Below are positions 1 to 42,790 of a stretch of 42,790 nt of DNA, in pieces. Numbering within the stretch: position 1 is the stretch's first letter; each line of letters starts with the position of its first letter. The stretch is from a virus. The notes under the pieces are model-generated. The model ran no database searches. It had not been told where the DNA came from and saw only the letters and a program-made list of their open reading frames with translations. The stretch covers positions 1 through 42,790 of IMG/VR virus record IMGVR_UViG_3300043331_000121, one strand, 5' to 3'. Both the position numbers and the translations under genes were made by a program.

Positions 1-169
1 CGCCGTCCTCTTGATCCATGCGGGCAGACTGGAGGCCAATCAGGATTGCGAGCGGGATCATCGGGGCAAACGCCCACCAAGGCGAAAGCCCGAGAGCAGA
101 TGACGCAGGCACAAAAATCGCTGCGCCGATAAAGCTCCACTTCGTCCGGTGCCACGTTCCGCGAGTCAT
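1..169 (-). CDS. Small membrane protein, C-terminus beyond window edge
   Basis: An open frame starts at ATG 169-167, overlapping the TGA of the upstream gene by the ATGA pattern usual in this operon, and runs off the left edge without a stop. The 56 visible residues start MTRGTWHRTK and hold two hydrophobic stretches, about residues 12-27 and 29-46, with WW between them. If the genome is circular, reading on from base 42790 adds about 12 residues and stops near 42753, overlapping the next gene. The function is unknown. Confidence 0.55.
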   Translation of the reverse strand, partial: MTRGTWHRTKWSFIGAAIFVPASSALGLSPWWAFAPMIPLAILIGLQSARMDQEDG

Positions 170-381
170 GGCCGCACCATGTCGATGATCGATTCAAAGA
201 GTGGGTGAAGCCGTTCCGCGCGGACCTCCGTCTCGGAACGCAACCGGCGCTCCAAATACGGGGACACATACGGCTCCGGCTTGTTCGCCTCACGCGCCGC
301 ACGCTTGGCGGCCATCTGCGCAAGCTCGGCTTCGTCCTGAGCGCGCTCTGCGTGGTTGGGGAATTGGAGGATGAGGGCCAT
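166..381 (-). CDS. Hypothetical protein, 71 aa
   Basis: The start ATG (381-379) overlaps the TAA stop of the upstream gene as TAATG, so this internal start is preferred to a longer frame beginning near 450. The product starts MALILQFPNH, followed by a charged Ala/Glu/Arg-rich helical stretch (about residues 13-36) and an Arg/Glu-rich C-terminus. No family is recognised. It is one of the promoter-proximal genes of the leftward operon. Confidence 0.6.
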   Translation of the reverse strand: MALILQFPNHAERAQDEAELAQMAAKRAAREANKPEPYVSPYLERRLRSETEVRAERLHPLFESIIDMVRP

Positions 382-656
382 TACACAGGCTCCGCGAGCT
401 TGAGGGCGGCGTCGATTTGATCCATGAGCCACGGTGCGCCGCCACCGCATGAGCGCAGTTGGTCGCGCGCGGTTTTCAGCGAGTGAACCAAGCTGACGTG
501 ACTGTTGACCGCGCGGGCGATCAGGGCGGCATCCTCAAGCGCAAATTCATTGCGGCCGATGCCGATCAGGCGTTCGCGCTCGTTGTCGCCCGGATGCAGA
601 ATGACCTGGTGACTGTCGTTTGCGCTGATGCGGTGCTTGGCGATAATAGTGCCCAT
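381..656 (-). CDS. Hypothetical protein, 91 aa
   Basis: The ATG at 656-654 overlaps the previous TAA stop (TAATG), and its own TAA is shared with the next start. This translational coupling on both sides supports the frame. The product is mostly helical, with an Ala-rich segment around residues 40-65 and a short CGGG run near residue 70. I do not recognise a domain. Its early position in the leftward operon suggests an early phage function, but nothing more specific can be said. Confidence 0.65.
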   Translation of the reverse strand: MGTIIAKHRISANDSHQVILHPGDNERERLIGIGRNEFALEDAALIARAVNSHVSLVHSLKTARDQLRSCGGGAPWLMDQIDAALKLAEPV

Positions 657-892
657 TACGCGGCCTCCGCTTTCTTGCGGCTGTCGAACAGCGCGTTTTC
701 GCAGAACACCACCGCGTCGTAAGCCTGATCGACCAGAGCAGCCGCAGCTTCCATGCTGTCGAATGCATGATCTTCGGCCTCACGGTTCGAACCCGCCCAA
801 TAAAGGTAGTCTTCCCGCTCACGCGCGTGATGGTTGATCGCCATCCGCTGAAGCTCGTAGGAAAGGTGAAGGGCGAAGTGGGTCCAGTTCAT
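656..892 (-). CDS. Hypothetical protein, 78 aa
   Basis: The ATG at 892-890 overlaps the TGA of the upstream 52-aa gene (ATGA). The product (MNWTHFALHL...) is helical and rich in His, Tyr and Trp in its first half and Ala/Glu in the second, ending in a basic KKAEAA tail. No signal peptide or membrane segment is evident, and no family is recognised. It is the second gene after the leftward promoter. Confidence 0.65.
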   Translation of the reverse strand: MNWTHFALHLSYELQRMAINHHAREREDYLYWAGSNREAEDHAFDSMEAAAALVDQAYDAVVFCENALFDSRKKAEAA

Positions 893-1047
893 GACCGCAC
901 CTCGCTCGCTTCACGGACCTGCTCGGCAATCTCGCGACGCTGCAATTCGAACCGCGCTGCGATCACCGAACCCTGCGGCGCGTACTTGGCGGCGATCGCT
1001 TCAATCGCCTGAGCCGCCGCTTCGTTCGTCTTCGTTTCCTGCGTCAT
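889..1047 (-). CDS. First gene of the leftward operon, 52-aa hypothetical
   Basis: This short frame starts at ATG 1047-1045 behind a purine-rich Shine-Dalgarno stretch (GGGGAAGGGC) and ends with an ATGA overlap with the next gene. The product starts MTQETKTNEA and is a single predicted amphipathic helix rich in Ala, Glu and Gln. No family is recognised. It lies about 90 nt downstream of the predicted leftward transcription start, so it is the first translated product of that operon. Confidence 0.6.
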   Translation of the reverse strand: MTQETKTNEAAAQAIEAIAAKYAPQGSVIAARFELQRREIAEQVREASEVRS

Positions 1048-1073
1048 GCCCTTCCCCGTTCCTCTGAAGGCGA

Positions 1074-1123
1074 TCCCGGCTCATGCGTGGACCGGGACCG
1101 CCTTCGCGCTTGCTTCGGCGGTC
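1074..1123 (-). promoter_or_regulatory. Tandem stem-loops in the leftward mRNA leader
   Basis: Two adjacent inverted repeats lie between the leftward promoter and its first gene. GACCGCC (1096-1102) pairs with GGCGGTC (1117-1123) across a 14-nt loop; TCCCGG (1074-1079) pairs with CCGGGA (1092-1097) across 12 nt. The two share two bases, so they are adjacent or alternative. A third small hairpin, GGTC/GACC, lies at 1120-1132. No U-tract follows, so ordinary termination is unlikely. HK022-type put elements are also tandem leader hairpins, so an antitermination role is possible but speculative. Confidence 0.35.
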
Positions 1124-1145
1124 GGTGTGACCGGCGAACGAGATC

Positions 1146-1174
1146 AATCTAATGCAGGCCGCATTACAATGCAA
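1146..1174 (-). promoter_or_regulatory. Predicted leftward promoter PL
   Basis: Read on the minus strand, TTGCAT (1174-1169) is followed after exactly 17 nt by TAGATT (1151-1146), giving 4 of 6 matches to the -10 consensus. Transcription would start near 1139 and run into the 1047 gene. A palindrome fills the spacer, the usual place for a repressor operator. The rightward promoter has the same -35 and spacing. Confidence 0.5.
1150..1166. promoter_or_regulatory. Palindromic operator candidate within PL
   Basis: TAATGC (1150-1155) and GCATTA (1161-1166) form perfect 6-bp arms around a 5-nt spacer, inside the -35/-10 spacer of the leftward promoter. The core AATGC recurs at 1168-1172 and 1198-1202 on the plus strand and at 1240-1236 on the minus strand, giving five copies in about 90 bp. 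The pattern suggests cooperative binding of an HTH regulator; the product of the gene at 1269 is the nearest candidate. Confidence 0.5.
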
Positions 1175-1233
1175 TGGGGATATGTATGATTTGCTCGAAT
1201 GCCTGCCATGCTCTTAACGCATACCTATGTGCC

Positions 1234-1262
1234 TTGCATTGAGACGGGTGCCGGGCTAATCT
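1234..1262 (+). promoter_or_regulatory. Predicted rightward promoter, leaderless mRNA
   Basis: TTGCAT (1234-1239), 17 nt, then TAATCT (1257-1262). The ATG of the HTH gene begins at 1269, about where transcription would start, and no Shine-Dalgarno sequence precedes it. The mRNA would therefore begin at or next to the start codon, as for lambda cI from PRM. The -35 overlaps an AATGC half-site (1240-1236), so repression by the same regulator that binds PL is plausible. Confidence 0.45.
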
Positions 1263-1268
1263 TCTTGC

Positions 1269-1463
1269 ATGAAAGACCTGAACCTCAAACATAGGCGGGA
1301 CCGTCTGGGCATGACCCAGACGGAATTGGCTGACCTTCTGGGCGTTAACCAATCCACAATCGATCGTTGGGAAGACGGCAAGGGACCTGCGGGCTTTGCG
1401 GTTCCTTACATCGATGCGGCGCTTAAGAAGATCGAGCAGTCTCGCAGGCCTGCGGCGGAGTGA
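1269..1463 (+). CDS. Small XRE-type helix-turn-helix regulator
   Basis: This 64-aa protein is little more than an HTH_3/XRE DNA-binding domain: residues 8-40 (RRDRLGMTQTELADLLGV...) match the Cro/CI fold, with the recognition helix around NQSTIDRWEDG. No dimerisation or peptidase domain follows, so it is shorter than a full CI repressor and resembles Cro. As the first gene of the rightward operon, read from a promoter with operator half-sites, it probably controls the lysis/lysogeny choice. Whether it acts as Cro or as the repressor cannot be decided from sequence. The start codon sits at the predicted transcription start. Confidence 0.8.
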   Translation: MKDLNLKHRRDRLGMTQTELADLLGVNQSTIDRWEDGKGPAGFAVPYIDAALKKIEQSRRPAAE

Positions 1464-1468
1464 TTCGC

Positions 1469-1756
1469 ATGACCCACACCACACACCCGACCCAAGCGCC
1501 GGAGGCGGAGAAGATCGCCGAACCGCCTAAGCGGTGGCGCAACTGGTACGTGGCTTTGAAGCCTTGGCTCAACATAGACACCGGCCATGTGTTAGCAGCT
1601 GGTGAGGTTTGGGAAGGCACGCGCCTCCTAGCCTCCAAAGACATTGCTGAGACCGTCGCGGCGTCGTGGCTGTCCAAAAACATGGACCCTGGTGACGTAC
1701 CCCGGGCTGAATACAACAAGCACGTTTGCGCGCTCGCCGAGGGGACGCGCCCATGA
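1469..1756 (+). CDS. Hypothetical protein, 95 aa
   Basis: ATG 1469 lies 8 nt after GGAG. An alternative GTG at 1460 would overlap the HTH gene stop and add three residues. The N-terminus is Thr/Pro-rich (MTHTTHPTQA), followed by a compact region with YVALKPW and WEGTRLLASKDIAETVAASWLS. This layout resembles small phage proteins of unknown role. The gene ends with an ATGA overlap with the next. Confidence 0.6.
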   Translation: MTHTTHPTQAPEAEKIAEPPKRWRNWYVALKPWLNIDTGHVLAAGEVWEGTRLLASKDIAETVAASWLSKNMDPGDVPRAEYNKHVCALAEGTRP

Positions 1757-2142
1757 ATCAGATTATCAAATTCCCCGTTGCCGGGGAAACGAGGTCCGCA
1801 CCACCGCGGACGACCGAGGGCGAAACCTCCACCGTTTGGCCTTCGACTGACTGGACGAAACTTGCGGCGGGTAAGGGCTCCATTGTGCAGCACCGCCCGC
1901 CGCCTTTTGTCCCGCTCATCAGCCCGCGTCAGTACCGGCGCTACATGAAGTCGCCGACGCTCACGGCGACCGAGCGCAAGGGTGTGTCACCTGAGGAATA
2001 CCTGCTCGCCAAAGAGCGCGGCGATTACGCGCTCTACATCGTGCTCGGGATCTTCGCTGTCGCTGGCGGCCTGTTCTGGGCATTCGATCAGCACGCGAGC
2101 GTGGAACATCCCGAGCCCACCGAGCTGAGGGCGAACCCATGA
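1753..2142 (+). CDS. Hypothetical protein with one C-terminal membrane segment
   Basis: The internal ATG at 1753 overlaps the preceding TGA (ATGA) and is preferred to an upstream frame start at 1726. The 129-aa product has a polar, Pro-rich N-terminal two-thirds and one hydrophobic stretch, DYALYIVLGIFAVAGGLFWAF, near residues 90-111. It is probably a single-pass inner-membrane protein with a large cytoplasmic part. The function is unknown. Confidence 0.6.
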   Translation: MNQIIKFPVAGETRSAPPRTTEGETSTVWPSTDWTKLAAGKGSIVQHRPPPFVPLISPRQYRRYMKSPTLTATERKGVSPEEYLLAKERGDYALYIVLGIFAVAGGLFWAFDQHASVEHPEPTELRANP

Positions 2143-2519
2143 ACACCAATCGCGGCGATACTGCTTCCCCCGGAGCATTACCCTCCCGCCGCGTAGCGGG
2201 CGGCGTCGAACCCCCTTCGCGCGTCGCCCGCACTTCATTCGTTGACGTCACGGCTGGTTTGATGGGCGATCCAGGATCGACGGAGCGCCGCGCACCGACG
2301 CCAGCGGAAGTGAACAAGTCGAAGCCGCACGGCCCCACGACGCACGCCGCCGCAGCGACGGACCGCGAACGCGCGTTGGCCATGGCAGTCGGCGAGCGCA
2401 TCCACTTCACATCCTATACGCGCGCCAACCACTGGCAGAACTACATGAGGCGTCACGGAATGCGCGGGTCTGTTCGCACCGACTACAACGGCGGCGCTTG
2501 GCTCAAGAGGCTTGGATGA
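2139..2519 (+). CDS. Hypothetical protein, 126 aa
   Basis: It begins with an ATGA overlap. The first 70 residues are low in complexity, rich in Arg, Pro, Ala and Thr, and probably disordered. The C-terminal 50 residues look folded (ERIHFTSYTRANHWQNYMRRHGM...GGAWLKRLG) and are rich in aromatic and basic residues, compatible with nucleic acid binding. No family is recognised. Confidence 0.55.
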   Translation: MNTNRGDTASPGALPSRRVAGGVEPPSRVARTSFVDVTAGLMGDPGSTERRAPTPAEVNKSKPHGPTTHAAAATDRERALAMAVGERIHFTSYTRANHWQNYMRRHGMRGSVRTDYNGGAWLKRLG

Positions 2520-2875
2520 CCATCGCCGCGCACGATTTCCGCAAGCAATGGTGGAGGGGCCAGCGCCGCCCGCAGAAATACGGCGCGAAGCCGGAGCGCA
2601 CCGAAGACGGCTATTTCGCGTCACAGCGCGAATTGCAGCACTGGCACATTTCGAAGCTCCGCGAGAAAGCGGGCGAGATTCGAAACCTCGAACGGCAAGT
2701 CCGCTTCCGCCTCGAAATCAACGGCGTCCACATCTGCGACTACATCGCGGACGAAGCCCATTTCGAAGGTGAGCGCCGTGTCGTCATCGATGTGAAGGGC
2801 GTCGAGACGGACGTTTTCAAACTGAAGCGCAAGCTTATGAAGGCCCTGCACAACATCGATGTGGTGACAGTATGA
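2516..2875 (+). CDS. DUF1064 family phage nuclease-like protein
   Basis: The product matches the DUF1064 pattern: a KYGAK start, an ASQREL segment (residues about 36-42), EIRNLERQVRF, a CDYIADEAHFEG strand, and VVIDVKGVETDVFKLKRKLMKA. The spaced D...D-x-K residues (IADEAHF and VIDVKG) look like a PD-(D/E)XK nuclease core, and the family has been linked to Holliday-junction or VRR-NUC-like enzymes; that activity is inferred. It starts with an ATGA overlap and lies in the early region, consistent with DNA replication or recombination. Confidence 0.75.
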   Translation: MTIAAHDFRKQWWRGQRRPQKYGAKPERTEDGYFASQRELQHWHISKLREKAGEIRNLERQVRFRLEINGVHICDYIADEAHFEGERRVVIDVKGVETDVFKLKRKLMKALHNIDVVTV

Positions 2876-3072
2876 CCAAACGCAAACCGAAGTGGACGCC
2901 GCTGGAGGTGTTTCAGTCATATCGCGGCGATTGGTACTGGGGACTAAGAGCCCGCAACGGCCGCATCGTCGCTGACGGAGCCGAAGGCTACAGCACCGAA
3001 GCCAAAGCCCGCCAAGGCTTCCGCGCCGCCGCTCGCCTCGCAGCACTCGCGTTGAAGGAGATGGAGAGATGA
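2872..3072 (+). CDS. DUF1508 (YegP-like) domain protein
   Basis: The 66-aa product contains one DUF1508 unit: FQSYRGDWYWGLRARNGRIVADGAEGYSTEAKARQGF, residues 14-50. E. coli YegP has two such units. The domain is a small beta-rich fold of unknown function, common in phages and bacteria. The gene overlaps both neighbours by 4 nt. Confidence 0.75.
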   Translation: MTKRKPKWTPLEVFQSYRGDWYWGLRARNGRIVADGAEGYSTEAKARQGFRAAARLAALALKEMER

Positions 3073-3572
3073 CACACGTTGATTGGACGAAAGAGCGTGA
3101 CCGGGCACAGGCAGCGTACAACGAGTACATGAGCAGGCACGGCATAAGCCCGGGCGTCGCTGCACCCGCAACGCCTGAGCCGCGAGCGTGGCAGGGTGAG
3201 TCGATTGTTGTGCAGAGGAACCGGTTTCGTGAACTACAGCCCGATCAGAAGCCATGCGGCTGTTGGACTGCTGCGTGCGAGCACGATCCGCTCGTGACGT
3301 TGCTCCCGGAGAGGGCTGAGCGCACCCAATCCGAGATCAACGCACTCTTAGACGACGCCAAGGCCGCACACCACAAGAGGCGGGAGGCGGAGAACAAACA
3401 CAGCAGCGGCATCAACACGGTCAAGATCAACGTGTCCCCGCTTGCGCGCGCCTACGCCCGCCGCGAGATCACGTGGGAGCAATTTGCTCTCACACGAGCA
3501 ATGAGCGTCCCCGCACTCCACAACGGCCACATGATCGAGCGCGCAATGCTCGGGAATAGGGGGCGGGGGTGA
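3069..3572 (+). CDS. Hypothetical protein, 167 aa
   Basis: It begins with an ATGA overlap. The N-terminal helix (MTHVDWTKERDRAQAAYNEYM) is followed by a Pro-rich linker, a CGCW...CEHD motif near residues 63-72 that could bind metal, a charged helix, and a C-terminal basic/aromatic stretch (ARREITWEQFALTRAMS). No family is recognised. Its place among replication-region genes suggests an early function. Confidence 0.55.
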   Translation: MTHVDWTKERDRAQAAYNEYMSRHGISPGVAAPATPEPRAWQGESIVVQRNRFRELQPDQKPCGCWTAACEHDPLVTLLPERAERTQSEINALLDDAKAAHHKRREAENKHSSGINTVKINVSPLARAYARREITWEQFALTRAMSVPALHNGHMIERAMLGNRGRG

Positions 3573-3763
3573 GTGACTGGCTTCGCAAGCGAGCCGACAC
3601 CTTTATGAGCGGCGGCGCGATATTGATTGGGGCTGGGATCGTTGATCGCATCAACGGAACAAAGACCGACATGCTCACCCTAGGGCTTTTCTTCGTTGCG
3701 CTCGCTGTCGCTGTTGCGGCGTTGTCGGCAGTCACTTTGCTCATCGAGTGGGCCCGTAAATGA
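3569..3763 (+). CDS. Small two-pass membrane protein
   Basis: The GTG start overlaps the upstream TGA (GTGA). The 64-aa product has two hydrophobic segments, about residues 15-26 and 37-60 (LTLGLFFVALAVAVAALSAVTLLIEW), and a basic end. Size and layout would fit a holin or a superinfection-exclusion protein, but the early location makes lysis less likely. The function is unknown. Confidence 0.6.
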   Translation: MSDWLRKRADTFMSGGAILIGAGIVDRINGTKTDMLTLGLFFVALAVAVAALSAVTLLIEWARK

Positions 3764-3900
3764 TCCGCCGCCGCCCGCTCCAACGCCTCCTCAAGCGCCT
3801 CAAACAAGACCGCGCCATGTCCCTGAAACGGGGGCAGGGCGCAAAGGCCGCGGTGACGAAGAAGAAGATGGCGCTGTTGAACGAGTTGATGAGGCCGTGA
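3760..3900 (+). CDS. 46-aa basic peptide
   Basis: The frame starts with an ATGA overlap and ends with a GTGA overlap, the same coupling as its neighbours, which is the main evidence that it is real. The product is strongly basic (MIRRRPLQRLLKRLKQDR..., then VTKKKMALLNELMRP) and probably forms amphipathic helices that could bind nucleic acid or membrane. No family is recognised. Confidence 0.5.
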   Translation: MIRRRPLQRLLKRLKQDRAMSLKRGQGAKAAVTKKKMALLNELMRP

Positions 3901-4181
3901 GCCGAATGCTGAACGAACGAGAGACGGAAGTCATCGCGAGGCTTGCAAGCGGGCACTCTGCGGTCGACATCGCGGCCGGCCTCTTCATCTCGGTCAGCAA
4001 GGCCTATGCGCTCGCTGAGTCCGCTCAGGGCAAGCTAGGCGCCAAGACGATCCCGCACGCGGTCGCCAAAGCCTACGAATTCGGGATCTTGAATATCGAG
4101 CCCATCATCGAGACGGGGCCGAAACTGCCGTGCGACGTCGTGCGGATAACCATCAAGAAAGGTGAAGACGCGAATGCGTGA
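3897..4181 (+). CDS. LuxR/GerE-type helix-turn-helix protein
   Basis: The GTG at 3897 overlaps the previous TGA; an ATG three codons later is an alternative. Residues 5-65 match the GerE DNA-binding domain: LNERETEVIARLASGHSAVDIAAGLFISVSKAYALAESAQGKLGA, with its four-helix pattern. No receiver or ligand domain is present in the 94 residues, so it is a free-standing DNA-binding domain, possibly controlling later genes. The C-terminus is short and ends KKGEDANA. Confidence 0.7.
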   Translation: MSRMLNERETEVIARLASGHSAVDIAAGLFISVSKAYALAESAQGKLGAKTIPHAVAKAYEFGILNIEPIIETGPKLPCDVVRITIKKGEDANA

Positions 4182-4518
4182 ATACGGGCCGAAAATTTCA
4201 CCACCTACATTCGAGGCCTGTCGAACGCACGGTAAAAACCAGCGCGCTCACTATAATCGCAAGGTGCGCGTTTGGATCAAGACAGGCGGCTATTGTTTCT
4301 ATTGCGAGAGATCGCTGGTGTTCAACGGCTGCGACAGCTTTCAGATCGACCACGTAACGCCGAAGAGCGGCGGGGGGCGCAATAAGGTCGACAACTACGT
4401 TCCGGCCTGCGAGCCCTGCAACAAGAGCAAGGGTAAGATTGACGCTCTCGCATGGGCCACGTCGAGGGGTTTAGTTCGCGCCGCCCGCGATCTTCGCAAG
4501 ATGAGGCCTGTAGCGTAA
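4174..4518 (+). CDS. HNH endonuclease
   Basis: This 114-aa product has a standard HNH core: C41-x2-C44 (GYCFYCERS), D59-H60 (QIDHVTPKSGGG), N74 and C79-x2-C82-N83 (VPACEPCNKSKG). The two CxxC pairs would bind structural zinc. HNH enzymes of this kind act in phage DNA packaging, as homing enzymes or as free nucleases. Its position before the replication gene, far from terminase, favours a free-standing or homing role. ATG 4174 was chosen because a purine-rich AAAGG precedes it; GTG 4162 is the alternative. Confidence 0.85.
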   Translation: MREYGPKISPPTFEACRTHGKNQRAHYNRKVRVWIKTGGYCFYCERSLVFNGCDSFQIDHVTPKSGGGRNKVDNYVPACEPCNKSKGKIDALAWATSRGLVRAARDLRKMRPVA

Positions 4519-5189
4519 TGGCGCGAATTCGATCAATTCATCCAGGGCAGTGGACCGATGTCAGTTTCGTATCGTGCTCTGCGCACGCACGCTTGCTTGC
4601 GCTCGCGCTTCGCAACGAGGCCGACGACCGCGGCGTGTTCGTTTGGGAGCCGCTCCAAATCAAGATGCGCGTCTTGCCAGCCGACAACGTCGACGTTGCG
4701 TCGCTGCTCGAGGAGCTACTCAAGCACAACCTCGTGCGCAAATTCGCCGACCAGTCGGGGAAAGAGTTTGGCGCAATACGGAATTTTCGGCGATGGCAGC
4801 GGCCTGAGAAACCAAAAGTCGTCTACTGGTTGCCGAATGAGCTTGAAGACTACATGGGTCATTCGCCGAAAGATGGTCGAACTAGCAACGGCAGTCGCCA
4901 ACCAGTCGACGACGGGTCGAGGAATTCAGCGCCAGAGGGAGCCGAAGGAGGGAGCCGTAGCCGAACGAGGGAACGGGACTCGAAGGAGGAACCAGAGGCA
5001 GTTCAAACTCTTGTTTCTTCTCGAAATTCTAGTCTTTCTAGTTTTGATGAAGCTTCCGCTCGCGCGCGAAATTCTGCGGTTTTGTCGTCGTCGGTCGGCT
5101 CTGGCCTAGAGGGCCAGCCTCCCGCCGACAACGCTCAGGCACCCAAGAGCTACTTGCTCGAGAGCCTCAAGCGGAGGGCGGCAGAGTGA
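4518..5189 (+). CDS. Phage replication protein, O-like N-terminal domain
   Basis: ATG 4518 overlaps the HNH gene stop (TAATG). The 223-aa product starts MARIRSIHPGQWTD, then SAHARLLALALRNEADDRGVFVWEPLQIKMRVLP, the recognisable winged-helix start of many phage replication-initiation proteins. A second conserved patch is KFADQSGKEFGAIRNFRRWQRPEKPK. The C-terminal half (from about residue 120) is low-complexity, rich in Ser, Arg and Glu, with little conserved structure. No DnaC-like loader or helicase follows, so the phage would need the host helicase system. The origin, by analogy with lambda, could lie within or near this gene; I saw no clear iterons. Confidence 0.75.
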   Translation: MARIRSIHPGQWTDVSFVSCSAHARLLALALRNEADDRGVFVWEPLQIKMRVLPADNVDVASLLEELLKHNLVRKFADQSGKEFGAIRNFRRWQRPEKPKVVYWLPNELEDYMGHSPKDGRTSNGSRQPVDDGSRNSAPEGAEGGSRSRTRERDSKEEPEAVQTLVSSRNSSLSSFDEASARARNSAVLSSSVGSGLEGQPPADNAQAPKSYLLESLKRRAAE

Positions 5190-5614
5190 CAAATTCCTGG
5201 CACATCCTCCGCACCCACGCCGGCAGCGAGTTCAAGATCGAGACGGCGGTCCAGCAGATCGGGGTCACGGCGTACTGCCCCAAGATCATGATCCGTCGGC
5301 GCCTGCCATTCGACCGCCGCAAGATCGTCGTCGTGCGCAAGGCGATCTATCCGAGCTACATCTTCGTCGCCGAGCACTTCCCCATCGAAGCCATCGTCAC
5401 GACGAAACTTCGCGCACATTGGCTCCACAATGGCTCAGGGCTGGCGTTGATAGCATCCATAGTCCTGGACAGCGTGGAAGAGTCAGAGCGGCTGGGTGAG
5501 GCTGTAGAGGCCGTTGCGGAGATGTTGCGCTGCATGCCCCGGCAGAGGCCGAAGGTGAAGCGGGCACCGTTCTCGCGCGACGTGAAGGACGTTCTCGGGA
5601 GGGTGGCGGCTTGA
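5186..5614 (+). CDS. Stand-alone NusG N-terminal (NGN) domain protein
   Basis: The GTG start overlaps the replication gene stop (GTGA). Residues 4-62 match the NGN domain: W5-HILRTHAGSEFKIE, then GVTAYCPKIMIRRRLPFDRRK, then the hallmark YPSYIFV (55-61). NusG and RfaH use this domain to bind the RNA-polymerase clamp helices. A KOW domain is not evident in the remaining 80 residues. It is probably a phage-encoded elongation or antitermination factor acting on late genes, the role lambda Q fills, but that role is inferred from position. The gene order is replication protein, this gene, then late genes. Confidence 0.8.
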   Translation: MTNSWHILRTHAGSEFKIETAVQQIGVTAYCPKIMIRRRLPFDRRKIVVVRKAIYPSYIFVAEHFPIEAIVTTKLRAHWLHNGSGLALIASIVLDSVEESERLGEAVEAVAEMLRCMPRQRPKVKRAPFSRDVKDVLGRVAA

Positions 5615-6048
5615 GGTACGCAATCGACTGCGAATTTATTGACACACCGCAGGGCAGCGCGCTTATCAGCCTCGGCCTCGTGCGGGAAGACGGAGAGGGG
5701 CGATATTGGGAGTTCAACTTTCCGCACGAGTGGATTACCCCATGGTTGGCGGAGAATGTCATTCCGCACATGGATGGCGGGTGGGTCGAACCGCAAGAGG
5801 CTGCGCGCGAGATTTGCGAATTCATCGGCAACGATAAGCCTGAGTTTTGGTGCTATTTTGGCGCTTACGACTGGTATTGGTTTTGCCGTCTTTTTGGCGG
5901 ACTGTTTAATATCCCAGATGGTTGGCCGCATCGATACCGGGAGTTGGCGGACTTTGTGAGCGGCAAGCCAGTGGCGGAGGGTGTTCAGCACAACGCTCTT
6001 GCGGATGCGCGTGGCATCATGGCGACGCTGAAGGCCATATCGCAATGA
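5611..6048 (+). CDS. DEDDh 3'-5' exonuclease (Rv2179c-like)
   Basis: A TTG start overlaps the upstream TGA (TTGA). The 145-aa product carries D6-x-E8 (YAIDCEFID), an aromatic motif with D87 (CYFGAYDWYWF) and H127...D132 (QHNALADARGI), the four acidic residues plus His of the DEDDh class. The size and the D-x-E-F-I-D start match the Rv2179c-like 3'-5' exoribonuclease family. In a phage it may process RNA or trim DNA ends; the substrate is not clear. Confidence 0.8.
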   Translation: MRYAIDCEFIDTPQGSALISLGLVREDGEGRYWEFNFPHEWITPWLAENVIPHMDGGWVEPQEAAREICEFIGNDKPEFWCYFGAYDWYWFCRLFGGLFNIPDGWPHRYRELADFVSGKPVAEGVQHNALADARGIMATLKAISQ

Positions 6049-6182
6049 CTCTTGCACGTGACGAATCGCTCGTGATAATCATCCCCCAGGACGCGCGCAC
6101 CGGAGCCCCATGTTTGCGATGGGCGGTCGCCCCAGCGCATCACATGCGCACGATGGCGGCGCGTCGGCGAAGGTCAGAGTAG
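6045..6182 (+). CDS. Hypothetical protein, 45 aa
   Basis: The ATG overlaps the exonuclease stop (ATGA). The product starts MTLARDESLVIIIPQDARTG and ends in an Arg-rich tail (MAARRRRSE). No family is recognised. Coupling to the gene before and a close successor support it, but it is short. Confidence 0.45.
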   Translation: MTLARDESLVIIIPQDARTGAPCLRWAVAPAHHMRTMAARRRRSE

Positions 6183-6187
6183 GTCTC

Positions 6188-6424
6188 ATGAGCTTTTGGA
6201 ACCTAGCAGACCACCCTGAGGCTGGTTCCGTCACCCACGTACTGAACCCCGACACGATGAAATGGGACCGCATTCGCCCATTGGACTTGGAGAAAGCGCT
6301 TAGGTCTGCCGTTCAAGCGGCCCGCGAGTCTTGGCGCACTGAGGACGATATCGTCAGATCGATATTGGTTAAATTCGCTGGTTTTTCAGAGGAGAAATCC
6401 CATGGCCAAGAAGAAAAAGGGTAA
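6188..6424 (+). CDS. Hypothetical protein, 78 aa
   Basis: ATG 6188 follows AGTAGG with a 5-nt spacer; a longer frame from 6110 lacks such a site. The product begins MSFWNLADHPEAGSVTHVLN and has a helical middle (LEKALRSAVQAARESWRTEDDIVRSILVKFAGF) with a polar tail. The function is unknown. Its last codons contain the Shine-Dalgarno sequence of the tiny peptide that follows. Confidence 0.6.
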   Translation: MSFWNLADHPEAGSVTHVLNPDTMKWDRIRPLDLEKALRSAVQAARESWRTEDDIVRSILVKFAGFSEEKSHGQEEKG

Positions 6425-6434
6425 GGGCTGTTAG
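6402..6434 (+). CDS. 10-residue lysine-rich micropeptide
   Basis: An ATG preceded by AGAGGAGAAA with a 4-nt gap opens a 10-codon frame, MAKKKKGKGC, closed by TAG. The ribosome-binding site is one of the strongest in the window and serves no other start, since the next gene begins 33 nt further on without one. Lys-rich tiny proteins of this kind appear near phage structural modules. It could bind nucleic acid or membrane; no function is assigned. Confidence 0.45.
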   Translation: MAKKKKGKGC

Positions 6435-6466
6435 CCCAGGGACATCAAGAATTTGAGCCAAACTTA

Positions 6467-6751
6467 ATGGCTGGCGTTGCAGGAAGATCAGGGCGCAAGG
6501 ACAAAGAATGGCGCGACGCAATTCGTTTGGCCCTCGCGCGCCGCGACAAGGGCGACGAAAAGGCTCTTGTGCGCCTCGCCGATAGCCTGATTTCGTGCGC
6601 CGAAGCTGGCGACATTCAGGCCATGAAAGAAATCGGGGACCGCCTCGACGGCAAACCCAAGCAAGCGCTCGAACACGAGGTAGGCGAAAACCTGGAGGAC
6701 TGGCTTGAGCGACTTGGCAAAGCTTCAGGCGCTATCCAAGCTCAAGACTGA
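6467..6751 (+). CDS. Putative terminase small subunit
   Basis: The 94-aa product precedes and overlaps the large terminase by 47 nt. It starts MAGVAGRSGRKDKEWRDAIRLALARRDKG and contains EAGDIQAMKEIGDRLDGKPKQALEHE, a phrase found in small phage proteins encoded just before TerL. The basic, helical composition suits DNA recognition. The call rests on position and this motif. No strong ribosome-binding site is seen in front of ATG 6467. Confidence 0.6.
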   Translation: MAGVAGRSGRKDKEWRDAIRLALARRDKGDEKALVRLADSLISCAEAGDIQAMKEIGDRLDGKPKQALEHEVGENLEDWLERLGKASGAIQAQD

Positions 6752-8255
6752 TCTGCCGTTCTACGCCGAGCAGTGCCTCAAGATCAAAGCGAAGTCTGGC
6801 CAAGTCATCCCGCTCAAGTTCAATCGCGCGCAGCTTTATTTTCACGAGCGATTGGAAGATCAGAAGCGCCGCACCGGCAAGGTCCGCGCCCTGCTTCTCA
6901 AAGGTCGGCAGACCGGCTTCTCAACGTACATCGGTGGCCGCTTCTATCACGCCACGAGTTTGAACCAAGGCGTTCAGACATTCATTCTCACGCACGAGCA
7001 GGAAGCAACGAACAACCTGTTCAACATGGTCGAGCGCTTTCACAAGCACGCACCACTCAAACCATCGACAGGGGCTTCGAACGCCAAAGAGCTACGCTTC
7101 GACCGTCTCGATAGTGGTTACTCGGTCGGCACGGCCGGCACGAAGGCGGTTGGTCGCTCCGGGACGACGCAGCGCTTCCACGGATCAGAGGTCGCATTCT
7201 GGCCTAACGCGGCGGATCACTTCGCGGGGATAATCCAAACGGTCCCAGATCAGCCTGGGACGGAAATCATTTTAGAGAGCACTGCGAATGGGGTCGGCGG
7301 CGAATATCACGAGCGCTGGCAGATGGCTGAGGCAGGTGTAGGTGATTATGAGGCGGTGTTCATTCCTTGGTTCTGGTCCGAGGAGTATCACAGGCCCGCG
7401 CCATCGGACTTCACTCTCACCGAAGAAGAAGAGGCTTACGCCGCAGCGCACGGCTGCACGATCCCGCAAATGGTGTGGCGGCGCGCCAAGATCGAAGAGC
7501 TAAAAGACCCGCTGCTTTTTAAGCAGGAGTATCCGGCAACGGCAGCCGAAGCGTTTCAGCTCACCGGCCACGATAGCTACATCAAGGCCGAAGCTGTTCT
7601 CGCTGCGCGCAAGGCAAAATGTGAGGGCATCGGCCCGCTTATCATCGGTGGAGACCCGGCGCGCTTTGGCGACGATCGATTCAGTCTCGCGTGGCGCAGG
7701 GGCCGCAAGGTTGAGAAGGTTGAGAGCAAGCTAAAGCTCGATACCGTAGCTGGAGCGAACTGGATCAAGCAGGTCATCGACACAGATAACCCGGCACGCG
7801 TGTTCCTCGATGTTGGTGGGTGTGGCGCTGGTGTTGTGGACATTTTGCATAGCTGGGGCAACCCCTACAAAAAGATTGTTGTGCCGATCAATTTCGGCGG
7901 TGAGCCGATGGAGCCGGTTGAATACCTGAAGGATGGCGGCAAGCGCCCTGGGCCGCGCAATCGACGCGCCGAGATGTGGAAGCGTTCGAAGGAATGGTTG
8001 AGCGAGCCGGGCGGCGCTGACATCCCAGACACCGACGCATTGCAAGCCGATGCGTGCGGCCCTGGCTACTACTACGACGTGAACCAACGCCTACTGCTCG
8101 AAAGCAAGGAAAAAATGCGGACACGTGGCGTTAGATCACCGGACGAATGGGATGCAGTGGCTTTGACGTTTGCGGAGCCCGTCCCTGCGATCGATCAGGT
8201 CAAGAAGGTTGTGCTCGTTCCGATGCGCGGCGCGCAGGGCTGGCAGGGGGCATAG
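6705..8255 (+). CDS. terL: Terminase large subunit
   Basis: The 516-aa motor protein packages DNA into the prohead. The ATPase half has a Walker A-like segment KGRQTGFST (residues 66-74), a coupling segment FHGSEVAFWPN (158-168), and ESTANGVGGEYHERW after it. The nuclease half has the RNase H-fold acids: D317 (IIGGDPARFGDDR), D369 (VFLDVGGCGAG) and a C-terminal D in SPDEWDAVALTF. The length fits the family. A TTG start is used, with GGAGG 6 nt upstream, inside the end of the preceding gene. Confidence 0.92.
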   Translation: MSDLAKLQALSKLKTDLPFYAEQCLKIKAKSGQVIPLKFNRAQLYFHERLEDQKRRTGKVRALLLKGRQTGFSTYIGGRFYHATSLNQGVQTFILTHEQEATNNLFNMVERFHKHAPLKPSTGASNAKELRFDRLDSGYSVGTAGTKAVGRSGTTQRFHGSEVAFWPNAADHFAGIIQTVPDQPGTEIILESTANGVGGEYHERWQMAEAGVGDYEAVFIPWFWSEEYHRPAPSDFTLTEEEEAYAAAHGCTIPQMVWRRAKIEELKDPLLFKQEYPATAAEAFQLTGHDSYIKAEAVLAARKAKCEGIGPLIIGGDPARFGDDRFSLAWRRGRKVEKVESKLKLDTVAGANWIKQVIDTDNPARVFLDVGGCGAGVVDILHSWGNPYKKIVVPINFGGEPMEPVEYLKDGGKRPGPRNRRAEMWKRSKEWLSEPGGADIPDTDALQADACGPGYYYDVNQRLLLESKEKMRTRGVRSPDEWDAVALTFAEPVPAIDQVKKVVLVPMRGAQGWQGA

Positions 8256-10529
8256 TTGGCCTACGCTGAATCAGCCCCTTCCGAAGGCGGAAAGAAGGGC
8301 AAGGCCGGAAAGCTATCCGACGACGATCTGAAGGTGATGCGCAAGCGTCATCAGCATGGCGTCGACCGCGACGAAGAGAACCGCACCCACGCGAGGGAAG
8401 ACCTAGGCTTTCGTTCCGGCGATGCGCAGTGGGACGACGGCGAGCGCAAGAAGCGTGAGGGTTTAGGCCGCCCGACGCTGAGCTTCAACAAGTCGGGCGC
8501 GTTCATTCGCCAGGTGACGGGCGACGTCAGGCAGAACAAGCCAGCGATCAAGGTCAGTCCCGCCGGCGAAGGCTCGCGCAAGGAGATCGCAGAGGCATAC
8601 GCAGGCCTCATTCGCAACATCGAGCAGCAATCGAACGCGCCTTACATCTACAGCCAGGCCGCGGACAACAGCGTCACGTGCGGCATCGGCTGGTTTCGCA
8701 TCACGACGGACTACAGCTCGGACGATAGTTTCGAGCAGGACATACGGCTCAAGGGCATTCCGAACCCGCTTTCGGTGATCGACGATCCCGACGCGATGGA
8801 GTTGGACCGCACCGACGCGATGTGGCGGTTCGTGTACTCCGACATCGCGACCGACACGTTCAAGGAGATGTATCCGAAGGCGCGCGTGATCGAGTTCGAG
8901 AAGCTCGACACCAACGAGCGCAACGAATACGGCGATTGGTGCCGCAAGGACGTGATGCGCATCGCGGAATACTGGTGCAAGAAGCCGGTCACGCGGACGC
9001 TGCTGCTTCTGAGCGACGGCCAAACGTGTTTCGAAGACGAATACACGCCCGAAAAGTTCGGCACCGCGACACCGGTCAACAAGCGCACGGTCAAGACCTT
9101 CAAGGTGTGGCAGCACATCGTGTCCGGGGCTGAGGAGCTTGAGGAGCCGCGCGAATGGGCGGGCAAGTTCATCCCGATCATCCCGGTCATCGGCGAGGAA
9201 ATCTGGGTCGATGAGAAGTGCGTCCGGAAGGGCCTGATTCGCGACGCCAAGGACGCGATGCGGGCCTACAACTACGCACGGTCCACGAGCATTGAGGTTG
9301 TGGCGCTCCAGCCCAAGGCCCCGATCACGGGCACGGCTGCAATGTTCGAGGGCCTGGAAGAGTTCTGGAAGAACGCAGGCAACACGGCGCTGCCGTATCT
9401 GCCGTTCAACCCGGACCCGACCGCGCCGACCTTGCGCCCCGAACGCCTGGCCCCGCCGATCCCGGCCACGGGCCTCATGGCGGAGGCGGAGCAGGCCAAT
9501 CGGGACATTCAGTCGACCATAGGCATCTATGACCCGCAGCTTGGCGCGAAGTCGAATGAGACGTCGGGCCGCGCGATCATGGCCCGCGAGCAGCAGGGCG
9601 ATACCGGCACATTCGTTTGGATCGACAATCTGAGCCTGGCCATCGCCACGGCCGGGCGGATGCTGATCGATCTGATCCCGAAGATTTACGACACGCGCCG
9701 CGTCGTCCGCGTGCTGAGCGACGACGGGCAGGATCAGACCATCACGATCAACCACCCGGTGATGGGCGCCGACGACCAGCAGCGCATTGCGCACGATCCT
9801 ATGAAGGGTTTCTACGACCTGACCATCGGCAAGTACGACATCACGGTGCAGGCGGGCCCGAGCTTCGCGACGAAGCGCGAGCAGGCGGCTACCGGCATGC
9901 TGGAGCTGATGAAGATTTTCCCGAACGCCGCGCCGATCCTCGCCCCGCGCTTGGCGAAGACGCAGGACTGGGACAAGGCGGACGAGGTCGCGGAGGACTT
10001 GAACGCGCTGCTGCCGCCACAGCTTCAGAAGCCGAAGATGGGACCGGACGGCCAGCCGATCGAGCAGCCACCGCCACCACCGCCGCCCGAGGTCATTGCG
10101 GAGCAAGCGAAGATCGCAGCGATGAAGGACAAGCAGGTGGCAGAGCAAGAGGCGCAGCAGGCCAAGCTTGCATTGCAGGCTGAGGAACAGCGGTTCCAGC
10201 AACAGCTCGCCGCTCAAAACCAAGCGTTCGAGCAGCAGTTGGCGACGCAGAAAGTGCAATTCGAGATGGAGCTTGCCGCGTTCCAGGCCGGCGAGCGCAA
10301 GCGCCTTGCCGACGAAGAGATGAGCGCCAAACAGAAGCGCGAGGCCATGCCGCAAGAGATGCTCATGGAGCGGATCGGCGACATCGTTGGCGGCATGACG
10401 AACGACATCCTCACGAAGGCTAAGCCGCCGCGGCGTGGGCTCAGAACATGGCGTGACGCGCAAGATAATTTGCAGGCGGAGGAATACGAGATTCCTGATG
10501 AGATGATGCAGGTTGAGGGTTCGGCATGA
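8256..10529 (+). CDS. Portal protein, P22 gp1-like
   Basis: The 757-aa protein is close in length to P22 gp1 (725 aa). It would form the dodecameric ring at the capsid vertex through which DNA moves. Recognisable parts include the start with RKRHQHGVDRDEENR, GIPNPLSVIDDPDA, and the conserved DAMRAYNYARSTSIEVVALQPKAPITG near residue 330. A proline run (about 602-610) leads into a Gln/Ala/Glu-rich coiled coil (612-690), matching the barrel helix of P22 portals. The TTG start follows the terL stop directly, with AGGGGG upstream. Confidence 0.9.
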   Translation: MAYAESAPSEGGKKGKAGKLSDDDLKVMRKRHQHGVDRDEENRTHAREDLGFRSGDAQWDDGERKKREGLGRPTLSFNKSGAFIRQVTGDVRQNKPAIKVSPAGEGSRKEIAEAYAGLIRNIEQQSNAPYIYSQAADNSVTCGIGWFRITTDYSSDDSFEQDIRLKGIPNPLSVIDDPDAMELDRTDAMWRFVYSDIATDTFKEMYPKARVIEFEKLDTNERNEYGDWCRKDVMRIAEYWCKKPVTRTLLLLSDGQTCFEDEYTPEKFGTATPVNKRTVKTFKVWQHIVSGAEELEEPREWAGKFIPIIPVIGEEIWVDEKCVRKGLIRDAKDAMRAYNYARSTSIEVVALQPKAPITGTAAMFEGLEEFWKNAGNTALPYLPFNPDPTAPTLRPERLAPPIPATGLMAEAEQANRDIQSTIGIYDPQLGAKSNETSGRAIMAREQQGDTGTFVWIDNLSLAIATAGRMLIDLIPKIYDTRRVVRVLSDDGQDQTITINHPVMGADDQQRIAHDPMKGFYDLTIGKYDITVQAGPSFATKREQAATGMLELMKIFPNAAPILAPRLAKTQDWDKADEVAEDLNALLPPQLQKPKMGPDGQPIEQPPPPPPPEVIAEQAKIAAMKDKQVAEQEAQQAKLALQAEEQRFQQQLAAQNQAFEQQLATQKVQFEMELAAFQAGERKRLADEEMSAKQKREAMPQEMLMERIGDIVGGMTNDILTKAKPPRRGLRTWRDAQDNLQAEEYEIPDEMMQVEGSA

Positions 10530-10735
10530 TCCACCTGCACATCCCCGGTAAGCTCTGCAAGGCGTGTCAGAAGGAATTGGGCCACGAAGAATACGTGCTC
10601 ATCACGGACAAGATCACGCGCGGCTTGCACACGTTCCACACGCGCTGTCAGCCGAAAGACCCTGACGTGCAGCGGCACTTCGGCGCGCATCTCAAGCCCG
10701 GAAAGATAGGATTCGATGGCGCTCAGCTTCGTTAA
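10526..10735 (+). CDS. Small Cys/His protein, putative zinc finger
   Basis: The 69-aa product starts with an ATGA overlap with the portal gene. It has a CKAC pair (residues 11-14) and an H...C pair (FHTRC, about 37-41) that could form one zinc site. No known family is recognised. Small zinc proteins near portal genes occur in several podoviruses; the role is unknown. It overlaps the next gene by 20 nt. Confidence 0.6.
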   Translation: MIHLHIPGKLCKACQKELGHEEYVLITDKITRGLHTFHTRCQPKDPDVQRHFGAHLKPGKIGFDGAQLR

Positions 10736-11165
10736 AATCAACCTCACGGTCCAAAACCTCGCTCGCAAACAGTTCGACCTGAACGCGGACACGATCAAGG
10801 TTGCGCTGTTCACGGCTGCGACGGCGGTTGCGGCGACGGACGACAACTATGCGGCGACGCTTGACGGTGGCGCGGCTGAGGTCGGTTCGGGCAACGGGTA
10901 CACGACCGGCGGCAACTCCGGCGGCGCGGGCATCACGAGCAATTCGAGCGGGACCGAGACGTTCCGCACGACCGATGCAATTCCGACCTGGACGGCATCA
11001 AGCTCCGGCTTCGCGTTCCGCTATCTGTACGGCTACAGCGACACGAGCACGGGCGATAAGGGCTTGGGCTTCTGGGACTACGGATCGACCGTAACGCTTT
11101 CGGGGTCGAACGGCGACACGTTCACGGCGAACGGGCTCAACACCTCGTTCTTCACGTTGGCCTGA
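10716..11165 (+). CDS. Putative virion structural protein
   Basis: The 149-aa product has the composition of a beta-rich virion protein, high in Thr, Gly, Ser and Asn. Its start, FVKINLTVQNLARKQFDLNADTIKVALFTAATAV, resembles conserved phage structural proteins that lie beside portal and coat genes. The central part is a Gly/Ser/Thr-rich loop region (about 55-85), and the end has WDYGSTVTLSGSNGDTFTANG. It could decorate the capsid. Confidence 0.6.
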   Translation: MALSFVKINLTVQNLARKQFDLNADTIKVALFTAATAVAATDDNYAATLDGGAAEVGSGNGYTTGGNSGGAGITSNSSGTETFRTTDAIPTWTASSSGFAFRYLYGYSDTSTGDKGLGFWDYGSTVTLSGSNGDTFTANGLNTSFFTLA

Positions 11166-11233
11166 TAGCCGTCGTAATCGCCCTCACCGCCAAAACGGGC
11201 GTCGATGAAATGCTCTTTCGTCGCGTCTTCCAT
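11078..11233 (-). CDS. Possible antisense small ORF, 51 aa
   Basis: On the minus strand, GGAGG lies 6 nt before ATG 11233-11231, opening a 51-codon frame starting MEDATKEHFIDARFGGEGDY and ending at TAG 11078. The first half lies in an otherwise empty gap; the second runs antisense through the end of the structural gene at 10716. The strong ribosome-binding site and acidic, balanced composition argue for a gene. No promoter is evident, and antisense frames are common in GC-rich DNA. Confidence 0.3.
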   Translation of the reverse strand: MEDATKEHFIDARFGGEGDYDGYQANVKNEVLSPFAVNVSPFDPESVTVDP

Positions 11234-11273
11234 GGCGTGCCTCCGAATCACATGCGAGGTCAGATGTTAACGG

Positions 11274-11528
11274 ATGGCAGTCTTGAACGTCGCGATTTCC
11301 GCTAAGGCGCTTGCCATTCTGCAGGGCACGGATTTGGGCACGTTGCTGTCAGAGGCGACGGTTGAGGAAGACGGGTCGTACACTATCGCAATGACTGGTC
11401 GCGCTTACGGTCAGATGCGCGCGGCGCAGGCTCATGCGCAGCACCGGGATTTGGCGACGTCGTTCATCCGCGTAGCAGACAGGAAAGTGGCGGAGGAAGG
11501 GGAGGCCTCGCAGGCCCAGGTGAGATAG
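11274..11528 (+). CDS. Hypothetical protein, 84 aa
   Basis: The product begins MAVLNVAISAKALAILQGTDLGTLLSEATVEEDGSY and continues with an Ala/Gln/Arg-rich helix. It stands between virion protein genes with a 108-nt gap before it, so it is probably read through from the late transcript. No family is recognised. The ATG lies 3 nt after a short AACGG and lacks a good ribosome-binding site. Confidence 0.5.
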   Translation: MAVLNVAISAKALAILQGTDLGTLLSEATVEEDGSYTIAMTGRAYGQMRAAQAHAQHRDLATSFIRVADRKVAEEGEASQAQVR

Positions 11529-11532
11529 GGCC

Positions 11533-12831
11533 ATGGCTGTTTCAATTGCATTTGGGTCGCGTGATCAGGCCGCACCAAGTGGCGGCGTTGCCACTGTCAC
11601 GGGCCTCACATTTAACGCCGAAGCTGGCGACCGCATTATCGCGGCGTCGATCACAACCGAGTCGTCTGGCGTAACATTCACAGGCGTTACGATAGGCGGC
11701 GTAACGGCCACGCAGCGTGTTCAGGCGCAGGATGGCAACAACAGGGCGGATATCTGGTCCGCGTCTGTTCCGACTGGAACGACCGGCAACGTGGCCGTCA
11801 CGGTTTCAGGCGGCAGCGCGGACGTCTCCGTTGCGACGTTCTCCATCACTGGCGCAAATGCCGCTCCGACCGACACAGATTCGGCTACTGGAATTGCTGT
11901 CGACATCTCCGTCACGGGCCTCACCATCCCAACGGATGGCGCCGGCATCGCGGCATTCTGCAACAACGCGTCGGGTACGGCGGTTACGTGGACCGGGGCC
12001 GCAGAATCGCATGACACCCAGACAACCGGCACCGGAACGCATCGTCATTCGTCGGCGATCATCACTACAGTCGGCACCAACACCGTCACGGCTGACGGAT
12101 CGAACGCCACTCAAGCGCTTGTTGCTGCGGCGTGGGGCCCAGCCAGCGGCCAAGTCGACTACACCGCCGATCTAACCGCAGGCTCATTCAACCTCACCGG
12201 CTCAAGCGTCACACCGCCGATAGGGCGCAATGCAGCGCTTACACCTGGTGTGTTCGCGCTCACCGGCTCCGAAGTCGATGCGGTTGTTACGGGGGCGATT
12301 GCCTATACAGCCGATCTGTCGCCGGGCGCGTTCACGCTTACGGGATCGTCGATCAACGAGGTGTTGACCGGTATCAACCCCGGCCCCGCTTTCGACGGCC
12401 CGTCGAGACGCAGACGCCGCGAAGCCGATGCGCTGGCCTACTGGTCAGCCCTTCGCGAGCGCGCGCAACGAGAGGAAGAACGCAAACGCCTAGAGGCTCT
12501 GGAAGAAGCTGAGACAGCGCTCCGACAGGCTGAGGACGCTTCCAAAGCCAAGGCCAGGCGCAATGCGGTGCGCAAGGTCTTCGCTGCGCTCAACCGTGCA
12601 GCGTTCCAAGCGCAACAGAGAGAAGCGCTTGCAGAGGCCGAAACCGCCGTTCTGGAAGACGTATCGGCGCGGAAGCAGGAATATCAGGACGCTTTAGACC
12701 GTGTGTACGCGGAGATTGAAGCGATCCAAGCCGAGATGGCGCGGCTGTACGCGCGACGGCAGGAAGAGGAAACGCTGGTCCTGAATTGGTGGGCCAGCAG
12801 ACGAACGCTACCGGCGGCGTACACCGGGTAA
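11533..12831 (+). CDS. Virion protein: beta-rich head, coiled-coil tail
   Basis: The 432-aa product has two clear halves. Residues 1-285 are Thr/Ser/Gly/Val-rich beta structure, with three short repeats of the form PG-x-F-x-LTGS near 210-274. Residues about 290-425 are a long charged coiled coil rich in Glu, Arg, Ala and Gln. Such a layout suits a fibre or surface protein anchored by a helical bundle. Lying between portal and scaffold, it may be a head fibre or decoration protein. It is not part of the P22 gene set. Confidence 0.6.
   Translation: MAVSIAFGSRDQAAPSGGVATVTGLTFNAEAGDRIIAASITTESSGVTFTGVTIGGVTATQRVQAQDGNNRADIWSASVPTGTTGNVAVTVSGGSADVSVATFSITGANAAPTDTDSATGIAVDISVTGLTIPTDGAGIAAFCNNASGTAVTWTGAAESHDTQTTGTGTHRHSSAIITTVGTNTVTADGSNATQALVAAAWGPASGQVDYTADLTAGSFNLTGSSVTPPIGRNAALTPGVFALTGSEVDAVVTGAIAYTADLSPGAFTLTGSSINEVLTGINPGPAFDGPSRRRRREADALAYWSALRERAQREEERKRLEALEEAETALRQAEDASKAKARRNAVRKVFAALNRAAFQAQQREALAEAETAVLEDVSARKQEYQDALDRVYAEIEAIQAEMARLYARRQEEETLVLNWWASRRTLPAAYTG
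12160..12354 (+). repeat. Three imperfect protein-level repeats
   Basis: Within the preceding virion gene, residues 210-226 (YTADLTAGSFNLTGSSV), 235-248 (AALTPGVFALTGSE) and 258-274 (YTADLSPGAFTLTGSSI) repeat the pattern leader, (P/A)G-x-F-x-LTGS. They probably stack as beta hairpins. The first and third are the most alike. Confidence 0.7.
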
Positions 12832-12846
12832 AATCCATGGAAACCC

Positions 12847-13749
12847 ATGTCAGACATTCAGATCCAGCCGTCTACCCCCACGGTAGACGTGCCTACGACT
12901 ACGCCGACGCCAACTGAGGGCGGTAAACCTCAGGTCAAGGCTGAAGACAAGACCCCGGAAGCAGCCACCGAGGGCGAAAACACAGACGGTACGACAACCA
13001 CCGATGACGGCCAGAAGCCTGAAAAAGGCGAGGGTGGCTATCAGAGACGGATCAATCGGCTTACGTCCGAGAAATACCGAGAGCGCGCTCGTGCAGAGCA
13101 GCTTGAGGCTCGGCTTCGTGAGCTTGAAAGCAAGTCACAGCAACCGCAGGCGAAAGCCCAGGACACCGACCTCAAAGCCCCTCGTGTCGAGGATTTCAAA
13201 TCCTACGAGGACTACGAGCGAGCGCGCGACGATTACCTAACGGAGAAAGTCCGCAGGGACACGAAGCGCGAGCTGGAAGAACAGCGCAAGGCCTCCGAAG
13301 CCAAGCAGGCCGAAGAGACCGAGCGCGAGCGCATCACGAAGGCCCGCGAACAGTTCGACAAACGAGCTGAAGAAGTCGCGGAGAGCTTCGAAGATTTCGA
13401 CGACATGCTGTCCGACCTCTACACCGGAAATCATCCGGCGAAGGCGTTGGACCGGCAGGGACTCGAGTTCATCTTCGAAGGCTCCGAACGCGGTCCCGAG
13501 TTGATGCACAAACTCTGGCTGAAACCGGAAGAGGCACGGCGCATCGCCGCGCTTCGTCCCGTCCAACAGGTTGCCGAACTTGCCCGGCTTGAGGCTTCGC
13601 TCACGAAGCCCGCGGCCAAAACCACACAAGCGCCGCCCCCGCCCAAGACGGTCGGGCCACGCGGCGGGTCGGATGGCAAGGACCCGGAAAAGATGACGAT
13701 CGAAGAGATGCGCAAAGCCACAGGCACGCGCCGGATCGTCAGAGACTAA
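12847..13749 (+). CDS. Scaffolding protein
   Basis: The 300-aa product lies directly before the coat gene, where P22 gp8 is encoded. It has an acidic, Thr/Pro-rich disordered start (1-60), a long highly charged helical middle (about 60-190, Glu/Lys/Arg/Gln-rich, with VEDFKSYEDYERARDDYLTEK), and a basic C-terminal region (MTIEEMRKATGTRRIVRD) that could contact coat protein. The length matches P22 gp8 (303 aa). The call rests on position and composition. Confidence 0.8.
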   Translation: MSDIQIQPSTPTVDVPTTTPTPTEGGKPQVKAEDKTPEAATEGENTDGTTTTDDGQKPEKGEGGYQRRINRLTSEKYRERARAEQLEARLRELESKSQQPQAKAQDTDLKAPRVEDFKSYEDYERARDDYLTEKVRRDTKRELEEQRKASEAKQAEETERERITKAREQFDKRAEEVAESFEDFDDMLSDLYTGNHPAKALDRQGLEFIFEGSERGPELMHKLWLKPEEARRIAALRPVQQVAELARLEASLTKPAAKTTQAPPPPKTVGPRGGSDGKDPEKMTIEEMRKATGTRRIVRD

Positions 13750-13766
13750 CGGAAACCACTCTCCGG

Positions 13767-13784
13767 CCTCACCCAAATCTGAGG
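13767..13784 (+). promoter_or_regulatory. Small hairpin before the coat gene
   Basis: CCTCA (13767-13771) pairs with TGAGG (13780-13784) around an 8-nt loop, just ahead of the AAGGA ribosome-binding site of the coat gene. It could present that site in an open form or stabilise the coat message. It is short and may be chance. Confidence 0.25.
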
Positions 13785-13791
13785 CAAGGAA

Positions 13792-15021
13792 ATGGCAAAC
13801 AGCCACTTAACGCCCACGGTGATCGCCAAGCGCATGATGATGCACTTGGACAACAACCTCATCGCGGGCAATCTCGTTTATCGCGACTACGAGGCCGAGT
13901 TCGGCTCAACGAAGGTCGGGTCGAGCGTCAAAATCCGCCGCCCCGTCGAATTTGCAATCACGAGCGGCGCAACGCTCAACACGCAAGACATCACGGAAGG
14001 CGATCTCACGCTTACCGTGGACCAGCGCTACCACATCGGCTTTTCGATGTCGGACACCGATCTCACGCTGACTATCGATCAGTGGGACGAGCGCTACGGC
14101 AAGCCTGCCGCGATCAAGATCGCAAACCAGATCGACGCGTCGATCTACAACCAGTACTACAAGTTCAACAACTGGGTCGGCACGCCGGGCCAGACGATCA
14201 ACAGCCACGCGGACTTCCTGAAGGCTGTTGAACGGCTGGACGTTCTTGCGGTTCCGACCGACATGCGCCGCGCAATTCTGTCGCCGAACGATTGGCACGG
14301 GCTCGCGGGCGCATTCTCTGCGCTGTACATCAACGGCGTTGCCGGCGATGCGCTGAAGCAGGGCGTGCTGCCCTCGATCGGCGGCGTCGACGTCTACATG
14401 GCCCAGAACGTGAAGGCCCATACGGTCGGCACGGGCACGGGCACGCCGCTCACGCGCGGTGCGTCGCAGGGCGTCACTTACGCGTCGGTCAAGTCTTCGA
14501 TGACCCAGACGTTCCTCACGGACGGCTGGACGACCAACGTGGGCCTGAAGCAGGGCGACGTCTTCACGATCAACGAAGTGTATGACGTCAACCCGATCAC
14601 GAAGGCTGCGCTGCCGCATCTGAAGATGTTCACGATCCAGGCGGACGTGACTACCAACACGACATCTTCGAACGCCACGACGCTGACCATTTACCCGGCA
14701 CTCATCACCACGGGTCCGTATCAGAATGTCAGCGCCGACAACGGCAACGACAAGACGATCACGTATCTGGGCACGGCTGCGACAGCCTATCCGCAGAACT
14801 TGGTGTTCCACAAGAACGCCATGGCTCTCGCGATGGTGCCGATCCAGCAGGCGCCTGCCGGCGCCGGCGTGATGCAGGCAACGGAGCGTCACAAGGGGCT
14901 CAGTCTCCAGTACAGCGCTCAGTACGACATCACGAACGCCGTCATGGTCTATCGCTTCGACGCTCTTTGGGGCGTAGAGGTTGTCGACCGTCGCCTTGGC
15001 GTTCGGGCGTCCGGCTCGTAA
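13792..15021 (+). CDS. Major capsid protein, P22 gp5-like
   Basis: The 409-aa protein resembles the P22 coat family (430 aa in P22). Characteristic parts are the start with LTPTVIAKRMMMHLDNNLIAGNLVYRDYEAEF, GSSVKIRRPVEF, and the middle DMRRAILSPNDWHGLAGAFSALY. The HK97-type fold builds the icosahedral shell. Its position after the scaffold gene agrees. The ATG follows AAGGA. High-value expression is expected, and the gene has a uniformly GC-rich third codon position. Confidence 0.92.
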   Translation: MANSHLTPTVIAKRMMMHLDNNLIAGNLVYRDYEAEFGSTKVGSSVKIRRPVEFAITSGATLNTQDITEGDLTLTVDQRYHIGFSMSDTDLTLTIDQWDERYGKPAAIKIANQIDASIYNQYYKFNNWVGTPGQTINSHADFLKAVERLDVLAVPTDMRRAILSPNDWHGLAGAFSALYINGVAGDALKQGVLPSIGGVDVYMAQNVKAHTVGTGTGTPLTRGASQGVTYASVKSSMTQTFLTDGWTTNVGLKQGDVFTINEVYDVNPITKAALPHLKMFTIQADVTTNTTSSNATTLTIYPALITTGPYQNVSADNGNDKTITYLGTAATAYPQNLVFHKNAMALAMVPIQQAPAGAGVMQATERHKGLSLQYSAQYDITNAVMVYRFDALWGVEVVDRRLGVRASGS

Positions 15022-15039
15022 GGGAAAGGAGAAACATCA

Positions 15040-15336
15040 ATGGCAGTTCGTCAACTTTCTCGCGGCGACGATGACGGCACGGTTCTCGGTCAATCGACTG
15101 CGGACCTCATCGGCTTCTACGGCACGTCGACGCCCGTCGCTCAGCCGAGCGGCGCGGCGCAGCAGCTCATCACGGATGCAAGCGGCGGCACTGGTGCGCC
15201 GTCCAACGGCATCCTGACGATCACGGCGTCGTACAACTCGACCATCCTCGCCAACGCGATCAAGACGCTTTCGGATGGCGTCAATGCCTGCCGCAACGCG
15301 CTTGTGAGCGTCAACCTCATGAAGGGATCGTCATAA
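15040..15336 (+). CDS. Small capsid-associated protein, putative decoration
   Basis: The 98-aa product follows the coat gene with a strong ribosome-binding site (GGGAAAGGAGAAA). It starts MAVRQLSRGDDDGTVLGQSTADLIGFYGTSTPVAQPSGAAQ, a phrase conserved in small phage proteins encoded next to coat genes, and ends with a helix (NAIKTLSDGVNACRNALVSV). It is probably a head decoration or fibre protein; this is inferred from neighbours and the motif. Confidence 0.6.
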   Translation: MAVRQLSRGDDDGTVLGQSTADLIGFYGTSTPVAQPSGAAQQLITDASGGTGAPSNGILTITASYNSTILANAIKTLSDGVNACRNALVSVNLMKGSS

Positions 15337-15342
15337 CCCTGC

Positions 15343-16011
15343 ATGATCTTTGTCGGCATCCCGGCCTATGACCGGAAAGTATCGATTCAGACGGCGCAAT
15401 CGCTTCTGAACGAGTATGGCGCGGCCCACCAGATCGGGACCGACATTGAGGTACATTTTACGCCAGGGTGTTCGCTGATCACCCTGGCGCGCAACTATCT
15501 GGTGAAGCGTTTTCTGGCTAGCGAAGCGCAGAAAATGGTTTTCATCGACAGCGACGTCGCATGGGAGCCCGGCGCTCTGATCCGGCTGGCGTCGTACAAG
15601 CGCCCCATCGTTGCCGGCGTCTACCGCTTCAAGGACGACAAGGAGCGTTATCCGGTCCACTTCCTGAAGACGAGCAGGGGCATTTGGACCGACAAAGACG
15701 GCTTGGTCGAGGTGGCAACCGCACCGACCGGGTTCATGTGCATCGACCGCAAGGCGCTGCGCGCGTTCCAGGCCAAATACCCGAAGCGGAATTACAAGAT
15801 TCAGGGCGAGGACATTTACGCGTTCTTCGAAAACCCATACCGCGACGGCGAGCTGGTCGGCGAGGACTGCGGCTTCTGCATCGAGATGCGCAAGATCGGG
15901 CAGAAGGTCTACATCGACCCCGAGATGATGCTCACGCACGTCGACGGGCCGAAGGAATACACCGGCAAGATTTCGGATTTTCTGCGCGGTCAGGATGAGG
16001 CCAAGAAGTGA
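15343..16011 (+). CDS. Glycosyltransferase-like protein 1 (GT-A fold)
   Basis: The 222-aa product starts MIFVGIPAYDRKVSIQTAQSLLNE and has a DSD motif at 69-71 (VFIDSDVAWEPG), the usual metal and nucleotide-sugar site of GT-A enzymes. Further motifs are PTGFMCIDRKALRAF and GEDCGFCIEM, an acceptor-side acidic pair. It would transfer a sugar from an activated donor to an unknown acceptor. It shares order of motifs with the genes at 17334 and 18002, so the three are paralogues. It opens a five-gene cassette between coat and head-tail connector genes. Confidence 0.8.
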   Translation: MIFVGIPAYDRKVSIQTAQSLLNEYGAAHQIGTDIEVHFTPGCSLITLARNYLVKRFLASEAQKMVFIDSDVAWEPGALIRLASYKRPIVAGVYRFKDDKERYPVHFLKTSRGIWTDKDGLVEVATAPTGFMCIDRKALRAFQAKYPKRNYKIQGEDIYAFFENPYRDGELVGEDCGFCIEMRKIGQKVYIDPEMMLTHVDGPKEYTGKISDFLRGQDEAKK

Positions 16012-16880
16012 CCCAACAGGACATCGTGATCGGCGCGGTTGACGGCTATGAGTGGCCGCAGTGCGATCTGTGGGCCAACTCGCTCAAGATGAGCGGGTAC
16101 ACGGGCCGCAAGGCGCTGATCGTCTACGACGCGTCGGACGACTTCCTAGCCTGGGCCACGCGCGAAGGGTTCGAGATCGTGCGGGCGGAGAAGAACCCGG
16201 CCCAGCCGGTCTACTGGAAGCGGTATTTCGACATCTGGAAGGCCGCAAAGCAGCTTCGCTTGGACGAAGCGCGCTACGTGATCCACACCGACGTTCGGGA
16301 CGTGGTGTTTCAGCGGAACCCGAGCGAGTGGCTGACGACGCATTGGACGATGCCCGTCATGGTCGTTTCCGAGGCGATCAAGCATAAGGACACATGGTTT
16401 AACCGGGAGTGCACTAAGCAGGCTTTTGGCGAAGAAGCATACGAGCTGTTGGCCGACGAAGAGGTCTATTGCTCTGGCGTTATCGCGGGCATATGGGCAG
16501 ATGGCCTCAACGAGCTTTTCTTGCAGATTTTCCTTCTGTGTCGCGGCTCCGCAGTTGCGAATTGCGATCAAGCAGCGATGAACATTATCGTCAATTCGAG
16601 GGCGTGGGGCGTCGCAGCAAATGAAGGCTTTGGCGATCTAGCCGCCATGGATCGCGGATGGGCCTGTCACTGCGCGGTCTCGCTCGATCCTGCTATGCGG
16701 CAATTCCTGACCGAAGACCCGCCCGTCATCGACGGCGACACGGTGAAGACGTCGGACGGCAAGCCCTTCGCCATCGTCCATCAATACGACCGCATCCCAG
16801 AGTTGGCCGCTGCATTTGCGAGGAAGTATGGATCTGCTCCTAGGCTGCGGAACGAACAGAACGAACCGGCTGCGGCCTGA
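16008..16880 (+). CDS. Glycosyltransferase-like protein 2
   Basis: The GTG start overlaps the upstream stop. The 290-aa product has the layout of a nucleotide-sugar transferase: an opening strand DIVIGAVDGYEW, VYWKRYFDIWKAAKQL, and HTDVRDVVFQRNP with D95-V-R-D98 as the DxD-like site. EVYCSGVIAGIW and NCDQAAMNIIV follow, as in GT families acting on host or capsid sugars. It differs from the three paralogues and is probably a separate family. The acceptor is not known. Confidence 0.7.
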   Translation: MTQQDIVIGAVDGYEWPQCDLWANSLKMSGYTGRKALIVYDASDDFLAWATREGFEIVRAEKNPAQPVYWKRYFDIWKAAKQLRLDEARYVIHTDVRDVVFQRNPSEWLTTHWTMPVMVVSEAIKHKDTWFNRECTKQAFGEEAYELLADEEVYCSGVIAGIWADGLNELFLQIFLLCRGSAVANCDQAAMNIIVNSRAWGVAANEGFGDLAAMDRGWACHCAVSLDPAMRQFLTEDPPVIDGDTVKTSDGKPFAIVHQYDRIPELAAAFARKYGSAPRLRNEQNEPAAA

Positions 16881-17337
16881 TTGGGTCTATCGGAATATCG
16901 TTACGCTCGACATCGACCCATCGCTTGCGCCAGATCATGTCTGGGACATGAACGAAGTCCCACTTCCGTTCGACGACAACAGCGCAGACACGATCAGCGC
17001 ATTCGAGGTTTTGGAACACGTCGGGCGTCAAGGCGATTGGCGCTTCTTCTTCCGCCAGTTCGAAGACTTCTGGCGCATTTTGAAGCCGGGCGGGATCATG
17101 TTCATCACGTGCCCGCGGTGGGATGGTGAGTGGGCGCTCGGAGACCCCGGACATACGCGCGTGCTTCCGCCCGCCTGCTTCGCGTTCCTGCATCAGCCGA
17201 TGTACGCGCAATGCGGCAAGACCGCGATGACGGATTACCGCCCCTGGTACAAAGGCGATTTCGACTTCGAAGTGCAGAAGGGTGAGGGACACATTGGCGT
17301 TGGGCTACGCGCCGTGAAACCAGCGAGGATCGCTTGA
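16828..17337 (+). CDS. SAM-dependent methyltransferase (class I)
   Basis: The 169-aa product shows MDLLLGCGTNR (motif I, residues 4-10), VTLDIDPSLAPD (motif II, D28/D30), ADTISAFEVLEHV and RILKPGGIMFI, as in class I methyltransferases of the UbiE/small-molecule or sugar type. It overlaps the preceding glycosyltransferase by 53 nt and the next by 4. Within a glycosyltransferase cassette it probably methylates a sugar or the acceptor. The start ATG follows GAGGA closely; TTG 16816 is possible. Confidence 0.8.
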   Translation: MDLLLGCGTNRTNRLRPDWVYRNIVTLDIDPSLAPDHVWDMNEVPLPFDDNSADTISAFEVLEHVGRQGDWRFFFRQFEDFWRILKPGGIMFITCPRWDGEWALGDPGHTRVLPPACFAFLHQPMYAQCGKTAMTDYRPWYKGDFDFEVQKGEGHIGVGLRAVKPARIA

Positions 17338-18005
17338 AAGTTTGGGTCGGCATACCGGCATATCAAGCAACCGTCTCGTGCGCGACGATGTATTCGCTGC
17401 TGAACGAGATCAAACTCGGTGCGCAGAACGGCATCGACATCGAATTTTACTGCCTGCCCGGCATGTCGCTCGTGCACATGGCGCGCAACTGGCTGGCCTA
17501 CAAATTCTTGCACGAGACGAAGGCGGACAAGTTCGTCCAGGTCGATGCGGACGTTGGGTTTCGCGCGGGGACGATGCTTCACTTGCTCCGCCATGACGTG
17601 CCAGTGGTCGCGGCCGGCGTGCGGCGCCGGAGCGATCCCGAAGACTACGCGATCACGTGGCTCGACAGCGGCGTAGACCAAGACCCAAAGACGTCGCTGA
17701 TCGAAATCGATTCCATCGGCATGGCGCTGACATCGATCACGCGCGATTGCCTGCTTGAGTTTCGCGAGAAGACGCCTGAACTGGCCTACGGCTTCAACGG
17801 CCAGGTGCATCACGGTTTTTACCAATGCCCGATCAATGAAGGTTTGGCGGTCGGTGAAGACGTCTTCTTCTGCCGCAAGTGGCGCGAGTTGGGCGGCAAG
17901 GTGTGGTTGGACCCACGGCATCTGACCACTCACAACGACGGCGTTCGCATCTATTCGGGCTGCGTCGGAACTTGGCTCAATTCGAAGCTGAAAGAGGTCG
18001 CGTGA
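17334..18005 (+). CDS. Glycosyltransferase-like protein 3 (paralogue of 15343)
   Basis: The TTG start overlaps the methyltransferase stop. The 223-aa product begins MKVWVGIPAYQATVSCATMYSLLNE and repeats the first paralogue: PGMSLVHMARNWLAYKFL, DAD at 71-73 (VQVDADVGFRAG), and GEDVFFCRKWRELGGKVWLDP. The arrangement and length are the same as gene 15343, so duplication is likely. It probably modifies a different acceptor or links a second sugar. Confidence 0.8.
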   Translation: MKVWVGIPAYQATVSCATMYSLLNEIKLGAQNGIDIEFYCLPGMSLVHMARNWLAYKFLHETKADKFVQVDADVGFRAGTMLHLLRHDVPVVAAGVRRRSDPEDYAITWLDSGVDQDPKTSLIEIDSIGMALTSITRDCLLEFREKTPELAYGFNGQVHHGFYQCPINEGLAVGEDVFFCRKWRELGGKVWLDPRHLTTHNDGVRIYSGCVGTWLNSKLKEVA

Positions 18006-18721
18006 GCAATCTAACGAAGGCTGAGTTCAAGCGCCCCGGCGCAGATCAACACGTCTGTATCGCCACGCCAGCGCACACGATCCACTCGAATTTTCACGTC
18101 AGCATCATTCGAAGCATTCCTGTGCTTTTGGACGCTAACATCAGCGTCACCTATGCGCACCTCGCGGGGCACTGTCACGTAGACGATGCGCGCAATTTGC
18201 TTGTTGCTGACTTTCTAAAAACCAACGCGACAGACTTGCTGTTCTGGGACGCTGACGTGGGGGCCGAGCCGAGTGCCGCTCGGCGACTATTGGCGCATAA
18301 CGCTGATGTCGTTGGTGGCGCGTACCCTCTAAAAAATGGCAGCGGGCGCTTTCCGGTGCGTCGGCTTCCCAAGCCGTTCCGCGATGATTGGCGCGCCGAC
18401 GGGCTCATTGAAGTGGAGGCGATTGCCACCGGATTTCTGCGCATTCGGCGCGGCGTTTTTGAAGCGCTGCGCGGGAGCTGCGTTGATGTCGACTTGGACG
18501 ACACGAGCGCGCTCGTGTTCTTCAATCGCGACGAAGAGCAAGCCGATTACGACCCTCGGCGCATGGTCCGTGTTGGCGGCGATATGAACTTTTGCCGCAA
18601 ATGGACTGCCGTGGGCGGGAAGATCTTCTGCGACCCATCACTGCTCTTCACGCACCAAGGCGCCGTCGATTTCGCGGGCCGCTTGTCCGATCACCTCCAA
18701 CAGCGGGAGGCCGCCGAATGA
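18002..18721 (+). CDS. Glycosyltransferase-like protein 4 (divergent paralogue)
   Basis: The GTG overlaps the upstream stop; an upstream in-frame start at 17879 is ignored. The 239-aa product contains HVCIATPAHTIHSNF, VDDARNLLVADFL, DAD at 83-85 (LLFWDADVGAEPSAARRLL), DVVGGAYPLK and GGDMNFCRKWTAVGGKIFCDP, aligning with the other two paralogues. It is the most divergent of the three, with an extended N-terminus and a Trp-poor middle. Its stop is coupled to the next gene (ATGA). Confidence 0.75.
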   Translation: MSNLTKAEFKRPGADQHVCIATPAHTIHSNFHVSIIRSIPVLLDANISVTYAHLAGHCHVDDARNLLVADFLKTNATDLLFWDADVGAEPSAARRLLAHNADVVGGAYPLKNGSGRFPVRRLPKPFRDDWRADGLIEVEAIATGFLRIRRGVFEALRGSCVDVDLDDTSALVFFNRDEEQADYDPRRMVRVGGDMNFCRKWTAVGGKIFCDPSLLFTHQGAVDFAGRLSDHLQQREAAE

Positions 18722-18915
18722 CCGAATACGTCTACCAGGAATACCCGCGCGACCTCGTGAGCCGTGAAGGAAAGCTCCGCGAGTTCAAGAACAAGGAAAG
18801 CGTTCCGCCGGGCTGGTTCGTGCGCGACGGCTTGAAGGAAGAAGTGAACCCGGCCAAGGCGAAAGGCGATGAGGCGACAGGCGTCAAGGTCGTCAGCGTC
18901 GAGGCGACGGAGTGA
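18718..18915 (+). CDS. Hypothetical protein, 65 aa
   Basis: The ATG overlaps the preceding TGA. The product starts MTEYVYQEYPRDLVSREGKLREFKNKESVPPGWFVRDGL and has a Lys/Glu-rich end. A short aromatic and basic protein with no recognised family. It closes the glycosyltransferase cassette and precedes virion genes, so it may belong to either. Confidence 0.5.
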   Translation: MTEYVYQEYPRDLVSREGKLREFKNKESVPPGWFVRDGLKEEVNPAKAKGDEATGVKVVSVEATE

Positions 18916-19238
18916 GTTCGGCAAAGAACTTCGTCATCAATGCCGGGGAAGACCGCACGCTGTCGATGGTGGCGCGAGACGCGAACGGCGACATCTTGAA
19001 CCTGACCGACGCCACAATCGCTTGGCGCATGTCGCTGATCGCAGGCGACACTTCAACCGTTTCGAAGACCGGCTCCGTCGTTTCGGCATCGGCCGGCACG
19101 TTCACCGTGTCACTGACGGACGCGGACACCGACATTGATGAAGGCGATTACGCACATCAGGCGCTCGCGACCATATCGGGCACGACGACGCTTTGCGCGC
19201 GAGGGATTGTTCGCATTATGAAGACGAACCAGGCTTAA
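18912..19238 (+). CDS. Small beta-sandwich virion protein, putative
   Basis: The GTG start overlaps the previous gene. The 108-aa product is a run of beta strands: KNFVINAGEDRTLSMVARDANGDILNLTDATIAWRMSL, then GTFTVSLTDADTDIDEGDYAHQALATI. It resembles N-terminal domains of phage baseplate or tail proteins (BppU-like), which fold as small beta sandwiches. A structural role is likely; the exact place is unknown. Confidence 0.5.
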   Translation: MSSAKNFVINAGEDRTLSMVARDANGDILNLTDATIAWRMSLIAGDTSTVSKTGSVVSASAGTFTVSLTDADTDIDEGDYAHQALATISGTTTLCARGIVRIMKTNQA

Positions 19239-19242
19239 GGCC

Positions 19243-19626
19243 ATGGCGACCGCGAACGAAATCATCACGGGCGCTTTCGGCAAGGCTGGCATCTACCAGC
19301 CGGAAGACGACATTCAGCCCGAAAGCCTGACCGTCGCGCTCCAGGTGCTCAACGACTACCTGAACGGTCTCAACAATCGCGGCGCGGTGTTTCCGACCGT
19401 GTCGCTCACGATCAACGCGAATGTGCCCGTCAGCGATCAGCAAGTGCGCGACCTGAAATGGGCGCTTGCCGGGGAGCTTTGCTCGCAGTGGGGCAAGGCC
19501 ATGACGGCAGTCGATTTGAACGACGTCACCAAGGCGGACCGCAGGTTCATCGCCGCGTACCGCAAGGTTTATCCAGCCACGGCCGACGCCGGGCTCAACT
19601 TCATGCCTGGTCGCAGGCGCTGGTAG
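19243..19626 (+). CDS. Head-tail connector, P22 gp4-like
   Basis: The 127-aa product fits the gp4 family: an N-terminal EIITGAFGKAGI, a helix SLTVALQVLNDYLNGLNNR, and a C-terminal KWALAGELCSQWGK...ADRRFIAAYRKV. gp4 attaches to the portal ring after packaging and starts tail assembly. It is shorter than P22 gp4 (166 aa). In P22 it directly follows coat protein; here five sugar-modification genes and two small genes separate them. Confidence 0.75.
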   Translation: MATANEIITGAFGKAGIYQPEDDIQPESLTVALQVLNDYLNGLNNRGAVFPTVSLTINANVPVSDQQVRDLKWALAGELCSQWGKAMTAVDLNDVTKADRRFIAAYRKVYPATADAGLNFMPGRRRW

Positions 19627-19634
19627 AGGCTTAA

Positions 19635-20297
19635 ATGGCACAGGAAATCGAAGGCAACGTCCCGTCCGGTTCGGCCGACGGAGGCAATCCGCTCAAGGTT
19701 GGCGGAAAATACAACTCGACGCTTCCTACATTCACGGATGGTCAGCGCGGTGACTTGCAGGTCGGCACGCGTGGCTCTGTGCACGTGTCGCTCAAGGTCG
19801 CAGATTCGTCGCAGAATGTTAGCCTCGCAGCCAGCAATTCGGATGCCTTGGCGGCGGGGGCGATTGCGGATCGTTTCCAAGTTCTCGGGCTTGGTTATGG
19901 CTACGATGGCTCCACGAATTTCAATCGCTGGCGCAACAACAACGACATCACGGTCGCGGCCTCGCTTGCTCGCACAGCAACTGGCAACAGCGGCGATCTG
20001 ACAAACTACAACGCGCGTGGGCTTCACCTCTATGTCGACGTGACGGCCGCGAGCGCAACACCGAGCGTCGTCTTTACCATTCAAGGCAAGGATGCGGTGA
20101 GCGGTGCCTACTATACGATTCTGGCCAGCGCCGCCGTTACGGGCGTTAGCTCCAACATCTACAAGGTTTATCCCGGCTTGACGGCGGCGGCGAACCTTGT
20201 CGCAAGCGACATACTCCCGCGCACATACCGCATTCTTTGGACGCACAGCGACGCGGACTCGATCACCTACAGCATCGGAGCCTCGCTGATCCTCTAA
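19635..20297 (+). CDS. Virion structural protein, hypothetical
   Basis: The 220-aa product starts with a conserved phage phrase, GGNPLKVGGKYNSTLPTFTDGQRGDLQVGTRGSVHVSL, and continues with repeated beta-rich stretches typical of jelly-roll virion proteins (VVFTIQGKDAVSGAYYTILASAAVTG). Proteins with this phrase occur beside tail genes in several phages. It probably belongs to the tail or capsid surface. Its ATG follows a weak purine stretch. Confidence 0.6.
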   Translation: MAQEIEGNVPSGSADGGNPLKVGGKYNSTLPTFTDGQRGDLQVGTRGSVHVSLKVADSSQNVSLAASNSDALAAGAIADRFQVLGLGYGYDGSTNFNRWRNNNDITVAASLARTATGNSGDLTNYNARGLHLYVDVTAASATPSVVFTIQGKDAVSGAYYTILASAAVTGVSSNIYKVYPGLTAAANLVASDILPRTYRILWTHSDADSITYSIGASLIL

Positions 20298-21730
20298 TGC
20301 GCATCTGGCTCGACCTCCCGGTCACGCTCGCACGCGGTCAATCGACGTTCGGCGGCGTATCGGGTCTCGTGAACTGCTTTGCAGAGCCGATCAAAGGCGA
20401 AGGCCGCTCACGGATGGCGGTCTACCCGATGCCCGGCAAGACGCTGTTCTCGACCATCGGCGGGGGCGCTGTTCGAGGCCAAGCCGATTTCGTGGACTAT
20501 CACTTCGCCACGGTCGGGGACCGGCTCTATTCGATCAGCAGCACAGGCGTTGCAACGGACCAAGGAGAAATCGTCGGCGTCGACCGGACCGACATGGACT
20601 TCAATGGCTCGCAGCTTTTCATCCAAGGGATCGTAAAGTCCTACGTCGTTACAGACCCCGCGTTGGGCACCCCAACAGAAGTGACGGACGGTGATTTCCT
20701 CGGCGCATCGTCGGCGTGCAGCGTGAACGGCTACACGATCACGAGCGTCCCGGACAGCGACCAGTTCCAATGGTTCAATCTGCGGGACGCGCCGAACATC
20801 GATGCACTCGACTTCGCCACGGCGGAAAGCAACGGCGACATCAACGTCGCGGTCAGGGTGGCAAACGAAGACCTGCACATCTTCGGGACCAAGACGGTCG
20901 AATTTTTCTACAATTCGGGCAATCCAAACCAGCAGTTCGAGGCCAAATCAATCCCGCCGCTCGAAATCGGCTGCCTGGCTCGCGACAGCATCGTGCTTTG
21001 CGACACTGGATTTCTCTGGGTCGGGCGCGACGGCAAATCGGGCGGCAAAGGCGTGTATCGGATGGCGGGCGGCTATTCGGCGCGCAAGGTCAGCACCCCT
21101 GCGGTTGATCGTCTGCTTGAGGAATATCCTGACGCAAGCATCTCCACGATCCACGCTCAGGCGTTCCAGTATCACGCGCATCTCTTCTATTGCCTGCATC
21201 TTCCTGGCGTCGCGTCGGTGGCCTACGACCTCGCGACCCAAGATCAATGGGTGTGGATGAGGTCGGGGCCGTACCCGATCACGGACGAACCGCTTGGCGG
21301 CTGGGATGCGATCAGCTTTGCGACGAACGGTCAGAACAGGATCGTCGGGGCGGCGGACGGCAATCTCTACAAGCTCGACGGCACGGTGAACACCGAGAAC
21401 GGCAACGAGATCATTCGGGAGATCATTTTTCCGCAGCGCGTCGCGGGCTCGGATCACGGCGCCGTTCTGCACAAGATGGGCTTGGATATGGAAGTCGGCG
21501 TCGGTTCGAACGGCTCGGACCCGCAGGTCATGGCGGCGATCAGCAAGACCGGCGGCAAGACCTGGCGTCAGTTGACGCCACGGTCTGCCGGCGCATCCGG
21601 CGAATACCGCAAGAAGGTGTTTTGGGATCGCTTGGGCCAGTTCGACAATGTGACGCCACGGGTTCGCATGACGGACAATGCGCGGTTCAATGCGTTTTCC
21701 GCCTACCTCGACGTTGAGGAATTGGCGTGA
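20297..21730 (+). CDS. Packaged-DNA stabilisation protein, P22 gp10-like
   Basis: The 477-aa product is nearly the size of P22 gp10 (472 aa) and follows the gp4-like gene in the same order. It starts MRIWLDLPVTLARGQSTFGGVSGLVNCFAEP and contains DFVDYHFATVGDRLYSIS, TKTVEFFYNSGNPNQQFEA and FLWVGRDGKSGGKGVYRM, features of this family's beta-propeller-like body. gp10 forms a hexamer below gp4 that blocks DNA leakage and holds the tailspikes. ATG 20297 overlaps the upstream stop (TAATG). Confidence 0.85.
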   Translation: MRIWLDLPVTLARGQSTFGGVSGLVNCFAEPIKGEGRSRMAVYPMPGKTLFSTIGGGAVRGQADFVDYHFATVGDRLYSISSTGVATDQGEIVGVDRTDMDFNGSQLFIQGIVKSYVVTDPALGTPTEVTDGDFLGASSACSVNGYTITSVPDSDQFQWFNLRDAPNIDALDFATAESNGDINVAVRVANEDLHIFGTKTVEFFYNSGNPNQQFEAKSIPPLEIGCLARDSIVLCDTGFLWVGRDGKSGGKGVYRMAGGYSARKVSTPAVDRLLEEYPDASISTIHAQAFQYHAHLFYCLHLPGVASVAYDLATQDQWVWMRSGPYPITDEPLGGWDAISFATNGQNRIVGAADGNLYKLDGTVNTENGNEIIREIIFPQRVAGSDHGAVLHKMGLDMEVGVGSNGSDPQVMAAISKTGGKTWRQLTPRSAGASGEYRKKVFWDRLGQFDNVTPRVRMTDNARFNAFSAYLDVEELA

Positions 21731-22059
21731 CGACCGCAGATCGCACCTACTACCGGGAAACGCGGCAACGCAAGATCCCGGAGCAGCTTCGCCAGAGCGC
21801 AGACATGGTGCGCTTCTTCGAAGAGTTGCTGCACTACCGGACGCATTTACACAGGACGGGAGAGGTTTTCTTCTGGCCCACAAGCGTGACGGTCCCGCTC
21901 AACACGATCCCCGCAGACGGGGCGGCGGTCAGCAGAACCGATTACGCGGCCCTATTCTCCGTGTACGGAACGACGGTGGGCGCGGGCAACGGGACGACGA
22001 CGTTCAATGTCCCGAACGTGACTGCGCCGTCTGGAACGGTGGCGCTGGTGCAGGTGTGA
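21727..22059 (+). CDS. Tail-collar domain protein, at tail-needle position
   Basis: The 110-aa product has a helical N-terminus (RETRQRKIPEQLRQSADMVRFFEELLHYR) and a C-terminal phage tail-collar motif, IPADGAAVSRTDYAALFSVYG...GNGTTTFNVPNV. In P22 the gene at this position encodes the gp26 needle that plugs the tail. This protein is far shorter and carries a collar domain instead, so it may be the analogous closing protein. The GTG start overlaps the previous stop. Confidence 0.65.
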   Translation: MTTADRTYYRETRQRKIPEQLRQSADMVRFFEELLHYRTHLHRTGEVFFWPTSVTVPLNTIPADGAAVSRTDYAALFSVYGTTVGAGNGTTTFNVPNVTAPSGTVALVQV

Positions 22060-22499
22060 TGCTGGTCCGTGAGGCAACGAGCCGAGATGTGCCGGCGATG
22101 CTTGAGGGCGTCAGGGCGTTTGCAAGCATTGCCTATCCTGGCGAACCCATGAGGGTTGATCATGTCGCGAACGTTCTTCGTGGCGTGATGGAAAATCAGG
22201 ACGGGCTGGTGGCGCTGATGGAAACAGATGAGGCCGCATTCGCAGGCATGTTCGTTGCCATCGCGCACCGGGGCATCCTTACCGGAGCGCGCACGATGGG
22301 AGAGGTTCTTTTCTATGTCGATCCGCAGGCGCGCGGGCATGGGAAGAAGCTGTTGAATTTCGCCGAAGAGTGGGCCCGCGAACGCGGTTGCGAGCGCGCC
22401 ACGCTTTGCCATCTCGAAACGACGCCAAATCTGGAAACCGCTTATCGCCGGTGGGGCTACGCCCCGCTTGAGCGGGCCTACATGAAGGAGTTGACCTAG
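22059..22499 (+). CDS. GNAT-family N-acetyltransferase
   Basis: The 146-aa product has a GNAT core: QARGHG (Q90-x-x-G93-x-G95) as the acetyl-CoA pyrophosphate motif, VLFYVDPQ before it, and the C-terminal LETTPNLETAYRRWGYAPL that closes the fold. It would transfer an acetyl group to an amine, perhaps on a virion protein or a sugar. P22 encodes the small gp14 here instead, so this is an extra gene coupled to the operon by TGATG. Confidence 0.8.
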   Translation: MLVREATSRDVPAMLEGVRAFASIAYPGEPMRVDHVANVLRGVMENQDGLVALMETDEAAFAGMFVAIAHRGILTGARTMGEVLFYVDPQARGHGKKLLNFAEEWARERGCERATLCHLETTPNLETAYRRWGYAPLERAYMKELT

Positions 22500-23242
22500 T
22501 GCCGATTGCCACCACAGCCGCGTTGGTTTTGGGCGGCGCCGCCGCTCTCAGCGCAGGCGCCTCCGTCTACGCATCGAACAAGGCGGCGAGCGCTCAGAAA
22601 AAAGCCGCAGCTCAGTCGGCGCAGGCGCAGACCGAAGCGTCCGACAAGGCGATAGCGGCCGAGAACGCACGCTTTGAGCAGATCAGAGGCGACCTCGCCC
22701 CGTATCGCGATCAGGGCGCGAAGGGCTTTGCGACTTACGCCGATCTTGTCGGCGCGAACGGGCCGGAAGCGCAAATGCGTGCGCGCGGCAACTTCCGCAC
22801 CGATCCGGGCTATGAATTTGCGGTCAACGAGGGCAACAGGGCGATTCAGGGCAGCGCCGCGGCGCGTCGCGGGCTTCTTTCCGGCGGCACGCTGAAGGCG
22901 CTCCAAGAGCGCGGCCAGGGCCTCGCAGACCAGCAATACGGCTCATACCTCGACCGCTTTCTCAACTTGGGCAGCATCGGTCAAAACGCGGCGGCGCAGA
23001 CCGGGAATTTCGGAGCGCAGAGTTCGGGCCGTGTCGGGCAGTACATCACGGGCGCGGGACAGGCTCAGGCGCAAGGCTATCTCGATGCCGGCGCGGCGAA
23101 GGCGGGTGGATACCTCGGAGCCGCGCAAGGCGTCACGGGCGCGATCAACAACAGCTTGAGCCTTTACGGTTATGGAAAGGGCCAGGGCTGGTGGGACAGT
23201 CCGGCGAGCGGCGGTTATAGCTATTGGAGCAACCCCATCTGA
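22499..23242 (+). CDS. Ejection protein, P22 gp7-like
   Basis: The 247-aa product fits the position and size of P22 gp7 (229 aa). It has an Ala/Gly-rich N-terminal hydrophobic segment (residues 5-24), a long Ala/Gln helix, and DPGYEFAVNEGNRAIQGSAAARRGLLSGGTLKALQERGQ, a motif conserved in DNA-transfer proteins. Ejection proteins leave the virion before the DNA and help form a channel through the periplasm. The GTG start overlaps the GNAT stop. Confidence 0.75.
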   Translation: MPIATTAALVLGGAAALSAGASVYASNKAASAQKKAAAQSAQAQTEASDKAIAAENARFEQIRGDLAPYRDQGAKGFATYADLVGANGPEAQMRARGNFRTDPGYEFAVNEGNRAIQGSAAARRGLLSGGTLKALQERGQGLADQQYGSYLDRFLNLGSIGQNAAAQTGNFGAQSSGRVGQYITGAGQAQAQGYLDAGAAKAGGYLGAAQGVTGAINNSLSLYGYGKGQGWWDSPASGGYSYWSNPI

Positions 23243-24357
23243 TGCCGGCGCCCTACGATTACACAACGCCTCAGGTCAACGTTTCGTCCTATTTCGACGC
23301 CTTCCGTCAAGGCCGCGCCGACAAGCGGCAGATGGAAGCCGAAACGCGTCAGGACAATTTGCGCAAATACCTTGGCCCCGCGTATCAGGGCGACAAGGCG
23401 GCCCAGGCCGAAGTGATGAACATCGATCCCGAGGCCGGGATGAATTTGCAGACGGCGCTTCAAGGCGCGTCGCTGCAAAAGCTCCAGATCGCGAAGGCAC
23501 AAAACGACGCGATTGCGAACTTGGTTGGATCTGTCCGAGACGGAGACGCGGCTGGGTTCGAAGCGGCAAAGCAGCGTGCCGTGTCGGAGCTTGGCATTGA
23601 CCCGCAGATGGTCAGCGGCTTGACGGTTCAAGACCTTCCGCGCCTGAGGCTTCAAAGCGGGCAGACGGCAAGGGAATTGGATGCGGCGTTGCAACGCGCA
23701 CAGATCGATGCATCTAGGGCGAGCGCTGACGCGAGCCGGTCGCTTGCAAATCAACGCACGGCGGGGGGCGCCGCGCTTCCGCCTCGCCTGCAAACTGCCG
23801 AAGACGAAGACATTGGCGCGATCCAAACCGTCCAATCGATCAACGCGCAACTCGATGCGATCGAGGGGCAGATCGATTCTGGCGAGCTTGATCTCGGGCC
23901 TGTCAACAATCTGATCAGCCGTGGCATGAACTACGCAGGCGCCTCCAACGAGGGCAGCATCAACTTCGCCACGATGATGTCCACGCTTGAGAAGATGCGA
24001 AATGACAGCCTCATCCTCAACAAGGGCGTGCAGACAGAAGGTGACGCAGTGCGCGCTTGGAATGCGTTGATCGCCAACGTGAACGATCCCGATGTTGTCA
24101 AGGCGCAGATCGCACGCATCAAAAAGCTGAACGAAATTGCCGCCGCTCAGAAAGAGCAGCTGATCAACGTGCGCCGCACGCGCAACAATGCACCACCCTT
24201 CGATCCGTCGCAGATTGCGCTTCCGGGTGGCGGTGGTGCCCCTGCGCCGGCCGCACCGTCTGGAACGCCGATCGTGAAGACACAGGCCGAGTTCGATGCC
24301 CTGCCGAGTGGCACGGTTTACGTGGAGCCTGACGGCAAAAGGTACCGCAAGCCGTGA
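23242..24357 (+). CDS. Ejection protein, P22 gp20 position
   Basis: The 371-aa product follows the gp7-like gene as gp20 does in P22. It is mostly helical, rich in Ala, Gln and Asp, with coiled-coil stretches (about 60-110 and 130-170). The end, GTPIVKTQAEFDALPSGTVYVEPDGKRYRKP, matches a short C-terminal motif common in phage ejection proteins. Similarity to gp20 is by order rather than clear sequence. ATG 23242 overlaps the upstream TGA (TGATG). Confidence 0.65.
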   Translation: MPAPYDYTTPQVNVSSYFDAFRQGRADKRQMEAETRQDNLRKYLGPAYQGDKAAQAEVMNIDPEAGMNLQTALQGASLQKLQIAKAQNDAIANLVGSVRDGDAAGFEAAKQRAVSELGIDPQMVSGLTVQDLPRLRLQSGQTARELDAALQRAQIDASRASADASRSLANQRTAGGAALPPRLQTAEDEDIGAIQTVQSINAQLDAIEGQIDSGELDLGPVNNLISRGMNYAGASNEGSINFATMMSTLEKMRNDSLILNKGVQTEGDAVRAWNALIANVNDPDVVKAQIARIKKLNEIAAAQKEQLINVRRTRNNAPPFDPSQIALPGGGGAPAPAAPSGTPIVKTQAEFDALPSGTVYVEPDGKRYRKP

Positions 24358-25886
24358 GCAGGTTTGGCGGCGTTCCGGTCGGCGGCCAACAGAAACCGAC
24401 TTCCGGCTCACGCTTTGGCGGCGTGCCCGCTGAAGTTGCGCCACCCGTCCAGCCCGCCCCCGCTCAAGAGCGAGGCGTCGTCGACTCGATCATGCAAGGC
24501 CCTGTCGGCCAGGCCGGTCTTGGTGTGCTTGAGGGCGTATCCAGCTTGCCCGGCCTGCCGCTCGATGCGATTATCGAGGGCGGCAACTTTGTGCGCCGCC
24601 AATTCGATCTTCCCGAGTTCGTGCCGAACGATACGGTTTCGAGCTATCGCGGTCAGGGCTGGTATGACGCAGCGCAAAGATATCTCGGTGTTCCGACAGG
24701 CCCCGCTCCCAAAAACGAAGTCGAACGCATCGCCCGTAAAGGCGGCGTCTTTGCTGGTGGAGCACTCCCGTTTGGACCGGCCGGGATGGTCCCGTCTCTC
24801 ACGGCCACTGCGGGCAGTGAAGTCGGTCGCGCAACGGATAAGGCTGGCCTCACGGGCGGCTATGGCGAGGCTGCGGGAGCACTTGTTGGCGGCGCTGCCC
24901 CTGGCGTCGTTCGAGGCGTACTCACGTCCGGAACAAAAACCGGCGCACCGACAAAACAAAACCTTCGCGACATGTCCCGGCAAAAGTATCTCGAAGCCGA
25001 ACAAGCCGGGGTCATTTTCAATCAAGCCGGGATCAACCGCCTTGCCCAAGGCGTCCGGGCGGATCTCACAAAGCTCAGCTTCCGCCCAAGTCAGCAGCCT
25101 GCCGTCAAAACCGCCCTCGACGAACTAGATGCCGATCTGGCGGGCGGAAACGTCACGCTCGAAGGGCTCGAATCACTGCGCGGCGTTGCGACAAACGCGA
25201 TTCGCGGCACGACAAACCCCGTTGAAAAGACGATGCTGGGCAAGTTCATTGAGCGGATCGACGATCTGGTCGATAGCCCTCAAGCCGGGGAATTGCTAGC
25301 CGGTGATGCGAAGACCGCATCCGCCGCGCTCAAAGAGGCGCGCGCGTACTGGAAACAGATGCGCAAGTCGGAAATCATCGATGAGGCGCTGGACACGGGC
25401 GAATTGAACGCCGCGACGGCGGGCTCCGGCGGCAACGTCGACAACGCCATACGCCAACGGATCAAGGCGATTATCCGCAACAAAAAGCTGCGCTCTCAGT
25501 TCACGAGCGAGGAGCTGTTTTTGATGCAGCGCGTCGCACGCGGCTCGGTCTCTCACAACATTCTGCGCGGTCTGGGCGCTCTGTCGCCGGATAAGGGGAT
25601 GTTGCCGCTGGTCGCTACGGCGGCGCTGAGCGGCGGGATCGTGACTGGGGGCGTGTCGCCACTTGCAGCGGCGGCGATACCTGCCGCGATGGCGGCCAGG
25701 CGCGGGGCTGAGGCGCTGACGCGACGCAACGTCGGCCGGCTATCCGAAGCGGTCCGTCGTGGACCCGCGCCGCAACTGACACGCGCGCAGAAGGCGCAAG
25801 CGGCATTCGAAGAAGCGCAGCGGCGCGCAAGGTTGATTCGTCAGTCGGGCCGCGCCGCGATCCCCGGCGCGCTCAACAACGACTAG
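24354..25886 (+). CDS. Ejection protein, P22 gp16 position
   Basis: The 510-aa product is last of the three ejection genes. Its start repeats a short unit (SRFGGVP at residues 2-8 and 19-25). A Gly/Ala-rich region with hydrophobic stretches (about 130-195 and 420-450, MLPLVATAALSGGIVTGG) alternates with helical, Ala/Glu-rich segments, as expected of proteins that insert into or span membranes. No lytic-transglycosylase motif is evident. The GTG start overlaps the previous stop. Confidence 0.65.
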   Translation: MSRFGGVPVGGQQKPTSGSRFGGVPAEVAPPVQPAPAQERGVVDSIMQGPVGQAGLGVLEGVSSLPGLPLDAIIEGGNFVRRQFDLPEFVPNDTVSSYRGQGWYDAAQRYLGVPTGPAPKNEVERIARKGGVFAGGALPFGPAGMVPSLTATAGSEVGRATDKAGLTGGYGEAAGALVGGAAPGVVRGVLTSGTKTGAPTKQNLRDMSRQKYLEAEQAGVIFNQAGINRLAQGVRADLTKLSFRPSQQPAVKTALDELDADLAGGNVTLEGLESLRGVATNAIRGTTNPVEKTMLGKFIERIDDLVDSPQAGELLAGDAKTASAALKEARAYWKQMRKSEIIDEALDTGELNAATAGSGGNVDNAIRQRIKAIIRNKKLRSQFTSEELFLMQRVARGSVSHNILRGLGALSPDKGMLPLVATAALSGGIVTGGVSPLAAAAIPAAMAARRGAEALTRRNVGRLSEAVRRGPAPQLTRAQKAQAAFEEAQRRARLIRQSGRAAIPGALNND

Positions 25887-25889
25887 GCA

Positions 25890-26117
25890 TCACTTCTCCA
25901 CGCACTCGAACGCCATCGTCCCGAGAAAAGCGTTTGTTTCCGTGACCCGGGCCTTCCGCTCGAATTTGGCGCAGTGAGCGTCCGCGAGCCGGAACGCATC
26001 CCCGCCATTGAACTCGTGAAGATTCGAGATGACACCGCCGCGCTCATTCGCGGCATCGAGTGACGCGCAGCCCGCAAGCGCGGAAGCCACAACCAAGAGC
26101 ATCAGGGTCTGTCGCAT
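25890..26117 (-). CDS. Small lipoprotein on the opposite strand (moron)
   Basis: The 75-aa product has a lipoprotein signal: MRQTLMLLVVASALAGC, with lipobox ALAGC and C17 as the lipidated residue. The mature part has two further Cys (HCAKFERK and FECVEK) that could form a disulfide, as in host envelope proteins with an A-x3-A-x2-HC start. It lies against the late operon between ejection and fibre genes, so it would need its own promoter. A role such as blocking superinfection at the envelope is likely but not shown. Confidence 0.75.
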   Translation of the reverse strand: MRQTLMLLVVASALAGCASLDAANERGGVISNLHEFNGGDAFRLADAHCAKFERKARVTETNAFLGTMAFECVEK

Positions 26118-26166
26118 GGCGGCGGACCGTATCCGATTCGAACTCCAGATTAGGAGCACGCAGAAA

Positions 26167-27111
26167 TTGAGCGGACGCTTTTTCCTCAGCGGCGTGACGC
26201 CGGTCGACGCCAACGGCAACGTGTATGCGCTGGCGACGCTCACGTTCTACGTGGTTGGCACGACGACGCCCAAAGACGTCTACACGACCGCCGCTCTGAC
26301 CGTCGCGCACTCGAACCCGCTAACGCTCGGCTCTGACGGCCGCATCCCGGAAATCTTCTTCGACCAAACCCGGATGAAGGTGGTCTTCAAGGATTCGAGC
26401 AGCAACACGATCTCGGGCCTGTCGTTCGACGGGATCGACAAGACCAAGCAGCGCATTGCGGCCTCATCCGCGCCTTCGCCAACCTATCCCGGCCTTGAGT
26501 GGGTGGATACATCCACCACACCCGACACGCTCTACGAGCGCAATTCGACCAATGACGGCTGGTTGAACAAGGGATCGATCGACAGCGTCCTCGCCGGCCG
26601 TCAAACGATCAATGTCGAAGCGCGGAACATGATTTCGCGAGCGACGAACGGCGCGGCCGAGGGCGCATTCGAGACGTCGACCAATAAGCGCATGGTCCTG
26701 TCGCTCGACTTCGACCAGACTACGGTCGAATACGCGCAGTTCAATTGGGCGATGCCGGAGTCGTGGAACGAAGGCACCATGTCAGCGAAGTTCTGGTTTT
26801 CGCTGCCGTCCACGACGACGAACTTCAATGTGCGCTGGGGGATCCAGGCAACCGCCTTTTCGAGCGGCGATACGCGCGATGCCGCTTGGGGTTCGGCCGT
26901 CGAAGTAACCGGCACGGGCGGCACGACTGATAACCCGTACCACACGGCCGAAACATCAGCGTTCACTGTTGGTGGCACGCCTTCGGCAGGGGACACGCTC
27001 TCTTTTCAGGTCTACCGGCAGACAGCGGGCGTATCCGGGAATGCGGCGGTCGATGCGCGCCTGGAGCGCGTCGAGGTCTACTACACCAACGACGCCGTGA
27101 CGGACGACTGA
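26167..27111 (+). CDS. Tail fibre/spike protein
   Basis: The start is uncertain: TTG 26167 has AGGAG 10 nt upstream, while ATG 26116 also has AGGG ahead but its extra 17 residues look unconserved and collide with the lipoprotein start. From 26167 the 314-aa product opens with GVTPVDANGNVYALATLTFYVVGTTTPKDVYTT...GSDGRIPEIFF, a common N-terminus of phage tail fibres and spikes. The second half is a beta-rich domain ending in a strand VDARLERVEVYYTN. It sits where P22 encodes its tailspike, so it probably attaches to the tail and adsorbs to the host. Confidence 0.75.
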   Translation: MSGRFFLSGVTPVDANGNVYALATLTFYVVGTTTPKDVYTTAALTVAHSNPLTLGSDGRIPEIFFDQTRMKVVFKDSSSNTISGLSFDGIDKTKQRIAASSAPSPTYPGLEWVDTSTTPDTLYERNSTNDGWLNKGSIDSVLAGRQTINVEARNMISRATNGAAEGAFETSTNKRMVLSLDFDQTTVEYAQFNWAMPESWNEGTMSAKFWFSLPSTTTNFNVRWGIQATAFSSGDTRDAAWGSAVEVTGTGGTTDNPYHTAETSAFTVGGTPSAGDTLSFQVYRQTAGVSGNAAVDARLERVEVYYTNDAVTDD

Positions 27112-27878
27112 TGACGCTCCGGGTTACAAATCTCACCGGTTGTGCTGCGAAGACGCGCCGGTTCGGTGGCGCAGACTTCGACGGCGTGAACGACTATGCC
27201 GCGCGCGGCGCGGACCTCACCGGCAATGCCGACACGCGGGCCGGGACGTGCTCATTCTGGTGCAGGCTCGACGGCGGCAATGCGGGGTCGCTCTACGTCC
27301 TGAGCAACACGAACAATCGCCTCATCATCAATCGCAACTCCGGCAACAACTTCTTCTTCCGGGCCCAGAACTCCGCAGGCACGGCAACCTATGACTTCAG
27401 ATCGACGACGACCTACACCGCAAGCGCATCAATCCTGCACGTCATGGCGTCGTGGAATACGAACTTCTCGGCCGGGAACAAGGTCGCGCACCTCTACGTC
27501 AACAATGTGTCTGACCTGACCGCAGTTGCCGATGCCGCCGCTGCATTCGACATCGATTACACTACGGCGGATTGGTTTCTCGGCCAGGTCGGCGGCGGCT
27601 CTGGCCTCTTCGACGGCTGTCTCTACGAGGTCTTTTTCCACAACACCTTCATTGACCTATCCGTCGCTGCGAACCGCGCCAAGTTCATCACGCCAGACCT
27701 TCGCCCCGTTCCAATGGGCGACACCGGGAGCCTGCCGCTCGGTGTTCAGCCGTTGATTTATCAGCGAGTGCTTTGGGGCGCCGACCCTTCGACGTTCGTG
27801 ACCAACCGCGGCTCCGGCGGCGATTTCACGCTGACGGGGACGCTGACGAAAGCCTCGACCAACCCGCCGAATTATTGA
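27111..27878 (+). CDS. LamG/concanavalin-like receptor-binding protein
   Basis: The start overlaps the upstream stop (TGATG). The 255-aa product resembles a Laminin-G/concanavalin jelly roll: FGGADFDGVNDYAARGADLTGNADTRAGTCSFWCRLDGG, then LYVNNVSDLTAV...WFLGQVGGGSGLFDGCLYEVFFHN. Such domains bind sugars and are frequent in phage fibres. Directly after the tail fibre gene, it probably recognises a surface glycan of the host. Confidence 0.7.
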   Translation: MTLRVTNLTGCAAKTRRFGGADFDGVNDYAARGADLTGNADTRAGTCSFWCRLDGGNAGSLYVLSNTNNRLIINRNSGNNFFFRAQNSAGTATYDFRSTTTYTASASILHVMASWNTNFSAGNKVAHLYVNNVSDLTAVADAAAAFDIDYTTADWFLGQVGGGSGLFDGCLYEVFFHNTFIDLSVAANRAKFITPDLRPVPMGDTGSLPLGVQPLIYQRVLWGADPSTFVTNRGSGGDFTLTGTLTKASTNPPNY

Positions 27879-27884
27879 GGTGAC

Positions 27885-28274
27885 ATGGCACTCTCCGAAC
27901 GCAGCCTGAAAAATCTCGATGGGGTCCACGAGGATCTGGTGCGCGTCGTCAAGCGCGCGGACGAACTGGCAACGGAAGCCGGGCTCGCCTTCACGATCAC
28001 CGAGGGCGTTCGAACGCTCGCGCGTCAAAGGCAGCTTGTCGCCTCCGGCGCATCATCGACCATGAACAGCCGCCACCTGACGGGCGACGCCTTCGACTTC
28101 GTGCCGCTTGTCGGCAATGAGCCAAATTGGAAGTGGCCCGCGTTCTGGCCGCTCGTTGAGGTTTTCGAGAAGGCCGCGAAGGAGCTGGGCGTTGCGATTG
28201 AATGCGGCGCTCGCTGGCGTCGTTTCCCGGACGGGCCGCATGTGCAGCGGCCGTGGCCTAAGAAGGCGAAATGA
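27885..28274 (+). CDS. Endolysin, M15-family peptidase
   Basis: The 129-aa product has the M15/VanY zinc motifs: SRHLTGDAFDF with H64 and D68, and PHVQ with H119. Earlier ITEGVRTLARQRQLVASGAS gives the substrate pocket Arg. Short proteins of this size are phage L-alanyl-D-glutamate or D-Ala peptidases that cut peptidoglycan cross-peptides. No signal peptide is visible, so release would need a holin, several candidates for which follow. Confidence 0.85.
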   Translation: MALSERSLKNLDGVHEDLVRVVKRADELATEAGLAFTITEGVRTLARQRQLVASGASSTMNSRHLTGDAFDFVPLVGNEPNWKWPAFWPLVEVFEKAAKELGVAIECGARWRRFPDGPHVQRPWPKKAK

Positions 28275-28486
28275 CCGGCCCGATCTATTGGGAACTCGTC
28301 CTCTTCCTCGGTGGCTTTGCGATCGCCGAAGCTGTGTTCGTGTGGTGGCTCGCCGACCAGTTCAAGAAGAACCGGCATGACATGAACAACGCGCTGATGC
28401 GCGCCATCAGCCCGCTACGCGACGAAGTGGACGATCTCAAAGCGGAGGTTATTCGCTTGAAGGCAATCGTGAACGGCAAACATTGA
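28271..28486 (+). CDS. Membrane protein with coiled coil, holin-like
   Basis: The 71-aa product starts with an ATGA overlap. It has one hydrophobic segment (YWELVLFLGGFAIAEAVFVWWLA, residues 6-28) and a coiled-coil tail (LRDEVDDLKAEVIRLKAIV). It could be a single-pass holin or a holin regulator. The position after endolysin favours lysis. Confidence 0.6.
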   Translation: MTGPIYWELVLFLGGFAIAEAVFVWWLADQFKKNRHDMNNALMRAISPLRDEVDDLKAEVIRLKAIVNGKH

Positions 28487-28504
28487 CCCCACGGGCTGAC
28501 GACT

Positions 28505-28852
28505 ATGACTGCTTGGGACGAACTTCTGCGGCAACTTGGACTCTTGGGCGCCGCAACCCTTGGAATCCTGTTCGCGTTTATAGGGGACGTGGTGCGGCTG
28601 CTGCACATCCAAGAGCGGCGCGGGATCAAACTGAACTGGCACATGATTCCAGGGATCGCGTTGCGCGGCTTGCTCATGGGGGTCATAGCAACGGCAATCG
28701 CAGCCTACCTCCGCGACGCCTACGGCTTTCCAGAATTGGCCGGCGGGGCCATCGGCGGGATGCTCGGCTATCTCGGCCCCACCGTTCTCTCGACCAGCTT
28801 CACGGCGCTTTTGGATCGCTATGCGTCAAAACCAAAAAGCAGTGACGAATGA
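28505..28852 (+). CDS. Putative holin
   Basis: The 115-aa product has three hydrophobic segments: LGLLGAATLGILFAFIGDVV (about 10-30), PGIALRGLLMGVIATAIAAYL (48-68) and GGAIGGMLGYLGPTVLSTS (79-97), with a charged, short C-terminus. The three-segment layout and size match the LydA/superfamily III type of phage holin. It would permeabilise the inner membrane to free the endolysin. Confidence 0.65.
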   Translation: MTAWDELLRQLGLLGAATLGILFAFIGDVVRLLHIQERRGIKLNWHMIPGIALRGLLMGVIATAIAAYLRDAYGFPELAGGAIGGMLGYLGPTVLSTSFTALLDRYASKPKSSDE

Positions 28853-29001
28853 TCATGCGCAAACAGCTTCAAAAAACACCGCTCGACGTGGGCAATCGAT
28901 GGGCTGTGATTTTACTCACGGTGTGGGTCGGCGTCGTTGCGGGCTGGATCGCGCACGCGTGGTGGACGCCGTACAACTGTTACCTGCCTAGCCCGCTATG
29001 A
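28849..29001 (+). CDS. 50-aa single-pass membrane protein
   Basis: ATG 28849 overlaps the holin stop (ATGA), and its TGA overlaps the next start. The product has a basic start (MIMRKQLQKT), one hydrophobic segment WAVILLTVWVGVVAGWIAHAWW (about 18-39), and a Tyr/Cys/Pro end. It is probably part of the lysis module; coupling on both sides supports reality. Confidence 0.5.
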   Translation: MIMRKQLQKTPLDVGNRWAVILLTVWVGVVAGWIAHAWWTPYNCYLPSPL

Positions 29002-29162
29002 CCGACTTCCAAGAGCGCGGCCCCGGCGGCCGGTTTATCCCGATGCGGCGGCCGACTGCCGGGGGCTTCTATTTGACGCTCATCCCGGTCGTTGCGCTGC
29101 TGGTGCTGCTTCTGTTGAGCCCATGGCTTCAGAGTCCGGCGCTGCGGTTGTGCACGCTTTGA
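28998..29162 (+). CDS. 54-aa single-pass membrane protein
   Basis: The ATG overlaps the preceding stop (ATGA). The product has a basic N-terminus (RFIPMRRPTAGG) and a Leu/Val-rich segment GFYLTLIPVVALLVLLLLSPWL (about 23-44). It is a likely membrane protein of the lysis module, with no family recognised. It overlaps the next gene by up to 40 nt. Confidence 0.5.
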   Translation: MTDFQERGPGGRFIPMRRPTAGGFYLTLIPVVALLVLLLLSPWLQSPALRLCTL

Positions 29163-29362
29163 AGCGCTATCCAAAAGCCAAAGCGGGCGAGTGGGTCAGG
29201 CCAGTTCGCAACGGCTACAAAATGATGTGCTGCGATTGCGGGCTCGTTCACGTGATGGAGTTTGCGCACATCAAATGGGGCCGCGGCCGCAAGATCATCT
29301 TCCGTGCGTGGCGCGACAACCGCGCGACAGCCAACACGCGACGACACCGGAAACAAACCTGA
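29123..29362 (+). CDS. Small CxxC phage protein
   Basis: The 79-aa product contains LKRYPKAKAGEWVRPVRNGYKMMCCDCGLVHVMEF, then GRGRKIIFRAWRDNRATANTRRHRK, a conserved pattern in phages with a Cys cluster (CCDC) and basic C-terminus. It could bind nucleic acid, with metal held by Cys and His. The start is uncertain: ATG 29123 is inside the previous gene, whereas TTG 29159 would give the TTGA overlap used elsewhere here. Confidence 0.65.
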   Translation: MASESGAAVVHALKRYPKAKAGEWVRPVRNGYKMMCCDCGLVHVMEFAHIKWGRGRKIIFRAWRDNRATANTRRHRKQT

Positions 29363-29440
29363 ACCTCCCCCGCGACGTCCCGCTGATCTTCTACGTCGTG
29401 CCTATGGTGGGATTGGTCCTGTGCTTGGTGGGGTTGTAGG

Positions 29441-29513
29441 CGGTACGAGGGCCCAGAATCGAACTGGGGCCTTTGGCGTGAGCGCCAACGCTCTACCACT
29501 GAGCTACCCAAGC
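29441..29513 (-). tRNA. Degenerate tRNA-like element
   Basis: Read on the minus strand, a D arm (GCTC AGTGGTA GAGC), an anticodon-like arm TTGGC/GCCAA and a perfect T arm (CCCAG TTCGATT CTGGG) are present in the right order. The acceptor stem GCTTGGG/CCCTCGT has two mismatches in the middle, the anticodon loop is 6 nt (GCTCAC) rather than 7, the variable loop is 4 nt, and CCG replaces CCA. It may be a decayed phage tRNA, an unusual tRNA, or a mimic. No isotype is assigned. Confidence 0.55.
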
Positions 29514-29666
29514 TTAGGTTGCGGCGCGCCGCTTGCCCAAGGCGGCTAGAGTGCTAGCGAACTCCCTATTAACTACACCCGAGCCGATGGCGTCCCCTCG
29601 GTCGTGAGTGTGGTGGCCTGTCGCCGCCCGCACACTCTCTCACCCCTCGCCCCATTTTTCAACCGT

Positions 29667-29683
29667 GCCCTGCGGATCAGGGC
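29667..29683 (+). promoter_or_regulatory. Small hairpin before gene 29704
   Basis: GCCCTG and CAGGGC pair around CGGAT, ending 20 nt before the start codon and 7 nt before its GGAG ribosome-binding site. No U-tract follows, so it is not a typical terminator. It might influence translation or RNA stability. Confidence 0.3.
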
Positions 29684-29703
29684 TTCACACGTGGAGTTCT
29701 CAA

Positions 29704-30036
29704 ATGGATGTCGATTTTGGCAAGGCAGCAAAGATCACCTTTCAGAGCATCGGTGACGACGGCACGCCGCGCGCCGTTGACAGTGAGAAGAATCCGCCCC
29801 GCGTCGAAACGACGTTGGGTACGGTCGAGAGCGTCACCGGTGCCGGTTTCGACTGGGTGGCCATCATCCGCCCGGGTGCCGTGGCATCGGACATCGAGTT
29901 CGAAGTCACCGGTGTCGCCGACTCCGACCTCACCGATGGCGTCAAAGAGCTCCCGTTCTCCCTCGGCAAGCATCTCGCCAAGGGTCCGGCCGGGGCCAGC
30001 GGCGTCAAGGTGACGGGCGAAGAAGTCGTCTCGTAA
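29704..30036 (+). CDS. Small beta-rich protein, hypothetical
   Basis: ATG 29704 has GGAG 8 nt upstream and is preferred over an upstream frame start at 29608. The 110-aa product is predicted beta-rich, MDVDFGKAAKITFQSIGDDG...GFDWVAIIRPGAVASDIEFEVTGVADSDL, with an Ig-like alternation, and ends HLAKGPAGASGVKVTGEEVVS. It has its own leader, unlike the overlapping neighbours, so it may be more strongly expressed. A virion or surface role is possible; unknown. Confidence 0.6.
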   Translation: MDVDFGKAAKITFQSIGDDGTPRAVDSEKNPPRVETTLGTVESVTGAGFDWVAIIRPGAVASDIEFEVTGVADSDLTDGVKELPFSLGKHLAKGPAGASGVKVTGEEVVS

Positions 30037-30045
30037 CACATTCGC

Positions 30046-30072
30046 CGGGCGGCTGCTGACGGTGGCCGCCCG
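30046..30072 (+). terminator. GC-rich hairpin, weak terminator candidate
   Basis: CGGGCGGC (30046-30053) and GCCGCCCG (30065-30072) form a perfect 8-bp stem with an 11-nt loop just after the stop of the preceding gene. There is no U-tract, so it would be a partial terminator or an RNA-stabilising hairpin. Confidence 0.35.
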
Positions 30073-30103
30073 TCCCACATGAATCGCAACGAACAGGTGA
30101 TAA

Positions 30104-30427
30104 ATGGCAGAACCTCAAGCAGTCGTGACTTCGAAGCCGTGGTGGGAATCCATCACCGTTTGGGGCGCGGGAATTGGCATCCTCGGGACCGTGCTCGGTT
30201 TCGTAAACATCGTTATCACGCCCGACCAGCAGGCGGCCCTTGCAGAAGGCGCAGCGCAGGTGGCGGCGGGCATTGGCGCGAAGGACTGGGGGTCGATCCT
30301 CAGCGGCGTCACGGCCCTCGTAGGACTCGTTATGTCGATCGTCGGGCGCAAGCAGGCGGACCAGCCGGTCCATTTCGTCCAGCCGTTCACGGTTGCGGCC
30401 CCGCCGGCGGTGCAAGTGAAGTTGTGA
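30104..30427 (+). CDS. Membrane protein, holin-like
   Basis: The 107-aa product starts MAEPQAVVTSKPWWESITVWGAGIGILGTVLGFVNIVI, a WW motif before a hydrophobic segment (about 18-39), and has a second (DWGSILSGVTALVGLVMSIVGRK, 61-82). The C-terminus is Pro/Val-rich. The layout resembles phage holins and lies directly before the spanins, so it may be the true holin, with the 28505 product as partner or antiholin. AGGTG lies 5 nt before ATG. Confidence 0.6.
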   Translation: MAEPQAVVTSKPWWESITVWGAGIGILGTVLGFVNIVITPDQQAALAEGAAQVAAGIGAKDWGSILSGVTALVGLVMSIVGRKQADQPVHFVQPFTVAAPPAVQVKL

Positions 30428-30795
30428 TCGCCGCCCTCGGTTACGCCAAATGGATCGGCGGCGGCCTAATCGTTGCCGCCCTTCTCATCGGAGGATGGTG
30501 GCTCAAAGGCCGGGTGGCGCGCGCGGCCCAGGCGGACGAACTGGAGATGGCGCTCGCCCTCGAAACCAAGGCCCGCGAGAAGGCGGACGCTGATCGCGTG
30601 ACGATGGGCCTTCAACTCTCCGACGCCGAAGCCGCGCTGCTCATGAAAACCAAGGTCATTACGAAAGAGGTTGTGCGCCATGTCAAAGACAACCGCGACT
30701 GCGATCTTGGCCCTGACATTGTTCGGATGCTCTCCGACGCTAGAGGTACAGCGGTGCCCGCAGCCGCCGACCCTGCTGCTCATCCCGCCCCCTAG
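30424..30795 (+). CDS. i-spanin (Rz-like)
   Basis: The GTG start overlaps the upstream TGA. The 123-aa product has one N-terminal membrane anchor (residues about 8-28, YAKWIGGGLIVAALLIGGWWL) and a periplasmic coiled coil rich in Ala, Glu and Lys (30-75), then VVRHVKDNRDCDLGPDIVRMLSDAR, a C-terminal motif of phage i-spanins. It would link with the lipoprotein spanin to fuse inner and outer membranes at lysis. The o-spanin gene starts inside it in another frame. Confidence 0.8.
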   Translation: MIAALGYAKWIGGGLIVAALLIGGWWLKGRVARAAQADELEMALALETKAREKADADRVTMGLQLSDAEAALLMKTKVITKEVVRHVKDNRDCDLGPDIVRMLSDARGTAVPAAADPAAHPAP

Positions 30796-30961
30796 CCTAG
30801 ACCCGCTCCCTGCCGCTCCCTTGACTCAGCAGCAGGCATTGGAGGCGTGGCTGGCAGACGTGGAGAAGTTCACGCTGCTGTCGGCGCGATATCGGGCGCT
30901 CCAGGAATGGGGCGGGCGGTGTTGGGGTGGAGCGACCGGGACCATGCAGCCGGTGGAGTAG
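30680..30961 (+). CDS. o-spanin lipoprotein (Rz1-like)
   Basis: The 93-aa product has a lipoprotein signal, MSKTTATAILALTLFGC, with C17 as the lipidated residue, then a Pro-rich stretch (QPPTLLLIPPPSLDPLPAAP) as in Rz1 proteins. The start ATG lies within the i-spanin gene in the +1 frame and the gene runs on past its stop, an overlapping arrangement. The longer C-terminal helix (ALEAWLADVEKFTLLSARYRAL) would pair with the i-spanin coil. Confidence 0.8.
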   Translation: MSKTTATAILALTLFGCSPTLEVQRCPQPPTLLLIPPPSLDPLPAAPLTQQQALEAWLADVEKFTLLSARYRALQEWGGRCWGGATGTMQPVE

Positions 30962-30964
30962 GGG

Positions 30965-31405
30965 TTAGGCCGTTTCGCGCATGATCTCTTCCATCATGGC
31001 CGCGCCCTGTATTAGGGCGTCGTGCAGATCCACGTGGGGCTTGGGTGGCTCCCAAGGCAGCCAATTGCCGTGGGCGGTGCGAACTTCCTCGAAGACCTCA
31101 ATAACAGAGCCTTCGAACGAGAACCATTCGCCGTACACCCGGTAGTCTCGCAAGCGAGTGTGGAGGGCTCGCTCATCAGTCGGTGTTCCGCGGCGGCCGG
31201 TCAGCAGAAAGATTGGGACCGGCGACATGAGGCGGATTTGGTCGTATCTGGCCTTTGGGTTGAGTGCCCAGCCAATTTTGATCCGCTGCACGAACGGCGC
31301 ACCGATGAAGTAGACCCAACCGTCCGTGCGCCTCTCTCGGTCAGGTTCGCGGAGCGCAGATTCAGCTCTGACCAAGGCGATTCTGGCGTCTGCATGGGTG
31401 CCCAT
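30965..31405 (-). CDS. MUG113/T5orf172 (GIY-YIG-like) protein
   Basis: The 146-aa product contains GWVYFIGAPFVQRIKIGWALNPKARYDQIRLMSPVP, then ERALHTRLRDYRVYGEWF, matching the T5orf172/MUG113 domain, a variant of the GIY-YIG nuclease fold: Y and I near the start, an Arg, and Glu near the end. It may nick or bind DNA. The gene is convergent with the spanins and lies on the far side of attP from integrase. Its ATG (31405) is only 2 nt from a predicted integrase arm site, and a GTG at 31441 is the alternative start. Confidence 0.75.
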   Translation of the reverse strand: MGTHADARIALVRAESALREPDRERRTDGWVYFIGAPFVQRIKIGWALNPKARYDQIRLMSPVPIFLLTGRRGTPTDERALHTRLRDYRVYGEWFSFEGSVIEVFEEVRTAHGNWLPWEPPKPHVDLHDALIQGAAMMEEIMRETA

Positions 31406-31406
31406 T

Positions 31407-31421
31407 GGTTTGTAAGATTCC
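31407..31421 (+). repeat. Direct repeat, predicted integrase arm site (left)
   Basis: GGTTTGTAAGATTCC occurs here and again at 31584-31598, with the tRNA-matching core between them. Paired direct repeats around a core are the usual form of arm-type sites for a tyrosine integrase. It overlaps the region directly upstream of the MUG113 gene start. Confidence 0.6.
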
Positions 31422-31485
31422 CGCTTTGTCCTGTGCCGCACAGAGGCTATGTGTTAAAAAATGAGTAGCCAAATCAACGACCGGC

Positions 31486-31535
31486 CCAGTCTGGGGGACT
31501 GGGGGTCGCAGGTTCAAATCCTGTCGCTCCGACCA
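31486..31535 (+). other. attP: attP core matching 3' half of tRNA-Pro(GGG)
   Basis: The 50 bases are a tRNA 3' half: anticodon stem CCAGT/ACTGG (31486-31490, 31498-31502) with loop CTGGGGG giving anticodon GGG, variable loop GGGTC, T arm GCAGG-TTCAAAT-CCTGT (31508-31524), acceptor strand CGCTCCG, A73 and CCA ending at 31535. The 5' half is missing, so it is not a gene. Carrying the 3' end lets the phage restore the host tRNA on integration. The integrase gene begins beside it, and identical repeats flank it. Confidence 0.85.
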
Positions 31536-31560
31536 TCACTTAGCCCACATTCTATACCAA

Positions 31561-31568
31561 GTTTGTAA
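31561..31568 (+). repeat. Partial third copy of the arm repeat
   Basis: GTTTGTAA here matches the first eight bases of the arm repeat after its leading G, then diverges (CCGCAC). It may be a weaker arm site, 26 nt past the core and 16 nt before the right copy. Confidence 0.35.
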
Positions 31569-31580
31569 CCGCACAAAGGC

Positions 31581-32600
31581 TCAGGTTTGTAAGATTCCTG
31601 AGTCGTTCTGTAGCTTCCCAATCGCCGACCTGGCTAGCCGCTCTTGACTTGCGGCGCGTGCGTACTTCTGCACCATCGCCAGCGTTTCGTGACCCGTGAT
31701 CGACATGATCTCATGGGCTGTGCACCCAGCCTCCGCCAGCTTTCGAGCGGCGGCTTTCCTTAGCCCGTGCAGCACGCAATCGCTGTCATCCCCCAAGGCA
31801 GTTTCAATCGCATCCGCCATGACCGCGCCGAAGTGCCGCGACTTCAGCGGAAGAAGGCGCGCATTCGACGTTGCCGCCCCGCGCTCCCCCAGCACCTCGC
31901 GCAAGTTCGGGTGGATGGGGATAACTAGTCTGGCCCCAGTCTTCTGCTGCGCCACAGCGATCACGTCGCGCCGCACATGGCCCCACGTCATTGCCAAGAG
32001 GTCGCCCTTCCTTTGGCCTGTATAAAGCGCCAAGGCGTAGGCCAGCCGCTCTCGCGTTCCAGGCGCCCATTGAGCTTCAAACTTGGCCAGCTCATCGTCG
32101 GTCCACGACCGATGCTCCCCCATCTTGAGCTTTGAGATCCCCAGCGCCGGGTTCTTTTTCACATAGTCGCGGCGCTCCGCGAACGTCAGCAGCTTCTTGA
32201 TGCATGAAAGCATGTTGTTCGCCTTGCCCGGGTTCGCGGCCAGTTCGTCCTGCCATTTCTCAATGTGTCGGCGCTCGATCCGGTCAACCGGCTTATCCCC
32301 CCACCTCTTCTGAATGCGCTTCACTTCGCGCTTCGTTTCGATCTGGTTGCGCTTGCTCAGTTGGCCGAAGCCGGCGGAACAAAGAAATTCATCGCATAGG
32401 GCGTCCCAGGTTCCGGCCGCCGCGCGATACGGCTTGTGCTCCGTTGCCTTTAGGGCCTCTTGGTACTGAGCGACAAACCCCGGATCGTCTGGCGGCAACG
32501 TCAAGGCCACCGATTTCCCGTTTCGGCGCACGTAGCGGCGTGTCTTGTTGTAACGATCAACGAACTCGTTCACGTGCGGCAGCGTCGCTTTACGTGTCAT
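31581..32600 (-). CDS. int: Tyrosine site-specific integrase
   Basis: The 339-aa product shows the full tyrosine-recombinase set: R197 (TGQRKGDLLAM), K220 (QQKTGARL), H278-x-x-R281 (LHGLRKAAARKLAEAG), H304 (TGHETLAMVQKYA) and nucleophile Y313. The N-terminal part has an arm-binding basic region (1-60) and a core-binding SAM-like domain (62-155). It should integrate and excise the phage at tRNA-Pro. It is last in the leftward operon next to attP; the right arm repeat overlaps its 3' end. Confidence 0.95.
   Translation of the reverse strand: MTRKATLPHVNEFVDRYNKTRRYVRRNGKSVALTLPPDDPGFVAQYQEALKATEHKPYRAAAGTWDALCDEFLCSAGFGQLSKRNQIETKREVKRIQKRWGDKPVDRIERRHIEKWQDELAANPGKANNMLSCIKKLLTFAERRDYVKKNPALGISKLKMGEHRSWTDDELAKFEAQWAPGTRERLAYALALYTGQRKGDLLAMTWGHVRRDVIAVAQQKTGARLVIPIHPNLREVLGERGAATSNARLLPLKSRHFGAVMADAIETALGDDSDCVLHGLRKAAARKLAEAGCTAHEIMSITGHETLAMVQKYARAASQERLARSAIGKLQNDSGILQT
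31584..31598 (+). repeat. Direct repeat, predicted integrase arm site (right)
   Basis: The second GGTTTGTAAGATTCC lies within the end of the integrase gene. It sits in an imperfect palindrome, CTCAGG (31580-31585) with CCTGAG (31597-31602), which on the leftward transcript would form a hairpin at the integrase stop. Confidence 0.6.
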
Positions 32601-32829
32601 ATGGGTTTGGCTCTCGGAAGCCCCGGCGGCCCGTTCCGCTCTTCAGGGTGTCCCACGCTAGCAGCAACTCTTGAGCGTCATAAAGAGTGACGCCATCGAT
32701 CTTCACAGGCGAAGGAAGGAGTCCGCGCGCCTCCCATTCGCGGAACTTCGTTTCGCTCACGCCAAGCGCCTCTGCCGCCTCAGGCCGACGGTAAGCAATC
32801 CGATTGATCGAACGCCGCAACTCGCCCAC
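32590..32829 (-). CDS. Excisionase-like MerR/HTH_17 protein
   Basis: The 79-aa product has a winged HTH of the AlpA/HTH_17 type: INRIAYRRPEAAEALGVSETKFREWEARGLLPSPVKIDGVTLYDAQELLLAW (residues 8-60). Proteins of this kind beside an integrase gene usually act as excisionases that direct recombination toward excision. Its end overlaps the integrase start by 11 nt, so the two are co-translated. Confidence 0.8.
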   Translation of the reverse strand: MGELRRSINRIAYRRPEAAEALGVSETKFREWEARGLLPSPVKIDGVTLYDAQELLLAWDTLKSGTGRRGFREPNPYDT

Positions 32830-32832
32830 CCC

Positions 32833-33459
32833 TCATCCCTCCTTCGCCGCCGGGCTGGCAGCGGCGCGGATGGCGGCTGCGAGGGCGCGAGACATCATCG
32901 CCTCAGCCTCATCGTCATCCCATCCGTGCAGGTTTAATGTGTTATCGAGCTTGGATCGCAGCGTGTCGACCATCTCCGGCGTCACGTTCGAGGCGAGAAC
33001 TTCGAGCGCGGCTTTGGCCTGTGGTCGGAAGTCGTGCCACATCGGCCAGTCTCCCATTGGCGAGCGCGCATCGGCGGAGCCTTCAAGGCCCGTCGCTTCA
33101 GCAAGCGCCCGCGCCACCTTCTCCAGCACCTCGCTCATGGCCGCCTCGTCACGGGAGCGGGGGGGCACCGGGTCGGCGGCGTCGAATGCTGCGATCAATG
33201 CCGCCCGAACAATCTCAACAGCCTTTCCCTCACCATAAGCCACATCAATGGCCCGTGCGCGCGCTTTAATTGCCGCGTGGATCATTGCGTAAGTTGGATC
33301 GCGGCCGATGATCTTCTTTTCCGCAGCGATCAGAGCTGCGATAGCTTTGTCTGCTCGCGCCTCATCCTCCGCGACCCGCGACTTGTCACAAGTACACATC
33401 GGGTATCGGCACGGCTCGCCACAAAATTGCTGTACTAGTATCTTCCTCGCCTCATCCAT
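32833..33459 (-). CDS. Hypothetical protein, 208 aa
   Basis: ATG 33459-33457 was chosen because it overlaps the stop of the upstream gene (ATGGATGA); an upstream frame start at 33714 runs antisense-like through that gene. A Cys cluster, CGEPCRYPMCTC, near residues 14-25 could bind metal. The rest is Ala-rich helices with a repeated acidic pattern, including AALIAAFDAADPVPPRSRDEAAMSEVLEKVARALAEA. No family is recognised. Confidence 0.6.
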   Translation of the reverse strand: MDEARKILVQQFCGEPCRYPMCTCDKSRVAEDEARADKAIAALIAAEKKIIGRDPTYAMIHAAIKARARAIDVAYGEGKAVEIVRAALIAAFDAADPVPPRSRDEAAMSEVLEKVARALAEATGLEGSADARSPMGDWPMWHDFRPQAKAALEVLASNVTPEMVDTLRSKLDNTLNLHGWDDDEAEAMMSRALAAAIRAAASPAAKEG

Positions 33460-33811
33460 CGCGGCGCTCCGTGGAAAGGGCACGGAGGGTGGCGGCGACG
33501 AGGGCGAGGGCGGGAATTGGAACATCGCGCGACTCCGACCACCACTCAAAACAAACACCCTTAGCCGCTTTCTTTTGAACGAGCGCATAGCACTTGCCGT
33601 TGAGCTTCTTCGTGACTTGATAGGCCGTGCCCGGCAACACCCGCTCGCACAGCGCCACGGCCGCGTCGAGTTCTTTCGTATAGTGAAAGGCGAGAAACTT
33701 CTCGTGCTCGCCAATGCGTGACCCGGTTGCGGTGGCGATCAGCCAGTCCAACTCCCGATCCGGCCCCTGAGCAGCCTCTACGCGCTCTGCAAGTTCGCTC
33801 AGCGTCGTCAT
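33452..33811 (-). CDS. Conserved phage hypothetical, 119 aa
   Basis: The product begins MTTLSELAERVEAAQGPDRELDWLIATATGSR and contains HYTKELDAAVALCERVLPGTAYQVTKKLNGKCYALV...PIPALALVAATLRAL. This layout occurs in many phage early proteins of unknown role: an acidic helix start, a beta middle and an Ala/Leu helix end. The start overlaps the small gene upstream (ATGA). Confidence 0.65.
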   Translation of the reverse strand: MTTLSELAERVEAAQGPDRELDWLIATATGSRIGEHEKFLAFHYTKELDAAVALCERVLPGTAYQVTKKLNGKCYALVQKKAAKGVCFEWWSESRDVPIPALALVAATLRALSTERRDG

Positions 33812-33906
33812 CTGCGCTTCTTCCTCTCTACGATCCCAAGAGCAAAAACAATCACCAACGCACCAATGAGCGGGCCGAAGGCTTCGAGAAATAGTTCCAG
33901 CGTCAT
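33808..33906 (-). CDS. 32-aa membrane micropeptide
   Basis: Starting at ATG 33906-33904 with GGAAGAGAGA ahead, the product is one hydrophobic helix (LFLEAFGPLIGALVIVFALGIV) with a basic tail RKKRR. It overlaps both neighbours by ATGA. The size and the KKRR end are typical of single-pass inner-membrane peptides. Confidence 0.5.
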   Translation of the reverse strand: MTLELFLEAFGPLIGALVIVFALGIVERKKRR

Positions 33907-34139
33907 TCTCTCTTCCCTCCGTCGTTTCCGGTTAGAGCGGTGATGGCACGCTCGGCGTAGGTGTATTCGTTTGTGCCCCGGAGATAGACCTGACCGTCGC
34001 TAGAGCCCTTGCGATACGCCTCCGCGATCATCGGCTTCACGTGCATTTCGAGGACGGCGCGAAGGCCCGCCGTCAGCCGCACGCGCTCGTCGTAAGACGA
34101 CGGCCCCATTGCTTCGACCATTTCTGCTAGCGTCGTCAT
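33903..34139 (-). CDS. Hypothetical protein, 78 aa
   Basis: ATG 34139 follows a strong AAGGAGGGGAG site. The product starts MTTLAEMVEAMGPSSYDERVRLTAGLRAVLEMH and is helical with an Arg/Lys-rich end. The shared MTTLAE/MTTLSE opening with the gene at 33452 may reflect common ancestry or simple composition. Unknown function. Confidence 0.6.
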   Translation of the reverse strand: MTTLAEMVEAMGPSSYDERVRLTAGLRAVLEMHVKPMIAEAYRKGSSDGQVYLRGTNEYTYAERAITALTGNDGGKRE

Positions 34140-34158
34140 CTCCCCTCCTTGGCAGCGG

Positions 34159-34266
34159 TCATTTGCGCCTCGTGAATTTTCTGATCCGCCGCTTTTCGTC
34201 TAACCAAAGGGCGATGATGATGATCCCAAGTGCGACAGCTAGTACGACTATGATTGTTCCAATCAT
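34159..34266 (-). CDS. 35-aa membrane micropeptide
   Basis: ATG 34266-34264 overlaps the upstream TGA (ATGA). The product is one hydrophobic helix (MIGTIIVVLAVALGIIIIAL) and a strongly basic tail (KRRIRKFTRRK). It is a second tiny membrane protein of the same style as that at 33808, separated from it by one gene. Confidence 0.5.
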   Translation of the reverse strand: MIGTIIVVLAVALGIIIIALWLDEKRRIRKFTRRK

Positions 34267-34709
34267 TTGAGCACCTGTGCGTTGATGGCCGCGATATCGG
34301 CTTTCGCTTTGTCTGATAGCGTGAACTTGACCTTCCCCTCCTCGGCAGCGGGCGGCGGGGTGAGGGCGGCCTTCGCGACAAGCGCCGCTTCTTGGCATCG
34401 GTCGCAGCACGTGTTCGCGGCGATAGATTGCAGTGCGCTCCGGTACGCCTTGCACCGGGCCTCGGCTGCGCACAGATATTTGCAGAAAAGGCTGGTGTAG
34501 ATCGCGGCCCATTCACTGGTATGTCCTGGCAACGGCGCGAGCGCATGAGCGATCTCATGCAAAAAAAGGCCAAGATCGCCATCGGCCGGAAAGTCGATCT
34601 GCTTTAGGTCAGGCCAGCAATAGGCCTCAGGAAACTCAACAATGCGCCAATCAGCCAGACCCTCAGCATGGAGAATGTCTGCCCGTCGCTCTTCCGTCAT
34701 CTTGGCCAT
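34263..34709 (-). CDS. Small HExxH metallopeptidase-like protein
   Basis: The 148-aa product has H51-E52-I-A-H55 in a hydrophobic helix (LGLFLHEIAHALA), followed by H63 and E66 (PGHTSEWAA), which could supply the third zinc ligand. It therefore resembles a SprT-like or similar minimal zinc peptidase. A Cys-rich segment (CKYLCAAEARC, CCDRC) follows at about 76-105. Some phages encode such proteins, possibly against host targets; the substrate is not known, and peptidase activity is inferred from the motif. Confidence 0.6.
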   Translation of the reverse strand: MAKMTEERRADILHAEGLADWRIVEFPEAYCWPDLKQIDFPADGDLGLFLHEIAHALAPLPGHTSEWAAIYTSLFCKYLCAAEARCKAYRSALQSIAANTCCDRCQEAALVAKAALTPPPAAEEGKVKFTLSDKAKADIAAINAQVLK

Positions 34710-34717
34710 GGTGCCTC

Positions 34718-34951
34718 TCAGGGTTTGCGCTTCGCTGGAGAGCGTTGCCGCATTTCCGCGAAGACCGGCTTGAGGTTGTTCAGGTCGTAGTCGTCGACGC
34801 CAAGGCGCTTTAATGCCCGGCGATCAAAGACGCAGGCCTCTAAAACTTCGGCGCACATCGTCGGCTGATCGTGATTTCGGTTGAGCGTGCCAAGCGCCAA
34901 TGCCACGCCTTGCGCAAAGCCCCGGTCGTAGTCCGTAATTTTCTTCGCCAT
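34718..34951 (-). CDS. Hypothetical protein, 77 aa
   Basis: ATG 34951 follows GGCGGTTGAG and lies 1 nt from the upstream stop; the longer frame from 34996 is not favoured. The product begins MAKKITDYDRGFAQGVALALGTLNRNHDQPTM and ends with a basic tail (RQRSPAKRKP). The pattern DYDRGFAQGVALALGTLNR suggests a small helical protein. No family is recognised. Confidence 0.6.
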   Translation of the reverse strand: MAKKITDYDRGFAQGVALALGTLNRNHDQPTMCAEVLEACVFDRRALKRLGVDDYDLNNLKPVFAEMRQRSPAKRKP

Positions 34952-34952
34952 C

Positions 34953-35765
34953 TCAACCGCCCGCCTGCCGGAGGGTGGCGCGGTCAAGGCGCTCAATTTC
35001 TGCGACGATCAGCGCGCCTGCGCGAACGAGGTTGCGGCGACGATCTTTCGGCTTCCACCACTCGCGGCTCCACGGCCAAAAGCGCTCGATAACCGTGCGG
35101 CGAAAGTCTTGAGAGCCAGAGGACGCGAGCGCGTAACAAACGGCGGCGGTCGCCAGTTCACCAGCGTCGTGCTTGTCATCGTGCTCCGGCGCCCAACCTT
35201 CGACCTCAATCTGTCGTTGACGCTCTGCCGCAATATCTGCAATGGCCGCCACCTTCTCGCGCGCGGCGGCTGCGGAGAGGCGGGCGGCGGCTTGGTCGAT
35301 AAAGGCTGCGGTGCTCCATTCCCAAGTGTTTTCCTTGGAAATCTGTGAGCGAGTTTCCCAGCCGTCGCCCGTGTTGTTTTCTCGTGCAAGAACCTCAGCA
35401 TTGACGCGTAACGAGATGGCAAGCTCCTTCAGCCGCTTCACCAGCGCATCATCCTCGCCACCGGAAGCGCGCTCGCCGGTCTGAAACGCGTGACCGGCGT
35501 TAGAGCCTTCGTTGTTGTGCCAGGGGTGCGATCTGGGCTCGCCACAGCGCGTGCAGGCGGTGATTTCGTAATGGGGGCCGGTGTCTGCGCGCGCGGCAGA
35601 GAGGGCGGCTATGGCGGCTTGAGCCATGCGTTTGGTCCGGCGCGTGCCGACCTTGAGGCCCCACCACGACTTCCAAAAATCATCCGAGAATGGTTCGCCG
35701 TTGTCGACCTCGCTGATAGCTCGCGCCACCGCCTCAATCTCTTCCTGCGCCGCGTTCGTCGTCAT
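34953..35765 (-). CDS. Conserved phage hypothetical, 270 aa
   Basis: ATG 35765 overlaps the upstream stop (ATGA). A Cys/His patch (CTRCGEPRSHPWH, about 71-83) could bind zinc. The C-terminal third contains AERQRQIEVEGWAPEHDDKHDAGELATAAVCYALA...WPWSREWWKPKDRRRNLVRAGALIVAEIERLDR, a block found in many phage proteins of unknown function, often fused to different N-termini. Here the block is fused to a roughly 170-residue helical N-terminus. Confidence 0.7.
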   Translation of the reverse strand: MTTNAAQEEIEAVARAISEVDNGEPFSDDFWKSWWGLKVGTRRTKRMAQAAIAALSAARADTGPHYEITACTRCGEPRSHPWHNNEGSNAGHAFQTGERASGGEDDALVKRLKELAISLRVNAEVLARENNTGDGWETRSQISKENTWEWSTAAFIDQAAARLSAAAAREKVAAIADIAAERQRQIEVEGWAPEHDDKHDAGELATAAVCYALASSGSQDFRRTVIERFWPWSREWWKPKDRRRNLVRAGALIVAEIERLDRATLRQAGG

Positions 35766-36340
35766 GATGACACCTTTGTCCAATGGCGGCCCTTGATAAC
35801 GTGACTGATGGTTGTGCTGTGCAGCGCCGCCAACGCTGGCACAGCCCGCTTTATTTGCGCCGGCTGCATGCCCCTCCTAGCGAGGGAACGGATGCGTCTC
35901 ACCAGCCTGGCATTCAATTTAGCGTTGCTGTTGCGCGCGCCGAACGGGATCAGGCCAGTCCGGACGGCGTGGGCCATATTTTCGGCGGGAGTGACGATCT
36001 CAAGATTAGATATGTTGTTGTTTCGGCGGTTTCCGTCCTTGTGGTTTACGTGCATGCCGTCCGGTATTGGACCAAGGAACGCAGTAGCTACCGCGCGTGA
36101 AACTATCCAATGCTTTTGCTTGCCGCCGGTAAACGGGATCGTCAGCCGGATGACCCACCGACCACGCTTCCCCTTGAGATGCAGTCGCTGCTTAAGTGGT
36201 TTCCCAGAACCGCCAAGGCGTCGGACGCGGCCGATCGACGATGCCTCAAATGGAAGATCGAGTATCTGTCGCCACTCTTCTTCCGTCGCCTTCGCGTCCA
36301 GCTCGCGGATGGTCGCGGCAAGGGTGGGGAGGTCTGTCAT
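35762..36340 (-). CDS. NUMOD4-HNH homing endonuclease
   Basis: The 192-aa product has a NUMOD4 start (EEWRQILDLPFEASSIGRVRRLGG, 20-45), followed by the HNH_3 core: GMHVNHKDGNRRNNNISNLEIVT with H97, H100 and N108-N112. A helical basic C-terminus (KLNARLVRRIRSLARRGMQ...TISHVIKG) resembles an HTH/NUMOD1 DNA-recognition tail. This is the usual form of free-standing homing endonucleases that spread by cutting uninterrupted genomes. It sits between unrelated small genes and is coupled to them, so it may be a recent insertion. Confidence 0.85.
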   Translation of the reverse strand: MTDLPTLAATIRELDAKATEEEWRQILDLPFEASSIGRVRRLGGSGKPLKQRLHLKGKRGRWVIRLTIPFTGGKQKHWIVSRAVATAFLGPIPDGMHVNHKDGNRRNNNISNLEIVTPAENMAHAVRTGLIPFGARNSNAKLNARLVRRIRSLARRGMQPAQIKRAVPALAALHSTTISHVIKGRHWTKVSS

Positions 36341-36343
36341 GGC

Positions 36344-36769
36344 TCAGTCCCACCCAAAGCAGCCGCAATAGAAGCGGTCGTGGCCCTGATCACCCTTAGC
36401 TTCAAATTTCCCGGACGGTGAGCGTCGGCTGTGCGGGCATCGGCCTGCGTTTCGCTCGTGAGCGATTTGCGCCATGCCGCACTTGCAAATCTCTGTCGCC
36501 TCCCGAGAGCCTGGGCCGCAGTATTCGAAGAACGCCAAGTCCCACGATGACGGCACAGGCGAAGCCGCAATACGTTGCTGCCGCGACGGCCTGTCGTGGC
36601 TGTACGAACACCTCGCCACCCGGCCATCGAGAGATGGTCTTTCCGGCGCGACTTCGGTGCAATCATGCGTGATGCAAACGGGGATCGGCGGATCAATTGT
36701 CACGCCGCCCTCTGACGTTCGAACTGCCTGCGCAACGCATCCGCATTTCATCAACTGTCTGTCGCTCAT
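36344..36769 (-). CDS. Cys/His-rich hypothetical protein, 141 aa
   Basis: The gene has a good ribosome-binding site (AGGAGAGG). The product contains many Cys and His: MKCGC, CITHDC, CKCGMAQIAHERNAGRCPHS and FYCGC. Its last part looks like a zinc-ribbon or treble-clef element. It begins MSDRQLMKCGCVAQAV. No family is identified. It could be a small DNA- or protein-binding factor. Confidence 0.6.
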   Translation of the reverse strand: MSDRQLMKCGCVAQAVRTSEGGVTIDPPIPVCITHDCTEVAPERPSLDGRVARCSYSHDRPSRQQRIAASPVPSSWDLAFFEYCGPGSREATEICKCGMAQIAHERNAGRCPHSRRSPSGKFEAKGDQGHDRFYCGCFGWD

Positions 36770-36778
36770 CTTCCTCTC

Positions 36779-36976
36779 CTACGCCGCCTCGGTGGTGGGT
36801 CTGTAGTCGGCCGCAATTGCTTCGAACACGCCGATTTCGTAATCCGCCTGCTTCTGCGTCATCTTCTGTTCGCCGACACGACGGGCGTAGACGCGCTTGC
36901 GGTATCCGATCTCGCGCTCGATGGCCTTGAGCTTCATTTCGCGGGTGTAGGCGGCTGGGGTGTCGAGAAGGGTCAT
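36779..36976 (-). CDS. Conserved phage protein, 65 aa
   Basis: ATG 36976 overlaps the ATPase gene stop. The product contains AYTREMKLKAIEREIGYRKRVYARRVGEQKMTQKQADYEIGVFEAIAADY, a helical pattern common in phages in the neighbourhood of recombination genes. It may be an accessory to the recombination pair; the function is unknown. Confidence 0.65.
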   Translation of the reverse strand: MTLLDTPAAYTREMKLKAIEREIGYRKRVYARRVGEQKMTQKQADYEIGVFEAIAADYRPTTEAA

Positions 36977-38238
36977 TTGCGCGCCGCCAACTGCTGCTGC
37001 CGCTCGATGAACGCCGTGTTCCACCGGCCGAGGTCGTCGCCGCGCAAGGTGGTCGCGATCTCGTCCTTGCTCTCGGCCTTGTATTCCTTGAGCCGCGCGG
37101 CATCCGTGATCGACGGCAACGCGCTAATCAGGCGGTCGCACAGTTCGCGTGACGCCTCGCGGGCGTTCGCTGCTGCTTCCTCAGCAGCGTTTCCCTCTTC
37201 GACGGTGCGGGCCGCGTCGTCGTCGACGGGCGTGGTGCCGAGGACGGGGACGCCCTGCCCCGTTGGCGGCAGACCGAACGGATCGTCATCGGCCGGCGCT
37301 GGCGCTTCGTCGGCGGCATTCGCAATCGCCTTGAACTCGTCGAGCATCACGCGAAGTGCGGGCCACTGCTTTTTGATTGCAGGTAGGTTCCACCATTTGA
37401 CGAACTCCTTCGTTCCGCCGGCAGCGATGCGCTTGCCTTCGACGAATAGCGTGTCGCCCTGATGTTGCGTCGGTGTCGATGGTTCGCCACCAGCTGCCCA
37501 TTCCGCGAGCAACCGGCCAGCCTCTTCGTCAAGCGGCACGTTGCCTTCCGCGAACATATTGCGGAACTGCTCGGGCAACTTGATCATGGTCCGCTCGCCG
37601 GGCAGCGTTGAATTCCACGTTGGCACGCCACGCGCGCCCGGATAAAGCAGCGCCGATAGCGTCATCTCGTAAACGAATTCGTCGCCAGCGATCGGCATGA
37701 AACCAAGTTCAACCGGCTTGCCGCCGCCCACGATCTTGAGCTTGTCCTTCGCACGGAAGCAGAAGATGAAATTCGCGTTCAGTTGCAACAGGCCGTTGAT
37801 CAGTTCGCGCCGTTCGCGTGCGGGCTTGATCCAGGCGGTGAAGTTGTTCTTCGGATCGTTGCCCAGCCGTTCAAGCTCTTTCGCGTGCGTCGAGAGATAG
37901 CCGCCAACCCCTTCGTGTTCATGCGAGGCGCTGTCGATCACGATGTTCCGGTGTCCCTGCTTCACGACGTGTGTGATCACGGCCAGGTAATCGAGCGAGC
38001 CGAACGGCGCGACGAATTCGACGTGCTTGAACTTGAAACGGTCCGCGTAGTGCAGCGCCCGCTTCGACTCCGTGTCGATGACGGCAATGTCGCCGCCGCA
38101 ATGCTTCTGCATCCCGGTCGCGAGCCGTAGCGCGGAGAATGTCTTCCCCGAACCGCTTGCGCCGGAAATCCCGACGAAGACCGGAACCTGCTGGCGGGCT
38201 GCCTCTTTGATTTCAAACGTGCGTACTGGTGCGTTCAT
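36973..38238 (-). CDS. Sak4-like RecA-fold ATPase
   Basis: The 421-aa product begins with an ATPase core: Walker A GASGSGKT (26-33), a Walker B strand NIVIDS ending at D102, and VIDTESKRALHYAD between them, as in Sak4-type single-strand annealing proteins with a RecA fold (AAA_24). The C-terminal 180 residues are acidic and Ala/Glu-rich. It probably anneals or pairs DNA and works with the exonuclease encoded next to it. ATG 38238 overlaps the exonuclease stop (ATGA). Confidence 0.85.
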   Translation of the reverse strand: MNAPVRTFEIKEAARQQVPVFVGISGASGSGKTFSALRLATGMQKHCGGDIAVIDTESKRALHYADRFKFKHVEFVAPFGSLDYLAVITHVVKQGHRNIVIDSASHEHEGVGGYLSTHAKELERLGNDPKNNFTAWIKPARERRELINGLLQLNANFIFCFRAKDKLKIVGGGKPVELGFMPIAGDEFVYEMTLSALLYPGARGVPTWNSTLPGERTMIKLPEQFRNMFAEGNVPLDEEAGRLLAEWAAGGEPSTPTQHQGDTLFVEGKRIAAGGTKEFVKWWNLPAIKKQWPALRVMLDEFKAIANAADEAPAPADDDPFGLPPTGQGVPVLGTTPVDDDAARTVEEGNAAEEAAANAREASRELCDRLISALPSITDAARLKEYKAESKDEIATTLRGDDLGRWNTAFIERQQQLAARK

Positions 38239-39143
38239 CTTGCCATCTCCTCATACAACTCGGGGTCCGCCATCTCGCGCGCGAGCAATGCCGCTTCGCT
38301 GTAGGCGGGCTTTTCGAAACGGACGGGCGCGCGCGGATAGCCGGGCCATTCGCCGGTATCCATGCAGCGTGTCCAAATGTTGATCGACGCCACGACCTGC
38401 CGACGCATCATGTGCAGCACGGCCTCGGGAACGTCGGTGCACGACGTTAGGTAGGGCGGCTCGTTTTCCTGCCAAAGCTGTTTGAACTTCCGGCGCCCGC
38501 GCCCTTCCGGGTGCAGCGCATCGAGCGCGCGCGAATGGAACGCCGCCTGAAAATCGTAACCCTGGCTGTCCATGTGCCTCATCAAATCGGCGTTCGGGTT
38601 GCAGCTGATGCCGGTCGTCTTCACGTCGACGGTGATCAACCGATCTGCCGACAACGCGTCCAGCATCGTGCGGCACCACGCGCGGCCTTCGCGCCAGACC
38701 AGCACCATTTCGGCGTCGAACTTCGCGCCAACGATTTCGCAAAGGTGCTCGCGCAATATCTTCGCGGCGATCTTCGCCTCTTCGTAATCGCCAGCCAGGA
38801 TCGGAACTTCGCCAGCGTCATAAGCCGCGCGGCGCGCTTCCTGATCGACCTTCTTCGACCAGCTTTCGGCATGAATGACTGCGATCTCTGGGCCAGCGCC
38901 GAGCCCAAGCTTGTGAACGACCGAGCCCCAATCGCGCGTTGGGTTCGCGGTTTCCCTCTTCGCCGGCCACGGGCTCAACCGCGGATGCGCGACGAACGCT
39001 TTCGCCGGGCACGCATCGAGCAGCTTTTCGGCAATCGACCGCGAGAGCGACGGCTCGATCACCGGGTCAGCGTGATACTCCACCGCCGGCATCGTGTAGA
39101 AACCAGCCTTCGCAATCCGTGCTTCGGCGGATGGGGGCGTCAT
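38235..39143 (-). CDS. PD-(D/E)XK exonuclease, RecE-like (DUF3799)
   Basis: The 302-aa product has a RecE/YqaJ-type nuclease core: G73...H77 (DWGSVVHKL), D162 (CRTMLDALSADR), D173-V-K175 (ITVDVKTTG) and a later Gln/Phe (YDFQAAFHSRAL). Such exonucleases resect double-stranded ends to leave single strands for annealing. Start ATG 39143 overlaps the upstream stop. It is paired with the Sak4-like ATPase, giving a two-component recombination system like lambda Exo/Beta or RecE/RecT. Confidence 0.85.
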   Translation of the reverse strand: MTPPSAEARIAKAGFYTMPAVEYHADPVIEPSLSRSIAEKLLDACPAKAFVAHPRLSPWPAKRETANPTRDWGSVVHKLGLGAGPEIAVIHAESWSKKVDQEARRAAYDAGEVPILAGDYEEAKIAAKILREHLCEIVGAKFDAEMVLVWREGRAWCRTMLDALSADRLITVDVKTTGISCNPNADLMRHMDSQGYDFQAAFHSRALDALHPEGRGRRKFKQLWQENEPPYLTSCTDVPEAVLHMMRRQVVASINIWTRCMDTGEWPGYPRAPVRFEKPAYSEAALLAREMADPELYEEMAR

Positions 39144-39346
39144 GCTGCACCGTCCATCGGACGTTGGCAGGTCGGGCACACACGAACGGCAGTCGGCGCA
39201 AGGGCGGCGTCGATAACTGGCAGCATCTTGCGCGCGATGTCTCGCATGATGTTGTCCTCCGAATATTCGATCGCATCGGCGAAGTGAGCGCGCGAAAGTT
39301 TCAGCGCCTCAACCAGCGCGTCGTGGCTGTTGACTGCGTCGCTCAT
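39140..39346 (-). CDS. Hypothetical protein with a CxxC pair, 68 aa
   Basis: The product starts MSDAVNSHDALVEALKLSRAHFADAIEYSEDNIMRDIARKM and ends VRVCPTCQRPMDGAA. The single CPTC pair could bind zinc as a dimer. The helix-rich start resembles small phage proteins near recombination genes. It overlaps both neighbours by 4 nt. Confidence 0.6.
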   Translation of the reverse strand: MSDAVNSHDALVEALKLSRAHFADAIEYSEDNIMRDIARKMLPVIDAALAPTAVRVCPTCQRPMDGAA

Positions 39347-39555
39347 GGCGCGTCGTGCTCCTTCATCGTTTCCTCTCCCAGCGCGTGAAGCCTTTCGGCG
39401 TGTTTCGCGAGCTTGTTCTTCGCTCGCATCGCCTTCACCCGCAGGTCGTCCATTTCCGCCAGCACGACGGCAATGTCACTTGGAAGCTTCGTGTATGGTC
39501 CGCGCGTCCCGGTCACGAATTCCTGGAGTCGAACCTCTTCGACAAGCTTGCTCAT
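39343..39555 (-). CDS. Hypothetical protein, 70 aa
   Basis: ATG 39555 overlaps the upstream stop; the longer frame from 39759 is rejected. The product (MSKLVEEVRLQEFVTGTRGPYTKLPSDIAVVLAEMDDLRVKAMRAKNKLAKHAERLHAL...) has a long basic helix at the end, suggesting nucleic-acid contact. No family is recognised. Confidence 0.55.
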   Translation of the reverse strand: MSKLVEEVRLQEFVTGTRGPYTKLPSDIAVVLAEMDDLRVKAMRAKNKLAKHAERLHALGEETMKEHDAP

Positions 39556-39920
39556 TCCGCACCCCTCCCCGCCGCCGCCGTCTCGGGGCGGGGTGAAGCT
39601 TCTGCTTTGGCAATAGCCTCGCGGGCCTGAGCTAAGACTGCTTGCTCTTTGCGCGACGGAGTGACGCCGTAGTCGCGTATCGCCGTTTCGGCCATGGACA
39701 GCCAGTCGCAAAGCGCCTTGTACATTTCTGGTGCGGCGCTCATGAGATGCAAATTCCACAACGCCTCGTCGCGCGGAATATCGTCAACATCTTCTTCGAG
39801 CGACAGCTGCGCGATGCACCGCCATTCGTATGTCGGCTTGTCGGCTTGAACGAGCCACGGGAGGTCGTCACCCATTGGCGTTTCAATCGTCCAAGGTCCA
39901 GGCGTGTGTTTGTTCTTCAT
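39552..39920 (-). CDS. Conserved phage hypothetical (HTPGPW type)
   Basis: The 122-aa product begins MKNKHTPGPWTIETPMG and has DEALWNLHLMSAAPEMYKALCDWLSMAETAI, the pattern of a widespread phage early protein of unknown role, whose start HTPGPW and phrase SAAPE are well conserved. ATG 39920 is 7 nt from GGAGG; ATG 39926 overlaps the upstream stop and is the alternative. Confidence 0.7.
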   Translation of the reverse strand: MKNKHTPGPWTIETPMGDDLPWLVQADKPTYEWRCIAQLSLEEDVDDIPRDEALWNLHLMSAAPEMYKALCDWLSMAETAIRDYGVTPSRKEQAVLAQAREAIAKAEASPRPETAAAGRGAE

Positions 39921-39922
39921 CC

Positions 39923-40129
39923 TCATCCCTCCTTCAGCGTCTCGCGGCGGGGTGAGGGAATGGCCTTCACCTCTTTGTCCACCCGCTGCGCTGCCAGTGC
40001 GTGCTCCACGATATCCCTCGCCCAAGCCTCAATAGCCGCGTAGTTGCTAATTCGCATGTTGGCGCGAATGCGCACGATCGCGTGGCCTATGCAGTTGTCG
40101 TGGTGCTTGAGATCGTCACTCTTTGTCAT
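39923..40129 (-). CDS. Hypothetical protein, 68 aa
   Basis: ATG 40129 overlaps the HTH gene stop (ATGA); TTG 40135 is the alternative. The product starts MTKSDDLKHHDNCIGHAIVRIRANMRISNYAAIEAWARDIV and is mainly helical with a basic end. No family is recognised. Its end contains the ribosome-binding site of the next gene. Confidence 0.55.
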   Translation of the reverse strand: MTKSDDLKHHDNCIGHAIVRIRANMRISNYAAIEAWARDIVEHALAAQRVDKEVKAIPSPRRETLKEG

Positions 40130-40356
40130 GGCCAAATTCCTTTCATGAGGCCGCGCGCCGTCGTTCCGAGCGCTTCCGCAAAAGTTTCAACGTCATGGAG
40201 CAGGACGCGCTGGCGTCCGGTTTCGATGTTGGCGACAGAGCCGCGCGAAAGCTTCACGCGCTTCGCAAGGTCTTCCTGCGTCAGGCCAAGCACCTTGCGG
40301 ATTTGCTCGACCCGTGCGCCGAACGCGCGATAGCAGGCTTCAAGTTGCTCAGCCAT
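40126..40356 (-). CDS. Second XRE-type helix-turn-helix regulator
   Basis: The 76-aa product has a standard HTH_3: RKVLGLTQEDLAKRVKLSRGSVANIETGRQRVLLHDVETFAEALG (residues 19-63). ATG 40356 was chosen over a Pro-rich upstream frame from 40452. It is a single-domain protein like that at 1269 but not closely alike. Deep in the leftward operon, it could shut that operon off or compete for operators at 1150-1240. Confidence 0.8.
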   Translation of the reverse strand: MAEQLEACYRAFGARVEQIRKVLGLTQEDLAKRVKLSRGSVANIETGRQRVLLHDVETFAEALGTTARGLMKGIWP

Positions 40357-40753
40357 TACGCTGCGCTCCTTCCGTCTCGGGGCGGGTGGGCTGGGCGGCG
40401 GAAAGGGCGGCGCGGGCCATCTTTTCGGCGCGGGCCAAGTTGCGGCGGCCACGATCAGAGGTGGCCGTCACCTCTTCTGTCGCCGCTAGAAGCGACGCTA
40501 ACGCCTCGAATATCTGAGGCGCAGCGGCTTCCGCACCCTGACCGCGCGCGTCATCCGCACACACGGTGAAAAGGCGAAGAAGCTCGCGACGCTCATCGAC
40601 GGTGAGCCGAACGCCAGGATTGTTCGCCTCGAACGCTTTGACGTAAGCGTCCGGGTAAACGCGGTGCGGCACCAAATGCGCAAGCTGCCGTCCGAGCGCG
40701 CCAGCTGCCGCAAAGGTAGCAAGCCCTTTGCCGATATCGCCCGTTTCACTCAT
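40349..40753 (-). CDS. Hypothetical protein, 134 aa
   Basis: ATG 40753 has GGAG 7 nt upstream; the adjacent ATG 40756 overlaps the previous stop and adds one residue. The product is Ala-rich and helical, with LVPHRVYPDAYVKAFEANNPGVRLTVDERRELLRLF as its best-ordered part. No family is recognised. Confidence 0.55.
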   Translation of the reverse strand: MSETGDIGKGLATFAAAGALGRQLAHLVPHRVYPDAYVKAFEANNPGVRLTVDERRELLRLFTVCADDARGQGAEAAAPQIFEALASLLAATEEVTATSDRGRRNLARAEKMARAALSAAQPTRPETEGAQRNG

Positions 40754-40995
40754 CATCTCTCTCCTTCACGCGCCAGCGGCGCTGGGGTGGGGACACCTTC
40801 GGCGATGCGGATGATCTCGGTCAGAAGCGTGTCGCGCGACCGATCCTCTTCAGCGCCGCTGATGTTGTTGCGACATTCGGCGATTATCCGCGAGAGGCGC
40901 TCGCTAAGCGCTGTGACTACGGCAACAGCCTCTTCTGGAACGAGCGTTCGCGCGGCCTTGACGTAAACAAGACGGTCGCTTGTTGCAGGGCTCAT
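40753..40995 (-). CDS. Hypothetical protein, 80 aa
   Basis: The start overlaps the upstream stop (ATGA). The product has VYVKAARTLVPEEAVAVVTALSERLSRIIAECRNN, an amphipathic helical stretch, and a Pro-rich end. Unknown function. Confidence 0.55.
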   Translation of the reverse strand: MSPATSDRLVYVKAARTLVPEEAVAVVTALSERLSRIIAECRNNISGAEEDRSRDTLLTEIIRIAEGVPTPAPLAREGER

Positions 40996-41357
40996 TGTTG
41001 AGCCCGGACGACATTTAAGCTGGCGTCCAGCTCGGTGATTGCGGTGTCAAGCTGGTCGCGGCACTCGCCGCAATACTCACTGTTCACGCCGAATTCGTCC
41101 TCGCATCTTCCGATGGCGCGCCACGCCGTGATTACGCGCTGAGCCACCTGCTCGCGTGCGGTGAGCGCGTTGATCAGCTCGCGGCGTGCCGCGTCTTCGT
41201 GTTCGCCCATTTGCTCAAGTCGCTTTTGCGACAGGTCTCGTCCGTCCGCCTGCCAGTAAGCGGCCGTCGAGTTCTCAAAGCGAAGAAGCAATCTGCCGAT
41301 TGGTGTTCGGTAGAACGCGCGACGCGCTTCAGCGGCGATCGTCATTGTTCCGGCCAT
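40992..41357 (-). CDS. Hypothetical protein, 121 aa
   Basis: ATG 41357 follows GAGG by 8 nt; ATG 41345 is possible. The helical product includes GRLLLRFENSTAAYWQADGRDLSQKRLEQM and a Cys pair CGEC at about residues 95-98. No family is recognised. It overlaps the upstream gene by 29 nt. Confidence 0.55.
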   Translation of the reverse strand: MAGTMTIAAEARRAFYRTPIGRLLLRFENSTAAYWQADGRDLSQKRLEQMGEHEDAARRELINALTAREQVAQRVITAWRAIGRCEDEFGVNSEYCGECRDQLDTAITELDASLNVVRAQQ

Positions 41358-41619
41358 TTTCCAAATCCTCCAACGTCACAGCTTCGGTTTCGACGACTTG
41401 CAGCCCGGTGCCGTCGCAATGGCGGCACTTCTCGACGCGCACGAGCGGGCCTGTAGGGCTGCGTCCGATCACAAATTCCGCCTCACCATCACCGCCGCAG
41501 TATTCGCAGTCGATGAAGCGGTCGCCCGCGTCTTCCGGTGACGGATCGTTGAGCGTGTTGACGCCCTGCAATCGTTCGCCGTGGCCGTATTGCGGCTCAC
41601 TGCCGGTTCGTTTGCTCAT
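41329..41619 (-). CDS. DnaJ-type CxxCxG zinc-finger protein
   Basis: The 96-aa product carries two CxxCxGxG-like units, CEYCGGDGEAE (about 38-48) and CRHCDGTGLQ (about 65-74), as in the zinc centre of DnaJ, without any J domain. Such stand-alone modules occur in phages and may bind nucleic acid or unfolded protein. It starts with an ATGA overlap. Confidence 0.7.
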   Translation of the reverse strand: MSKRTGSEPQYGHGERLQGVNTLNDPSPEDAGDRFIDCEYCGGDGEAEFVIGRSPTGPLVRVEKCRHCDGTGLQVVETEAVTLEDLENGRNNDDRR

Positions 41620-41795
41620 GGGCGAAACTTCCGCTTAATGATGTCGGCGAGTTCGGCTCGTAAGGCGTCGCGGTCTTCCGCCGACAGCTTCCGCCACGCG
41701 AGAAACAGCGACGGGTAGCCGGTAAACAGGTCTTCGAAATCAGACACCGCGTCGTCAGCACGTTTCTGCAATCGTTCGTTGGCGCTATCGCTCAT
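41616..41795 (-). CDS. Hypothetical protein, 59 aa
   Basis: The frame starts at ATG 41795-41793 and ends with an ATGA overlap. It starts MSDSANERLQKRADDAVSDF and continues EDLFTGYPSLFLAWRKLSAEDRDALRAELADIIKRKFRP, a two-helix layout with a basic end. Its coupling to both neighbours makes it likely real. Confidence 0.55.
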   Translation of the reverse strand: MSDSANERLQKRADDAVSDFEDLFTGYPSLFLAWRKLSAEDRDALRAELADIIKRKFRP

Positions 41796-41980
41796 GGCGT
41801 GTTCAACTGGCGCTTGGTATGGAGTCGAAACGCATCAGACGCCCCCTTCTCCGAGCCGAAATAGCCGGCTAACCAGCCGCAAGAGCACCGGACAACTATG
41901 GCGGTATCTTCGCGCGTGAAGGCCTTGATATGCGGCACTTCAGGCTCGTCACTCAGCGTCGTGCGCTTTGGCGCGGTCAT
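41792..41980 (-). CDS. Hypothetical protein with CSC motif, 62 aa
   Basis: ATG 41980 overlaps the upstream stop. The product has VPHIKAFTREDTAIVVRCSCGWLAGYFGSEKGASDAFRLH; the RCSCGW segment followed by His suggests a small zinc-binding fold. No family is named. Confidence 0.6.
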   Translation of the reverse strand: MTAPKRTTLSDEPEVPHIKAFTREDTAIVVRCSCGWLAGYFGSEKGASDAFRLHTKRQLNTP

Positions 41981-42339
41981 GGCTTGGGCTCCACGTTCAC
42001 GAGAAAGTCGCGGGCCTTCCGCAAGCACGAGAGGCAGAGGTCTTGCCAACGCGCGTCGTAATCAGGCTCATCTCCGATGCGAACAAGCGTCTCGTGTTCA
42101 GCCCCGCATTCGTCGCAGGCGTTTGAAACCCAACTCGTCAAGGTGCCCATGGCCTCGTCGACATCGGCTCTGCTGCACGTGTCGAGGTTCAAACCAGCTA
42201 GGGCGGCTTTGATCTCGCCAACGGTCTTACCCGCAGGAAATCTGTAGCCGTCCCTGTACTCGCGGTATTGTCCGTTGAACCTGTCGCGCACGCCGCGAAT
42301 GACGTCGCGCAGATAGATGGCCCGAAATCCGTTCGTCAT
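41977..42339 (-). CDS. Zinc-ribbon-like hypothetical, 120 aa
   Basis: The product contains CDECGAEHETLVRIGDEPDYDARWQDLCLSCLRKA, two CxxC pairs about 22 residues apart, a zinc-ribbon arrangement. The start (MTNGFRAIYLRDVIRGVRDRFNGQYREYRDGYRF) is basic and aromatic. DNA or RNA binding is plausible. It overlaps the next gene by ATGA. Confidence 0.65.
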   Translation of the reverse strand: MTNGFRAIYLRDVIRGVRDRFNGQYREYRDGYRFPAGKTVGEIKAALAGLNLDTCSRADVDEAMGTLTSWVSNACDECGAEHETLVRIGDEPDYDARWQDLCLSCLRKARDFLVNVEPKP

Positions 42340-42413
42340 TCCGTTCTCCCGTCAAAACCGATTTCAACCTCCGCCGCCGTGATCGGCGCGATGCAGGCGC
42401 GGGCTACTTGCAT
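42336..42413 (-). CDS. 25-aa peptide, uncertain
   Basis: ATG 42413 opens a 25-codon frame, MQVARACIAPITAAEVEIGF then DGRTE, ending in an ATGA overlap. It fills the space between two genes in the operon style, but it is very short, with no recognised pattern and no clear ribosome-binding site. Confidence 0.35.
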   Translation of the reverse strand: MQVARACIAPITAAEVEIGFDGRTE

Positions 42414-42574
42414 GGCGACACCGTGCAGCCATCAAACCCCGCCTGCCGCTCCAGGCTCATGCCCTTTACCGGCTTGAGCTTCAACGTCACGGATTGCGGC
42501 TCGCTGAGAACGAAGCCTGCGGCGAGGACGGCGATCACGAGTGCTGTGTTGAAGATGTTGCTGAGCGTGGTCAT
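42404..42574 (-). CDS. Small membrane protein, 56 aa
   Basis: ATG 42574 overlaps the upstream stop; the longer frame from 42751 is rejected. One hydrophobic segment (IFNTALVIAVLAAGFVLS, about 6-23) is followed by a polar stretch with CTVSPC at the end. The N-terminal segment could be an uncleaved signal anchor. Unknown function. Confidence 0.55.
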   Translation of the reverse strand: MTTLSNIFNTALVIAVLAAGFVLSEPQSVTLKLKPVKGMSLERQAGFDGCTVSPCK

Positions 42575-42780
42575 GACCCGATGGTCCCCTTGAATCCGTA
42601 AATTGCGATGTCCTGCATCTTCACGACCGGCGGCTTTGCGTTTGCACGCGCCTGCATCGCGCCGTCGAACTCGCCGAACTTGAACGCCATCACGGCGCAG
42701 AACGTCATGAGGATCAGGAGCCACCACGAGTTCTGAGCGAGCGAGAAGCACGTCAGACGAAGAGCCATCTCGATCGGCAT
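42571..42780 (-). CDS. Small membrane protein, 69 aa
   Basis: ATG 42780 lies near the right edge. The product begins MPIEMALRLTCFSLAQNSWWLLILMTFCAVMAFKF, with one hydrophobic helix at about 18-33, then a polar region (GAMQARANAKPPVVKMQDIAIYGF). In a circular genome it would follow the gene at 1-169, itself a membrane protein. Unknown function. Confidence 0.55.
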   Translation of the reverse strand: MPIEMALRLTCFSLAQNSWWLLILMTFCAVMAFKFGEFDGAMQARANAKPPVVKMQDIAIYGFKGTIGS

Positions 42781-42790
42781 TTTCTGTTCA

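Follow-up and report, generated by a model that had tools for sequence, protein, structure and literature searches.

A candidate virion-glycosylation cassette between the coat and adaptor genes of P22-type phages

A cassette of five overlapping genes (termed A to E) lies between the coat gene and the gp4-like adaptor gene of a P22-type phage (IMG/VR virus record IMGVR_UViG_3300043331_000121; the window analysed here comprises positions 1 to 42,790, a length of 42,790 nucleotides), and modification of a virion protein is the best-supported reading of it. More specifically, at a probability of roughly 0.55, the cassette would be a virion-glycosylation module that attaches a short, methylated glycan to a virion protein, the likeliest candidate being a small 98-residue protein encoded directly after the coat. 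Virion modification is favoured because the glycosyltransferase family resides in virion gene blocks, co-segregates with the small protein and has A197 of STIV as its nearest structure, and also because the same glycosyltransferases are accompanied by methyltransferases from two families and the cassette genes overlap one another and run on the same strand as the coat.

All five genes are encoded on the coat strand between positions 15343 and 18721 (Table 1), which is where the initial annotation had placed them. Successive genes overlap, as described there, with A/B, B/C, C/D and D/E overlaps of 4, 53, 4 and 4 bases; an alternative start for gene C is the TTG at 16816. The coat border is clear, the gp4-like adaptor matches the Ad3 family only weakly and the gp10/head-closure Hc3 gene beyond it is again clear (E = 1.9e-81). 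Two small ORFs separate gene E from the adaptor. The premise that gp4 usually follows the coat directly does not hold throughout the relatives: coat and adaptor are separated by less than 120 bp in only 15 of 50 coat representatives.

Table 1. Genes of the coat–adaptor slot and its borders (positions in the window).
Feature	Position	Strand	Evidence and remarks
Coat protein, P22-type, upstream border of slot	13792..15021	+	P22_CoatProtein E 1.3e-50; phrog_283 E 1.3e-83
Small 98-aa protein	15040..15336	+	Family defined in this analysis; IGFYGxTPVxQ-type motif, Thr/Ser-rich middle
Gene A, predicted GT-A glycosyltransferase, PHROG 1574/A197-like	15343..16011	+	phrog_1574 E 1.7e-27
Gene B, possible further transferase (candidate; HTDxxD stretch)	16008..16880	+	Sole relative Rctr41k_22
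Gene C, class I SAM methyltransferase	16828..17337	+	Methyltransf_11 E 2.5e-8
Gene D, predicted GT-A glycosyltransferase paralogue	17334..18005	+	phrog_1574 E 2.6e-14
Gene E, predicted GT-A glycosyltransferase paralogue	18002..18721	+	phrog_1574 E 1.6e-18
Small 65-aa ORF	18718..18915	+	4-base overlap with gene E
Small ORF before adaptor	18912..19238	+	Sequence; no family match
gp4-like head–tail adaptor, downstream border of slot	19243..19626	+	phrog_637 Ad3 E 1.5e-4; sits before Hc3/gp10

Sequence comparison identifies genes A, D and E as true paralogues (A/D, 37% identity, E = 4e-48; A/E, 31% identity, E = 1e-26), as had been proposed, and all three match PHROG 1574. The AlphaFold (AF2) model of gene A (pLDDT 96.9) is a single soluble domain with a predicted GT-A fold, and its best structural match is STIV A197 (PDB 2C0N; Z = 18.6, 2.2 Å over 162 residues), followed by the collagen-glycosylating enzymes LH3 and COLGALT1; A197 was also found by sequence using the family profile (E = 1.4e-6). 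Residues Asp69, Asp71, Asp175 and His199, which represent the DxD motif, the catalytic aspartate and the C-terminal histidine, are kept in 43 of 43 sequences, including A, D and E. The DxD motif, Asp175 and His199 are intact in gene A, gene D carries an alanine in place of the G-loop glycine and gene E carries a glycine in place of Glu174, which precedes Asp175, with its other hallmarks kept. The nearest kin of D and E (L122:4855 and L122:5511, respectively, each at 46% identity) are the first and second genes of an adjacent D–E pair in L122/L129. From their sequences, A, D and E are predicted glycosyltransferases of the A197-like/PHROG 1574 family. No function is assigned to PHROG 1574.

The count of four glycosyltransferases in the initial annotation stands for these three and lacks confirmation for gene B, which matches no family in Pfam, PHROG or NCBIfam, has no meaningful sequence match in PDB and shows neither profile similarity to A, D or E nor a relative in IMG/VR. 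Its only relative, Rctr41k_22, is 26–28% identical, and its single-sequence model (pLDDT 40.6) was too poor for a structure search. Gene B is possibly a fourth glycosyltransferase. The SAM methyltransferase that had been recognized in the cassette is gene C, which has relatives (40–53% identity) in L015, L069, L256 and others, its family occurring in the same slot of other P22-type loci. A second methyltransferase family joins the same glycosyltransferases as a fusion; since hhalign found no link between gene C and the fused methyltransferase domain, the two are treated as unrelated families.

A survey of related genomes, as suggested alongside the original description, shows that the arrangement extends beyond this phage and occupies the corresponding slot in many others of the P22 type. 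Gene A alone as a query against IMG/VR gave no match, and searches for relatives were therefore made with alignments; at the DNA level, comparison of the cassette with phages returned only a 46-base match. When P22-type coats were fetched regardless of the presence of these enzymes, 18 of 50 representatives carried glycosyltransferases in the coat–adaptor slot. Among loci fetched by glycosyltransferase sequence, which are nearest relatives by design, 153 of the 158 closest to A and E lie within virion-structural blocks and the other five start near a contig edge. Those nearest to gene A adjoin a P22-type coat (58), a phrog_371 head protein in a second phage type (15) or a tail spike (two, L145/L167), with five near contig edges, while all 78 of those nearest to gene E are in P22-type blocks. 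Coat, IGFYG-motif protein, A197-like glycosyltransferases, methyltransferase and adaptor together provide a genomic marker; well over a hundred P22-type contigs carry it, as do some bacterial genomes, that of Reyranella among them. No description of this slot was found in the open-licence literature. In other phages, distant members of the A/D/E family lie in the early region or the replication region.

A rival reading takes the coat–adaptor gap as no more than a place that tolerates cargo genes, unconnected with the virion, and other inserts do occur there, namely HNH nucleases (L016, L005), a beta-helix protein (L022) and a toxin-like gene (L038). However, the enzymes encoded in the gap are by far most often a glycosyltransferase plus a methyltransferase, methyltransferases from two unrelated families have joined the same glycosyltransferases, the order of the D–E pair is kept in L122/L129 and the same glycosyltransferase family adjoins a different capsid type, all of which make a pure cargo site quite improbable.

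Of 74 loci retrieved with the sequence of the small protein itself, 73 place it next to a P22-type coat and 60 contain a glycosyltransferase of the A/D/E family. In the coat-anchored survey, glycosyltransferases occur in 13 of 16 loci with the small protein and in five of 34 without it (p = 9e-6); an independent-pairs test on the coat tree gave only 5:0 (median p = 0.06). Partial Mantel tests relate glycosyltransferase distances to those of the small protein given the coat (r = 0.29, n = 80; r = 0.52 in the 31 flush loci, in which the glycosyltransferase directly adjoins both neighbours; p = 0.001), although the gp4 control in this distance test is weak, the gp4 distances being saturated, so that linkage is not fully excluded. 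These sequence relationships suggest that the enzymes and the small protein are inherited together. The small protein also occurs without glycosyltransferases (L096, L185, L186, L218–L221). Comparison with PDB gave no match for it and comparison with PHROG nothing solid, one member reaching 'head fiber protein' at E = 0.084; alignment A8 of the family was too diverse for the scan and A9 was used instead. Its Thr/Ser richness was dropped as a sign of O-glycosylation, as slot proteins from loci lacking glycosyltransferases are nearly as rich.

The same virion glycosylation could instead have the coat or a fibre as acceptor, with the small protein travelling with the glycosyltransferases only as a neighbour. 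Glycosyltransferase slots that lack the small protein (L015, L033, L035, L083 and L091), the neighbouring phrog_371 head protein or tail spike at other loci and a weak relationship between glycosyltransferase and coat after removal of the small protein in the whole set (r = 0.13, p = 0.004) are in keeping with such an acceptor. In flush loci, however, the glycosyltransferase follows the small protein and not the coat (−0.04 given the small protein); in L098 the small protein is 56% and gene A 47% identical while the coat is only 36% identical, and in L018 a coat at 76% accompanies a small protein at 49%. A coat or fibre acceptor is thus considered unlikely, if still a serious contender.

Phage-borne glycosyltransferases commonly modify the host envelope, and the enzymes could act on LPS, O-antigen or capsule, for example against superinfection or re-adsorption of progeny. 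An integrase gene makes it probable that the phage is temperate, and TarP, K4CP and other polysaccharide enzymes are among the weaker structural matches of the gene A model. The seroconversion flippase family GtrA (PF04138), however, was not found in the record, in agreement with the flippase absence noted originally, while the same search matched in seven control genomes. Together with the single soluble domain of the modelled enzyme, the late virion-block location of nearly all near relatives and the link to the coat-adjacent small protein, this renders an envelope target improbable. Glycosylation of modified bases in the phage DNA has precedent in other phages, in which virus-encoded glycosyltransferases hypermodify DNA (Pyle 2024, as cited in PMC12619734), and would suit the distant family members near replication genes. 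Against this, the thymidylate-synthase-type hydroxymethylase (PF00303) was not found in the record and matched in nine controls. A search for the TET/JBP dioxygenase (PF12851) gave no match either in the record or in any control genome. With the capsid-block location and the linkage to the small protein also opposed to it, a DNA target appears very improbable.

The original proposal of virion-protein modification rather than O-antigen conversion is therefore supported by the structural-block location, the co-segregation with the small protein, the likeness to A197 and the GtrA result, while its acceptor, donor sugar and modified virion belong to the model that follows. A, D and E, with B possibly a fourth, would be made with the late structural genes and would act one after another in the cytoplasm, transferring sugars from their presumed donors to build a short glycan on a virion protein. 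We infer that the small Thr/Ser-rich protein encoded directly after the coat is part of the virion and is the likeliest acceptor, with the coat as second choice. The methyltransferase encoded by gene C would then methylate, and so cap, the glycan.

A broader proposal, which is put forward tentatively and at somewhat under an even chance, is that these loci represent a widespread and undescribed self-contained glycoprotein module, in which a dedicated small virion protein and its own exchangeable A197-like glycosyltransferases and methyltransferases move together relative to the coat background, so that each phage would display a different methyl-capped glycan surface. If so, these phages would exchange their surface glycan quickly, which would bear on adsorption, protection and recognition. 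The analysis also suggests a function for PHROG 1574 and for the lineage of STIV A197. To our knowledge, only a handful of tailed phages have been shown to glycosylate their virions.

To PHROG 1574, the family to which A, D and E belong, the present analysis adds a genomic context and a structural match. The Gtr O-antigen conversion cassettes of P22-type temperate phages are likewise sugar transferases carried by P22-type phages, but differ in that the present phage has no detected GtrA flippase and its enzymes are soluble, as modelled, and lie inside the virion gene block. In the mycobacteriophages Che8, Corndog and Myrna, phage-encoded glycosyltransferases act on virion proteins (Freeman 2023, as described in PMC12363180 and PMC12619734), which is shown there and proposed here. 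The capsid type and location differ and the present cassette adds a methyltransferase; at the sequence level, when A, D and E were compared by tblastn with 50,697 phage records, no mycobacteriophage was among the matches at E = 1e-5. By analogy, the cassette may work like mycobacteriophage virion glycosylation with a different enzyme family. The closest counterpart is STIV A197, an uncharacterized protein with no known glycosyl transfer activity that has been proposed as the glycosyltransferase for the STIV coat protein (PMC4187194). It shares with the cassette enzymes the fold, as modelled for gene A, sequence kinship, a viral origin and a proposed coat-protein target, but belongs to an archaeal virus, whereas the cassette phages are tailed with a P22-type coat and their loci usually hold one to three glycosyltransferases and a methyltransferase, linked to a small protein next to the coat.

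The slot between the P22-type coat gene and the gp4-like head-tail adaptor gene holds five genes, A to E, which overlap by four bases at A/B, C/D, D/E and E/18718 and by 53 bases at B/C, so that the block looks translationally coupled. The GC and GC3 of the cassette resemble those of neighbouring genes, and a weak test found no promoter-like site across 13700-19800.

Features of the window record, a P22-type phage of 42790 bases
Feature	Position	Strand	Remarks
Terminase	6705
Portal	8256		P22_portal, E 2.7e-177
Scaffold-like	12847
Coat	13792	+	P22_CoatProtein, E 1.3e-50
Small 98-residue protein	15040-15336	+	Between coat and gene A
Genes A-E	15343-18721	+	Five overlapping genes, between small protein and two small ORFs
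Two small ORFs			After gene E, before adaptor
Adaptor	19243		Downstream border of slot
gp10/Hc3	ending 21730
GNAT-type acetyltransferase	22056-22499		phrog_1249, E 3e-17; among late genes; could be a further modifying enzyme
510-residue late protein	24354-25886		phrog_21712 'major head protein', E 8e-24, despite the P22-type coat; family perhaps mislabelled
Ejection-type protein			Between gp10/Hc3 and endolysin
Endolysin	27885
ARAGORN tRNA call	29442-29513	-	Two-base anticodon; probably false
Integrase	31581-32600	-

The paralogues A, D and E fall in PHROG 1574, a family annotated without function. An AlphaFold2 model of A built from 43 relatives (pLDDT 96.9, pTM 0.92) has STIV A197 as its top solved structure (Z 18.6, 2.2 Å over 162 residues); behind it come two human collagen glycosyltransferases, LH3 and COLGALT1, then Mimivirus R699 and yeast Mnn9. 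A197 is also reached by sequence with the glycosyltransferase (GT) family profile (E 1.4e-6). Residues D69, D71, D175 and H199 are invariant in 43/43 aligned sequences, A, D and E included, with the conserved Gly 130 replaced by Ala in D and E174 by Gly in E. Gene C encodes a class I SAM methyltransferase (Methyltransf_11). The initial annotation had proposed four glycosyltransferase-like genes; this holds for A, D and E as PHROG 1574 paralogues but could not be confirmed for B, which has no match in the libraries searched and no profile similarity, and for which the single-sequence predicted model is too poor for use (pLDDT 40.6). The only relative of B, Rctr41k_22, lies in Virus Rctr41k (L004:10114-13673) in a block with methyltransferase-like and HAD-hydrolase-like genes, far from capsid genes.

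The coat-adaptor slot with these enzymes recurs across phages. P22-type coats from IMG/VR and GTDB were retrieved by coat sequence alone, and their slots were read from the coat down to the adaptor with profiles made in this analysis. Among 50 representatives at 80% coat identity, the coat-adaptor gap is below 120 bp in 15 and the slot contains a GT in 18, eight of which also have a methyltransferase; the GT count comprises the PHROG 1574 type and two alternative types, one GT2-like and one (in loci L025 and L052) lacking a library match. GT presence changes at least nine times on the coat tree and methyltransferase presence at least ten times. Two annotated phages also show it: in MW202691 the coat is followed by HNH, the small protein, a GT-methyltransferase domain fusion and P22 tail accessory factor, and in MW202573 the coat is followed by the small protein, a methyltransferase, a GT, a small ORF and the adaptor. 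The loci retrieved by GT A and GT E are nearest relatives by design: 58 of the 80 GT A loci adjoin a P22-type coat, 15 the phrog_371 major head protein and two a tail spike, the other five having the GT close to a contig edge with no assignable neighbourhood, and all 78 further loci retrieved by GT E are within P22-type blocks (69 coat, five adaptor/gp10 and four small protein on a truncated contig). In other phages, distant family members sit in the early or the replication regions, and the GT family as a whole is therefore not confined to virion blocks.

Other arrangements were also seen. The same GT family lies just downstream of phrog_371, an unrelated major head protein, and directly 3' of a Thr-rich 169-residue protein in loci from the L138-L177 set such as L163:7846-10955 (15 loci, plus four cut by contig ends). 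The protein type of L025:11590-12468 and L052:9543-10280, also found in L228 and L266, follows the small protein, replacing or beside the GT; its start resembles DUF115/Maf-type proteins by eye (a VVGGGP... stretch), and it has no match in Pfam or PHROG. The slot at L038:5362-6665 holds a toxin-like 316-residue protein, whose C-terminal part looks variable, together with a 118-residue partner. In L226, L242, L244 and similar loci, the slot holds GT-family proteins of 720-765 residues, versus the usual 220, which carry extra domains.

The GT and METHYLTRANSFERASE occur together in the slot (204 distinct coats, closed slot). In this sample, which is enriched for GTs, a methyltransferase is present in 79/204 closed slots, with a GT alongside in 78 of the 79. 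The one methyltransferase slot without a GT, L016 (also L017), encodes a 135-residue in-frame hybrid (L016:11907-12314, L017:7660-8067) in which a GT start is joined to the end of methyltransferase C, as if the bulk of both genes had been deleted. Two methyltransferase families occupy the slot, that of C and the domain fused to the GT, with no link detectable by hhalign; the fused domain has a weak match to Methyltransf_24 and reaches solved methyltransferases at E 2.8e-6. The nearest kin of D and E are an adjacent D-E pair in loci L122/L129, where a GT-methyltransferase fusion occupies the place of A to C; this fits an inferred ordered pathway in which a first GT would act with methylation, followed by two further GTs.

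The small protein is one of a family marked by an IGFYGxTPVxQ motif; the middle part is Thr/Ala-rich and the C-terminal segment reads as helical. Loci retrieved by its own sequence adjoin a P22-type coat in 73/74 cases and contain a PHROG 1574 GT in 60/74. In the coat survey a GT is present in 13/16 representatives with the small protein versus 5/34 without it (Fisher p 9e-6). The association is strong, though few events remain after kinship correction, since independent pairs on the coat tree score only 5:0 (median p 0.06). With the coat signal removed, GT distances track small-protein distances (partial r 0.29, 80 loci, p 0.001; partial r 0.52, 31 loci with the GT flush to both neighbours, p 0.001). 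In the 31 flush loci, removing the small-protein signal leaves no relation between GT and coat (-0.04), and GT does not track gp4 either (-0.006), a weak control given the saturated gp4 distances. Locus L098 shares only 36% identity with the window in the coat, 56% in the small protein and 47% in A, and L018 shares 76% in the coat and 49% in the small protein. The enzymes and the small protein thus tend to move together.

Glycosylation of a virion protein in the cytoplasm is the reading that fits all of the observations: modification would take place during late expression, with the glycan being assembled sugar by sugar and methylated. Action on the host envelope is less likely, as the modelled GT is soluble, the genes are capsid-linked in location and the GtrA family was not found in the window record. 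Action on phage DNA is also less likely, as no thymidylate-synthase-type hydroxymethylase was found in the window record; a TET search gave no match there, and likewise none in control genomes. The top structural matches of the A model are viral and protein-glycosylating enzymes, with polysaccharide enzymes ranking lower, and the acceptor is not fixed by the GT fold. For virion-protein glycosylation the small protein is the favoured candidate acceptor because the GTs travel with it, with the coat as second choice because a minority of GT slots (L015, L033, L035, L083 and L091) have no small protein.

No paper on this coat-adaptor slot was found in the open-licence literature. The virions of mycobacteriophages Che8, Corndog and Myrna are glycosylated by phage GTs (Freeman 2023, as cited in PMC12363180 and PMC12619734), and the cassette is proposed to work in a like manner, although the sequence test made did not group its GTs with the mycobacteriophage enzymes. 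They belong instead with PHROG 1574 and STIV A197, a long-standing candidate glycosyltransferase for coat (PMC4187194).
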